Source: Nicotiana tabacum
Taxonomy: Eukaryota > Streptophyta > Magnoliopsida > Solanales > Solanaceae
Direction: 5' to 3'
DNA length: 64,000 nt
Assembly: GCF_000715075.1 (NCBI RefSeq)
Contig: NC_134087.1
Coordinates: 109,345,161 to 109,409,160 of the forward strand
Positions within the stretch are counted from its first letter, which is position 1. Each line of letters starts with the position of its first letter. The translations under genes were made by a program, and so were the position numbers. Of this stretch, positions 1 to 64,000 are shown in pieces. Below the pieces are notes generated by a model. That model saw only the letters and a list, made by a program, of their open reading frames with translations. It ran no database searches and was not told the origin of the DNA.

Positions 1-961
1 TACCCGTACCTCTAGCTGGCTGGGTGGGCTGTGGAACACTTGGTTCCTAAACCATGGCACGGGAACCCTAATATTGAGAGCTACTCGATGCTCAAGGGAA
101 AAACCTAGCAATGTGACCCATATCACCACAAGTGTAACAAGCCATCGACTGTTGAGACTACTGACCATGAAGACCTGAATGACCACCCCAAAAATCTGAA
201 GCAGCGGTGCACTGTAGGACTGCTGATCAGAATACTACATATGGGAACCATGACCACCTGAAGCACCATGAGAAACTTGAAGTGTTGACTGAAAAGTCCT
301 AGGAGGATGGCCTCTACCATACGAATCTCTGCTTCTAGACGAGGTACCACTGAATCTGCCTGAATGACGAGTCCTCTTATCAGACCCCTGACCACCTCCC
401 TGTGATAGAACCATCTCAACTCTCCTGGCCACATTGGCCGCCTCTTGGAAAGAAAACTCACTCCCAGTCTCCTTGGCCATCTGAAGTTGAATAGGCTGGA
501 TAAGTCCCTCGATGAACCTCATCACCTCTCTTTCTCGGTGTGAAGTATGATAAGAGCATGACAGGCCTAGTCGATGAATTTGGACTCATACTGAGTAACG
601 GTCATAGAACCCTGTTGGAGACGCTTAAACTCCCTCCGATAGATCTCTCTCTGAGTGATGGGGAGAAACTTCTCCATAAATAGCTGAGTAAACTGCTCCC
701 AAGTCAAAGCTGGTGATCCGACTGGTATAGCAAAACAATAATCCCTCCACCAAGTCTTGGCGGAACCAGACAAGCGAAAAGTAGCAAAATCGACCTCATT
801 GGTCTCCACTATCCCCATGCTCCTGAGAACCTCATGAGAGTTGTCTAGATAATCATGGAGATCCTCAGAAGATGCACTGCTGAAAGTAGTAGTGAAGAGC
901 TTGGTGAACCTGTCCAACCTCCACAAAGCATCGGCAGACATAGTTGCTCCATCACCTGTCT
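1..961 (-). pseudogene. gag fragment of chromovirus A (continues off the left edge)
   Basis: Read on the minus strand this encodes the capsid and nucleocapsid part of a Ty3/gypsy Gag, which would package element RNA in cytoplasmic particles. The stretch 941-567 aligns residue for residue with the Gag at 53137-53510 (shared blocks SGSAKTWWRDY, PALTWEQF, FLPITQRE, RLQQGSMTVTQYE). After a frameshift near 560-525 the homology continues (FQEAANVARRVEMVLSQGGG). Near 100-150 there is a CCHC-like knuckle, CYTCGDMGHIARF, whose last cysteine is replaced by Phe. The fragment starts abruptly at 961, where an oppositely oriented LTR begins, and the missing N-terminal part lies at 16161-16484. It is therefore one half of a gag split by insertions. 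Not functional. Confidence 0.88.
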
Positions 962-1548
962 AAGTTTTGATGTTTAAATGAATAAGTTTGACTTTGGTCA
1001 ATATTTTGGGAAAATGGATCCGAACCCATGATTTGACGGTCCCGAAGGGTCCGTAGGAAAATATGGGACAAGGGCATATGTCCGGAATCGAATTTCGAGG
1101 TCGCAAGCCCGAGAAATGAATTTTTAAGTAAAATTGTTTTCTAAAAATGTTTAAGGAAATTGGAAATGAAATCTAATTAGAAAGCGATGGTATCGGGCCC
1201 GTATTTTAGTTTTGGGCCCCGTATAAGTCTTATATATGTTTTAAGTTCTTCCTGAAAAATTTGGTTGAAATCGGATGTCGTTTGACGTGTTTCGGACTTA
1301 AATTTCTAAATTGGAAACTTGATGAAGTTTGAGGAAAAATTCTTGATTTTGAAGTTTGATTCATTGAGTTTGAGGTTATTTAGGCGATTTGGTCGCACGG
1401 ATAAGTGTGTATGATGTTGTTGAGTTAGTGCATGTGTTTTGTTAGGAGCCCCGAGGGCTCGGGAGTGTTTCGGAGGTGTTTCAGAATGGTTTTTGGCTTT
1501 AGAAGTGTTGCAGATTTTCTGCTGTTGTGCCCAGGGATTTTGTTCTTC

Positions 1549-1865
1549 GCGTTCGTGTGGTCTCACTCGCGAACGCATAACGCAAAGATCCCAAGTGCCT
1601 AATTTTTTCTTCACGAATGCGGAGGTTGATATGCGAACACAAAGCTTAGGGGGGAGACCCTTCGCGAACGTGTCCTTCCACTCGCGAATGCGTAGGGTTC
1701 AGGGGAGGGGCCACCAGTTTGTTCTACGCGAACGCGACCACTAGCCCGCAAACGCGAGGGCTCGAGGTGCTAAAGCATCGCGAACGCGAGCCTAGTGTCG
1801 CAAACGCGAAGGTCTTCACACCTGACTCATCGCTAACGCGTTGAGCTTATCACGAATGCGAAGAA
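1549..1865 (+). repeat. Cluster of degenerate CG palindromes (cgcgaacgcg) in LTR B
   Basis: Around ten spaced occurrences of variants of cgcgaacgcgag / cgcgaatgcg are scattered over about 300 bp. Clusters of the same style occupy the corresponding position in the other chromovirus LTRs of the window. Role unknown; by position it lies in the upstream or central part of the LTR. Confidence 0.75.
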
Positions 1866-2774
1866 GGATTTTGCCCAGTTATTTTAAAGTCCCAAAATAG
1901 AACCCATTACGGGATTTCACCAAAATTTCACAAACTCTTTCTTCTCCAAAGTTCTAGGGTGACTTTTGAAGCATCCTTTCACCATAAACTCTTGGGTTAG
2001 TAATCTTTAACTTATTTCCTTCCATTTTCATCAACATCTATTGAATTTCTAGGCCTAAAACATGTAATTAAAGGTAGAAATTAGGGAATTGGGTAGAGTT
2101 AGGGGATTTTTAATTATTGTGATTTAGACCTCGTTTTGGGGTCGAATTCTGAAAATAATTATATATTCGGGCTCGTGGATGAATGAGTTATCAGATTTTG
2201 GTTCGAACCTAGTGTTTTGACCAAGCGGGCCCGGGGTCGATTTTTGGAATTTTGGGAAGAATACTTGGGAAGCTATAATTAGGCATTGGATTCGAATTGT
2301 TTAGCATTTATTGATATTATGAAGTCATCTGTGTATAGATACAATCGATTTGGAGCCGAATTCGAGAGGAAAAGAGGTAATTGAGGATTTAATTAGCCGT
2401 GGAAGTTTGAGGTAAGTGTTTGGTCTAACCTTAGCTTGAGGGATTAGGAGTTGAGTCCTATTTGCTATGTGATAATTGTTGAGTACGACGTATATGCATG
2501 GTGACGAGTATCTATACGTTGGTGTCTAGCATGACCGTGAGTCTTTATGTTGTGAATATCCTGATTTTGTTGTGTCTTTCATGCCTTAGTGATGATTTCT
2601 GTATGTTGTGAAAAGCTTGTGAAATAAATTATGACCTTTGAACTTCGAGGAGCATTGGCTCGAGTTATATTACAAAGTGTGAAAGTATATGAGATGATTG
2701 AACCCTTTGGAACATTGGCTCAAATGGTAAAGTGAGTTATGAAGTAAAAGTGAAAGAAAGAGAAACAGTTATTA

Positions 2775-3255
2775 AATTGTTCCCTTGCCGGGATGTTTGT
2801 TGCTTTGTTGATTATCTCCCTTGCCGGGATGCTGAGATTATTGATATTGTTCCCTTGTCAGGATTTAACTGTTTAATTGTGTTCCATTTCCGGGATTTCT
2901 ATTGTTATTTGTTTACTCCCTTGTCCCTTTGTTTGTGATTGTTGTTTGGGTGAGGAAGAGCGTTAAATCACGAAGGGTGATACCGTGCATTTTTTGCTAT
3001 GGTGAGGAAAGAGTGTAAAGCACGAAGGATGATGTCATGCCGTACGATGTACCATTCCGTACCGATTATCATTGACTATATGGTGAGGAAAGAGAGTAAA
3101 AGCACGAAGGGTGATGTCGTGCACACTTTTGTTATAAAATATTATTTGGTGAGGACGAGAGTAAAAGTACGAAGGGTGATGCCGTGCACATTGTTATTAT
3201 ATGATTGATTTGGTGAGAATGAGAGTAAAAGCATGAAGGGTGATGCCGTGCAAAT
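2775..3255 (+). repeat. Two short tandem arrays inside LTR B
   Basis: First array (about 2778-2905): four spaced variants of cccttgccgggat. Second array (about 2945-3255): some six units of about 40-55 bp containing 'gtgaggaagagagtaaaagc' and 'acgaagggtgatgccgtgca'. The reverse complement of both arrays occurs in LTR A at 17395-17850 in the matching order. Confidence 0.85.
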
Positions 3256-3955
3256 TGTTGATTTCTGATTCTTGATGATATTCTAGTTATGTTGTTACTT
3301 TCCTTACCTGATGCTTTCTATTCGGAACCGTTATTTCCCCCACAGCATGTTTCCCCTTCCCATATTCACTGGTTATTTTTGCATTGTCTTTTCCGCTGTA
3401 TATATTTAAATTGCACGGGTTTATTTGGTAGTCTGGTCCTAGCCTCGTCACTACTTCGTCGAGGTTAGGCTAGACATTTACCAGCACATAGGGTCGGTTG
3501 TGCTGATACTACACTCTGCACTGTATGCAGATCCTGGAGCAGCTTACGAACAGTAGTTGGAGGGCTTCCTTCAGTCCACCCGGAGACCCAAGGTAGACCT
3601 GCAAGCGTTCGCGAGCCCTGGCGTCTCCCTCTATCTCTATTCCCTGTTTCATTTTCTTTCGTTCAGAAACAGATTATTGTATTTTCATCAGGCCTTGTTT
3701 GTAGTGACTCTTAGACAGTCTGTGACACTATGACACCAGGTTTTGGGTATTGAGGTTTTGAAAGTTGTAAGAGACGTAGACTTGAGTTATAAAAATTGTT
3801 GACTTTCTCTTATTTATTTAATTCCGTTATTTTCATGTTATCGCTGGTAATTGAAAAAAAAATTATTAATAAAAAGGTAGTTAAGGGTTGGCTTGCCTAG
3901 CTCTCATTAGTAGGCGCCATCACGACTCCCGAGGGTGAGAAATCCGGGTCGTGAC

Positions 3956-6553
3956 TGTAAACATGTGATTTTTGACCCTCCCCAAGATTTTTTTATATCT
4001 TAGCATGTAAATATTTAGTTTAGGCCTAATATCTCCTTTTCGGCTGATTTTGACTCTTTTACTTTATTTTGTCACAAAAAATGAAAACTACAAAAAAATA
4101 TTTTAGTTTACGTATCTTTCGTAAATTTAAATACAAAAAAATATATACAAAAATAGTACCTTATCTTTATTTTTATATAATCTTGAAACAAAAAAATAGT
4201 TTTATGCTTTATGTTTAGTTCAATTAATTAAAATTAGTTTTATATTTTTATATTATAATTGTACATAATTTTAGAAGGAGGAATTAGTTTTAGGTTGGTT
4301 TATCCCGTCTTTATAAATTTTGTAGTCCATTTTTTTTAAGTCTTTGGCCCAATTCCCTAGCCCATAATTCCTAGGCCCATAACCTTAACCTAATCTCTAC
4401 CCCTATATAATAGTACCTAATCCCCAAATTGAAGGACACTCCCTAGAGCAGCCACCCCCCTCCACAAAAAACTCCTCCTTCCTTTTCCAAAAACGGACAG
4501 CAGCTTCTCACCATTTTCAGCCATTGAAGCTCCATTAAATTGCCTCACAAGCTCCAAAATAATCAGCCATTTTCTATATAAATCCAATCATTAAAGCAAC
4601 CTTGAACAACCCCATCTTCCTCCATAAATAGCCATGGAATTCCTGCTGAAAAGAACTCCAAAAAAACTACAATGAAACACCTAAAGTCCAGGTCTAAAAA
4701 CACCATTAAAATAGCCCCTTAACCACCCTAAACCACCTCCTCTTTCTCCAAAAAACGATGCCTAAAGCTGCTGCAAATCCAACTCCGCGACAGCTTCAAA
4801 ACGCAGCAAACAGAGCTGCAAAACACCACCCAAAATCCAGCCGTAGAGAGCAGCAAAATCAGCTGCGAATTTGCTGAGAAATCTGCAGCGAAACAAGCTG
4901 AAAAATAGCTCGAAAACTTGGCAAAACCTGGCTGAAAACCAACGCCAAACAGTCCCCTTTTGCACAGAAAAATCGCAGCTCCAAGGTTGAGTCGTCGAGT
5001 TCGCCGTCACTGGTTTCCGATCGTGGTCGTTGGCGTTTGGTCCGTCTTTTGAGTTGCAAAGCTTTAAAATTCGGATTCGGCAATAAAGGTCCGTTTCTTT
5101 TACACATGTATCGTGTCTTCCTAGTTTGATTCATGGATTTTGTTTGAATGATCGTTTCATCAAGTTTATATATCTATGCGAGTGATGAATCCATACCTCG
5201 AACTGAGATTACTTACAAGTTCAATTTTTTTTTGCCAGTGTTTGAGGAAGTTTGGGAATTCGCTATTATTGTTATCATATATTAGCATGTTGTTTGGTCG
5301 TTATCTTCATTAGTTAAGCCATTATTTTCATGCTATTTGGTTAGCTGCTTTTTTGAGTTAGACGTATAATGATTAAATTGGAGCTAAAGCTATTCTTTTT
5401 ACCTTTGAATGTTTGAGGCCTTAAGTAGTTTTGTTGCATAGCTTCGCTGATTTTCGTTTAGTTAACTTGAATTTTTTTTATTGATTTCTTGTTTAATTAG
5501 AAAACTTATGAATTTACATGTTAAAAATATTGATTTAAGTTTGGTACAGCCACATGAATAAGGTGGGGAGCATCATTCTCATATTTCTTAAAGTAGCATT
5601 TGTGCTTAATAAGTGTTGAATTTTGTTTTATTTTCTCTTGTATAATTTATTCAATTTGTATGGATGCAGAAGATAGAGGTGCCCCATTAAGTGGATTGTG
5701 GTTCTAATTGGGTGTAATGCATTTGAAAATGTTAGGATTATTTAGGCGCTCCAATTTTATCATCGTGAATATGTATATGTTCGCGTAACATAATTATAAT
5801 TCTAAAACCAATTTGGAGTATGCGTTCGTGCAACTTCGATAAAATCTTCTCATAATAATAAAATGGGTTTTCATAGGCTATTAATTTAATTTAATTTATA
5901 TAGTTTGAGGTGTGCCATCTACAGTTTAATCATTCCTGGCCCTCATATTAATAACCTAGATATAAAAAGTGACAAATGTTTGCAGTTTGCTTTAGGCACG
6001 TTTAATATACTATCGTGGTTGTGGAAACGTCCGCGTGACATAATTGTGATTTTTAAAAACCAAACCGGAGTATGCGTTCGCGCAACTTTGGCCAAATTTT
6101 TCTCAATAATAATAAAGCGTTATTAATTGTGGACACGTCCCGCGACATGATTCTTGGCGCGCCAAACAAATGGGTACACGTACGCGTGACTCATTTCAAG
6201 ATAATTTTTCTTAATTTAAAAGCGATACGTTGTAAAGGAACATAGGTTCTAAAATCAGTAATTATATAATTTTGATAAGCCAAGTATGATCAAAGCGACC
6301 GTGCTAGAACCATGGAACTCGGAAGTGTCTAACACCTTCTCCCGGGTTAACAGAATTCCTTACCCGATTTCTGCATTCGCAGACAGTAATTAGAGTCAAC
6401 TTATCGATTCGGAATTTTTACCGGTGACTTGCAATACCATAAATTATTCCAAGTGGCAACTCTAATTTTTATAATTAATCCCGTTTCGATTACCACTTAA
6501 ATTGAAAAAAACTCCCCTATACCCTTCCGTTGGTAGGAAAAGGAGGTGTGACA
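3956..6553 (+). repeat. 5' LTR of element C (2598 bp)
   Basis: Starts tgtaaacatgtgatttttg and ends gtgtgaca just before the primer binding site. A TATA-like box, ctatataatag, at about 4402-4412 is the likely core promoter. The 3' copy lacks the roughly 170-bp block (about 4252-4425) that contains it. The 3' copy also lacks about 55 bp near the end (6497-6548). Small reading frames in this LTR are conserved in the other copy only because the LTR itself is duplicated. Confidence 0.88.
4402..4412 (+). promoter_or_regulatory. TATA-like box in 5' LTR of C
   Basis: ctatataatag lies in the first half of the LTR, followed within 30-60 bp by a pyrimidine- and C-rich stretch, as expected of a U3/R boundary. 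It is absent from the 3' LTR because of a deletion. Confidence 0.55.
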
Positions 6554-6557
6554 GCTC

Positions 6558-6575
6558 TGGCAACTCTGCTGGGGA
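6558..6575 (+). other. Primer binding site of element C
   Basis: tggcaactctgctgggga starts 5 bp inside the 5' LTR end. This tggcRactctgctgggga form is the one I associate with Ogre/Tat elements rather than the initiator-Met site used by the chromoviruses here. The exact tRNA is not assigned. Its first ten bases are repeated inside the LTR at 6454-6463. Confidence 0.72.
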
Positions 6576-7299
6576 TAAGAAACCAGAACTTTCGGTTCAG
6601 GGTTCAAGAATTCGAGCTTATTAATGCGATTTTTATTTGGCTTTATTGTTGATATTACTGTATTTTGCGGACTTAATGTGCTAATTGTCATTTACCGCTT
6701 TGATATTGTTTGAATTGTATATAGTTGTCTTCTTACGCCACCCCTCTGAGTATTCTGAAAATGGTGCACACATTCGCGTGGCCCGCTTTTTTTATAGAAA
6801 TTATACCAAATAGAACGAGTTTGGGCAAGCGACAAGGCCGGGTAGACTTCAGTGCTCCCGGTACGTCGCCCCCTCTTCAGCGCCAGTTGTCCGCTCGGGT
6901 ACCCCAAGTCTAGACCAAAACCCTAGGATTTAAACCTAGAAAAACAGAGCTTCATGCCGGATCCCTAGTAGGAACGTTTGTTTGAATCATGTGCATTTGA
7001 CTTAGGGGACTCAACACAGGGGTTGGGTCCGTCTAGGACAGGTGTGCCCAAAATAACAGACCATCCTGATGCATTCTATGTGCTATGTGAATATTTATTT
7101 GTTTCAGCTTGCATGCTGACCGGCTAAGGAAAGAAAAACAACAGAAAAAAAAACCAAGACTGAGATAGGATAGAGAATTTACCTGGTTCTGAAAATCCCG
7201 ATGTTCGAAAATGCCTCGAAACTCTGCCCAAATTGTTTGAAAAAAATAAAAGGAAAATGTATTTCAATATCATGTTTTTCCAATTATGTCAAAACTGGC

Positions 7300-7363
7300 G
7301 AACTACACGGGTCTGATTCTCACCGAATGTGAGATACGTAGGCAAACCTCATCGGTTCCGGCC
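7300..7363 (+). other. Covarying hairpin module, copy 1
   Basis: Pattern: gaacta-c, about 8 nt, CTGAT, then stem TCTCAC (7318-7323), loop cgaat, stem GTGAGA (7329-7334), then TACGTAGGCA. The flanks match three further copies in element C, whereas the stem sequence is different but still perfectly paired. Confidence 0.8.
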
Positions 7364-7369
7364 CATAAT

Positions 7370-7795
7370 TTTCAAAAATCCAAAAATATTTTCCTTTACT
7401 TCCTCTCTAGAAAAGTCTTTTTTTTAGACCCCAATTTTCAAATATCCAAAATATTTTTCATTACTTGCTTCTTTAGAAAGCCTTTCTTTTAGACCCTAAT
7501 TGTTTTAAAAAAAATATACAAAAATATTTTCTTTTAGTTTCTTCTCAAAATCCAAAAATATTTGTCATTCTTCTTACAAAATTTGAAAAGAAAATTCAAG
7601 ATTCAAAAAATATTTCCTTTTTCTTTAGGATCATTTCTTGCATAAATTCAAAATAAAATTCCAAAAAAAAAATATGTTCTTTCTTCTGTAGAGTTTCTTT
7701 TAAAAAAAATACAGACCAAAAATCGAAATCCAAAAATATTTTGCTTCTTCTTTTTAAGTTTTTCTTCCGAAAAAGTCCAAAATCCAAAAAAGGTT
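7370..7795 (+). repeat. A/T-rich degenerate tandem repeat in the leader of C
   Basis: About seven irregular units of roughly 55-60 bp built on 'aaaatccaaaaatatttt' followed by a pyrimidine run (cttctttag-like) lie between the first two hairpin modules. No coding potential is credible; the open frames here are low-complexity Phe/Lys strings. Confidence 0.65.
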
Positions 7796-7824
7796 AGTTT
7801 ATTTACTTTATTCCTGATCTTCCC

Positions 7825-7887
7825 GAACTACGCAAGATCTGATTCATGTTCCCACATGATACGTAGGCAACCCACATCATGTTCGAT
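7825..7887 (+). other. Covarying hairpin module, copy 2
   Basis: gaactacg, then CTGAT, stem TCATGT (7844-7849), loop tccc, stem ACATGA (7854-7859), then TACGTAGGCA. The outer CTACG/CGTAG can also pair. It lies about 140 bp upstream of the gag start. Confidence 0.8.
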
Positions 7888-8024
7888 CAATCGAAAAAAA
7901 AGTGAAAAAATGATGATAATAATACGAACCGACTGAGTCCATTCTAAAATGTTTTGTTTTGAATTGTGAAGAAAGTTGAGGTGGTCGGTTTGTGGTAAGC
8001 CGGAAACACAAGATCCAAGGAAAA

Positions 8025-9665
8025 ATGATAACTGACGTCGAAGCTGTTACAAGTGCTCAATAGACTCAGGGTAAGAGGGTTCAACAAGAGTCTATTGTGT
8101 TTGAGAAAAATAGAATACTGAAACAGCAAATGACCGAAATGTGTCAAGCATGGGCTAGTGGTCAAGGATAGCCTCGTCATGAGTCACAATTTGCTACACA
8201 ACAAGAGTAGTACCACTCTCATGAGTACCACTCGTACTCGTTTGATCTTCCTGCAAACATTGAGAAGCCTGCCCGAAAGATGGTACAGGAAGAAATGACC
8301 CAAAGAGTGAAAATCTTAGAACAACAGTTGAAAAACATGCAAGGGTTGGCAGGTCAAAAGAGTGTTGCCTTCAAAGATCTATGCATGTTCCCCGATATCC
8401 ACTTGTCAGCTGGTTTCAAGACTCTCAAATTTGAAAAGTATGATGGACATGGAGATCCCATAGCCCACCTGAAATTGTATTGCAATCAACTGAGAGCTGC
8501 GTGAAGAAATGAAGAATTTTTGATGGCTTATTTTGGGGAAAGCCTTATGGGAGTAGCCTCCAAATGGTTTATGGATCAAGACACGTCTCACTAGTATGTC
8601 TGGGATGACATGGCACAGGCCTTTGTCAAACAGTTCCAATACAACATCGACATTGCCCTAGACCGCATTTCCCTTTCAAACCTGAAGAAGAAACCAACTG
8701 AAAGTTTCAGGGAATATGCCATTAAATGGAGAGAGCAAGCAGCTAGAGTTAAGCCACCCATGGACGACCACGAGCTAATCACTGTCTTCCTTCACGCTCA
8801 AGAGCCAGATTATTATCAAAACATGATGTCCGCAGTGGGCAAATCCTTCTCGGAAGCAATCAAAATGGGAGAAATGGTAGAGAATGGTCTTAAGAAAGGA
8901 AAAATTATAAGTCAAGCAGTTCTTAAAGCCGCAACTCAGGCTGTCCAGGTTGAATCTAATAATTTTAGTGGCACAAATGAGAAGGATGAAGAAATCATGA
9001 TGACATCAGGGTCGGGAAGAGGTCCGAGGAGAATGTCTCGAAGGTATGACCAACCTCGTCTATTTTCCGATAACTCCCCTGAGCATTACTATCCCCCTCA
9101 GAACCCACAATACTCTGTTGTTCCACCTCAGTATGTTGTCCAACCACCAAAATACCCCAGAAGGCGAGCACAAGCATCACAAAATCTCTACCAGCCTCCA
9201 CAAAATTTTCAAGTGCCCTATAACCCACATCCCTGCCAGGGGTATAGAAGGGAACAAAGGTTGAAAGATAATTTTACACTAATAGGAGAGTCCTATGCAA
9301 GCTTATTTGAGAAGTTAAAGAATCATGACATGATTGCACCCATTCCTCCAAATCGTGTGGACCCACGTGCAAGGAGCTTTTACCCATCTAAAAGGTGTGA
9401 ATACCATTCTAATGCCCAAGGGCACAATGTTGAAAGTTGTTGGGATTTGAAAAGAGAAATAGAAATGATGATCCAGGAAAAACTGATTGTGATCCAAGAC
9501 AGTGGCGCCCAGAATATCGTGCAGAATCCTTTGTTTGCACATGATGATGCACACTTTGTGGGGATGATGCCTGGTGATATGGAGTATGAGAATCCTCTCG
9601 GGAACTTGCTAACTGAAGTTAATGATGTTGAAATTGGAGAAGGCTCTACTGATTCTGATGAGTAA
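8025..9665 (+). pseudogene. gag of element C, one frame with five internal stops
   Basis: A single frame of about 546 codons runs from ATG 8025 to the stop at 9663-9665, interrupted by TAG at 8061, 8169, 8208 and 8592 and TGA at 8502. I chose this start because it is the first ATG in the frame and translation from it gives a glutamine-rich coiled coil before the conserved part. The core shows the Tat/Ogre Gag style: FEKYDGHGDPIAHLKLYC, then a capsid helix block (AQAFVKQFQYNIDIALDR, ESFREYAIKWREQAARV). A Pro/Tyr/Gln-rich linker and a C-x2-H-x5-H-x4-C finger (CEYHSNAQGHNVESC) follow. The protein would form the particle and bind element RNA. Its end (acidic, STDSDE) is a true stop; no protease follows. 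Four of five stops are TAG, consistent with C-to-T decay at CAG or CGA. Confidence 0.9.
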
Positions 9666-10469
9666 ATTTATGGCTAAATGTCAAGCCTAGCAATTGAAAA
9701 GTCTTTCCCTCCTCACTAGGAAGGAATCTTGGTAGCTTGTTTTGATGTTTTTTCAATTATCTGGGTTATTTCAGGGTTGTGATCCAGATTTTATTTGATT
9801 TATTGAGTCAAACCCTTCTATCCCTCCATTCTGTCTGTGTGAGTCTTGTCCGTTTGTTCTGTTGCTATTTTCATTATTCGGGATATTTTAGGGTTGTAAC
9901 TCGGATCTTGGGTTGTTTGTCTTGTTGTCAAATCCTTTCATCCTTTACTCAATAAAATATAGTTTGTCCTTTTGTGTCATTTTGGTCCTAGTTCTTTTCT
10001 TGCTAGTTCTAATGACATGACATGCATGCGGAAATTTTGGCCAGATCTTAGAAACTGATTTAATATGGAATCGGATAATTGAAAAAAAAAAGATACTTTT
10101 GAGGATGAATAGAGAGTTGAGATACTTTGGAATTGAGGTCGAGTAAAATTCACCTTCAAATCATTGTGGAGGTCGGGCTTGAGGATGTTTAGTCAATTGA
10201 AGTTTGTAGGAAAGTAAAGGATGGAAAGTGTCTTGTGACCACGACACACCAAGAAGACAGACATGTTTGTCAATGCTGTGATCGGGAAAAGATACCATGT
10301 TTGGCATTCTCGAGGTTGGGAGGCCCTTTTTCTACTACCCAAACACTTTATACCCTTTATTACCCCTTTTGAGCCTGTGTTATTTTCTTTGACCACCCCC
10401 TTTTGGAATCAAGTTTAGAGTCGAGAGTCAAAAAAAATTAAAATAAATGATGAAAAAAGAAAAGAAAAG
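9666..10469 (+). other. Non-coding 3' region of C, first part
   Basis: About 800 bp after gag without a credible reading frame. Two loosely similar blocks (about 9745-9830 and 9855-9940) share 'tgttttgttgttttcaatta/ctattttcattattcgggata' and 'gggttgtgatcc/gggttgtaactc', suggesting an old internal duplication. No pol motif seen. Confidence 0.5.
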
Positions 10470-10473
10470 TCCA

Positions 10474-10800
10474 TACCCCAAGAGTACAAACTGGGGCAGC
10501 TCTTTGAAAGTTCAAGTAAAAAAAAAGAAGAAAAGAACTATCGAAGGTCCATGCCCTCAAAAATAGAAGCTGGGGCAAACAAATAAAAAAGGAAAAAGAA
10601 AAAAAGGGAAACAGAAAGAAAGGTGCAAAACATTTTAGGTCAGATGTTTGAACTATGTTAGACCTGATTCCTTTAAAATAAGGATACGTAGGTAGCCTCA
10701 CGGTTCAGTCCAACCAAATAAGAATTTAGAAGAAAAAGAAAAGAAAATAGAAAAAATAGAAAAAAATCGAAAAATCCCCAGCATCTGAAACTGGGGCAGA
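10474..10800 (+). repeat. Reiterated polypurine-tract-like motif with flanking CCCCA
   Basis: aaactggggcag-like motifs occur at about 10487-10498, 10568-10577 and 10788-10799, each preceded by 12-20 nt with ccccaag, gccctc or ccccag, so CCCCA/TGGGG hairpins can form in at least two. A further variant, aaactagggcag, is at about 12808, and the real polypurine tract before the 3' LTR (13754-13765) is aacaggggcagc. Confidence 0.6.
10650..10712 (+). other. Covarying hairpin module, copy 3
   Basis: gaactatg, CTGAT, stem TCCTT (10669-10673), loop of six, stem AAGGA (10680-10684), then TACGTAGGTA. The outer CTATG/CGTAG pairs with one G-U wobble. Located downstream of gag. Confidence 0.78.
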
Positions 10801-12003
10801 GATTTTATTTTACTTTTGAAAGAGGCGATTCCAAGAGTTGTAAGTGCACAACCCCCTTTACTTTGAGTTTATTTTGAGCCTTCATGACGTCTTTTCTTTC
10901 CAACCCTATCCAAAATCCTTCCAAATAAAGACCTCCGAATATGCCTTCAAGAATGCCAAGAGAAGCATGGAATGACCAACGGTTGTCACATGACGTAGAA
11001 CATCGTCGAGTTGCTCACACAAGAAGGCAAAAGAAAAAAAAAGAGAAAAATGAGAGAGTCTTAGTAGTGAAAACCCTAGCACTGTAAGGCGACGGTAAGC
11101 GGAGATAAATAAATGAGAGAGACTTGTTGGTGAAAATCCCTCGGGGCACCATTAGTCGAAAGTAAGTCATGAAGCTGATGTCAAGAATTGGCACGGATAG
11201 GCCCGACTTCAAAGATCATAAGAATGGTAAAAGGGAAGATTGGATTAGTTTGATAGATCGGGTCGTTGATTCCAAAATGCATGTCCATGATAATTAAGGC
11301 TAGTTATTGAAAAAAAAAAGAAAAAAAATTCTTTCTTCTGTCCTTGTGACAGGGGCATTTCTTGTTAATATTTGTTTCTTTGCATCATTTGTGTCTTCCA
11401 CTTTTAGTTAGTCTTTCTCAAAACAAGCAAGAAAAGATTTCAAAATCTACTACTAGCTTTTCAGTTGTACAAAGTAAATTTGGCCAGCAAACTCAGTTGT
11501 TAATGTCAACATGCCTTGAGGATTCATACAAAGGCTTCCCCAAAAGACTCTTGTCAGCCTACTTGGCGCAAACAAAGATAACTTGTGATTCTCTCTGACA
11601 GACAAATTGCTCAAAGCAGGAAATCATTCAAGATATCAAAAAGGGTCACCTAAGAAAAGATCTCTGGTTGGGATAAAGTTGATTGAGCTACAAATACAAA
11701 TGGTACTGTGTGTGAAACAATTAGGGTTAATGCAAAGCAAAAGTATCTCGAAACCAACTCAAGCTGATCGAGAAAATCAAAGCTGCTCAAGACTCAAGGC
11801 CACAAACCGACCACCATTTTCAAAACTGACAAATTTTTCTTTATGTGAAACAGGAACAAAGCAGTGCGAGGAAAGTGGTTAAAAAAAAAAGAAGAAAAAG
11901 AAAAGAAGAAAAGAGCCGACAAAGGGAAGTTTCTCAAATCTTTTCCTTTACTTATCTTGCTAGTGTGCACAAATTTTACCATTGTTCTTTACGTTTTTCC
12001 TCC

Positions 12004-12548
12004 TAGGATAAAAGTCCTAGTCTGATGGATCTTCTCCCAATAAAATCTTAGTTTGATGAATCTTTCTCCTAAGATAGAAGACCTAGTCTGATGAACTTTC
12101 TCCTAGGATCAAAATCTTAGTCTGATGAGTTTTTCTCTTAAGATAGAAAACCTAGTCTGATGAACTTTCTCCTAGGATAGAAATCTTAGTCTGATGAATC
12201 TTTCTCCTAAGATAACAAAAAGAGGACCTAGTCTGATGAATTTTCTCCTAGAGTCAAAATCTTAGTCTGATGAATTTTTCTCCTAAGATAGAAAACCTAG
12301 TATGATGAACTTTCTCCTAGGATAGAAATCTTAGTCTGATGAACCTTTCTCCTAAGATAGAAAACCTAGTCTGATGAATTTTCTCCTAGGATAAATGTCT
12401 TAGTCGGATGAATCTTTCTCCTAAGATACCAAAAAGAGCCAAAAAAGGGACCTAGTCTGATGAATTTTCTCCTAGGATTAAGGTCTTAGTCTGATGAATC
12501 TTTCTCCTAAGATAGAAAAGCTAGTCTGATGAATTTTCTCCTAAGATA
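12004..12548 (+). repeat. Tandem array of about 15 alternating hairpin half-units in C
   Basis: The array has a dimeric period of about 69 bp. One half-unit reads cctagtctgatgaa-ctttct-cctagg, the other cttagtctgatgaa-tctttct-cctaag, joined by a/t-rich linkers (atagaaaa). Each half-unit can fold with a five-base stem, CCTAG/CTAGG in one type and CTTAG/CTAAG in the other. Position between gag and the 3' LTR matches the hypervariable, satellite-prone 3' region known in Tat/Ogre elements. Confidence 0.9.
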
Positions 12549-12777
12549 ATAATTTAGAAAAAAGAAAGGGGAAGTCTAAATTTGAAAAAAAGAAGAAGAA
12601 GGGAGTCATTTTTTTTAGTTTTCTTAAGATTATCAATGTTTAGTTTTCTTGAAATCAGGGGGCCCCGCTTGGAGAATAGGGTTCGTTTTACTTTAGTCAA
12701 GCTTAGTTTATAGTTTTCTTAGTCTATTCTTTAGTTTACTCTCATCATTGCATCAATAGCATAAGTGGTTTACAGTT

Positions 12778-13386
12778 TTGCTAACAACTCACAAATCTTC
12801 CGAGCACAAACTAGGGCAGAAAAATTTCTTTTGTTTTGTCTGTTTTGTGGTAATCAGGAGCCCACCTGAAGAACAAAGTAATTTCGAAAGAAGACAGTTT
12901 AAGTTCAGCAATCATGCGCCCACCTGGAGAACAAGGGAAGACAACTCAAGTTTCAAGGGGAAGAAGTTTCGAAGGAAGACAGTTCAAGTTTCAAGGCAAA
13001 ATAGTTCAAGGTGCAAGGGAAAACAGTGTCAAGTAACAAGAGAAGACGGTTCAAGTTCAGCAATCAGGCGCCCACCTGGAAAAAAAGGGAATTCAATTCA
13101 GAATGCAATTCAGGTCAGCAACAAAAGAAGCTCGCATCAAGAATGCGAGTCAGCAGTCCAAGATGATCAACAGAAATTAGTCACAATCCAGAATAAAAAG
13201 AAAAAAAAACAAAAAGAAAGACAAGAAGTGAATCCAAATGTAGAAGTTAATGAAAGACGCGAGCTGCTTAGGACACGGCTGAGGTCACAAGCTCTGCATG
13301 TCCCATTTTGGTCTGAAAAGTTGAAGAAGAACAAACTAGCACCTGCAACTAGCAAGCGTCAAGGTTCAAATCCAAAGTCTGTATGA
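12778..13386 (+). other. Open frame in 3' region of C, probably not a gene
   Basis: A 202-codon open frame rich in Ser, Gln, Lys and Arg. It arises from a purine-rich stretch with internal near-repeats ('gttcaagtttcaaggg', 'agcaatcaggcgcccacctgg' at about 12910 and 13059). I see no domain, no signal peptide and no membrane segment. Compositional openness is the simplest explanation; an accessory product cannot be excluded. Confidence 0.2.
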
Positions 13387-13584
13387 AGAACCATTCAAAA
13401 CTCAGGATCAACCTTCAGAAGACTTATAGATAAGAATCTTGTAACTCTTAGTTGGTAGACTTAGCTAGTCTTTTCCATTTCTTGATTTTTTGATGTAATA
13501 ATGGGACTACAGACCGGAACCTCGGTGGAACGGCACCTCGATCGGCTCTTCACCTTGGCATACTCCACCGTCTCACCCACCTCT

Positions 13585-13653
13585 GAACTACACGTGGCCT
13601 GATTCCTTTATAGCCAAGGATATGTAGGCAGCTTAGATACCAGGGCTCGGTCA
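13585..13653 (+). other. Covarying hairpin module, copy 4
   Basis: gaactaca, CTGAT, stem TCCTT (13604-13608), loop of seven, stem AAGGA (13616-13620), then TATGTAGGCA. Here the outer pair is CTACA/TGTAG, a compensatory change relative to CTACG/CGTAG in copy 2. Confidence 0.8.
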
Positions 13654-13753
13654 CATTCCCCTTTTCTCTTAGTTATAACCTCTCCAAATAAGGGTCGGGT
13701 CAAAAAACCTGTCTAGTCATTCTTTGTCAGAAAATATTTCGCATTTCCAGTCA

Positions 13754-13765
13754 AACAGGGGCAGC
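13754..13765 (+). other. Polypurine tract of element C
   Basis: aacaggggcagc lies immediately upstream of the 3' LTR start; this is where plus-strand DNA synthesis would be primed. Confidence 0.7.
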
Positions 13766-16155
13766 CGTAGACATGTGATTTTTGACCATTCCCAAGATTA
13801 TTTATATCTTAGCATGTAAATATTTAGTTTAGGCCTAATATCTCCATTTCATCTGATTTTGACTCTTTTACTTTATTTCGTCACAAAAAATAAAAATTAC
13901 AAAAAAATATTTTAGTTTACGTATCTTTCGTAAATTTAAATAAAAAAAAATATATACAAAAATAGTACCTTATCCTTATTTGTTTATAGTCTTGAAACAC
14001 AAAAAATAAATTTATGCTTTATGTTTAGTTCAATTAATTAAAATTATTTTTATATTTTTATATCTCTTAATTGAAGGACACTCCCTAGAACAGCCGCACC
14101 CCCCTCCACAAAAAACTCCTCCTTCCTTTTCCAAAAACGGACAGCAGCTTCTCACCATTTTCAGCCATTGAAGCTCCATTAAATTACCTCACAAGCTCCA
14201 AAAATAAGCAGCCATTTTCTCCATAAATCCAATCATTAAAGTAACCTTGAACAACCCCATCTTCCTCTATAAATAGCCATGGAATTCTTGCTGAAAAGAA
14301 CTCCAAAAACACTACAATGAAACACCTAAAGTCCATCTCTAAAAACACCATCAAAATAGCCCCTTAACCACCCTAAACCACCTCCTCTTTCTCCAAAAAA
14401 ATGCAGCCTAAAGCTGCTGCAAATCCAACTCCGCGATAGCTTCAAAACGCAGCAAACAGAGCTGCAAAACACCACCCAAAATCCAGCAGTAGAGAGCAGC
14501 AAAATCAGCTGCGAATCTGCTGAAAAATCTGCAGCGAAACAAGCTACAAAATAGCTCGAAAACCTGCCAAAACCTGGCTGAAAACCAACACCAAACAGTC
14601 CCTTTTTGCACAGAAAAATCGCAGCTCGAAGGTTGAGTCGTCGAGTTCGCCGTCACAGGTTTCCGATCGTGGTCTTTGGCGTTTCATCTGTCTTTTTAGT
14701 TACAAAGATTTAAAATTCGGATTCGGCAATAAAGGTCCGTTTCTTTTACACATGCATCATATCTTCCTAGTCTGATTCATGGATTTTATTTGAATGATCA
14801 TTTCGTCAAGTTTATATATCTATGCGAGTGATGAATCCATAACTCAGAACTGAGATTACTTACAAGTTCAATTTTTTTTTTCCAGTATTTGAGGAAGTTT
14901 GGGAATTCACTATTATTGTTATCATATATTAGCATGTTGGTTGGTCGTTATCTTCATTAGGTAAGCCATTATTTTCATGCTATTTGGTTAGATGCTTTTT
15001 TGAGTTAGATGAATAATGATGAAATTGGAGCTAAAGCTATTCTTTTTACCTCTGAATGTTTGAGGCCTTAAGTAGTTTTGTTGCTTAGCATCGCTGATTT
15101 TCATTTAGTTATCTTGAGTTTTATTTATTGATTTCTTGTTTAATTAGAAAACTTATGAATTTACATGTTAAAAATATTGATTTAAGTTTGGTACAGTCAC
15201 ATGAATAAGGTGGGGAGCATCATTCTCATATTTCTTAAAGTAGCATTTGTGCTTAATAAGTGTTGAATTTTGTTTTTTTTTTCTCTTGTATAATTTATTC
15301 AATTTGTATGGATGTAGAAGATAGAGGTGCCCCATTAAGTGGGTTGTGGTTCTAATTGGGTGTAATGCATTTGAAAACGTTAGGATTATTTAGGCGCTCC
15401 AATTTTATCATCTTGATTATGTATACGTTCGCGTAACATAATTATGATTCTAAAACCAATTTGGAGTATGCGTTCGCGCAACTTCGATCAAATCTTCTCG
15501 TAATAATAAAATGAATTTTCATAGGCTATTAATTTAATTTAATTTATATAGTTTGAGGTATGCCATCTACAGTTTAATCATTCATGGCCCTCATATTAAT
15601 AGCCTAGATATAAAAAGTGACAAATGTTCGCAGTTTGCTTTAGGCACGTTTAATATACTATCGTGGTTGTGGACACGTCCGCATGACATGATTGTGATTT
15701 TTAAAAACCAAACTGGAGTATGCATTCACGCAACTTTGGCCAAATTTTTCTCAATAATAATAAAGCGCTATTAATTGTGGACATGTCCGCGTGACATGAT
15801 TCTTGATACGGGAAACAAATGGGTACACGTACGCGTGACCCATTTCAAGATAATTTTTCTTAGTTTAAAAGCGGTAAGCGGTAAAGGCACATAGGTTCTA
15901 AAATCAGTAATTATATAATTTTGATAAGCCAAGTATGATCAAAGCGGCCGTGCTAGAACCACGGAACTCGGGAGTGCCTAACACCTTCTCCCGGGTTAAC
16001 ATAATTCCTTACCCAAATTTCTGCGTTTGCAGACCGTAATTAGAGTCAACTTCCTCGATTCGCAATTTTTACCGGTGACTTGGAACACCATAAATTATTC
16101 CAAGTGGAGACTCTGATTTTTATAATTAATCCCGTTTCGATTGCCACCTGAGACA
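13766..16155 (+). repeat. 3' LTR of element C (2390 bp)
   Basis: Alignable with 3956-6553 from cgtagacatgtgatt to gagaca, with scattered substitutions. Two deletions relative to the 5' copy: about 170 bp near 14062, which removes the TATA region, and about 55 bp near 16150. The last bases are followed directly by the gtgac target duplication. Confidence 0.88.
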
Positions 16156-16160
16156 GTGAC

Positions 16161-16681
16161 AGCCTGAGAGACGGCTGGGGCTACAGGAAGCAAGTATGCC
16201 CGGGTGATACTTTCCATAAGGTCCACTAGATGGACCATAGCATCCTGGAGTATTGAGGTAGCAATAAACCCCTATGGGACCTGAGCTGGGCCCACCGGAA
16301 CTGTCGGGGCCGAAACCTCATCATCAAAGTCAACCTAAGGCTCCGCCGTTGGTGCTGCTGCTCTAGGCTGATCTCTGGCCCTACCTCAGCCTCTAGCACG
16401 GCCTCGCCCTCTGCCCCTCATGGGAGCTGCTGCTGGGGGCATGGGCTGCTGATCAGTGGATAAGGAAGCGTGTGGTCTCACCATCTGCGAAAAAACAGAA
16501 TAGAAATTCAATTAGCATTGAGAAACCAAACCGCGCGACATGAAAGAATAAATGTGAAGCTTTTCCTAACTCTGTAGCCTCTAGGGGATAAATACAGACG
16601 TCTCCATACCGATCCCTCAGACTCTACTAAGCTTGTCTATGAATTGTGAGACCCATGTAACCTAGAGCTATGATACCATCT
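16161..16681 (-). pseudogene. 5' leader, primer binding site and gag N-terminus of chromovirus A
   Basis: On the minus strand the LTR end tgaca (16686-16682) is followed by tggtatcatagctc (16678-16665), a one-base variant of the plant initiator-Met primer binding site. A leader follows, then ATG at 16484. The predicted protein begins MVRPHASLSTDQQP and runs into an Arg/Gly-rich tail, the same N-terminus as element I (52675). The ATG is preceded by a T-run and gcag, resembling a splice acceptor, in both elements. Homology stops at 16161, equivalent to about 53003 in element I, where LTR B was inserted; gag resumes at 961. Confidence 0.85.
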
Positions 16682-17394
16682 TGTCACGAACCGAATTTCC
16701 TACCCTCGGGAGTCGTGATGGTACCTACTAATGTGAGCTAGACAAGCAGATTGTTTGGACCAATTACCTTTTTACCCCTTTTATATTCTTTAACAATTAC
16801 AAAGCAATAACATATAGATAGTAGAATTTACAATAAGCAGAAGAAAAGCAATAAATCATCTGAATATGTATCCAATACAACTATTTGAGCATCAACTACC
16901 CATAACTGGTGTCACCATTTCACAGACGATCTAAGAATACTACATATAAAGTCTGAAAGATAAAAGATACACTTTTTTCTGAACTAAGTAAATGAAATAG
17001 GAGTAAAAGGATAGAAGGAGACGCAAGGGCCTACAAACGCCTATAGGACTACCTTGGATCTCCGCGTGGACTGAAGGAAGCCACCCAATCTACGGTCCAA
17101 AAGCTACTGCTCCAGGATCTGCACACAGTGCAAAGTATTGTATCAGCAAAACCAACCCCATATGCTGGTAAGTGCCTAGCCTAACCTAAGTGAAGTAGTG
17201 ACTAGGCTAGAACTAGACTAGCAAATGAACCTGTGCAATTCAACTATATACAATGGAAAAGAAGAACAACAATATACAGTCAAGTATAGGAGGGGTAACA
17301 GGTTGCGGGGGAACTATCAATTAGAGTAGAAAGACAACAGGTAATTGAAAGAAACTACTATCTCAAACATCAACAAAGAATTAGAAATCAATAA

Positions 17395-17850
17395 GTACAC
17401 GACATCATCCTTCGTGTTTTTACTCTCGTCCTCACCAAAGTAATCAAGTAATGAAAATGTGCACGGCATCACCCTTCATGCTTTTACTCTCGTCCTCACC
17501 ATATAATCAATATAATCGGCACGGAATGGTAAATCGTGCGGCACGACATCACCCTTCGTGCCTTACACTCTTTCCTCACAAATCACACACGGCATCACCC
17601 TTCGTGCTTCAACACTCTCTCACCAAAACAATACACGACATCACCCTTCGTGCTTTAAAACTCTCTTCCTCACCCAAACAACAATCACAAACAATAGGGC
17701 AAGGGAATAAATGAAATTACAATAAGAATCCCGGCAAGGGAAAAATAGTTCAACAATCAAGTCCTGACAAGGGAACAACATCATAAGAAGCATCAACATC
17801 CCGGCTAGGGAGATAACATTAAAAGCAACAAATTCCCGGCAAGGGAGATA
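17395..17850 (-). repeat. Tandem arrays in LTR A matching those in LTR B
   Basis: Five or six units around 'cacggcatcacccttcgtgc' and 'actctcgtcctcacca' (17395-17680), then four variants of tcccggcaaggga (17729-17850), the reverse complement of the arrays at 2775-3255. Confidence 0.85.
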
Positions 17851-18744
17851 ATATAATGATTCTCTTCTCTTTTTCACTTTTCCTTCCCAACTCACTTCAC
17901 AACTTAAGTCAATGCTCTAAAAGGTTCAATTACCACTTATACTTTCACATTTCATTATACAACTTGAGTCAACGCTCCTCAATATTCAAATGTCACAATT
18001 ACTTTCACAAACATTGCCCAACTATAGAAATCATCACCCAAGCATGAATTATACAACGAAGTCATAATAACCACAATATAAGACTCACGGGAATGTTTGC
18101 CACCAACGTATAGATACTCGTCACCATTCTTATACGTTGTACTCAACAAATTCCACATAGAAAATAAGACTCGACTCCTAATCCCTCAAGTTAAGGTTAG
18201 ACCAAACACTTACCTCAATGTCACGAACACAATTCAAGTCTCTACTATCGCTTTACCTCTTTATTCCACCACCAATTCGCTCGTATCTAGCCACAAGTTA
18301 CTTAATTACATCAATAAATGATAAATGAATCAATTCTAATGCATAAAAATAAGTTTTCTAAAGTTTTACCCAAAAAGGCAAAAATCGCCCTTAGGCCCAC
18401 ATGGTCAAAACCTAAGGTTCGAACCAAAACCCGATTACCCACTCCCCCACTAACTCAATTATATAATTTGTTTTGAAATCGGACTTCAAATCGAGGTCAA
18501 AATCCCCATTTTTTTTGAAAAACCTAGATTCTGCCCAAAACACCTAATTTCCCCCATGAAAATCATTGATTTTGAGTTGAAATCATGTGAAAAGATGTTA
18601 ATGATTGAAGAAAATGAGTTAAAATTGACTTACAATCGATTTGGAAGAAGAGTTGTCTTTGAAAAATCGGCCAAGAGTGTTTTGGTTTTTAAAGAGTGTG
18701 AAAATGAAAGATTTTCGGCTAAGTTATAAAATTGCAGGTTGCAG

Positions 18745-18990
18745 ATGTCGCAATTGCGACTAGGGTTCGCAATTGCGAACCCAGACATCTATTAAGCTCG
18801 AATTTGCAAGGGGATTTTCCCATTTGCGAAGTCGCTTTTGCGAACCACATGTCGCATTTGCGACGACTGACCAAAAGGGGGAAACATCGCATTTGCAATA
18901 AATTCCTCGCAATTGCGAGGTCGGTTGGCCTGGGCTATTTTTTTCGCATTTGCGACAAAGCCTTCGCATTTGTGAGCCAATCTTCGTAAA
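18745..18990 (-). repeat. Cluster of tcgcaaatgcga palindromes in LTR A
   Basis: About a dozen variants of cgcaattgcga / cgcatttgcga within 250 bp, at the position equivalent to 1549-1865 in LTR B. Confidence 0.75.
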
Positions 18991-19726
18991 TGCGAAGCCT
19001 GCAGGCCTGCAATGCAACAGCTGAAGTCTGCAACTTTCCATGTCCAAAATCTACCCCGTGGCCTATCCAAAACACACCCGAGCCCTCGGGGCTCCAAACC
19101 AAACATGCACACCCACCTAAAGATATCATACGAACTCACTCATGCATTCAAATCACTAAAATAATATCCACAACTGTGAATTTAGCATCAAAATCATGAA
19201 ATTTCTTAAGAACGTCAAATTTCCCAATTTACTCAAATACGATCCGATTCACGTCATCTCAAGTACGTCTATTACCAAATTTCACAGACTTATCTTAAAT
19301 TACATATAAGACCTGTACCGGGAACTGGAACCAAAATACAGGCCCGATACCATCAAGCTTTAAACACATTTTATTTTCAAAAACTCATAAATATTCCAGA
19401 AAATAACTTTCTTTAAAAATTCATTTCTCAGGATTGGGACCTAGGAATTCTATTCCGGGCATACGCCCAAGTCCCATATTTTCCTACGGATCCTTTGAGA
19501 CCGTCATATCACAGGTTCGGGTCCCTTTACCCAAAATACTGACCGAAGTTAACTTAATTCATTTTAAAGTCAAAATTCATCATTTTTTACAGATTTTCAC
19601 ATATTGGCTTTCCGGCTACGCGCCCGGACTACGAATGCAGATCGAGGTGAGATAGAAAGAGGTTTTTTAAGGCCTCAAAACACAGAATTCATTTTTAAAA
19701 CAAGTGATGACCCAAAAGGGTCATCA

Positions 19727-20293
19727 TATTGCCGAGAAATTGGAGGAACTTGAGAAGGCTAAGTCCTTTCATTTGGACACTCGGAGGAAGGCCGAGATGT
19801 TGGAGTTGGCGAATAAGAATCTTTGAGCCGAGTGGGAAAATGATCAATCTACGGCGAGAGCTAAGGAAGACCAGCTCGAGGAGAGGATCGGGGAGTTGGT
19901 GAAAGACAACTCCATCCTTCATGATCGAGAGGCCGAGAACGATCAATTGCTTGCATGGACGTCCTATTCCAACATTTTTACCAATGTACCTCGAGAGTTA
20001 TACGAAGAATGGATCCATGCCGAGTCCTGGTTAGATGTGTTTCGGGACTTGCATGCATCGGGCTCTGTTCCTGAAGCTGCCCTTAAATATGCCCTGGTTA
20101 AGGCTTGTAAGCTCGAGTCGCTTGTGGATATAATCCCACTACGCCTCAACGTGATGAGGATGATGAGGAAGAGGGTATAGATCGGCTTGAAGAGGACACC
20201 TGGTACGATACCATTTTTCCTCACGGTGAACGTGGCAAGGATGTCGGGGATAGAGGTGATGAGGTTGTAGAGGACCCTGATGGCGAGGTCTAG
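19727..20293 (+). pseudogene. 3' part of antisense ORF of Tat element H (coiled coil plus acidic tail)
   Basis: The frame encodes a charged helical region (KLEELEKAKSFH..., ARAKEDQLEERIGELVKD) followed by FTNVPRELYEEWIHAESWLDVFRDL and ALKYALVKACKLESL. An acidic C-terminus ends at the stop 20291-20293, with one internal stop (near 19827) and a frame change. The layout, coiled coil then acidic tail, matches the end of the antisense ORF in element E (44368-45215). Its beginning was removed when chromovirus A inserted at 19727. It lies on the strand opposite to the gag of its own element. In plant Tat elements extra ORFs in this position are known, but their function is not. Confidence 0.7.
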
Positions 20294-20639
20294 TAGTTTT
20301 TCTCTTAGACTTTTTTGTGTATTTTTTCTGGTGTCTTTAAGAGGCCTTATAATGAACTCTTTATTCGTGTATGATTGTTTAAGTTGTTTTTTGCGTCTTC
20401 TTCCATACCTGTTGCTTGTTTCCGCACTTATGTGCTTTTCTTTTGTTGTTTACCTGTTATGATTTCTATTCTTTCTATTGTAGTTGTCTTTTAGTTGGTC
20501 GTAGCCTTGATGACAAATATATATGTGTCGTATTTGTGCCTTATTAATATAGGTCGGTTGATCCTCTTTATTTTGGATGATAGGTGTTGTTTGATCTTGG
20601 TTAATTTTGATATTTTGCCTAGTTATAAGAACGCGGGCG

Positions 20640-20985
20640 AGCTTAACCTTTTATTAACTCGAGGCGGAGGGCCGATAGGTTCTTTTCGAACTCAGTCAAA
20701 ATTAACCTTTTACTAAAATGCAGCCGAGGGCCGAAAGGTGTTGTTCAAGCTAGGTCGAACTTAACCTTTTATTAAAATGCAGCTGAGGCCGAAAGATGTT
20801 GTCCGAGCTGGTTCGAACTTAACCTTTTATTACATGACGTCCAAGGATTGAAAGGTGTTGTTCGAGCTAGGTCGAAATTAACCTTTTATTAAATTGCAAT
20901 CGAGGGCTAGAAGGTGTTGTTCGAGTTGGTCGAACTTAACCTTTTAAAATGCGGCCAAGGTCCAAAAGGTGTTGTTCGAGTTTCA
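20640..20985 (-). repeat. Six-unit tandem array of Tat element H
   Basis: Units of about 55-62 bp: 'cttaaccttttattaaaatg', 'cagccgagggccgaaaggtg', 'ttgttcgagctaggtcgaa'. The array sits between the antisense ORF and a truncated protease; the rest of pol is absent. Confidence 0.88.
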
Positions 20986-22660
20986 TCTGGGTGAGGACAC
21001 ATGTATGGATAATGCACGCTCCACTTCCATCATCTACCATGATACATTTGACATCAGTATCTAAATGCGCAAAGTAATGACGAGAGCATCATTGTGAGGG
21101 AATGTCAAACCATCAGCATCTGACTCGTCGAAGATGATACTTTCTTCAAGTCTATCATATCGTTTTCGGGTGATAGATCGTTTGAGCTTGTGAGTGGCAG
21201 TGAATTTAACGTCATTGATAAAGGTGTCATCGTTGTTGACGATGATCATATTGATAGTGCGAGCTGGCGATGATGGATTCGGTGGGCCTTGGTGTTCACG
21301 TCCTCTAGCGAAGTTGTTTCTTCCCTTGTCGCTCAACAGCTCTTTAAGGTGACCCTGCCGCAACATGTTTACAACCTCTTGCCTAAGAGCCATGCAATCT
21401 TCTATTTTGTGTTCGTGCTCCTGGTGGAATTCACAGAGGGCGTCTGATTTTCTGGTGCTCGGATCGGATCTCATCTTTGGCGACTACTTCACCTTCGTTC
21501 CAAGTTTATCAAGGGCATATACTACTTCTATAGGTGATACACAATAATTGTTAGCAATAAGTCGATTGTTCTGGTGAGTCCCTAACCTCGGCTTGGATGG
21601 GCCTTTATCATAATAGAAAGAGGGCGGGGCAGGCCCCCTGACGTATGGCTGATGTTGTTTTTAGTTAGGTCGTGAGACCGGTTGGTCCCTCCTAATGTTG
21701 TCTCTTCTTTTTTCATGGACTCGGCTTGTACAAAGATAAGCCGTTGAGTTGGTCTATTGAGGTCGTCTCATCTGCTCAGACTTCGGCACAGTAAGTATTA
21801 TGGATTTTATCCCAAGTGGTTGGGGATATTTCATCAACCAGCTCAACAGTTTTCTAGTCGCTCTCGAACCATCTCTACTCGACCCATTTTAAAAAGCCGC
21901 CACCGTCATTCCCTCGGACATATTTGATAGGGTCATCCTTACCCTCCTGAATCGGGCGAGGAAGTCCCTCTGTTCCTCTCCCAAGGACTGCTTGACGGTG
22001 AATATGTCATTTACTCATGTTTCGGCTTTCTTGGCTCCGGCATGCGCTGTTACGCACTTATCGGCCATTACCTCAAAGGTTTCTATGGAGCGGGCCGGTA
22101 GCTGTGAGTACCAACTCAATGCCCCTCCCGTAATAGTATCGCCGAATTTCTTCAGCAAATAGAGGAAACTTGTTCCTTGGTGAGGTCTTTGTCTTTTACG
22201 GCGGTGACATAATAAGTCACGTGATTCAGGATCTGTCATTCCGTCGTATATCCTAAGATATGGCGACATTTTAAAGGTTTTTGGTATGGCATGTGAGGAT
22301 GCTTCTTCATTACGGCTATTCTACGAACCTACCAGCGTCCCTTTTCGGCAATAGCTAAGGGGCGCCTGGTATCTTGTCGACCCGTTCTTGGTGTTCTTTC
22401 ATTTGATCTGTGAGTGATTCGTTTTCATTCTCTATTTCCTCCATACTCTTCAGAACAACGGCAAGGACGTTATCACTTGCATTGTTAGTGATATTCTGAG
22501 TTATACCAGGTGTTAGAGAGTCTGGTTGGTCGCCTATTCGTTTGCTCGTTGCACTGTGCTGGTTTTTGCAGTTTGTATAGAAGTGCATGGAGTGGCCTTG
22601 TTGAGCACGTTTACTAGTGTATCGGTCAACTATGCTTCGAGGAGCTTTTTCACAGTCGGT
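20986..22660 (-). pseudogene. gag and start of protease of Tat element H
   Basis: Minus-strand frames recover an ordered Tat Gag: an N-terminal helical part (22588-22355), then the capsid block FLYLLKKFGDTITGGALSWY and QLPARSIETFEVMADKCVTA (22269-22015). A C-terminal C-x2-H-type finger, CEFHQEHEHKIEDC, follows (about 21430). The linker ends in PHNDALVITLRI (21060), and after one frameshift the aspartic protease loop VDDGSGACIIH appears (about 21040-21010). Coding is broken by frameshifts. Pol stops immediately after the protease loop, where the tandem array at 20985 begins, so RT, RNase H and integrase are deleted. Confidence 0.82.
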
Positions 22661-22721
22661 GGCGTCTCATCTCCTGTGGACGTGGAGGCCCCTTTTCTAT
22701 TTGGTTTTGTTATGCTACAAT

Positions 22722-23724
<1,003 letters not shown>

Positions 23725-23732
23725 GCTACGAT

Positions 23733-23748
23733 GGGGGGGGGGGGGGGG
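23733..23748. repeat. G16 homopolymer next to the MITE
   Basis: Sixteen G in a row immediately after the MITE target duplication, within the leader of Tat element H. Possible sequencing or assembly instability. Confidence 0.85.
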
Positions 23749-23989
23749 CGACCACCCGTGCCTAGGAGAGACAGTGAGCGTCACGTCCTCGCCTATATTT
23801 CACAGCTCTCGTTGATAGCGTTCATGAGGTTTCTAGGAAAATCAACATTTAGTTTAGTCATCTCTCCTTGGTTATCGGTCATGTAGGTTTTTGTGCGTGC
23901 AAAGAAAGAGAAAGATCTTGGGGTTTGTGGTTAGTGACTCACGTTAGCTGTAGATTTAAAGGAAACTAAAAAATTAGCTGATTAAAAAT

Positions 23990-24009
23990 TCCTCACGGAC
24001 GGTGCAAAA
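23990..24009 (-). other. Probable primer binding site of Tat element H
   Basis: Reverse complement reads ttttgcaccgtccgtgagga, a degenerate version of the ttggcgccgtctgtgggga type also seen in element E. It directly follows an LTR end ggtcaaaca (24011 and up). Confidence 0.6.
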
Positions 24010-24010
24010 C

Positions 24011-24735
24011 TGTTTGACCAAAAATATAGATCTTGGTTCAACCAATTATATTTTAATATAAAAGAGTCAATCTTAGCTAATTAATATCCTAAAGACAAAG
24101 TTATAGATTTTATGACAAATAACTTGCATATCTATTCGGATGGAAATGAATATAAGCAATAATAATAGTGCCAATGATCCAAAATGGGGTAGGGCATTAA
24201 ATGGCAATAAATAGCAAATAATGGTATTTAAATAAATAAACATGTGTGAGTTACCCGAAAAATGGTGAGATCTGTAGATATTTTCTTTGACAATGATGAA
24301 TGATTGATAAGCCTTTGAATACTTAGGTTGTTTTTGGATCCAGTAAAAATGCTAGACAAGAATCTTAGTATAAAGGTTATTTTTGTATGCTTGTAATAGG
24401 ACTAGATTCTCTTTATAAAGTCAATATGCTTTTTATAAATGAATATCTCATGTCTCCTATCATTGTGTCTCTTTCTATTTATATGGAACATTTTCCTAAA
24501 AACTCTAATAATATAGGTGCAGAGAATATCCACTAGAACATTCTCTTTTGTATCCTATCTTAAAACAAGCTATTATAACTCTGTCTGAAATGCTCGACCT
24601 TTAACCACGATGACTTCACGAATGCTTCGAGGCTACTTCGACCTGGGGCGGATCTCTGTGGAGACCAAACTTAAAGCACGTGGCAGCCAACGAAGGCTAT
24701 TATGGTGCTGACATGGCATGCCTATATCAAATATA
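24011..24735 (-). mobile_element. 5' LTR of Tat element H (outer boundary uncertain)
   Basis: Begins, in plus coordinates, with tgtttgacc next to the primer site. It is A/T-rich in the middle and has a conserved-looking distal part with 'cttcgaggctacttcgacct' and 'gtggcagccaacgaaggcta'. The outer end is placed near 24735 because the minus-strand sequence there reads tgatataggcatgcc. No duplication can be tested because the other end of H is disrupted. Confidence 0.5.
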
Positions 24736-25097
24736 TTTTTTGGCCTTACAAGTTGTAGTAAAACTTTTCAAATTTGGAGTTCTTTTCATAATATCTTTTG
24801 AGAGAAGTAGCAAAACCTCAAGGCGAAAAAGGTACATTTTGCAATAGGATTAAGATCTGGCATCATATTTCCCAATTACTTTTTATGTGCTTATTATTTG
24901 TCCAATTAATTATATTCTTTTTAAAAAAAATAATAATTCAACTTTATATAATGTGATGACATGATCCCCTTCAATTCTATTAATATATGGAACTTAAGCA
25001 ATGAACTGCATTATATGTATCATGAAATTTGCGTTATGAGGGCCAAGATATCTCGCCTCTTCTCAGTTTTGAGGGTCTCTCATTTGGTAGTTTGTTC
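24736..25097. other. Anonymous A/T-rich DNA
   Basis: About 360 bp with no credible gene, repeat or terminal structure. It forms the left flank of the MITE at 25106. Confidence 0.5.
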
Positions 25098-25105
25098 GTT
25101 CTTGT

Positions 25106-25941
25106 TAGAGCCATTAGTATGGGCTTGGCCCAACTCCAACCCATAACCCGTAATTTAACGGGGTTGGGCTATAATTTTTGGAGCTCATTTAAGAACGAGG
25201 CTTTTAAATCTAGCTCGAGTAAGTTCGTGACCCGTGAAGCTTGACTAAGGCGGGGCTGGGCCGTCCCGTGGACCTAATAAAAATATGTATTTGAAAAGTA
25301 TAAAATATAAAAATTATACGACACAAAAAATATCAAGAAGAGTATCCAAGCTTAAAGTTTATTAAGCTCGTCATATTGAAATATCAAAGTCTTAAAACGT
25401 TAATTAGTTTTAAAAATTTAATTATTCTTCATATTTAACTAATTAATATTGCACACGAATTGTAGATGTAGATGAAAGTGAAGATATTAAGACAACCTTC
25501 TCAGAAGTGGATTCAATTGTGCTTGATGAAAGATGATGTGTTGGATATCTCCTAAGCATCATGGACATTCTCTTGAATAATTTGTTTTGAGTTTTGACTT
25601 TTAGTAAATGAAATATTAGTATTATCGTTTACTTTTTTAGTGTTTATCATATATTGTAACAGTATAAAAAGTTATTAAGTTTTGTGAATTTTTTCCAATA
25701 AGATTTTTTAACTTTTAAATATTTATCCTTTTTAGGTTAGAACTTAAAGAAAAAATATAAAATTATATTTTAAAAAATAATGGGTCGACCCGTGGAGGCC
25801 CGCAGCCCACATAGAGTTGTGGTGGGCTCACCATTATAAGGCACATCAAAATAGTAGGCTAGCTCAGCCCAGTCCATCAATTACTAAAGCCCATGTGGGA
25901 TGGGTTAGGCTAACCCGACCCCGCCCATATTGACAGTTCTA
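25106..25941. mobile_element. hAT-type non-autonomous element (836 bp)
   Basis: Terminal inverted repeats tagagccattagtatgggc / tagaactgtcaatatgggc (right end inverted), flanked by gttcttgt (25098-25105) and gttctcgt (25942-25949), an 8-bp duplication with one mismatch. Subterminal regions are rich in 'gggcc/ggccc' words in both orientations; the centre is A/T-rich. No transposase. Confidence 0.85.
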
Positions 25942-25978
25942 GTTCTCGTCGGCCTCTGAAAAGACCAAATTAAATCTT

Positions 25979-27045
25979 GGCCAAAATGATATGCGGCCCC
26001 TTAAACTTGTCCCGATTTTCCTCCGAGACACCTTATCTTAGGTCTGTTTCAATTGAATACTTCACCTACCCAAAAAAAGTACCTATTAGATACTTTTTTG
26101 ACACCCAACAAAAATAAAGAATGTGTTCAATGCACTCACGGATGACATGACTTTTTGACTAATTCAAACAAGACATGTGACATTTGGGGACCAAAATAAA
26201 TTTTAAAAAGATAAATTATTGAGTAAAAAAACTATATTCAAACATAATCCTAAATTTGCTGCCACTGTCACCTTCTTTCCACGCCGTCTCCACTATTTCG
26301 ATCAAAATGTAACGATTCTCTCCCTGCCACTAGTGGTTCTTGGTGTGCCTTCCTTTTTCTCTGTTCTTCAAGCCCTCTCTAATCTATGTTGGAGAGAATA
26401 CTTTGAACTTAAAAAATAAAGTCTTAGAATGGGATTTTTACCGGTGGAACAACTGTGATTCCTTGCAATTCAAATAGGACCGCCGACCTCTCTTTCGACC
26501 TCAGCTTCATTTTTTCGTTTTATTTTCTTTTTTGCTGGTTTTATGGTGGTAGATGGACAATGTATCATGTAATTTTGGTGAAGTTCATAGCTGACTAGAA
26601 TGGAGATTTGGACCAGGGTTGTCCATATGTATTCTTGACTGGTTTTATTATAGAAAAATGGGTGAAGGTGAAGAAGGTGGTGGCAGATCTGAAACCCGAG
26701 GAAGAAATGAGGCGTCAATGACGCTGTAATAGCAAATCTGAAGGAAAACAAGGGTGGTGAAGGAGATGAGGTGGCTGGAAAAAAAGAAGTAGAAGAAGGT
26801 GGTGGATGGGAGGAAGTGGCGGCAAGAAGATAGAAGGAAGAAGAATAGATAAAATAAAAATTTGACTAAATAATGCCTCTCACGCGCTAGTTGAAGGTGC
26901 ATTTCACACATCATGTCATGTCATCGAGAAATGTCTAATAGGTATACTTTTTGAGTAGGTGAAGTGTTCAATTGAAACAGACCTAAGATAAAGTATTTCG
27001 GAGGAAAATTGAGACTAGTTTAGTGGTCCACATATGATTTTGGCC
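25979..27045. mobile_element. Mutator-like non-autonomous element with long TIRs (1067 bp)
   Basis: Inverted termini of about 110-120 bp begin ggccaaaatSatatgyggmcc and share long blocks such as 'attttcctccga' and 'ttatcttaggtctgtttcaa'. A perfect 9-bp duplication ttaaatctt flanks it (25970-25978 and 27046-27054). Length of TIR and duplication are both typical of MULEs. The interior, about 26220-26890, has open frames but no transposase signature; a captured host fragment is possible and not demonstrated. Confidence 0.92.
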
Positions 27046-27054
27046 TTAAATCTT

Positions 27055-27523
27055 TAAGCCAGGCACCACACCAATAATTAAGTCTAAAAGTCCCATTTTG
27101 GCCTCCATCCAGAATTCCATCGACACTTGAAGTCTAACATTGACAAGATAGGAAGACCTGAGCAGCTTATAGACGGTTTACGACTCTTCATTTGATGAGC
27201 TAATTTTTGGGATCGAAGTTAGACAAATCCGTAATGGAGTAATATCAAAATTAATGTCGTCCATTGAACTAGTGGTGTAGTTGGGTCTAGCGGTCGAATA
27301 GCAGCTACCGAAGGTCATGCTGATTCTAAATGGTGAAGGTGTGACACTCGAAATTGCACATGAATTTGTTTGAGCTTGTGTCATAATTAAGTCGAACGAC
27401 CCAATAGTAGTGAGGGCGTTACTAATTATACTCCGATAAATGATATCGTTACACTGATGAATTAAGTTGAAAATTAATTAAACTAAAATGTTTTCTAAAA
27501 TAAAATATTAATGAGTGGTTTTG
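27055..27523. other. Anonymous flank; its right end is a diverged repeat
   Basis: No credible gene. The part from about 27390 ('aatagtagtgagggcgttac') to 27528 is paralogous to 48208-48389, with indels. It provides the left flank of element D. Confidence 0.55.
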
Positions 27524-27528
27524 AGAGT

Positions 27529-28272
27529 TGTTTACCGTGAAAATGGTAATAACAATTAAATTTAATTATGGGACTCTAAATATACGTGATCTATTTTTAT
27601 GCTAGTTGTTAAGCAATTGATGCTATGTATGTGAGACTTAGAAACGAAATGAGAGTTGAAGATAGGGTGATAATCAAACCGATAGGTCAATAATCGGGGC
27701 CTCGAGTTTGTCGATTTAGGGTCCTCGAGGTCGATTCGGGGCTCGGCTGGGAGCTATCGAAGGTGATCAAAATATGAATAACAGTTACAATAAAATTAAC
27801 GGAGGCTCTTTATGGTCAATGATAAGCAATAAATGAAGAACAACGATGAAGATAATAAATGTAAGCAATAATATCAAGAGAATATGTTAGAGAGCAAATA
27901 GAATGTTCTTGTATATTTCGTGTGGAGCAACTGAAGCAACAACCCTTTACAAGATGACAAGGATACCCTTTATATAGGAGGGGAATCCCAACATAGTACA
28001 AAATACATTAATTACAAAGATAAAGGGATGGGACAGCTAAATAACACCCTGATCCAGGGCTAGGGCAGTCCACTAGGCTCTGTCATTCCTAGCCGTGTAC
28101 CTTGGGAACTCCCTACTCTTACCATAGATGTGGTCGACATTATCCCAAGGTCGGGCGTCGACGAACCTCGAAGGGGAAATTCGACCGTAGCCTTGAATCC
28201 TTGAGGCTTCGAGATGATCTTCTAAGGTGCCTCGATAATGAGGAATTGGACCCTCCGATTTCACCGTACACA
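27529..28272 (-). repeat. 3' LTR of element D (744 bp)
   Basis: On the minus strand it starts tgtgtacggtgaaatcgg (28272 down) and ends cacggtaaaca (27529). A TATA box for the minus strand, tatataaag, lies at about 27970-27978. The first 170 bp or so align with 36967-37138. Confidence 0.85.
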
Positions 28273-28462
28273 TATAGTCTCCGTGCTTTTTAGAGTGAAA
28301 GTGATTAGAAACGACCTTGAATCTTTGTCCCCTCCGATATTCTTGCGATGACGGCAGTCATAAGGTGCCAAAAGACAGTGCACACGTAGCCCTCGAAGGC
28401 CTCCGCATTGATTATGGCAATTAGATGCCCTTTGGCCTCCTTCAATGTGCACGCGGGGCTTC

Positions 28463-28470
28463 TATAAATA
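28463..28470 (+). promoter_or_regulatory. TATA box for the antisense ORF of D
   Basis: tataaata lies 122 bp upstream of the ATG at 28592, outside the LTR and on the opposite strand to gag-pol. Element E has the same arrangement (tataaata at 39023, ATG at 39184). The short pyrimidine-rich leader (ctcccctccttgttcttccc) fits a plant transcription start. Confidence 0.65.
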
Positions 28471-28591
28471 CTCCCCTCCTTGTTCTTCCCAACTCATTAC
28501 ATTTCCAAATCCCGAAAAAGGTTCCTTCTTCCTTTACACTTGTTCTTTCCTAGGAACGCGACTCCCTTTTCTCTCCCGAAATTTTCCAGCA

Positions 28592-31112
28592 ATGACGAAA
28601 ATTTCCGACTCTGTTTCCCAAGAGGATGTGGCCTCACCCTCTTCTCTTTTACCTCAAGGTGAACCGACGATGCCTCCTCGTGCTGAGGAATGCGTTCTAG
28701 GATCTTTCGCGATGGCTTCTGATTTCATGGTCGGGAGGCCTTCATCGAAGCCGGGGCACAGTGAGCCCGTGACTCAGTATATTAGTTCGATAACAGACGT
28801 CGGAAGAGTGAAAGCTGATTGTCGTTAGGGGGATGCGGTGCTTATGGAGATCACTTCTTGGGAGGAGGATATTACGACATACAAAATAGGTTTTCTTAGT
28901 GTGTACACTTACCCGTTTACTCTAGGGTCGGTGGAGCCATCTTCACCCCCGATCAACCCCATGATTCTCGACTTCTGCCAACGATGTCAAGTGACCCTTG
29001 GCCAAATTCATCCTTCATTTTGGCGTGTTGTTTACATGATCACGTACTACGTGAATATGGTCGAGGAGGTGCAGTTCACCCTTGATCATCTGATCAGGAT
29101 GTATAGCCCTCGTCTCTTCCGTGGGGGTCTAATCAAACTCCGTTGTCGAGCCCTGAGGGCCCTCTTTGCCTACACCGAGGAGCATGGGAATGGAGGATGG
29201 ATAAGGAGCTTTGTCCGAGTAAGGACTTCTAACTTGATCCCGGCAGAAAAGATGTTGTTTCCCAAGAGGTGGCATGTGGAACGTAAGTAAACACATTATC
29301 TAGCATTCCTTCGCTTCTCTTTGAATACATTCTTCCAAGCACTTAACTTTTCGTGCTAATGTAGCCGCAACAATTTACCCTGGTGCGGTTCTGGACCTCC
29401 CGGGTTGGATCGGCCACCTAGACCCGATTTGCCCGTATACTGCGTGAGTGTGGCATGATTTATCCCGGGCCCGGTGGGAAGCTAAGGATCATAGTGAGCC
29501 TCTATCCTTGATGTAGTCATCCTTTTCGACTTAAATCGCTACAGGCAGCGCTCTCGTTCCCTGTGCTTACCTCTTGCATTTGTGTAGGTCTGGGGGAAGT
29601 CCCTTGATGAAGGGAGCATTACCCGGCGGGGAGGGTGATTTGGTACCCGATAAAGGGAAGAAGAGACAAAGGGGTCCGTTGGACAGGCCTTCTGAATCTA
29701 AGAAGATTAAGGCGGAATGAGCTAAGGCCGACCCGACAGCTCTAACCCCGAAAATGGAGAGAAACCCTCGAGTTGAGGGTGAGGAGGAAAATAGCTTCTC
29801 GGCAGTGCTCGAGGGAGGAATAAACCTAGCCGATCCTATGGCCGTAGAGATGGTGGCTTCCGAGCCGCAGACTGATGTCGTTGCGGTCCCACTTTGTGGC
29901 AGAGAGGCAACTGAGGGGGTATCAGGCTTTACCCTCGATCTGGTCGGTAGTTAGAGTTCTCCTCGGTCTAGGGTGCCTTCGTTAGGTGGTTCGGAAGGGC
30001 CTAGTTCTAGGGCCTTCAATGGACTAGGGATGGTTGTGACTGACCCTGCCAGTACCGTGGTCGTGATTGATTCTCCTCAGGGAATGACCCTACCTTGTAA
30101 AGGAGTGCAAGATGCCCCGCGCAAAGAATCTCCCGATGCGGGGATGCCTATCAAAGGCAGAGATGGGCTCGAAAGGATTCCAACTGTTCCCGAGGGAGTC
30201 CCTGAAATCGATTCTTCCCTCATCTTTGGTGAGATGAGCAGGATTTGCGAGTAGGTAATCTTTGCGAACCCTGCCTGTCGCTCGGGCCTCGGTTGCCTTA
30301 ACCTTTGTCTCTCTAACTTGTCTTTTTTCTTGGCTTCAGGCCAAGGCGATTTACAATCAGAATTTCACCTGGTATTAGGTTGAGGTGACCCGTCTCGAGT
30401 ATGAGAAGGCCCTTCTTACTGAACAAGTTATCTAGTCCCTATTTGCCATTATTTGAATTTTTTCCAAATCCCAGTGTTTTAACGCCTTGGATCTAATTTG
30501 TGCAGTTTGAGAAGGAAGGTGCCCTACTGAGGGAGTAGCTTCGGGCCAGAAACTCCAAAGTCTCCGAAATCAAACGGCATGAGAGAGAGATAACTTCCGA
30601 GAGGGATTCCCTCCAAGAGAAGGTGACCTTAGTTGGGCGTCGGCTTAGTGAGGCGAGGGAGGATAGTAACAAGTATAGAGGTCTCCATTTTGAGTTGGTG
30701 GCTGCATTATCTAGGATGAAAACTGAAGTCGAGATGCTTATATCATTGCATAGAGAGGATGCTATTGCGACAAGTGCTCAAGCCGGAGGGGCACCCGAGG
30801 GGGCCGAGCTGAGATTGACTGGGGCAGTGGAACATGCTCTATTATGATCTCGAGGGCAGACTTTTGAGGACATACACGCGGGAGATATCATTTTGCCTGC
30901 CGAGTTTGAGAGGGTGGAGACCCTAGAGAAGAGAGATGTTGTCTTGCTTGCTTTCGAATGTTCGCCGAGCAGTGGCTCAGGAGGTGATAAAAATGAAGGC
31001 GGAGCCCCCAGAGGGGAAGAGGGCGTCGAAGATGGGCTGGTGAAGGACCCGTAGTTATCGGGGTACAACCTTTGGTGGAGACATCGAAGATGTAGGTTCG
31101 ATGGTAGATTAG
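28592..31112 (+). pseudogene. Antisense ORF of Tat element D (spliced, coiled-coil protein)
   Basis: ATG 28592 opens a frame to about 29282, broken only by TAG at 28826. The core (28880-29280) contains YTYPFTLGSVEPSSPPINPM, QVTLGQIHPSFWRVVYMI and TLDHLIRMYSPRLFRGGLIK. This resembles the 'putative gypsy type transposon' domain style (Transposase_28), by memory and unverified. Probable introns: donor gt at 29283 with acceptor ag at 29364, and a donor near 30255 with acceptor before 30342. Downstream, 30510-30850 is a charged coiled coil (SEIKRHEREITSERDSL, LVGRRLSEAREDSNKY). The tail near 31040-31112 is acidic. Function unknown. Several stops and shifts make this copy a pseudogene. Confidence 0.75.
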
Positions 31113-31500
31113 GATTCTGTTCGGTTCTCTCTTTATAAGGGTTTTTTCATGACTTGTAAACATTACCCTGGAGGTTATAAAAAGGTTTTTTATTTCCTAT
31201 TCCTTCCTTCCTTTTTGTTTTTCAGAAATACTATGTGATGTACTATGACTTTCGACCCAAGGTCCCGAACTTCGGGTTAGACCCTCGGGCTTTGCTATCA
31301 TCGAGCGACTTGGATTTTATGTATCCGGCCGTTACAACCTTTGATCTTAGCACTGGTGACAGTGACTCATACGCACTGGGTCGATTCCCTCTTTTAGAGT
31401 AAGCTGGCATTTGAGCTCTTATGCTTTTTCTTTCAGGCGTATTTATTAGATTGAGATCAGTCTCCGAGTCGGATCTCAACTCGAGTTCATCTGACCTTCA
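31113..31500. other. Spacer between antisense ORF and arrays of D
   Basis: Non-coding, likely 3' untranslated region of the antisense ORF (tataaaaagg and T-rich stretches near 31176-31225). No motif otherwise. Confidence 0.4.
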
Positions 31501-33070
31501 AGTTTTTAGTATTTCGAGCTGGCCCTTAATCTCTTACACATTTGGTTGGAGCGACCTTATGTTTGGGCTGGCGACTATGGCTCTTATGCCTTGGGTCAAA
31601 GCAACATTTTATGTGGGCTAGCGACAATGGCTCTTACGCCTTGGGTCTGAGGGACCTTTTATGCGGGTGGCCCTAGGGCTCATTAGGCTGGAGACAATAG
31701 ATCTTACACTTTGCTCTTAGGCGTATTTAGTCAACTATTTTGGGTTCAGTGTCCGAGTCGGGTTTTAACTCGAGCTCATTCGACCCTCAAGTTTTGTGTG
31801 GGATGGCAATAATGGCTCTTACGCTTTGCTCCTAGGCGTATTTAGTTAACTATTTTGGGTTTAGTCTCCGAGTCGGGTTTCGATTTGAGCTCATTCGACC
31901 CTCAAGTTTTGTGTGGGTTGGCGATAATGGCTCTTATGCCTTGTGTCGAAGCAACCTTTTATGTGCGTGGCCCTGAGGCTTATTAGGCTGGCGACAATGG
32001 CTCTTAGGCTTTGGGTCGAAGTGATCTTTTATGTGGGCTTTATTTTTCCCTCGATAAGGATTTTTTGAAATAGAGTTCGCCCGACTCTTCGATGGCTTAA
32101 TAAAAATCCACGATTGTGAGTCGTTATATGGAGATGATCGAGCACCACGAAAGGTTTGGCTCGGAGGCTGAGTATCTCGATGCTGATGTTTAGGAGCTGA
32201 CATGGTCGAAGCTCTTTTGCATGTATCAAGGGTAGCCTGTTTAACTGGTTCTTTTCGAAGTAGATTCAAAATGATTAAAGTCCTGTAATTTTGTAGCGAC
32301 GGTCGGGCATCCACGAGTCACGTTAGTTCGGCTGGTACAGCCATGTGACCGGAGCCATTTGTGTTCGACCGGAGCCTTTAAGTCCTGAGTGAATTAGTTT
32401 CGGCATCTATATCGAGGGTATGCCTCTTTATGGGTCTTTCAAGTTCGATATATAGCCAAAACGTTGAGATGTGGTTTATGCCTTTAGTAAGGTTTTACAA
32501 GTTTTACACGCCTTTGAGGTCTTACAGTTTTGGATACTTGGTACAAGTATTGTTCATACCTTTCTTGAGGTCTTACAGTTTTGTTGCTGCCTTATATAGG
32601 TCTTACGAGACCAAGTCTGCCCGCTCGGGGTCTTATGGCCTCAGGTTTTTATAAGTCGATAGAGATGGCACTTGACGGCAGTCCCTGAGTCATCGAGGGT
32701 TTCTTGACTTGAGAGCCATTACTTGTAAGCTTGGTATTGCCTCATTGAAGGCTTACAATTTTCGAAATTTCCGACCTGGAGGTCATTTGAGTTTTTGACG
32801 CCAGTTCCCGAGTGTTCGGGTCGTCTTTTGGATTTGAAGCCATTTTGTGATCTTGTTGTTGTTGCCTAATTGAGGGCTTACGAGCTCGAAGCTCTGACTC
32901 GGGGGTCGCGTTGTTGTGAGTTATCGATGTCGTCCCCAAGTATTCGGGACACTTTCGGCCTTGGAGACATTTTATGATCTTGATGTTGCCTAGTTGAGGG
33001 CTTATGAGTTTGGAGTTTTGACCCAAGGGTCGTTCAGGTGTCGAATTGTTGATGCCAGTCTCCGAGTGTT
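31500..33070 (-). repeat. Hypervariable tandem repeats of element D
   Basis: Two or three related arrays. 31540-32040: units with 'ggctggcgacaatggctctt' and 'acgccttgggtcgaagcaac'. 32480-32660: units with 'gaggtcttacagttttg'. 32680-33070: units of roughly 120 bp with 'ttgcctaattgagggcttac' and 'gccagtccccgagtgttcgg'-like text. They lie between integrase and the antisense ORF, the same relative place as the arrays in H, E and C. Confidence 0.8.
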
Positions 33071-33502
33071 CAGGACAATTTTGACGGAGGAGTCCTTTTT
33101 ACTAAAACGTCGAGTTTCTTTTGAAGTGTAAAATGCTTTGTTGAAAAGTGTTATCCGATTACTTGGTACAAGTATACATCTTTTTGCCGTTAAAAGCTTG
33201 GTTGCTCTATATGAGCACGGTTCATTCGACTGTTTGGCCCGGTATATTACCTTTTCCTATCGAGGTCCCATTTGGTGTGTTTTGGCTTTCCCGAGTAGGT
33301 GACCTTCTGGGGGAGGCCCCCCAGTATTTGAGGAGGATTGTAAAAGAAAACTCGAATACTTGTTGAGTCTACTCAGGTGTCGTATGGCTGTTTCCTCGTT
33401 AAAAACCTAGCCAGAAAAAACCCTTCCAGAGACAAAATCCGGTCAAAGGAAAAGAGTGCAACGTGTGCTCGAGGATGTTCTCAGAATTTTCAATCGGATG
33501 CC

Positions 33503-34760
33503 CTAGCAATAATATCGTTTTAGCATTGATATGTTCCAGTTTCTAGGAAGTTGTTCGCCCTCTAGGGTACCGAGCTTGTAAGACTCTTTGCCGACTACTC
33601 TGAGGATGTGGTACGATCCTTCCCAATTTTGGCCTAGCTTTCCTTTATTAGGGTTTCGGGTGTTAAGGGTGACTTTCCTTAGAACCAAGTCCCTGACTCC
33701 GAAATATCGGAGTTTTGTTCTCCTGTTATAATATCTTTCGATCCTTTTTCTTATGGGCGGCCATCCGGACCAGCGAGGCTTCTCATTTTTCATCTACTAG
33801 TTCGAGGGCCGTTGTCATGGCCTCGTTGTTCGAGCTTTCAGTGGTGTGTTGGAATCTGGCGCTCGGCTCCCCGACCTTCACTGGTATCAAAGCCTCGGCG
33901 TTGTATACTATAGAGAAAGGTGTTTCCCCTATGATTGATTTTGAAGTTGTTCGGTATGCCCACAACACTTAGGGCAACATTTCTCTCCACTTTCCCTTGG
34001 CGCTTTCCAGCTTGTTTTTTAAGTTTTGGATGATGGTTTTATTTGTAGACTCGGTCGGGACATTTGCACTTGGGTGGTCAGGCATTGATAGGATTCTCTT
34101 AATTTTGTGATCCTCAAGGAATTGTGTTACCTTGCTCCTGATGAACTGCCTCCCGTTATCGCATGTTATCTCGGAAGGAATCCCGAATCGGCACATGATA
34201 TAGTCCCAGATGAAGTTAATGACTTCCTTTTTTTCTTACCTTCTCGAAGGCCTGCGCTTCCACCCATTTTGAGAAATAGTCAGTCATAAATAAAATGAAT
34301 TTAGCTTTACCTGGTGCCATCGGCAGGGGACCGACGATGTCCATCCCCATTTCATGAATGGCTATGGCAAAAAGACCAAATGTAGTTGTTCACCAGGTTG
34401 GTGAATGGCAAATCTCTGGCATTTATCGCATTTTCAGACGAACTCATTGGTATCTTTTTCCATGTTGTCCCATAGTAGCCTGCCCTGATTACTTTTTGGA
34501 CCAAGGAGTCGGTGCCGGAGTGATTTCTGCAAGTACCCTCGTGAATTTCTCGGAGTACGTAATCTGTATCCCCTGGCCCCTAACATACTGCCAGGGGGGC
34601 ATCAAAAGTTCTTCTGTATAGAGTCTTGTTTTCATCGAGCGAGAACTGGGCTGCTTTGGTTCACAGGGCCCTTGATTCCTTTGGATCCACATTCAATTTT
34701 CCGTCTTTCAGATAATCAATATATTTATTTCTCCAGTCTCATGTTAGGCTGGTGGAATTA
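33503..34760 (-). pseudogene. Integrase of element D
   Basis: Minus-strand frames give the integrase core and C-terminal part: MCRFGIPSEITCDNGRQF with the second catalytic Asp (34196 down), then a degenerate post-core helix. These are followed by MLWAYRTTSKSIIGETPF (33968 down) and the C-terminal Lys/Arg-rich domain ending LEGEQLPRNWNISMLKRYY (33503). Integrase would insert the cDNA. Frames change between segments and the zinc-binding part (34690-34490) is eroded, so this is inactive. Confidence 0.85.
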
Positions 34761-35055
34761 ATCTCCGTGTGAGCTTCCTCGATCACTGATTTAGATGGCT
34801 GAATAACAACCCCGGGAAGTAGGTCATCTTCTTCAACAGACGACCCAGGTTTGTGAGGACATCGGCCTCGCTATTCTGCTCTCGAGGTACATGGACTAAA
34901 TTCCATTCTTTGAAGCGACCTAATGGGACTTAGATCTTGTCCAAATACCTCTGCATCCTGTCTTCTCGGACCTCATAACTCCCATTCACCTGGTTCACTA
35001 CCAGGAGTGAATCGCATTTTGATTCGATGGCCTCGGCTCCCAGGATTTTGGCCAG

Positions 35056-35570
35056 TTATAAACTTGCAATCATAGCTTCGTACTCGGCTTCATTGTTAGT
35101 CAATTTTGTAGTTTTTATAGATTGTCTGATCACGCCGCCCGTAGGTGGATTTAGGACTATACCGAGTCCGGAACCTCTCACGTTTATGGTGCCATCAGTG
35201 AACAGGGTCCATACCCCGGAAGACATGCCTGATATCAGTAAAAGTTCCTTTTCTACCTTAGGCATGTGGGAGGGCGAGAAATCGGCCACGAAGTCCGCCA
35301 GAATCTGGGACTTGATGGCCGTTCGAGGTTGATACTCGATATCATACCCCTCGAGTTCGATGGCCCATTTGGCCAATTGACCCGATAGTTCGGGTTTGTG
35401 CAATATGCTCCATAGAGTTTATGTCGTTAGAACGCAAATATGGTGGCCTTGAAAATAGGGTTTCAATTTTTGTGTCGCGCTTATTAAGTCAAGAGCTAAT
35501 TTTTCAAGGTATGGATACGTAGTTTCGGCATCCTCTAGGGTCCAGCTTACGTAATAAACAGGGAATTGCG
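35056..35570 (-). pseudogene. Tandem RNase H domains of element D
   Basis: The first domain retains PVYYVSWTLEDAETTYPYLE and, after a shift, LSGQLAKWAIELEGYDIEY (35403 down). It is followed by ILADFVADFSP and then a second RNase H beginning WTLFTDGTINVRGSGLGIVL with TNNEAEYEAMIASL. The first catalytic Asp (TDG) and the Glu of the second domain are visible. Two RNase H domains in series are diagnostic of Tat-lineage Ty3/gypsy elements. Confidence 0.85.
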
Positions 35571-35639
35571 TACCTTGCTCTTCACGAACTAGCACACCTT
35601 GATCAGATGATCGATGTTAGTCAATGGGAACGAATCCTT

Positions 35640-36424
35640 GAGTCATGCCATATTTAAGTCTTTATAGTCTATGCACATTCTTAACTTATTTCCCTTTTTG
35701 GGTACCACTACTATGTTGGCTAGCCATTCGAGATACTTTACCTCTCTAATGGACCCTATTTTAAGGAGTTTTGTACTTCATCCTTGATGAATGTGTGTTT
35801 TATCTCGGACTAGGGTCTTCTTTTTTGCTTCACCAGTTTAAACATGGGGTCGACACTTAGTCGGTGGGAGGTTATTTCCCGTGGGATACCTGTCATATCT
35901 AAGTGGGACCATGCGAAACAATCGATATTATCGATAAGAAATTGAATGAATTTTTTCCTGAGTTCGGGTGTTAATCCTGTTCCTAGGTATACCTTACGAT
36001 TGGGGAGGTGTTCAATCAAAACAGCTTCCTCCAGATCTTCGATTGTCGATTTCGTTGCATCCGACTCTTCGGGGGAAACGAAAGTTCGAGGAGCGAGGAA
36101 ATCTTCTTCGTCACCCTCGGGGGTCTGTATGCTCCTAGACACATCTGAGGTCGGGAGTACGAGGGTCGACTCCTCCTGGTAAACCGCGAACATTTCCTTT
36201 GCTGCATGTTGTTCTCCATATATAGTCGTTATGCCATCCTTTGTTGGAAATTTAATCATCTGGTGCAGGGTTGAAGGTACTTCCCTCATGCTATGTATCC
36301 ACGGCCTACCGAGCAATGTATTATACCTTATGTCGCCATTGATGACTTGAAACTTTGTGTTCTGAACCATGCCGGACGTGTCGACTGGGAGGGTGATTTC
36401 TCCTTTTGTTACTTCACCGGCCAT
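35640..36424 (-). pseudogene. Protease-RT linker and N-terminal reverse transcriptase of element D
   Basis: An open segment (36424-35810) includes VINGDIRYNTLLGRPWIHSM, a hallmark of Tat protease C-termini. The linker and RT start follow: LTPELRKKFIQFL, then IDCFAWSHLDMTGIP, and after a stop ANIVVVPKKGNKLRMCIDYKDLN (about 35740-35670). The sequence then jumps directly to RNase H (VREEQGTQFPVYYVS). The palm with its catalytic aspartates is absent, a deletion of several hundred bases. Confidence 0.85.
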
Positions 36425-36469
36425 GTTGAAGTCGTGGAGGACCTGGGAGGCGGGTATGATCTGGTCGAG

Positions 36470-36964
36470 TTACCCAAGCTGTTCTACTACCCCTGACCTG
36501 ATTACGTTGGCTGAGCTGCCTGGATCCACGAGCACACGTTTAACTTGGACGTTGTTTAAAAGTAATGAGATTACCGGCGCATCGTTGTGTGGTTCTGTCA
36601 AGGTCTCGAGATCCTCTTCATTGAACGCGAGGGTGTCTTCGGCCAAGCGATCTCGGATTGGTCCTTCTATTGCGGCGGATAATTTTGTCCACTTGATCAT
36701 GGGCCCTCAGTTAATGTCGATCCCTCCAATAATCATATGAACGACATGCTGAGGGACCTCCTTTTGTACCCAGGTTGGAACAGCCACACCATTCTCTCCC
36801 TGGTTCTCCAGGTAGTTGTTTTCATCTCTATTTAATGAGTTAGGTATTTCGACCTGAAATTTGAAGATGTTGGACAAGAACAGGTGTGAAAGATAACTTG
36901 CGTTATGTGACGAAACCAGCAAGAAAATAATTACTATTATTTTTAGCCCCATGGTGGGCGCCAA
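36470..36964 (-). pseudogene. gag end and protease of element D
   Basis: After a few dozen leader codons the frame enters the Gag-protease junction (VPQHVVHMIIGGIDIN, about 36760-36710). It then gives PHNDAPVISLLLNNVQVKRV and the protease loop VDPGSSANVI, where D-P-G-S replaces D-T/D-G-S. The whole capsid and finger part of gag is missing between the leader and about 36800. Confidence 0.8.
36947..36963 (-). other. Primer binding site of element D
   Basis: Reverse complement reads tggcgcccaccatgggg, just inside the 5' LTR remnant. A Tat-type primer site different from those of C, E and H. Confidence 0.65.
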
Positions 36965-36966
36965 AG

Positions 36967-37138
36967 GCGTGTACTTTGGGAACTCCCCACTCCTACTATA
37001 GTTGTGGTCGATATTATCTCAAGGTCGGGCGTCGATGAACCTCGAAGGAAAAATTTAACTATAGCCTTGAAGCCTCGAGATGTTCTTCTAAGGTGCCTCA
37101 ATAACGAAAAATTGGATCCTCCGATTTCACCGTACATA
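36967..37138 (-). repeat. 5' LTR remnant of element D
   Basis: About 172 bp matching the first part of the LTR at 27529-28272. It starts tatgtacggtg where the other copy has tgtgtacggtg. The remaining 570 bp or so, including the promoter, is deleted, the junction falling at a cacg sequence. Confidence 0.85.
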
Positions 37139-37143
37139 AGAGT

Positions 37144-38206
37144 GGATGAAGCTGAGAACTTTTCTTCTGATTATTATTAACCTTCAACCCGATCAACACG
37201 CCGATATTCATACAGCATTGTGCATATCGTCATGCTTGGAAGTTTGAACCTCTAAGTTGTTTGTTTCTATCTTGTTTGTCTTTGTACTTTTCCACACTAC
37301 TCATGCATGTAATAAACCAAAAGGCTCAAATTTCATGAGATACAACTATAAATTAAAAGGCCTTTCAACTCCAGGTTTTGGGATTAATATATATATGTCC
37401 ATTCTCCGAGGCAAATACAGAGCCGAAAACCCCTCAAGCACTGAAGAGGCCACATCATTCCCCAGCCATAGCTGATGATTAGCTTATCCACCAGGTAATT
37501 AATAGGCGCGAAGGAATGAAGCGAAACACAAATAATCTTTTGCCCATTTTATTTTGACAACTAATATAATTAAAGAAGGCTAATTAAGGTAAGAAACAAA
37601 CACATACTCCTTTCAGTCCCTTTATTTATGTCATTTTAATTCTTAAAGCGTTGTCCAAGATATTTGTCATTTTAGAAAATAAGGTGTTAATTTTTCTTTT
37701 CAATTTCGCCCTTACTGCTATAAGTAAGCGTATAGTAATGAATTACATTTTACGAATTAGATTCTACAACATTAAACTATAGATATGTTGACACGATCTC
37801 CTAAAAAGCTATCTACTAGTATATGGATCATTGGCTATGAATCAGTATTTGTAATTATATAGATCAACTAGCTGTTATTCATATTGAATTGTATCCTATA
37901 ATTTGGAAGTTTGATCATGAAGTTCTTGCCTCTTCGAAGGAATAGTTTGTTTCTTCTTCGTTTTAAAAGTTAATTGTTTTTCATTTTTCTTTCAACTCGC
38001 TCCTCCTGCAAATGAATTTGTAGATCGGCTAAGCCTACAAGGGTACAAGCTCAAGCTCGCATGAGATACAAACACGGCTGCCCTTTCAGCTACAGCTAGC
38101 TAGCTCCAAGATTTTGCATTAATCTCCGAGGCAAACTTAACCAAGAATTTAATCTATAGCTAAAGCTTAAAATAGAAAGTTTACTTGAAAATTCAGGCAG
38201 GAATAT
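37144..38206. repeat. Anonymous DNA with diverged repeat copies
   Basis: No defendable host gene. 37144-37195 and 37840-38180 are paralogous to 48390-48440 and 48460-48845. 37315-37440 is a shorter diverged copy of 38045-38150 (shared 'catgagatacaa', 'ctccgaggcaaa'). A 72-codon frame at 37257-37475 starts with a hydrophobic stretch ending HTTHAC, like a signal peptide, but it has no support from the paralogue. 37605-37690 has 'cctttatttatgtcatttta', a style seen at ends of small plant repeats. Confidence 0.5.
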
Positions 38207-38211
38207 TTATT

Positions 38212-38714
38212 TGACCCAAAAGATATTGAAACCTTTTTGATTAAATCAATTAAAGAAGCTAAAGAGGTAAATCTTAGTCAAACGTAATAAACTCCAGATC
38301 TATGAGATAACTAGAAAATAATGGACAAGACGAAATAGAGGTGAATAATCTTATTGAAGCTTTTCATTTTGCCTCCTATTACTTGTTGGAGAAAAACATT
38401 TTACATGCTCTCTTGGATGTTGGTTTTTTCTTCCTTCTACTATGAAGATTACAGGGGAGAGGAGAGAGAAAGAGAAAAAGCCCCCCTTTCCAGAAGGTTT
38501 TCCCCCATATATATAGTTATGGAATCTTTGTTATGTGCTTGGTTTGATTCTCTTTCATACTACGTCCGCCTTTGTCGTCCACTGAGCATTGTTTTTTGAC
38601 TTGGCAGGTATTGTCGTACCGGATTTGAAATAAACCATGTCGTCTTTCACTGCCTCGCCGTTTGGACGGGATGTCGGTTGGATCGACCATAGCGGTCAGA
38701 TTTTGACCGATACA
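38212..38714 (-). repeat. 3' LTR of element E (503 bp)
   Basis: Minus strand: starts tgtatcggtcaaaatctg, ends ttttgggtca. Contains minus-strand tatatatggggg at about 38504-38515, a candidate TATA region. Confidence 0.85.
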
Positions 38715-39022
38715 ATTAGTCCATTCGTCTGTCGGGGTCGTCCCCTGTCGGGCCTGGCAGACGGACTATGATTGTTACATATCTGAGAGAAATCTGACTA
38801 CTTACCCCTTGGGTTTGATCCTTAGGCTCAAGTGAGGTAACGACGCCCTTTCGATATCCTTGGACTGTTGCGGCTATTTCGGAACCGAAACGTCGTTTGG
38901 ATTGAAACGTTGCTCGTGGTGCCGCCATTATGACACACGTTCCTAGGGAATTGAAACGTTTCGTGCCCTATTAAATTCGATTGGCGACTCTTGGGTTTCG
39001 TGCTTGGGAGATTTATGTCTCT

Positions 39023-39030
39023 TATAAATA
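39023..39030 (+). promoter_or_regulatory. TATA box for the antisense ORF of E
   Basis: tataaata lies 161 bp upstream of ATG 39184, between the 3' LTR and the ORF, on the strand opposite to where gag-pol would be. Same design as 28463 in element D. Confidence 0.65.
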
Positions 39031-40873
39031 GAATGAGCACATCATTCTATTAACACACTTCTTTGCCCTTTACTTGAAAGAACTTTGCGAATATCCTTTC
39101 TTCCTGATACTTTGAATTTTAAACCTAACCGAAAACTTTCATCTTTCTTTTTCTTTATCCCTTTGCTTTACCAAATTGACACAATGGCTAGTGATTCTTC
39201 TCGCACTGACCTCCCTGTCACAACTCCGGCACCAAAAAGTGACATTTTTGTCACCGGAAGAGCAGAAGTGGTAGAGGATGAGGAGGTCTCGTTGGTGGCT
39301 GAGATCTTGCCTAGCCCTGGGAAAGCATGGACCGACTTCTGTAGTCCCATCTGGGAGGAGCATGAGTACCTGTTCACTCTGTTATAAATGAGGAGGGGAT
39401 CGCAGAATTGAAGGCTAGGTGGGGAATTCCTCACTACATCGAAATATTGCCGGTGGTAGGGGACGACATAGTCCATTTTGACCGTCCAGGGTATTGCGTG
39501 TTCTACGGCTACCCCTTTATTGTTGGATGCATGCTTCCTCTCCCTCTCCTAGTGGTAGATTTCTGCCACTCCGCTCAACTTTCATCGTACCTGTATAAAT
39601 TGCTCTTTATATTGCTCAGGTTTGCGAAGCTCGTCGGTCGTGAGATCACTTTGGGGCACATGCTCAATATCTTCGCCCCTAAACTCATTCGCGGCACGAT
39701 GACTCACATACGTCATCGAGGTTCGAAGAGTCTGGTGGTGAAGATGAACGACAAGGCTAATCGTTGCTTCTACGAGAATTACTTCTATGTGCGGACTGAG
39801 TACCTTGTGGCGAATCCTACGGGGTTCCCATAGAAGTGGAACTTTGAACGTAAGTTTCTATACTTTTAGTCGGAGAGAGGTTCAACCGCTTTCCATTGTA
39901 GTACTAAAATCCGTTATGTTTTTACAGTTGTGAAACTACCCTCTCCACCTGTTGAAGGTATCCGCGAGTGGGTGAGTGTCATCCTTCCTCATACGGCGGG
40001 GGTTCACACATGGTCGACCTTTTATAAAAAAATATGGACGCAAGCCTCTCATAGGTGAGATGTCGTTTTTGTTCGCTATTTTTCCTCTTTCCCTTTTTCC
40101 TTGGTTTCCTATGTGCTATTTGTCGATGTCAGGGAGAGTGCGGAGGGCGAGGGCTCCTCCATTAGCTTTTCGCTAGCCTGCATTATCTGCTCGCCTTACC
40201 GCATATCTACTGCTCGACCTTCGTCGAGGGCTGCTTCAGTTGAGTCTACGGTTATGGTCATACCTACGGAAGCCACCATTCAAACTGAGGCTCCGGCTGG
40301 TGAATCTTCCCGTGCTGAGGAAGGATAGGGGTCGTCCAAGAGGCGGCGAGTGGAGTCTGGGACAACACCTCCAGTTGTAATACATCTGGAGGAAGACTCT
40401 CCTTTGACGGGGTCTGGGGCGGGGGTTGATACTATTTCGCCTGTAGATAGGTAGCCAACCATTGTATCTACCCCGTCGATGGAGATTCCTGCTACTGTTG
40501 TTGATCAGCAACCTACCGCGATGGGGGGTCAGATTTCTAAGGCCGTTGTTGTTGTTTCGGAAGGGCTTTCATCCTCAATACCTGGTCGTGCTTCCTCCTC
40601 AACTGCTGAAAGGGGAAAGGGCATCGTGGTCGATGACTACGAATCCAAGTTGGACCTAGATCCCGGTGATTTTAGGATGTTTGAAGAGGGTCTTACCCGC
40701 TCGGTAGTTCATGTGGGAGGCCCGCCCCGTATTATTGAGATCTCGTCAGATATTAATCTCTTGGGGGACATAGAGGATCTGGTGTTGCAGTTCGACATTT
40801 CGTGTTCCGCTACCGAAAACGAGGCTCTTCGGAACGTTCCTGATATTGACTTAATGCGTGAAGTGGCCGCTAT

Positions 40874-43800
40874 TGTAATGACCTGACTTTTCGTTTTAAG
40901 AATTAACGTCATGTTGAATGGCTTAAGTCCTCGAGCAACTTCGTATGGTTATTTCAAACCCAGGCGTATGTCCGAAATTTGGTGTTGGAAGTCCGTTGAA
41001 TAATTCAGTGCATTTTTTTGTGTGCGAATGAGGACTAATAAAATGATGGATATCTATTGGATATGATAATAAGTCTACGATTCATATTATAAGTGATATG
41101 GAGTTTAAGGAGTGTCCTAAGTCTAAGTCAAGTTATAAAATTTCATAATAGACTAAAGTTGCAAATGAGTATGCATAAGACCTCATTTTGGACGTGTATA
41201 TATACATGTATATAAAGAGTTGTGTGATGAAAAACCTATCAACTTAAAGCTCTTTGAGTCTAGTTTCTAATACATCAAACCATTTGTCATTTGGAGGTGT
41301 ATACAGAAAGTTACAACCATTTTACTTGACCTGTCTCATATGCGCGCCCAGGTGCGCGGCCGCGCATATTTGGAAGTTTCTGCTTTGTGAACGCGGCCGC
41401 GCATGTAGTAGACCTCTAAATACCACAAAGGACGGGAAAGGAGAGGATTTAAGTCATTTTTCAATACTAGGGCATCCTCTCTATCACCCATCTGGTCAAG
41501 GCTTCAAATACACACATAAGGTGAGTTTTTAAATATGTTTTTATGGTGATTTCACTTCTCAATCACTAGTTACGATATGGTTTTGATTGGATTATATAGG
41601 ATTTCTTTAAAATCTCAAGAACACCCCAAAAGTTATCTTTTAAGATTTGGTCTACAAGAGGTAATCTTTCACCCTTAGACTTCCATATATGGAGTTATTA
41701 TGGAATTATGAGTATGAATGAAGTATTGGAACTCATGGTATGATGATTGGAAGCCATAAATTCTCAATTTAAATGAATACCCATTGTAGAGATTGAAAAT
41801 TAATTATTTGAAGGAATTTTGTTGGTTGGGTGTGAATGGTTGATCACACATGTGATGTTAGGAGTATAAATTGTTAAAGAATAATGGTGGGATGAATTGC
41901 TGATAAATTGTGGTAGTTGGATGAACTAATTCTATGGTTAAGAGATGTAGTCAAATGTGCACACATAGTGTTTGATGAAATGCCTAAATGAGGTGAACCC
42001 ACGAATATCTTCCTAATTATGGTTCACTTTTGTTATGTTTCTAAATAGATTGAAGTTGCTAGAATTTCCGGAATATTGTAGTAAGGTAAGGAAAGCTTAA
42101 GAAAGATTGGAGCCGTCCGAAGGTCAATTCACGTAGAATGCTATTTTGGAATATCGATCTAACTCTGTTAAGGTAAGTATCTTGCCTAACCTTGTGTGGG
42201 GGATTTCCCCTTAGGATTTGAGTCTTCTATGTTGATTGTAGTTCGTGTACGCAAGGAGACGAGTGCGTGCTCGAGCTTATTTACGGAAAGTTGGTCCTTT
42301 GGGTTCTTAGGTCTTTATATTCACTATGTATGAATGTGTTTTTGACATGACTGAGTTGTCTGTTTACTAGTTTCATCTTCACATGTTTAATTGGAATTAA
42401 TTGCTTCATGATTCACTCTTACTGCCTAATTGACTCCTATTTGATTTAATTCAAGGATTTCGCATCTCCTATTGTCATGCTATCTCTTCATAGATGCTTG
42501 TCTTATTGAAAATTATTATTATCCCTCTTGAAATTGTTTAGTCTTAAGTGAAGCAAAAATCTTCTTTTCTTAAATGTATTGTCGAATATCTTTGAAATTG
42601 TCCAACCTTAAAAGGAGTTTAGATAATTAATATCTTTGTTGACTTGCCTTTATTTGGGACTACTTGACTCGTGTTGATTTACTTGTTCGTGACTCGTATG
42701 TTGTGGGGTCGTTGCTACATGTTAGTCTTTCCTTGTTGAATTATCCCCTTTATGCCAGTATTATTTTCTGTGGCTATTCCTTGTGAAATGGTTCTATCGT
42801 TACATTGTGATTTACATTTCTTGAGTTAATTTACTTGCTGCCTCTTGTATTTGTGGCCATTATTGACATTGTACTTGTTATTGTAAGGCACGAGGTTTCT
42901 GTCGTGCAGTGGTTGTTTTTATTGTGATGCACGAGATTTCTGCCATGTCGTTGTTGTTATTGGGGGTGCACGAGGTTTTTGACGTGCTACTATTATACAC
43001 TGATATTGGCACATGCGGCTTGACAAGGTGAGATGTATATATGTAGGTTGTGCATGTGGCGAGACAAGGTGGGAACATTATGATGCACGTGTGGCAAAAC
43101 AAGGCGGGCACTTATTATGTTATTATTTGCACACGTGGCGAGACAAGGTAGGATATGTCAGGGATTTATTGTGATGATTTGTGATGGCCTGGGAGCATTC
43201 TTGCTGTTTGATATTGTGTTGTGGTATGCTTACCTGTATGAGTTTCATCTCGTGGAAGTTGTGAGAAAACATCTTACGTGTTGTCCGTTCTTTTCCTTAT
43301 GCTTATTAGCTGGTAGGAACTATGTTAGAGCACTTGCACAAGCATACACGTAGTTACACACTCCTATTGGATATGAAGTTCTCCTGATATTGCTGAGTAC
43401 AGATGTATACCCTCATTTACTTGTCATATATGTAAGAGTGGCTCTAGTTAGCAAGTGAGTTGTCAACATTACCATGAGGTGTGATGGGGGCACATGATTC
43501 CAAGTGTTAGGGTTCATATATTGGGACCCGTGAGCTGTAAGTTTGTCTGAGGTTCGGTACTTCGTGGAGTTTATCGGCTAAGACCTGATGTGAACACTGT
43601 CGTAGGTCCTGAGTTATTGCTTACCTTTACTATATTTGTGATTTAGGATTTGGGTTTGTGTTTTTCGCTCGTTCTTCTATGTCATTATTATGGTATTTTC
43701 GCTTTTAATTGTTGTTTTCTTCCCTTATTGTGATTGTTTTATTGTTAGCCATATCGTGTAGTCTTTATATATAAATCATGTTCTATTGTTCATATGATTA

Positions 43801-44276
43801 TATTTGTATAGTTTATTAGACCGGTAGGTGTCTTGACTGTTCATCGTCACTACTCTACCGAGGTTAGTCATGATAATTACTATACACCACTGTGGTGTTC
43901 TCATGCTACTCTTTTGCACATTTTTTGTTGTGCAGATCCCAGGTATCGATCATTAGTAGCTGTATGGGTCATTGCTGAGGAGACTCAAGGTAAACCTGCT
44001 GCTACGTTCACAGTCTTCAGAGTCACCTTCTTACTTGTATTTAATTGTTTTCACTCTTTTCCAAATGGTTTATATAGAAGTGGCAGTTAACTTTGTAGAT
44101 CTTATGACTTGTACTACCGGATTTTGGGAATATGTTCACTGTATAAAGGATTCATTCAAGAAGAATTTTATGATGTTATTTTTTTATTGTTGTTCTTCCA
44201 TAAATATTAGGCTTACCTAGTCCTTAAGACTAGGTGCCGTCACGAAACTCAATGGAGGAAAAATTGGGTCGTGACA
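40874..44276 (+). mobile_element. Solo LTR F (3403 bp) inside the antisense ORF of E
   Basis: Starts tgtaatgacc and ends gggtcgtgaca, flanked by a perfect duplication gctat (40869-40873 and 44277-44281). It has the chromovirus LTR layout of this window: a CG-rich palindromic stretch (gcgcggccgcgc near 41355 and 41395), a 'taaggtaagtatcttgcctaacc' block, short tandem repeats, and an end hairpin. No internal region follows, so it is the product of LTR-LTR recombination. Confidence 0.93.
42885..43150 (+). repeat. Short tandem arrays in LTR F
   Basis: Three units of about 40-45 bp with 'gcacgaggtttctgtcgtgc' (42885-42990), then four units with 'gcatgtggcgagacaaggtg' (43010-43150). Confidence 0.8.
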
Positions 44277-45639
44277 GCTATGGGCTTGTGGGTACGTTCC
44301 GCCTTTCTTTCATGTTCCTTTTATCTTTCTGGACGATATGGTCTTAACTCATCTTTTCGTTTTTCAGACATACATGTTGGAGATTGAGAGCACTCGTAGG
44401 GCTGACATTCGGACTACGATTTTCCTGAAGGCGTTGGAGAAATATCGGCGCTATCGCGATAAATGTCGTGACATGCAAGAGCGATTGAAGGAGAATCTTG
44501 GTGCTCGATCCCTTGGCGAAGAATTGGAGAAGAGAGACCAGCTATTGATGAAGGCCATTCGCAGAAGTAGCGTGCTCGATGAGCAACTTCGTGCGAAGGA
44601 CGAAGAGCTAGAGTTGGGCAAAGGGGTTTCCGCAGAGTGTGAATGTCTTCAGGAGAAGCTGAGTTCGATGTAGTTTGAGATGGATTAGAATCTTATCAGG
44701 GTCGAGGCAATGAGCGCGGAGTGGATGGGGAAATTGGCAGAGTTAGAGAGAAAGGTTTCTGGGTTGGAGAACATTGAGAGTGCCTGGTCATCGGCTTCGG
44801 CAAGGGCGGCGGCTCTGGAGAACACTATCTGCGTCCTCCAATTCGAGCAGGAATCAGAGAGGGCGACGGCTACGCTAAGAGAGGCAAGGCTCGAAGAACA
44901 CATTGGAGAGATCGACTGGGAAACGTCGACCTTAGGGGACCGGTTCTCTTCTCTGGAGGTCTAAAAGGAGCAACTGTTGGCTCAAGTCGAATCTTCCTCT
45001 ACCGTTGTCCCCCGCCACTTTTTGGGTTCATGCTGAAGTCCAGCGAGACATATACAAGAGTTTATTAGAGCGGGCAATGTTACTGAGGCCGCATATGAAG
45101 GAGCGCGGGCGAAGGCACGAGAGGCTCGCGTTAACTCTGGATATGACTCTGCGACGCCGGAGGCTGATTAGGACGCGGATGATGAGGGAGGACTTCCTGG
45201 AGATGGTGCCAAGTGATAGACTTGCTATATTTGTTTTTTTTTTGTTGTTTTTTATTGTTGTTATTTTTAAACTTTGTTGATTTTAGCCGCCTGTAATCTG
45301 CGGTTGTTTGCGCAGTAACTTTGAGTAAAGAGGGATTTTCCATTGTCATATACTTTCTATGTTTCTTTTCCCATTTTTCTCTTCACAATTTTGGTGTAAA
45401 GAAGTAGATTCCCGTATGATGAGTTCTCGACTCTTAGGGAATTTAATATCACATGGGTTGAATAGGACCCTGATAGCGGCTTTGACTGACGGGACGATGT
45501 TTTTGGGTTTATGTCGAGGTACTACCTCGTCATAGCCCGAAAGACGTCCAATTATATTTCCAATAGCGACCTTAGCCGCGGGGATGTTACCTTCGAGCCT
45601 ACACCGAGGTAATATCCCGTCGTGAGTCCCAATTTTCTT

Positions 45640-46705
45640 CGGCGATGGCTTATGGCCTTAAAGTTGTTATTTCAAACTTTCGTCGAAATATTAGCCCATC
45701 GTTGTTCGATTGAGGTCGAACTCTTCTTTTTGGTGAAGGCCCTTGGCCTTAAGGGTGTTATTTCGAACTTTCATCGAAATATTAACCCGTCATTGTTTGA
45801 TCGAGGTCAAACTCTTTTTTTTGGCGAAGGCCCTTGGCCTTAAGGGTGTTATTTTCAAACTTTCATCGAAATATTAACCCGTCGTTGTTCGATCGTGGTC
45901 GAACTCTTCTTTTTGGCAAAGGCCCTTGGCCTTAAGGGTGTTATTTCGAACTTTCATCGAAATACTAACCTTTCATTGTTAGATTGAGGTCAAACTCTTC
46001 TTTTTGGCGAAGGCCCTTGGCCTTAAGGGTGTTATTTCCATCTTTCGTCGAAATATTAACCCGTCGTTGTTCGATCGAGGTCGAACTATTATTTTTGGCG
46101 AAGGCCCTTGGCCTTAAGGGTGTTATTTAGAACTTTCGTCGAAATATTAGCCCGTCGTTGTTCGATCGAGGTCGAACTCTTCTTTTTGGCGAATGCCCTT
46201 GGCCTTAAGGGTGTTATTTCGAACTTTCATCGAAATATTAACCCATTGTTGTTTGGTTGTGGTCGAACTCTTCTTTTTGGCGAAGTCCCTTGGCCTTAAG
46301 GGTGTTATTTCAAAATTTCGTCGAAATATTAACCCGTCGTTGTTCGATCGTGGTCAAACTCTTCTTGTTGGCGAATGCCCTTGGCCTTAAGGGTGTTATT
46401 TTAGAACTTTTGTCGAAATATTAACTCGTCGTTGTTCGATCGTAGTCGAACTCTTCTTTTTAGCGAAGGGCCTTGGCCTTATGGGTGTTATTTCGAACTG
46501 TCATCGAAATACTAACCTGTCGTTGTTCGATCGAGGTCGAAGTCTTCTTTTTGGCGAAGGCCCTTGGCCTTAAGGGTGTTATTTTAGAACTTGCGTCGAA
46601 ATATTAAATCGTCGTTATTCGATCATGGTTGAACTCTTCTTTTTAGTTAAGGCCCTTGGCCTTAAGGGTGTTATTTCGAACTGTCATCTAAATACTAACT
46701 TGTCG
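45640..46705. repeat. Twelve-unit tandem array of element E
   Basis: Period about 91-92 bp. Each unit contains ttcgaactttcgtcgaaat, the gttcgatcgaggtcgaac block, and cccttggccttaaggg, three imperfect palindromes. It lies between the antisense ORF and the primer site, matching the 3' hypervariable region of other Tat elements. Confidence 0.93.
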
Positions 46706-47436
46706 TCAGTCCCGATTTTTCGGAGAGTTGGGTATTTTCTCGGTGGGTGGGGGGGGGATTCCCAGTTCACTTGATTTTGTTTGAGTTGGGGAAGGCGGTG
46801 TTGGAGAGCAAAAAACGATGCTGCTTTGCTAGCTCTTGTTCCATACTCTTATTGGAGCTTCCCCTCGTCGGCCTTTTGATCTTGGGGGATTCCCCCCTCT
46901 TCGGCCTGGTCTTTGAATCTCAAGGATGGCCTTCTCGGGGCACCTTATTAGTGAGGGAGAGGGGGTATCACTCGAGGGGTAACATTTCCTAGGAGTTAGG
47001 TTCGTCTGGAGGACGAAATTTCGGTCGTTTTATAGCAATTCCCTATTCTTCAGTTGGGTTATTCTCTTCGCGCGCTTGCCCGCGCGATGCTTACGTTTTT
47101 ATTTGAGCAAAAAGCAGAAGATGGATCTGTGGCGTTGCTTGCTTTGCTTAGAAATTCTATGGTTGACGGGGGTGATGTCCTTTTTTTAACTCGGTAGCCG
47201 TATTTAGCTATCTTTCCCTTTTCTTTTTCTTGTGCCATCCTCCTATGCGGGCTAGGCTCGTTTTGGCTGGCTCATCGGCTACCCGGCGAGCGGGGGAGGA
47301 TGTTGGTTGCAACCTCTGCTTGTGTATAGCATTATGATCTAGGTTGGCGTGTGAGGTTTTCTTACCATTCGTTTCGGTGGGTGATCGTGTTTTTGATTTT
47401 TGATCTGGAGGAGACTGGGAAGTTTTCACTAAGAAA
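46706..47436 (-). other. Leader and spacer of element E
   Basis: About 730 bp between array and primer site. No gag homology, no long frame; a G11 run at about 46746-46756. Probably the remains of the 5' leader, directly joined to 3' sequences by loss of gag-pol. Confidence 0.5.
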
Positions 47437-47456
47437 TCCCCACAGATGACGCCAAA
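47437..47456 (-). other. Primer binding site of element E
   Basis: Reverse complement reads tttggcgtcatctgtgggga, close to the ttggcgccgtctgtgggga type of Tat elements, 5 bp inside the right LTR. Confidence 0.75.
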
Positions 47457-47461
47457 TTATT

Positions 47462-47965
47462 TGACCCAAAAGATATTGAAACCTTTTTAATTAAATCAAT
47501 TAAAGATGATGAAGAGGTAAATCTTAGTCAAACGTAATAAACTCCAGATCTATGAGATAACTAGAAAATAATGCACAAGACGAAATAGAGGTGAATAATC
47601 TTATTGAAGCTTTTCATTTTTCCTCCTATTACTTGTTGGAGAAAAACATTTTACATGCTCTCTTGGAGGTTGCTTTTTTCTTCCTTCTACTATTAAGATT
47701 ACATGGGAGAGGAGAGAGAGAGAGAAGAAGCCCCACTTTCGAGAAGGTTTTCCCATATATATATAGTTATGGAATCTTTGCTATTTGCTTGGTTTGATTC
47801 TCTTTCATACTACGTCCGCCTTTGTCGTCCTCTGAGCGTTGTTTTTTGACTTGGCAGGTATTGTGAGTACCGGATTTGAAATAAACCATGTCGTCTTTCA
47901 CTGTCTCGCTGCTTGGACGGGATATCGGTTGGATCGACCGTAGCGGTCAGATTTTGACCAATATA
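47462..47965 (-). repeat. 5' LTR of element E (504 bp)
   Basis: Nearly identical to 38212-38714 over its length; minus-strand start is tatattggtc where the other copy has tgtatcggtc. Confidence 0.88.
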
Positions 47966-47970
47966 TTATT

Positions 47971-49542
47971 AATTCTAAAAATCCCATTTGCCAAATTGCG
48001 ACAAAACTATCTTCTTCTCTTCCACTTTTATTTTTTTGAGAAGGTAATATCGACAAAACTATCCTTTCGATACAAATTTATATATAATATGTAAGCATGT
48101 TTTGAGATCCTACACGTCATGTTATTTTTACTAATGGTGTATATAATTTAAATTCGAGCATCTCGTTTGAAATAGCTAGTGTTGTAGTTGACTGTTGACT
48201 CAAGTGGAATAGTAGTGAGGGCGTTACTAATTCCAAAAAATGGTATAATTGTTACACTTGAAGTATTACATGAATTAAGTTTCACAATTGTAGTAAAATA
48301 TTTTCTGAAAGAAAATAGCAATAAAAATTATGTAAAAACCGAGTGTGCTTAAATAATTGTAATTTTCTTACTATGAGTAGTTTGAGAGTGGATGAAGCTG
48401 AAGTTTTATTCTGACTATTATTAACCTTAACCTGAAGATGATAGGATCGACTTGTATATGGATCATAGGCTATGAATTAATATTTATAATCGATCAACTC
48501 GATATATCGACCAATTACTAGCTGTGTTATTCATACTAAATTGTGCTTATCCTAAAGAAGTATGAGCATAAATTAGTTGTTGCCTCTTTGCAGTCTTGAG
48601 GGTCTTCCCCGTTAATAGTTTGTTTCTTTCTTAGTTTAAAAAGTTGTTGTTTGTCTATTTGCTCTTTCAATAATTCTCTACCCCTGCAAATGAATTTTGT
48701 GGAATAAGCCAACAAGCTCAAGTTCTCATGAGATAAAAACACAATTGACCAATCAGCTACAGCTACCTCCAAGATTTGGCTTTATCTTCTACTAATCTCC
48801 GAGGAATACTTAACCAAGGATTTACGTTATAGCTAAAGCTTAGAACCGGCCCTTAACGCCTCAAATGGCCATATCCTATCGTTTCTTCTCCGCAAAGTAC
48901 CAGCCCACAGAAACCAGATATTAATACTCCCTACGCGTTGCACGCATTAGTATATATCTCTAATCTCTGCACACGCAGTTGCAAGCAAACCATGCATCCC
49001 TTCCCAGAAGCCGACACTGTACACGTGTAATAAATTAAACAGTGCCCTACTTAGGATTTTCAGCTAAGTAAACCTATTGTCACAGATTTGTTAGTTTGAG
49101 TTGATTATGGAACTGATGGTGTAATTTACTCCTTGTGCTAAACTTTAATTCATATATATATATACTAGTATTTACGAACGTGCGTTGCACGTTAATAATG
49201 GCACATGATAATTTAAACATTTATTTATATGAAGAAATAATAAAATTTAATTAATGAGAGAATTTTTTATGTATAATAATACAACAATCATTTAAATACT
49301 GAAAAATATTATTACATTAGCATAATACATGAATTTAAAATAAAAGGACATCATCAAGACTTATACAAACGATCAATTTTATCATGTCAGTTAGATAATT
49401 ATATATTATAATTTAAACGCATTTAATGTGATGGTATCTTAACGAACACTTATTTGTGGACAATATTTTTTATGTATGTTTCCTCCTAATGCATTGGTTG
49501 CTCTGCCTTAACCAGAACTCTTGTTGTCGATCTTGAAATTTG
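47971..49542. other. Anonymous DNA with paralogue of the D insertion site
   Basis: 48200-48845 is paralogous to the flanks of D and to 37840-38180. Around 48951-49015 there is promoter-like sequence (tatatatctctaatctctgc, then an ATG at about 49012 that opens only about ten codons). 49155-49200 shows (ta)n followed by 'actagtatttacgaacgtgcgttgcacg', then A/T-rich sequence up to element I. No gene can be defended. Confidence 0.5.
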
Positions 49543-50259
49543 TGATGACCCAAGAGGTCATCACTTGTTTTAAAATGAAATTCTACGTTCTGAGGTCTTA
49601 AAAACATCTTCTAGCATCATCTCGATTTGCGTACGCAGTCTAGCCGCGTAGCCGGAAAACCTATATGAGAAAATCTCTGAAAAATGATAAATTTTGACTG
49701 TAAAATGAATTAATTGACTTCGGTCAACGTTTTGGGTAAACGAACCCGGACCCGTAATTTGACGGTCCCAGAGGGTCTGTAGGAAAATATGGGACTTGGG
49801 CGTATGCCCGGAATCGAATTCCGAGGTCCCAAGCCCGAGAAATGAATTTTTAAAGAAATTTATTTTCTGAAATGGTTTAAAGGTTTTGGAAATGAATTTT
49901 TATGAGAGCATGTTGGTATCGACCCCGTATTTTGGTTCCGGCACCTGGTACAGGTCTTATATATGATTTAAGATAATTTTGTGAAGTTTGGTAAGAAACA
50001 GAATCCGTTTGACCTGATTCGGACCTTAAACGCAAAATTTGATGTTTAATAAGTTTTGAGAAATTTCATTGATCTTGATGTTTAATTCGACGTTCATGAT
50101 GTTATTTTGGTGATTTTATTACGCGAATAAGTCCGTAGAATGTTTTTGAGGTTGTGTGTATATTTGGTTTGGAGCCCCGAGGGCTCGGGTGAGTTTTGGA
50201 TAGGCCACGGGGCTTATTTTTAGACTGAAAAAGTTGCAGATTTTAGCTAGTGTGCTCAG

Positions 50260-50560
50260 GCCTGCAGGCTTAACATTTGCGAAGCCTGGTTCGCAAATGC
50301 GAAGGCTGGATCGCAAATGCGAAACCAGCCCAGGCCTGTCTTGCTCGAAAATACGAAATTCCCCTGCTCAGCCTTGGGTCGCAAATGCGACCCTTTCTTC
50401 GCAATTCCCAAGTCGCAAATGTGACATGTTGATCGCAAATGCGAAAGTCCAGTTTTCCCTTAAGGGTTCGCAAACGCGAGCCGTGTTTCGCATTTCCCAA
50501 ATTATCAGAGGTTGGGGTTCGCAATTGTAAACCCCTGTTCGCATTTCCCATATTTGCGAC
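50260..50560 (+). repeat. tcgcaaatgcga palindrome cluster, 5' LTR of I
   Basis: About ten variants of ttcgcaaatgcgaa; the 3' LTR has the matching cluster at 58395-58640. Confidence 0.78.
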
Positions 50561-51464
50561 CTGCAACTTTATACTTAGACGATTTTAAACTCATTTTTCA
50601 CATCTTTTCAAAACACAAACTGTTTTGGGCGATTTTCCAAGAACAACTCTTCTTCCAAATCGATTGTAAGTTAATTTTAACTCATTTTCTTCAATCATTA
50701 ACATCTTTTAACGTGATTTTAACTTAAAATCAATGATTTTCATGGGGGAAATTGGGTGTTTTGGGTAGAACCTAGATTTTTCAAAAATTGGAGATCGATT
50801 TCAAAATAAATTATGTATTTGGGTTCGTGGAGGAAGGGGTAATCGGATTTTGGTTCGAACCGCGGGTTTTGACCATGTGGGGCTGGGTGAATTTTGACTT
50901 TTATGTAAAACTTTGGGAAATTCATTTTCATACATTCAAATTGATTTTCTTAGCATTTATTGATGTAATTAAGTAACTTGTGACTAGATACGAGCGAATT
51001 GGCGGTGGAATCGAGGGGTAAAGCTATAATTGAAACTTGAGTTGTGTTCGTGGCATCAAGGTAAGTGTTTGGTCTAACCTTAGCTTGAAGGATTAGGAGT
51101 TGTGTCCTATTTGCTATTTGCTTCTTGTTGAGTACGACGTATAGGCATAGTGACGAGTATCTATACATTGGTGTCGAGCATGACTGTGACTCTTAAATTG
51201 CAACTTGTTGTGTTCTTAAATGATATTACGGACACTTTAATTGATGACTCTCGATAGTGAGCAAGGAATAAGTTTTTTTTCGGGGGAATTACGAAGTTTG
51301 AGTATCGGTGATAGCTGAAATGGTTAGATGTTGGATTAAGATTGGTTATAGCTTTTTCTCCCTGGCCGGGACGTATTTATTTATGTTGTCGATTCCCTTG
51401 CCGGGATAGTGTAGTTCGTTATTGATCCCTTGCCGGGACTATGGTTATGATTATTGTTGACTGT

Positions 51465-51775
51465 ATATTTGGAACGGGTTGCACGCCGAAACATTATTAT
51501 ATATGGATCGGGCTGCACGCCACAACAAATATTATATTGGATTGGGTTGCATGCCGCGACATTATTATATATGGATCGGGTTGCACGCCGCAACAAATAT
51601 TATATTGGATCGGGTTGCACGCTGCAACATTATTATTTATGGATCGGGTTGCACGCCACAACAAATATTATATTGGGCCGGGTTGCACCCGCAACAGTGA
51701 TATAAATGGATTGGGTTGCACGCCGCAATAGTGTTAAATGATAAGTGATCGGGTTGCGCGCCGAAACAGTATTAT
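51465..51775 (+). repeat. Tandem array of gggttgcacgccgcaac units, 5' LTR of I
   Basis: About eight units of 35-40 bp: ggatcgggttgcacgccgca, then acaaatattatatt or acattattatatat. The 3' LTR has the matching array at 59575-59845 with a different number of units. Confidence 0.9.
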
Positions 51776-52485
51776 TAATGTTTTGTTGTAGATCTTGAAC
51801 AGTTCTCTCATATTTCTTTTATGTTTCTGCTGGATTTGATATTTTCCCCGTAGCATGTACCCCCTCCCATTTAAATTGTTTATTCCTATTTATTTTTCGC
51901 GATATATTATATAACTTCACAGGTTTATCTGGAGTTTGGTCTTAGCCTCGTCACTACCTCGCTGGGGTTAGGCCAGGCACTTACCAGCACATGGGGTCGG
52001 TTGTGCTGATGCTACACTTTGCACTATGTGCAGATACCAGAGTAGCATTTGGGCAGTAGCACTTGGGGAGCCAGCCTTCAGTCTACTCAGAGATCCCGAG
52101 GTAGTCCTGCAGGCGTCCGCAGGCCCCGCGTTCTCTTCTATCTATTTACATGTTTTGTTTTCACTTGTTTCTGAGACAGATTGTATTTCCTTGTTCAGAC
52201 ATTTGTATATAGTATTCATACACATTCTGTGGATATTGTGACACCGGTTTCTGGGTAGAGATGCATGTTGGCATTTTCGTACTGATTTTGGTGTTATATT
52301 AGTCTAAGTCTTCCGCTTTATTTCATCTTTCGCCATTATTTAAATGTTGATCACCTATTAATTCAACTCGTTAAAAGGATGGAAAAAAATGAAAGAGTTA
52401 GAATTTCTATATTTCGTGGCTAGCCTAGCTCTACGAGTAGACTCTATCACGACCCCCAAGGGTGCGAAATCAGGGTCGTGACAGT

Positions 52486-52498
52486 TGGTATCAGAGCT
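52486..52498 (+). other. Primer binding site of element I (initiator Met tRNA type)
   Basis: tggtatcagagct lies two bases after the 5' LTR end, the standard plant initiator-Met primer site. Confidence 0.93.
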
Positions 52499-52674
52499 CT
52501 AGGTTACATAGGTCTCAAAATTCACGGACAAGCTTAGTAGAGTTTGAGGGATCGGTACAGAGACGTCTGTATTTATCCCTCAGAGGCTACAGAGTTAGGA
52601 AAACTTCACATTTGTTCTTTCTTGTCGTGCGGTTTTGTTTCTCAATGCTTAATTTCTACTCTATTCTTTTGCAG

Positions 52675-54210
52675 ATGGCGAGAACACGCGTTTCCTTATC
52701 CACCACTCAGCAGCCCGAGCCCCCAGTAGCAGCTCCCACGAGGGGCAGAGGGCGAGGCCGAGGTCATGCTAGAGGCCGAGGTAGGGGCAAAGCTCAGCCC
52801 CGAGCAGCAGCACCAATGGTAGAGCCTCAGGTTGACTTTGATAACAAGGTTCCGGCCCCAGCAGTCCCGGTAAGTCCACCTTAGGTCCCAGAGGGGTTTA
52901 TTGCTACCCCAGTACTTCAAGATGCTCTGGTCCGTCTAGTGGGCCTTATGGAGAGTGTCACCTGGGCAGGCTTGCTTCCTATAGTGCCAGCCATCTCTCA
53001 GGCTGGAGGAGGAGCCCAGACTCCTACTACTCGCATTCCGGAGCAGGTAGCTCCCCAGATTCAGACTCCAGCGGTTCAACCAGTTGGATAAGTTCAGCCC
53101 GGTGTGGTAGCTCAGACTGGTGATGGAGCAGCTATGTCTGCCGATACTTTGTGGAGGCTGGATAGGTTCGCCAAGCTCTTAACTACTACTTTCAGTTGTG
53201 CATCTACTGAGGATCCCCAGGATTATTTAGATAGCTGTCACGAGGTTCTCAGGAACATGGGTATAGTTGAGATCAATGGGGTCGATTTTGCCACTTTTCT
53301 CTTGTCTGGATCTGCCAAGACTTGGTGGAGAGATTATTTCTTGGCTAGACCAGCCGGATCGCCAGCCTTGACTTGGGAGCAGTTTGCACAACTATTTTTG
53401 GAGAAGTTTCTCCCCATCACTCAGAGAGAGGCCTATCGGAGGCAGTTTGAGCGTCTCCAGCAGGGTTCCATGACGGTTACCCAGTATGAGACCAGATTCA
53501 TTGACTTAGCTCGTCATGTTCTTGTCATACTTCCTATCGAGAGAGAGAGGGTGAGGGGGTTTATTGACGGTCTTATTCAGCAGATTTGTCTTTAGATGCC
53601 TAGGGAGGCTGGGAGTGAGATTACATTTCAAGAGGTGGCCAATGTGGCCAGTAGAGTGGAGATGGTTCTGTCGTAGGGAGGTGGTCATGGGTCGGATAAG
53701 AGGCCCCGTCATTCAGGCAGATTCAGTGGTGCCTCATTTGGAGGCAGGGATTCATATGGTACAGGTCATCTTCCTAGGCCCTTTCAGTTAGCACTTCACA
53801 TTTCTCACGATGCTTCAGGTGGTCGTGGTTCTCACATGCAGTATTCTGATCAGCAGCCCTACAGTGCACCACCAGCTCCTATCAGTGCACAGTCGCTCCA
53901 GAGTTTTTGGGGTGGTCATTCAGGTCGCCAGGGTCAGTCTCAGTTTCCTTAGCCGCAGCACCCAGGTGGATGTTATGAGTGTGGTGAGTATGGTCATATC
54001 CAGAGGGCTTGTCCGAGATTGGTGTGTACTTAGTCGCAGCAGTAGGGTTCTTGTGCTATGGTTCGGTCACCAAGTGTTCCACAGCCCGCCCAGCCAGCTA
54101 GAGGTGGGGTACAGGTGCTAGAGGTGGAGGTAAAGGTGCTAGGGATGGAGCTCAGACCGCTAGAGGGGGAGGCCAGCCAGCTGCTGGCCGTCCCAAAGAG
54201 GTAGTCCAAG
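52675..54210 (+). pseudogene. gag of element I
   Basis: One frame from ATG 52675 (MARTRVSLSTTQQPEPP, then an Arg/Gly-rich run GRGRGRGHARGRGRG) through the capsid core (SGSAKTWWRDYFLA, PALTWEQFAQLFLEKFLP) to a CCHC finger CYECGEYGHIQRACP (about 53971-54015). In-frame stops: TAG at 52882, 53593, 53674, 53950, 54031 and 54043, and TAA at 53089. The copy at 1-961 shows Gln at two of these positions (53593, 53674). The start is preceded by ttttgcag. Gag would assemble the particle; this copy cannot be translated in full. Confidence 0.92.
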
Positions 54211-54289
54211 GTGGTGGGGCCTAGCCCCGATGTTATTCTCTTCCAGCTAGGCCCGAGACTGAGGCTTCAAATGCGGTTATCACATGTAC

Positions 54290-54520
54290 GGTTCTGGTTT
54301 GTGATAGAGATGCTTAAGTGTTATTTGATCTAGGGTCTACGTACCCGTATGTGTCATCTTATTTTGCACCGTATCTGGTTATGCCTAATGATTCATTAAG
54401 TGTTCTTGTCTATGTGTCTACATTGGTAGGTGATTTTATTATGGTAGATCGAGTCCATCGCTCTTGTATAGTTATGATTGGGGTCTCGAGACTCGTGTAG
54501 ATTTGTTGCTTCTGGACATG
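54290..54520 (+). pseudogene. Aspartic protease of element I
   Basis: LFDLGSTYPYVSSYFAPYLV (54318 on) matches the chromovirus protease loop, usually D-P/S/T-G-S; here it reads D-L-G-S, so the motif is altered. Frame is broken near 54500 by a shift. Confidence 0.8.
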
Positions 54521-55560
54521 GTTGCCACGCTATCTTGGACTGTCATGCCAAGACTGTGACTTTAGCCTTATCGGGTTTACCCCATTTAGAGTGGAGAGGG
54601 ACTCCTGATCATTCTACCCGTAGTGTTATCTCTTATGTGAAGGCTCGACGTATGGTCGAGAAGGGGTGCTTGGCCTATTTGGCATATGTTCATGATTCTA
54701 GTGTTGAGGTTCCTTCTATTGATTTTGTGCCCATGGTTCGTGAGTTTCCTAAGGTATTCCCTTCAGACCTGCCGGGCATGCCACCCGACAGGGATATTGA
54801 CTTTTGCATTTATTTGGCTCTGGGCACTCAACGCATTTCTATCCCGCCGAATCGTATGGCCCCACTGGAGTTGAAAGAGTTGAAGGAGCAGTTGCAAGAC
54901 TTGCTTGAGAAGGGTTTCATTAGACCCAGTGTTTCGCCTTGGGGTGCACCAGTGTTGTTTGTTAAGAAGAAGGATGGGTCAATGAGAATGTGTATTGATT
55001 ACCGGTAGTTGAACAAGGTTACATTAAGAATAAGTATCCATTGCCGAGGATTGATGATTTGTTTGATCAACTTAAGGGTGCCAAGGTATTTTCGAAGATT
55101 GTCTTGAGATCTGGCTACCATCAGTTGAGGATTAGGGCATCTGATGTCCCTAAGACAACTTTCCACACTCGGTACGGGCATTATGAGTTCTTGGTTATGT
55201 CATTCGGGTTGACAAATGCCCCAGCAGCTTTTATGGATTTGATGAACCGACTGTTTAGGCCTTAGATTCATTCGTGATAGTCTTCATTGATGATATTTTG
55301 ATATATTCCCGCAGCCGGGAGGAGCACGAGCAGCATCTTAGTGTGGTTCTTCAGACCTTGAGGGATAGTCAGTTATATGCTAAGTTCTCAAAGTGTGAGT
55401 TCTGGTTGAGTTCAGTTGCATTCCTGGGTCATGTTGTATCAGCAGAGGGTATTCAGGTTGATCCGAAGAAGATTGAGGTAGTCAAGAACTAGCCTAGACC
55501 AGCATCAGCTACAGAGATTCGAAGTTTCTTGGGATTGATAGGCTACTATCGTCGGTTCGT
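54520..55560 (+). pseudogene. Reverse transcriptase of element I
   Basis: Segments in order: [60 protein letters not shown] and SMRMCIDYR followed by TAG at 55006. Then [40 protein letters not shown] and the catalytic [14 protein letters not shown] (about 55274-55310). The F-x-D-D box is intact. Breaks: TAG at 55006, a small frame change near 55018, a stop and indel near 55262, and TAG near 55490. Several stops fall where Gln or Trp is expected. Confidence 0.92.
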
Positions 55561-55599
55561 GGAGGGGTTCTCATCTATCGCAACCCCAATGACCAAGTT

Positions 55600-56010
55600 A
55601 GCCTAGAAGGGTGCCCAGTTCAGATGGTCGGATGAGTGTGAGGCGAGCTTCCAGAAGCTCAAGACAGCTTTGACTACGGCACTAGTGTTAGTTTTTCCCA
55701 CATGTTTAGGGCCTTATACAGTCTATTGTGATGCATCTCGTATTGGACTCGGTGCAGTGTTGATGCAGGATGGCAAGGTCATTGCTTATGCTTCGCGGCA
55801 GTTGAAGATTCATGAGAAGAACTATCCGGTTCATGATTTGGAGTTGGCAGCCATTGTTCACATGTTAAAGATTTGGAGGCATTATCTGTATGGTGTGGCA
55901 TGTGAGGTGTTCACGGATCACAAGAGTCTTCAGTATTTATTCAAGTAAAAGAAGTTGAATTTGAGGTAGAGGAGGTGGTTGGAGTTGTTGAAAGATTATG
56001 ATAGCACTAT
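55600..56010 (+). pseudogene. RNase H of element I
   Basis: [20 protein letters not shown] carries the first Asp, [20 protein letters not shown] the Glu, and [11 protein letters not shown] the next Asp. All three acidic residues survive. Stops follow at 55947 (taa) and near 55967 (tag). A single RNase H, as in chromoviruses, unlike element D. Confidence 0.88.
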
Positions 56011-57420
56011 CTTATATCATCTGGGAAATGCCAATGTGGTGGCCGATGCTTTGAGTAGGAAGTCAGCCAGTATGGGCAGTCTTGCTTATATTCCGGTCGG
56101 TGAGAGACTGGTTACTTTGGATGTTCAAGCTTTGGCCAATCAGTTCGTGAGGTTGGATGTTTCTGAGCCCAGCCGTATGTTAGCTTGCATCATCGCTCGT
56201 TCTTCATCATTGGATCGTATCCGAGATCGGCAGTATAATGATCCCTATTTATGTGTCCTCAGAGACACAATGCAGTGCGTAGGTTCCAAGTAGGTTACCT
56301 TAGGTGATGATGGAGTTTTGAGATTGCAAGGTCGAGTTTGTGTGCCTAATGTGGATGGGCTCTAAGAGTTGATTTTAGAGGAGGCCCATAGTTCCAGGTA
56401 CTCTATTCATCCAGGCGCCGCTAAGATGTATTCGGATTTGCGGTAGTATTTTGGTGGCAGAGAATGAAGAAGGATATCGTTGCATATGTGGCTTGGTATT
56501 TGAATTGTCAGCATGTTAAGTATGAGCATCAGAGGCCCGGTGGTTCATTTAAGAAGATTGAGCTTCCCGAGTGGAAGTAGGAGCAGATCACTATGGACTT
56601 CGTTGTTGGTCTCCCACGGACTTAGAGGAAGTTCGATGTAGCATGGGTTATTGTTGATAGGCTGACCAAGTCAGCACATTTCATTCCTGTGGCAGTCTCC
56701 TATTCTTCCGAAAGGTTAGCTGAGATCTATATCCGGGAGATTGTTCGTCTTCATGGTGTGCCCAAGTCTATCATCTCGGATCGAGGTACATAGTTTACCT
56801 CCCATTTCTAGAGAGCAGTTCTGTGAAAGTTGGGCACGCGGTTGAGTTGAGCACAACGTTTCATCCTCAGACAGACGGGCAGTCCGAGCGGACCATTCAG
56901 ATTTTGGAAGATATGCTCTGATCTTGTGTCATTGACTTTAGAGGCTCTTAGAATCAGTTTTTGCCTTTAGCAGAGTTTGCCTACAACAACAACTACCAGT
57001 CGAGTATCCAGATGGCTCCTTATGAGGCTTTATATGGTAGGCGGTGTCAGTCTCCGATTGGATGGTTTGAGCTTGGAGAGGCTCAGTTGTTGGGTACGGA
57101 TCTGGTTCAGGAGGCTTTGAACAAGGTCAGGATTATTCAGGATATGCTTCGTACAGCTCAGTCCAGGCAAAAGAGTTATGCCGACCGCAAGGTTCAAGAT
57201 TTGGCTTTCATGGTCGGTCAGCGGGTATTGCTTCGAGTGTCGCCTATGAAGGGCGTGATGAGATTTGGGAAGAAGGGCAAGCTTAGACCTAGGTTCATTG
57301 GCCCGTTTGAGATTCTTGATCGAGTGGGAGAGGTGGCTTATAGAATTGCATTGCCGCCGAGCTTATCAGTCGTGCATCCAGTATTTCATGTGTCCATGCT
57401 TCAGAAATATCACAGCGATC
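56011..57420 (+). pseudogene. Integrase of element I
   Basis: The zinc-binding part shows two His (AHSSRYSIHPGAAKMY), but its first Cys is lost (YLNC in place of C-x2-C). The core has ITMDFVVGLP with the first Asp, IISDRGT with the second, and PQTDGQSERTIQILEDML with the Glu. The C-terminal part from 56961 (LPLAEFAYNNNYQSSIQMAP, YEALYGRRCQSPIGWFELGE) is open to 57584. Stops lie at codons expected to be Gln or Trp (for example after VGLPRT and after SDRGT) and there is a small deletion near 56820. Confidence 0.9.
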
Positions 57421-57660
57421 CATCTCATGTGTTAGATTTCAGCACTGTCCAGTTGGACAAGGACTTGTCTTATGAAGAGGAGCCGGTAGCTATTCTAGAC
57501 CGGCAGGATTGTCAATTGAGATCGGAGAGTTTTCCTTCTATTCGTGTTCAGTGGAGGGGTCAGCCTCCTGAGGCATCGACCTAGGACTCCGAGTCCGATA
57601 TGCGGAGCCAATATCCCCATCTTTTCCTCGACTCAGGTACTTCCTTCTTACGTCCGTTCG
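57421..57660 (+). pseudogene. C-terminal chromodomain-like tail of element I
   Basis: After LSVVHPVFHVSMLQKYHSDP come EEEPVAILDRQDCQLRS and IRVQWRGQPPEAST, then TAG (57582-57584), followed by DSESDMRSQYPHLF. The pattern, VAILDRQ then VQWRGQP then E-(S)-DMR-x-YP-x-LF, is that of a divergent (group II) chromodomain, which in this lineage guides integration to heterochromatin. Confidence 0.75.
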
Positions 57661-57678
57661 AGGACGAATGGTTGTTTT

Positions 57679-57690
57679 AGAGGTGGAGAA
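57679..57690 (+). other. Polypurine tract of element I
   Basis: agaggtggagaa lies immediately before the 3' LTR. Confidence 0.85.
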
Positions 57691-60555
57691 TATGAAATTC
57701 TACGTTCCGAGGTCTTAAAAACCTCTTCTAGCATAACCTCAATTTGCATGCGCAGTCCGGTCGCGTAGCCGGAAAGACTATATGCGAAAATCTGTGAAAA
57801 TGATAAATTTTGGCTATAAAATGGATTAATTTGACTTCGGTCAATGTTTTGGGTAAACGGACCCGGACCCATGATTTGACGATCCCGGAGGTACCGTAGG
57901 AAAATATGGGACTTGGGCATATGCCCGGAATCGAATTCTGAGGTCCCAAGCCCGAGAAATGAATTTTTAAATAGAATTTTTTTTCTAAAATGGTTTAAAG
58001 GTTTTGGAAATGAATTTTTATTATAACATGTTGTTATCGGGCCCGTATTTTGGTTCCGGTGCCTGGTACAGGTCTTATATATGATTTAAGATAATTCTGT
58101 GAAGTTTGGTAAGAAACGGAATCCTTTTGACGTGATTCGGACCTTAAATGCAAAATTTTATGTTTAAGAAGTTTTGAGAAATTTCATTGATCTTGGGGTT
58201 TAATTCGACATTCATGATGTTATTTTGGTGATTTTATTACGCGAATAAGTCCGTTGGATGTTTTTGAGGTTGTGTGTATATTTGGTTTAGAGCCTCGAGG
58301 GCTCAGGTGAGTTTTGGATAGGCCACGGGGTGGATTTTTAGACTTAGAAAGTTGCAGATTTTAGCTGGGGTACCCAGGCCTGTAGGCTGTACATTTGCGA
58401 AGCCTGGTTCGCAAATGCGAAGGCTAGATCGCAAATGCGAAACTAGCCCAGACATGTCTTGCTCGCAAATGCGAGGCTTCGATCGCAAATGCGAAATTCC
58501 CCTGCTCAGCCTTGGGTCACAAATGCGACCCTTTCTTCGCAATCGCCAAGTCGCAAATGCGAAAGTCCAGTTTTCCCTGAAGGGTTCGCAAATGCGAGCC
58601 CTGTTTCATAATTCCCAAGTTAGCAGAGGTCGGGGTTTACAATTACGAACCCCTGTTCTCATTTCCTATACCTGCGATCTGCAACTTTATACTTAGACGA
58701 TTTTAAACCCATTTTTCATATCTTTTCAAAACACAAACTCCTTTGGGCGATTTTTCCAAGAACAACTCTTCTTCAAAATCAATTGTAAGTTAATTTTATC
58801 TCATTTTCTTCAATCATTAACATCTTTTAATATGATTTCAACTTAAAATCAATGATTTTCATGGGGGAAATTGGGTGTTTTCGGTAGAACCTAGTTTTTT
58901 CAAAAATTGGGGATTTGGACCTTGATTAGAGGTCCAATTTCAAAATAAATTATATATTTAGGTTCGTGGGGGAAGGGGTAATCGGGTTTTGGTTCGAACC
59001 TCGGTTTTTGACCATGTGTGCCCGGGGGTAATTTTTGACTATTTGGGCAAAAGTTTGGGAGATTCATTTTCATGCATTAAAATTGATTCTCTTAGCGTTT
59101 ATTGATGTAATTAAGTAACTTGTGACTAGATACGAGCGAATTGAGGATGGAATCGAGGGGTAAATCTATAATTGAAACTTGAGTTGTGTTCGTGGAATAG
59201 AGGTAAGTGTTTGGTCAAACCTTAATTTGAGGGATTAGGAGTTGTGTCCTATTTGCTATTTGCTTCTTGTTGAGTACGACGTATAGGCATGGTGACGAGT
59301 ATCTATAGGTTGGTGTCGAGTATGACCGTGAGTCTTAAATTGCAACTTGTTGTGTTCTCTATAGTGAGCAAGGAATAAGTTTGTTTTCGTGGGAATTACG
59401 AAGTTTGAGTATTGGTGATAGTTGAAATGGTTAGATGTTGGATTAAGATTGGTTATAGTTGTCTCTCCCTGGACGGGACATATTTATTTATGTTGCCGAT
59501 TCCCTTGCCGGGATAGTGTAGTTCGTTATTGATCCCTTGCCGGGACTATGAATATGATTATTGTTGACTGTATATTTGGATTGGGTTGCGTGCCGAAACA
59601 TTATTATATTTGGATCGAGTTGCACGCCGCAACAAATATTATACTGGATCGGGTAGCACGCCACAACATTATTATATATGGATCGGGTTGCACGCCGCAA
59701 CAAATATTATATTGGATCGGGTTGCACGCCGCAACAAATATTATATTGGGTCGGGTTGCATGCCGCAACAGTGATATAAATGGATCGGGTTGCACGCCGC
59801 AACAGTCTTAAATGATAAGGGATCGGGTTGCGCGCCACAACAGTATTATTAATGTTTTGTTGTAGATCTTGAATCGTTCTTTCATATTTTTCTTAAGTTT
59901 CTGCTGGATTTGATATTTTCCCCGTACCATGTACCCCCTCCCATTTAAATTGTTTATTCCTGTGTATTTTTCGTTGTATATTATATAACTGCACAGGTTT
60001 ATCTGGAGTCTGGTCTTAGCCTCGTCACTACCTTGTCGGGGTTAGGCCAGGCACTTATCAGCACATGGGGTCGGTTGTGTGATGCTACACTCTACACTAT
60101 GTGCAGATACCGGAGCAGCATTTAGGCAGTAGCACTTGGGGAGCCAGCTTTTAGTCCACTCAGAGATCCCGAGGTAGTCCTGCAGGCGTCCACAGGCCCG
60201 ACGTTCTCTTCTATCTATTTACATGTTCTGTTTTCACTTGTTTCCGAGACAGACTATATTTCTTTGTTCAGACGTTTGTATGTAGTATTCATAGATATTT
60301 CGTGGATATTGTGACACCGGTTTTTGGGTAAAGACGCAGTTGGCATTTTCGTAGTAATTTTGGTATTATATTAGTCTAAGTCTTCTGCTTAATTTCATCT
60401 TTTGCTATTATTTAAATGTTGATCACCTATTAATTCAACTCGTTAAAAGGATGAAAAAAATGAAAGATTTAGAATTTCTATATTTCGTGGCTAGCCTCGC
60501 TTCTACGAGTAGGAGCCATCACGACCTCCGAGGGTGGGAAATTCGAGTCATGACA
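57691..60555 (+). repeat. 3' LTR of element I (2865 bp), lacking the terminal palindrome
   Basis: Starts tatgaaattctacg, equivalent to position 49574 of the 5' LTR, so the first 30 or so bases including the TGATGACC palindrome are missing. Ends gagtcatgaca. Contains the palindrome cluster (58395-58640) and the gggttgcacgccgcaac array (59575-59845). Confidence 0.92.
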
Positions 60556-61049
60556 ATATCCCCCTTGAAAGTACAACATACAGTTATTCGTGCAAGAAAA
60601 CATACTACGATAAATATAGTCAAATATTAAGGATGTTTGTCCTTATGTTTTATTTATTAGTGCAAAACATAACCATACTAAAATTTATTTTCACACAAAT
60701 TTAAAAGGATATTACTTAGTTTCGGAAGGCGAAAGTTGAATTCAGGGATTAGAATATACTTAGAAGCACATTAACCAGTATCATAATTTTTGCATCTATG
60801 ACATTATTGTCAAAACTTCTATGTGCCATATGTGTGATATTACATAAGCTATTCGGCGTATCTAAGTTTTTCAATAGCATGAAGGGCATATTGTATCTTA
60901 AAAATTAACCTATGTACAATAGAAGATCAATTTTAACTTAGTCTATTATATATACGGTGACACTACATACTTAAGAAATAAGAATCTTGACAACAACATG
61001 TATGGTAGAAGACCATTTGGTATTAAAGCATTTAAGTATTCTTCTTGGT
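60556..61049. other. Anonymous A/T-rich DNA between elements I and G
   Basis: About 490 bp with no gene, repeat array or element terminus recognised. Composition resembles 49200-49540 on the other side of element I. Confidence 0.5.
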
Positions 61050-61744
61050 TGTGACGACCCGGCCGGTCGTCCTAAGAATTTATGCCCCGATCCCCCATTA
61101 ACTACTTTTCCCAAGTTTATTTCTACTATTTTGATTTGCCGGGATGTTAAGTTTTGAGTTTCGGAGAGCATTGGGACACATAGTCCCTAAATGAGAGCTT
61201 AAGTGTTGGAAAGTTGACCGTAGTTGGAACAGTGTGAAGATGGCCTCGGAATGGAAATATGGTGGTTCCATTAGCTCCGTTAGGTGATTTTGGGCTTAGG
61301 GGCATATTCGGTTTGTGTTTTGGAGTTCCGTAGCTAATTTAGGCTTGAAATGCCAAAAGTTAAATTTTTAAAATTTCTGCTTCGATACTGAGATTTTGAT
61401 CCGAGGGTCGGAATGGAATTCTGAAAATTGGAGTAGCTTTGTAGTGTTGAATGTGACGTGTGCGCAAAATTTCAGGTCATTCGGACGAGGTTTGATAGAC
61501 TTTTTGATCGAAAGCGTATAATTAGAGTTTTTGGAATTCTTAGGCTTGAATCTGATGAAAAATAGGTGCTTTGATGTTGTTTTGAGCGTTCCGAAGGTTG
61601 GAACAAGTTTGAATGACGTTTTAGGATTGGTTGGCAGGTTTGGTTGAGGTCCCGGGGGCCACGGGTGTGTTTTGAGTGGTCAATCAGACCATTTCAAGTT
61701 GTGAAAAACTGTAGAAAACTGATGTTGGGTATTGCAGAAAAATG

Positions 61745-62065
61745 ACCTTCGCATTCGCGAAGGGTTAGCAGGTGAGGCTAAGGATTTTAGCCTTCAAGTT
61801 CGCGAGGGATTCTCCCCGTTCGCGAAGGGGCTGGGGTCTTGTGCATTGCGCTCGCGAGGTGATGTCGCGTTCGCGTAGAGGAAAGTTGGGCGGCTTGGTT
61901 GAGGTTGATTTGTCCTTCGCGTTCGCGGAGGCGACGTCGCATTAGCGTTGAGTATGAGAGCTAAGACTTCGCGTTCGTGAGTTACGTGTCGCGATTGCGA
62001 TGAAGGAATATTAGTCAAAGTAAATTTGTGTTTTGCGAACGTGAGGCGTTGACCGCATTCGCGAA
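61745..62065 (+). repeat. CG palindrome cluster in LTR G
   Basis: Around ten spaced variants of ttcgcgaa, gcgttcgcg and gcattcgcgaa, at the position equivalent to 1549-1865. Confidence 0.75.
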
Positions 62066-62939
62066 GAAGGATTTGATGACTGGGCAGAATGTTTAAATAA
62101 TCATTTGGTCCGCAATTTTGGGGTTATCTTCCACCATTTTTGAGCGATTTTGGAGCTCTTTGAAGAGTATTGAAGAGGAATTCAAGGGGAATCACTTGGA
62201 GGTAATATCTTCACTTCATAACTCGTTTATATGTGACTAAGGACCTAATTGGTGGTGAGAAATTTGGGAAAAATGGGTAATTAGGGCTTGAGATTAAGAG
62301 GCTTTAACATGGGTATTTGAGGGGCCAATTGAACTTTGATTTCAGTGTTCTTGTTATGCATAGACTCTTGAGGGTACGAGGTTTCTGAAAATGTAAATTT
62401 TACCCGATTTTGAGATGTGGGCCCGAGGGGCATTTTGGTCATATTACCTAATTTCGCGTATTAGCTTAGAATTTCTTTGTAGAATCGGTTACTTGAAGTG
62501 TTATTTACATTATGCATTAAATTGAATAGATTTGGGCCATTTGGAGTCGAGTACTCGTGGCAAGAGCGTGGTTTGGGGTTGATTTTGAGCCGGTTCGAGG
62601 TAAGTGGCTTGTCTAACCTTGTGGGGGGACTTTCCCCTTGGGATTTGGTATATTTGGTAATTGAAATGCCTTGTATGTAAGGTGACGAGTGCGTACTTGT
62701 GCTAATTATTGTAAATCCGGTTTTCATTAAGTAATTACTAGTATGTTTTCTTTCCTGTTTTTATTACTTGCACTATTAAGCTTGTTATTAGCTTAGGAAA
62801 GCATGTCTAAGTTATTTGATTGCTTTACTTGCTCAAACTTCCTTACCTGAATTTTGTGCCGCATGCTAGGCTAGAATTACTTGTTTGCCTTAATATAAAA
62901 TTTGCCATTTCTGAATATTTTCCTGTTGATGCTGTGTAT

Positions 62940-63255
62940 TTACATTGGGACTACGGATGTGGGATTCTGATAGATCCCCCTTGTTTGTTTATTTGGGACT
63001 ACAGATGTGGGATTCCGGTAGATCCCCCTGCACAGTTATATGGAACTACGGGACTGCACCGGTAGATTCCGCTAGTACTGAGGTATTTATATTTGGGACT
63101 ATGCATCAGGATTTCGGTAGATCCCCGTGCATTAATGGTTGGACTACGGGACAGGATCCCGGGAGATCCTTCGGATATATATGATGGACTACGGGACGAT
63201 ATCCCGGGAGATCCATTGGATAGATGTAATTGGGACTGCAGGACGGTATCTTGGA
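62940..63255 (+). repeat. Tandem array in LTR G
   Basis: About seven units of 45-50 bp: gggactacggatgtgggatt, then cy-ggtagatcccc, degenerating to gggacgatatcccgggagat at the right side. Confidence 0.85.
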
Positions 63256-63940
63256 ATGTACCCCGATTATTACCTCTATGTTGAGTTATATTTCCTTTCC
63301 GTGATTATTTTGCCTCTGTTCTAGTTGTTGTTGCTCTTTCCATTCTATGTTATTTCTTATTGTTGCACTTAATTATACTATCTTGTTCTACACTGTTATA
63401 CTTTGTATTTTATTTAACCTCAGTAGGGCCCTAACCTTCCTCGTCACTACCCGACCGAGGTTAGGCTTGGCACTTACTGAGTACCGCTGTGGTGTACACA
63501 TGCCCCTTCTGCGCATGTTTTTCATGTGCGAATCGAGGTACTTTCACTTTGTCTTATCTTCCTTGAGGCGAGGCGCTTCTGTAGAGACTTCGAGGTACAT
63601 CTTCCGCATCCGCAGACCGAGGAGTCCCATTCTATCTTTCTTTAATAGTATAGCCCTTCAGTATTCCCTTTTCGGTTAGACATTTCTAGAGTTAGAGCTT
63701 CTTATGTATCTCTTAGCTTGTGATTCATGGGTTTCCGGGTTTTGGGAAAGTGTATTGGTTTTGAGAGTTATATTTTGTATGCCGAGCAGCACTTTTAAAA
63801 CACTATTTTATTACATTATTTCTGTTTTAAGTTGTATTCTTCAGTAAATTGGTTTATCTTCCGCGTTTTAGGCTTACCTAGTCGTAGAGATTAGGAGCCG
63901 TCATGATGGTTCACAGAGGGAGAACCGGGGTCGTGCAAGT

Positions 63941-63953
63941 TGGTATTAGAGTT
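63941..63953 (+). other. Primer binding site of element G (mutated)
   Basis: tggtattagagtt, the initiator-Met type with C-to-T changes relative to tggtatcagagct in element I. The internal region beyond is cut by the window edge. Confidence 0.75.
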
Positions 63954-64000
63954 GTAGGTTCATAGGAGTCATAGATCACAAATCAGTTTATTAGAGTCTG

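Follow-up and report, generated by a model that had tools for sequence, protein, structure and literature searches.

The element and its modules

The window (the whole 64-kb stretch of Nicotiana tabacum DNA analysed) carries an LTR element with a gag ORF and four copies of a short module, all on the plus strand (Table 1). The 5' LTR probably starts at TG 3964 and ends at about 6551; the 3' LTR probably begins at TG 13774 and is missing its final stretch. Primer-binding-site-like sequences of the TGGCAACTCTGCTGGGGA type were also found by pattern match in 5 of 20 fetched 4-10 kb loci and in L040, a contaminant contig. Likeness to the gag frame of related elements spans about 8178-9569 (tBLASTn). 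In tBLASTn searches with the frames of pol-bearing relatives (E up to 0.01), gag was recovered from the window element, but neither an upstream ORF nor any reverse transcriptase, RNase H or integrase was.

Table 1. Coordinates of the element's features and of the helices and joints of each module copy.
Feature	Position in window	Strand	Evidence or remark
5' LTR (part matched by 3' LTR)	3957..6496	+	BLASTn against 3' LTR, 93-94% identity; repeats
5' LTR, extra stretch without counterpart in 3' LTR	4254-4426 (~170 nt)	+
Primer-binding-site-like sequence TGGCAACTCTGCTGGGGA	6558..6575	+	pattern match
Module copy 1 (position 1a, leader)	7300..7364	+	sequence; alignment A1; covariance model, 66.4 bits (copy itself in model)
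Copy 1: P1; P2	7303-7307/7337-7341; 7310-7313/7360-7363	+	P1 with one A.C mismatch; P2 GGTC/GGCC
Copy 1: TGAT; P3; TA; P4	7314-7317; 7318-7323/7329-7334; 7335-7336; 7345-7348/7354-7357	+
Module copy 2 (position 2, leader before gag)	7825..7889	+	sequence; A1; covariance model, 71.6 bits
Copy 2: P1; P2	7828-7832/7862-7866; 7836-7839/7885-7888	+	P2 GATC/GATC
Copy 2: TGAT; P3; TA; P4	7840-7843; 7844-7849/7854-7859; 7860-7861; 7870-7873/7879-7882	+	P4 with 2/4 pairs intact
gag ORF (351 aa)	8610..9665	+	PF03732 Retrotrans_gag, E 2.4e-05
Module copy 3 (position 3, after gag)	10650..10711	+	sequence; A1; covariance model, 67.6 bits
Copy 3: P1; P2	10653-10657/10687-10691; 10661-10664/10707-10710	+	P1 with one U.G; P2 GACC/AGTC, 3/4 pairs
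Copy 3: TGAT; P3; TA; P4	10665-10668; 10669-10673/10680-10684; 10685-10686; 10695-10697/10702-10704	+
Module copy 4 (position 4, ~100 nt before polypurine tract)	13585..13653	+	sequence; A1; covariance model, 68.9 bits
Copy 4: P1; P2	13588-13592/13623-13627; 13596-13599/13649-13652	+	P1 CTACA/TGTAG; P2 GGCC/GGTC
Copy 4: TGAT; P3; TA; P4	13600-13603; 13604-13608/13616-13620; 13621-13622; 13631-13634/13643-13646	+
Polypurine-tract-like sequence AAACAGGGGCAG, adjoining 3' LTR	13753..13764	+	sequence
3' LTR (matched part)	13767..16147	+	repeats; BLASTn, 93-94% identity

The pattern CTGAT N{8,34} TAYGTAGG matches the window exactly four times, at 7313, 7839, 10664 and 13599 on the plus strand, while dinucleotide shuffles of the window gave a mean of 0.12 matches and at least four in 0 of 100 shuffles. 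An earlier note on this DNA had reported the four sites, and the sequence agrees with it: GAACTAY begins at 7300, 7825, 10650 and 13585, and the hairpin stems read TCTCAC/GTGAGA, TCATGT/ACATGA, TCCTT/AAGGA and TCCTT/AAGGA. Its placing of two copies in the leader, one after gag and one before the polypurine tract is also correct, given the LTRs, primer-binding-site-like sequence, gag ORF and polypurine-tract-like sequence now located. The hairpins do pair, but to call them fully covarying was too strong for four copies, because copies 3 and 4 share their stem letters and the outer helix of copy 1 contains an A.C mismatch (CTACA/CGTAG).

Ogre-type elements have an extra ORF upstream of gag, and among relatives of the window element ORFs of 193, 244 and 248 aa precede the gag-like frame; products of the upstream ORF are 32% and 70% identical to that of one relative, L021. 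The domain order in another module-bearing relative, L018, is RVT_1 and RT_RNaseH_2, followed by RVT_3 and then rve, and a scan of L021 that covered the region before the integrase gave RVT_1, RT_RNaseH and RVT_3. Tat elements (Ogre/Retand) are described as having a second RNase H (aRH) between RNase H and integrase (PMC6317226), and we read RVT_3 in both relatives as this aRH. The double RNase H of Tat Ty3/gypsy elements is accordingly seen in the pol-bearing, module-bearing relatives, the window element being without a detected pol. The carriers of the module are Tat-type Ty3/gypsy retrotransposons, probably Ogre-like.

Architecture and covariation of the fold

Each copy can be described as a four-helix RNA module, about 65 nt long, with the strand order P1-P2-P3-P3'-P1'-P4-P4'-P2', in which P3 is the hairpin of the earlier note and P1 its outer helix. 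That note overlooked P2 and P4, and therefore the pseudoknot; the module extends about 20 nt further 3' than TACGTAGG, the extension consisting of P4 and the 3' strand of P2. Since P2 crosses P1, the proposed fold is a three-way junction (P2-P3-P4) with a fourth helix forming a pseudoknot. The unpaired joints (TGAT, TA, G(C/A)A and (T/C)C) are mostly constant, and the loop of P3 varies in length and has no common letters. Within the window, copy 1 is short of one pair in P1, copy 2 of two in P4 and copy 3 of one in P2.

The fold was assessed on an alignment (A1) of 98 modules, four from the window and all others from contig C1. It was drawn from 100 parsed rows by omitting two chance rows (L207 on the minus strand and window position 42992). 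Twelve of 60 short loci yielded no row by our pattern; nine of these are without a module and three hold real ones (L212 and L215, with P1 broken, and L260, with TAAT). Across the 98 modules 95.0% of the pair cells of the four helices are paired, against at most 41.1% when the strands are slid, and the covariation score is 0.476 against at most 0.109. For P2 alone the values are 96.4% paired and a score of 0.684 (slid, at most 0.271), with double changes at 4/4 pairs; in 48 rows fetched after P2 and P4 had been noticed, 182 of 192 P2 cells are paired, while mixing strands from different rows gives 81.9%. P3 is paired in 90.6% of cells, and four of its five pairs change on both sides.

Among all possible disjoint helices the best three are P2, P3 and P4, and none was matched in any of 1500 tree-aware null alignments (0/1500). 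The earlier note's claim that P3 is under selection for structure is supported by this result together with the covariation of P3 over 98 modules, a check of the kind that the note proposed. RNAalifold, given no structure, returned P2, P3 and P4, and 11 of their 12 pairs show changes in both partners. A pairwise test singled out just two column pairs at E<0.05, and its six best pairs all fall within the structure. Judged by covariation, P2, P3 and P4 are almost certainly real helices. The stems contain G-U and A-C in the ratio 92 : 36, whereas slid controls give 1727 : 2307, an excess of G-U that points to the sense RNA strand and fits the suggestion that the module acts on element RNA.

Nested folding does not favour the supported fold. 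The mean energy over the 98 rows is -6.9 kcal/mol for P2, P3 and P4 against -16.5 for the best nested fold, and seven of nine single modules have z of at least -1.34 relative to shuffles. A hairpin present in some nested folds (P0, GAAC with GTTC) was rejected, its 5' side being near-invariant and its 3' side varying without compensation (67-92 of 96 rows paired per pair).

P1, and with it the pseudoknot, is probably real as far as these alignments allow a judgement. Its cells are 99.0% paired against at most 45.6% with slid strands, a value that, like the invariance of TGAT and TA, is inflated because the selecting pattern favours P1; P2, P3 and P4 lie outside that selection. The covariation claimed earlier for this helix is present but weak, with one double change on the tree: two of the five pairs are invariant and only one shows a double change. 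The last pair switches from G-C to A-U. Genome-wide, this last pair is G-C 56,382 times, A-U 24,122, A.C 2,700 and G.U 3,204 (odds ratio ~157). These four counts make CpG decay unlikely as the sole origin of the A-U pair, because decay should leave mostly single changes and not a large A-U class.

Alternatively, P1 may be no helix, the module being a plain P2-P3-P4 junction in which GAACTACG and TACGTAGG are conserved for contact with a protein, or in which the 3' TAGG pairs with CYUG to form a switch between P2 and CYUG/UAGG. The invariance of two pairs and the confinement of double changes to one fit this reading, as do the competing CYUG/UAGG helix, pairable in 98.7% of cells without any double change, and columns 18-19, which are nearly all C or T. 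The double change from A-U to G-C at the middle pair of P1 was found once in the whole genome, and two of the three real modules outside A1 have P1 broken. Set against the high pairing of P1 and the switch at its last pair, we regard the absence of this helix as unlikely.

Abundance, positions and other lineages

The 4.0-Gb Nicotiana tabacum genome contains 86,408 exact-core copies, against three matches to reversed patterns. Positional relationships were examined in eight elements (34 modules), picked because each has four or more copies. For 33 of the 34 the nearest module is the one at the same position in another element; for these 33 that same-position relative is 76-99% identical, while the nearest sibling within an element is only 51-81% identical. 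Each of the 34 has its closest match in a different element and not among its siblings, which excludes the alternative of a single recent duplication with chance pairing.

The copy on L040 comes from another lineage. Neither its P2 (TGGACTT/AAGTCCA) nor its 9-bp P3 occurs in the 98 rows. This copy appears to lie inside an LTR rather than in a leader, contrary to what a simple rule of position would suggest. Apart from L040, the matches listed for a loose pattern in prokaryote genomes and viral contigs appear to be chance matches and were used as controls. A P3 of at least 4 bp occurs in 1/172 of the control matches listed (that one being L040) and in 51/64 in this genome; by a looser measure, at least 5 bp, the figures are 2/173 of the control matches listed and 26/36. 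P2 is not discriminating on single matches, as at least 4 bp can be found somewhere in the tail of 54/172 chance matches listed. In viral contigs, a stricter pattern gave no matches, and a search with a Tat reverse transcriptase turned up no relative.

An Rfam search of window positions 4000-17000 (E up to 1) gave no match at the modules; its only match, isrD (E 0.36; 7665-7713, minus strand), lies away from them and was set aside. Among the matches listed in open-licence full texts no description of such a module was found; one may exist elsewhere or in repeat databases. A literature match to the letters TACGTAGGCA was a maize actin primer (PMC2077865).

Possible roles

The overall best explanation, in structure and role, is tentatively that the module, present several times over, tags element RNA for recognition or packaging. 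The four to five copies stand at fixed places (in the leader, before gag, after the last ORF and before the polypurine tract) and could be docking sites for a protein, most likely an element-encoded one (either Gag itself or the protein specified by the upstream ORF). The docked protein would recognise full-length RNA through several sites at both ends. That such recognition serves packaging into particles is put forward a little more cautiously; non-autonomous elements such as that in the window would then keep the sites and have their own RNA carried along. The window element has no detected pol and has kept all four modules, which points to a cis-acting role and bears indirectly on packaging.

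A wider proposal, somewhat doubtful as a whole, is that this is a new and old RNA fold common to Tat-type elements of different plants, present in four to five positionally orthologous copies per element and ranking with the commonest structured RNA motifs in plant genomes. The fold would be an address read by autonomous elements and exploited by non-autonomous ones, possibly with a switch between P1 plus P2 and CYUG/UAGG that sorts RNA between translation and packaging.

Less probable still is an RNA transport or stability element, whose modules would draw in export factors of the host or prevent decay, allowing full-length RNA to get to the cytoplasm unspliced. Its mode of action would resemble that of the IAP RTE, MusD MTE and MPMV CTE, or that of exonuclease-resistant RNAs. 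Splicing of an internal intron would leave copies in the leader and 3' UTR in place, and an intron is mentioned for Ogre elements (PMC12786077). Plants are described as relying on TREX rather than TAP/NXF1 (PMC12786077), and an animal export route would therefore not carry over directly. As to blocking decay, plant-virus xrRNAs likewise rest on a covarying pseudoknot, but xrRNA_D appears to be built differently, from helices P1 and P2 plus the pseudoknot (PMC6299227), and four to five sites, two of them near the 3' end, exceed the need.

It is very improbable that the module is a self-cleaving ribozyme acting on the transcript at the borders between cistrons. The strand order equals that of the HDV ribozyme, the unpaired TGAT and TA beside the crossing helices resemble a core, and in one pol-bearing relative modules stand between open frames. 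Against this, Rfam yields no match to a ribozyme model at E up to 1, P3 and P1 are not contiguous, the P3 loop lacks common letters, 93 of 98 rows keep a GAA upstream of P1 (14 of the 98 had been fetched with GAACTA in the pattern), and cleavage would destroy a genomic RNA that carries four to five copies. The least credible reading is a DNA-level feature (a palindromic site, transcription-factor site or mobile hairpin) or a duplication artefact, for although TACGTA is palindromic and copies are many, helices that cross and an excess of G-U are in keeping with a single-stranded sense RNA, and the greater identity to same-position relatives than to siblings speaks against duplication.

The reading as a recognition tag bears on a little-known subject, the cis-acting RNA signals of plant LTR retrotransposons. 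According to a December 2025 review, RNA export of these elements has not been directly studied (PMC12786077), and for yeast Ty3 the cis packaging sequences are described as not precisely defined (PMC11381356). Here there is a defined fold of about 65 nt whose base pairs can be broken and compensated one by one, so that two questions become approachable on short RNAs and reporters: which mark the RNA of these abundant elements carries, and by what means pol-less elements are mobilised by others. Annotators, too, would gain a tag for such elements that is based on structure.

Comparison with known systems

HDV-like ribozymes have the strand order P1-P2-P3-P1'-P4-P2', with P3 directly abutting P1 and a conserved L3 that forms P1.1. 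The module shares this order, with a weaker P1, and has a hairpin in each pseudoknot loop, but differs in the 4- and 2-nt joints (TGAT, TA) round P3, the variable P3 loops and the conserved upstream GAA. HDV-type Rfam models, which do not hold pseudoknots, gave no match in window positions 4000-17000 at E up to 1. The hammerhead core has CUGANGA and GAAA joints. Like it, the module is a three-way junction containing CUGAU, and UC often precedes the closing helix; unlike it, TGAT is followed by P3 and there is a TACGTAGGCA joint, without GA after CUGAN, GAAA or an Rfam match.

Retroelement RNA transport elements, the MPMV CTE among them, are like the module structured cis-acting RNAs. The IAP RTE and MusD MTE are also of this kind, the MTE with a pseudoknot (PMC12786077). 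Such elements are described in animals, and the module differs from them in occurring in four to five positional copies per element. The leaders of yeast Ty1 and Ty3 are likewise structured genomic RNA, with an experimentally validated pseudoknot in Ty1, but no repeated positional module is described for them in the available text of PMC11381356. Plant-virus xrRNA_D is also a small RNA with a pseudoknot backed by covariation, its helices apparently following another order (PMC6299227). The 3' tandem repeats and antisense ORFs of Tat/Retand elements (PMC11963269, where 'hairpin', 'stem' and 'secondary structure' are absent from the main text) lie, like the module, between pol and the 3' LTR, but unlike the module they are family-specific.

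Modules of the window element

The four sites described in the earlier note (7300, 7825, 10650 and 13585) were confirmed at those places and are not due to chance (4 matches against 0.12 expected). All fall within a single LTR retrotransposon, and they are the only strong matches in the window to either the sequence pattern or the covariance model. With the frames of pol-bearing relatives as queries, gag was detected in the window element; reverse transcriptase, integrase and an upstream ORF were not found. The module is retained in this element, in which no pol is detectable.

Other repeats were also seen. A tandem array of seven staggered copies with 69–86 nt spacing occupies nt 11,973–12,593, in which CCTAG..CTAGG and CTTAG..CTAAG half-sites alternate around TCTGATGA; it may represent another group of variable hairpins, here in the 3' UTR. 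Sequences like ACTGGGGCAG, similar to the polypurine tract, occur at nt 10,490–10,499, 10,570–10,577 and 10,790–10,799. Three inverted-repeat pairs (nt 3501–3955 and 16,683–17,148; 75–90% complementarity) lie on either side of the whole element, which would fit an insertion within, or between, inverted copies of a different repeat.

Architecture and covariation

The hairpin stem (P3) and outer helix (P1, CTACG/CGTAG) of the earlier note are both present, and listing whole modules revealed two further helices that the note lacks. P4 forms a short hairpin directly 3' of TACGTAGGCA (ACCC..GGGT, AATC..GATT, GCC..GGC, AACCT..AGGTT), and P2 pairs the four letters 5' of TGAT with the four letters 3' of P4 (GACC/GGTC, GGTC/GACC, GGTT/AACC, GATC/GATC, GACT/AGTC, AACC/GGTT). 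The strand order is P1-P2-TGAT-P3-P3'-TA-P1'-GCA-P4-P4'-TC-P2', so that P1 is crossed by P2.

The proposed selection for structure was borne out on an alignment of 98 modules (96 distinct), all from contig C1 except the window's four, the window being part of contig C8. The cells of 18 pairs were 95.0% formed, against 18.9–41.1% when partner strands were slid; 13 of these pairs showed double changes, and the covariation score was 0.476 (control maximum 0.109). P2 alone was 96.4% paired, with double changes in all four pairs. RNAalifold, supplied with no structure, selected P2, P3 and P4. These were also the top three disjoint four-pair helices among all possible in a tree-aware test, where substitutions were dealt to random branches of the module tree; none of 1500 null alignments gave a helix equalling any of them (0, 1 and 1 for P2, P3 and P4 in a smaller run of 60). 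Under a stricter single-pair test only two pairs reached E<0.05, and the six top-scoring column pairs all lay in the structure (P4, P3, P3, P2, P2, P1). Double compensatory changes on the tree numbered 1, 6, 11 and 7 for P1 to P4, and pair-breaking changes 5, 12, 22 and 17, many of the latter presumably reflecting decay of old copies. A rival helix, CYUG/UAGG, is almost always formable and has no double changes.

P2 and P4, first recognised in the initial rows, were afterwards checked on 48 rows fetched later, which gave paired cells of 182/192 (P2), 170/182 (P4) and 217/240 (P3). Combining strands of different rows gave lower values throughout (81.9%, 84.9% and 72.0%). The families of the later rows overlap with those of the first set, so these rows check the claim and do not count as evolutionarily independent. 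In the stems, G-U pairs are more frequent than A-C mismatches (92 against 36; 1727 against 2307 in slid pairs), which points to the sense RNA strand.

Motif-based sampling flatters P1 pairing and the constancy of TGAT/TA: three modules missed by the sampling pattern comprised two with a broken P1 and one with TAAT, which recurs in two more of the 53 strong covariance-model matches. The last P1 pair is mostly G-C at positions 1–3 (leader, before gag, after gag or the last ORF) and A-U at position 4 (before the polypurine tract), and the odds ratio across the 86,408 copies is about 157; this split may go back to a single event passed on to many copies, and the single-change classes are fed by CpG decay. 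The supported fold is not the energetically best nested fold, and for seven of nine single modules folding was not clearly better than for shuffles.

Abundance and distribution

The pattern CTGAT N{8,34} TACGTAGG has 47,595 matches in the 4.0-Gb genome, which its elements suggest to be that of a plant, against 2753 for its reverse. A longer pattern adding the 5' part (GAACTAC[G/A], YTGAT, TA[C/T]GTAGG), its four variants counted separately, gave 56,382 + 24,122 + 2700 + 3204 = 86,408 matches genome-wide, and the reversed controls 1, 0, 2 and 0. The covariance model of the nested helices was run on the window together with 20 fetched stretches, 253,002 bases in all, and found 53 matches of at least 48 bits, followed by two at 14.4 and 11.1 bits; the stretches were picked for holding TACGTAGG and many of the matches are also in the model, so this density is not a genome average.

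Of 172 stretches from prokaryotes and viruses, 79 were scored with the model; the best score was 30.8 bits (L040) and the next 18.3. L040, a 4160-nt scaffold under a Solirubrobacter assembly, has no ORF of 100 aa and carries, at nt 3515, a primer-binding sequence of the element's type, which points to plant contamination. Its one module, taken to represent a different lineage, has P1 CTACG/CGTAG, a 7-bp P2 (TGGACTT/AAGTCCA) and a 9-bp P3, and its neighbourhood found no match in a search of this genome, which does not prove absence. Lying about 690 nt 5' of the primer-binding sequence, the module is probably inside an LTR. Four viral contigs (L145, L147, L171, L199) have CTACGCCCCAGTTTGAT..TACGTAGGGGGCC in common, resembling the module outline; this was taken as coincidence (15–18 bits for the three scored).

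Relatives and module positions

Coordinates of features in the window element, a pol-bearing relative and fetched loci
Feature	Location	Remarks
Window, LTRs (matched parts)	3957–6496; 13767–16147	93–94% identity
Window, primer-binding-site-like sequence	6558	
Window, gag ORF		present
Window, polypurine-tract-like sequence	13753–13764	
C1 relative, in order	module 1766416; ORF; module 1769040; gag-pol frames; module 1776782; module 1779237	pol-bearing
C1 relative, polypurine-tract-like sequence	1779410	beyond module 1779237
G-patch (PF01585)	L018 4139–4801; L021 1400–4876	5' of reverse transcriptase; 22.3 and 21.4 bits, cut-off 22
Conserved ORF upstream of gag	L021 110–844; L020 9120–9866 (-); L018 122–703	193–248 aa

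The pol of the C1 relative is spread over several frames. Gag has a Pfam match in locus L018, and by tblastn the equivalent frame in L021 resembles gag; both loci have a G-patch match, reverse transcriptase, RNase H and RVT_3, and integrase was found in L018. Some betaretroviral proteases carry a G-patch. We read RVT_3 as the second RNase H of Tat elements, which PMC6317226 describes as marked by two such domains. The pre-gag ORF protein is conserved (70% and 32% identity between loci), coiled-coil-like by eye, and encoded between module positions 1 and 2 in the L021 element.

Some elements hold five modules (L019; L022 with L234). Among eight elements picked for at least four modules each (34 modules), the nearest relative was the same position in other elements for 33, the exception being the first module of L012, and all 34 were closer to another element's module than to their siblings. 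The copies are therefore old, position-bound paralogues in which the fold was kept and stem letters changed. GGGGCA lies 60–142 nt downstream of 12 of 16 position-3 modules and 127–135 nt downstream of all four at position 4, where it is presumably the polypurine tract itself.

The module is a covarying RNA fold of the sense strand, repeated at fixed positions and with nearly constant joints. These joints would serve as a surface for protein binding, and full-length element RNA would be marked by several such sites at its two ends for packaging by Gag or the upstream-ORF protein. The main rival to packaging is that the modules are RNA export or stability elements.

Likeness to HDV ribozymes is limited to strand order: the joints around P3 and its loop differ and the Rfam models do not match, so membership was rejected. 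The modules have no match in Rfam at all, and among the open-licence papers listed by literature searches there was no description of such a module. As far as could be seen, its fold is undescribed, and it belongs with the cis-acting structured RNAs of retroelements, already known as a kind.
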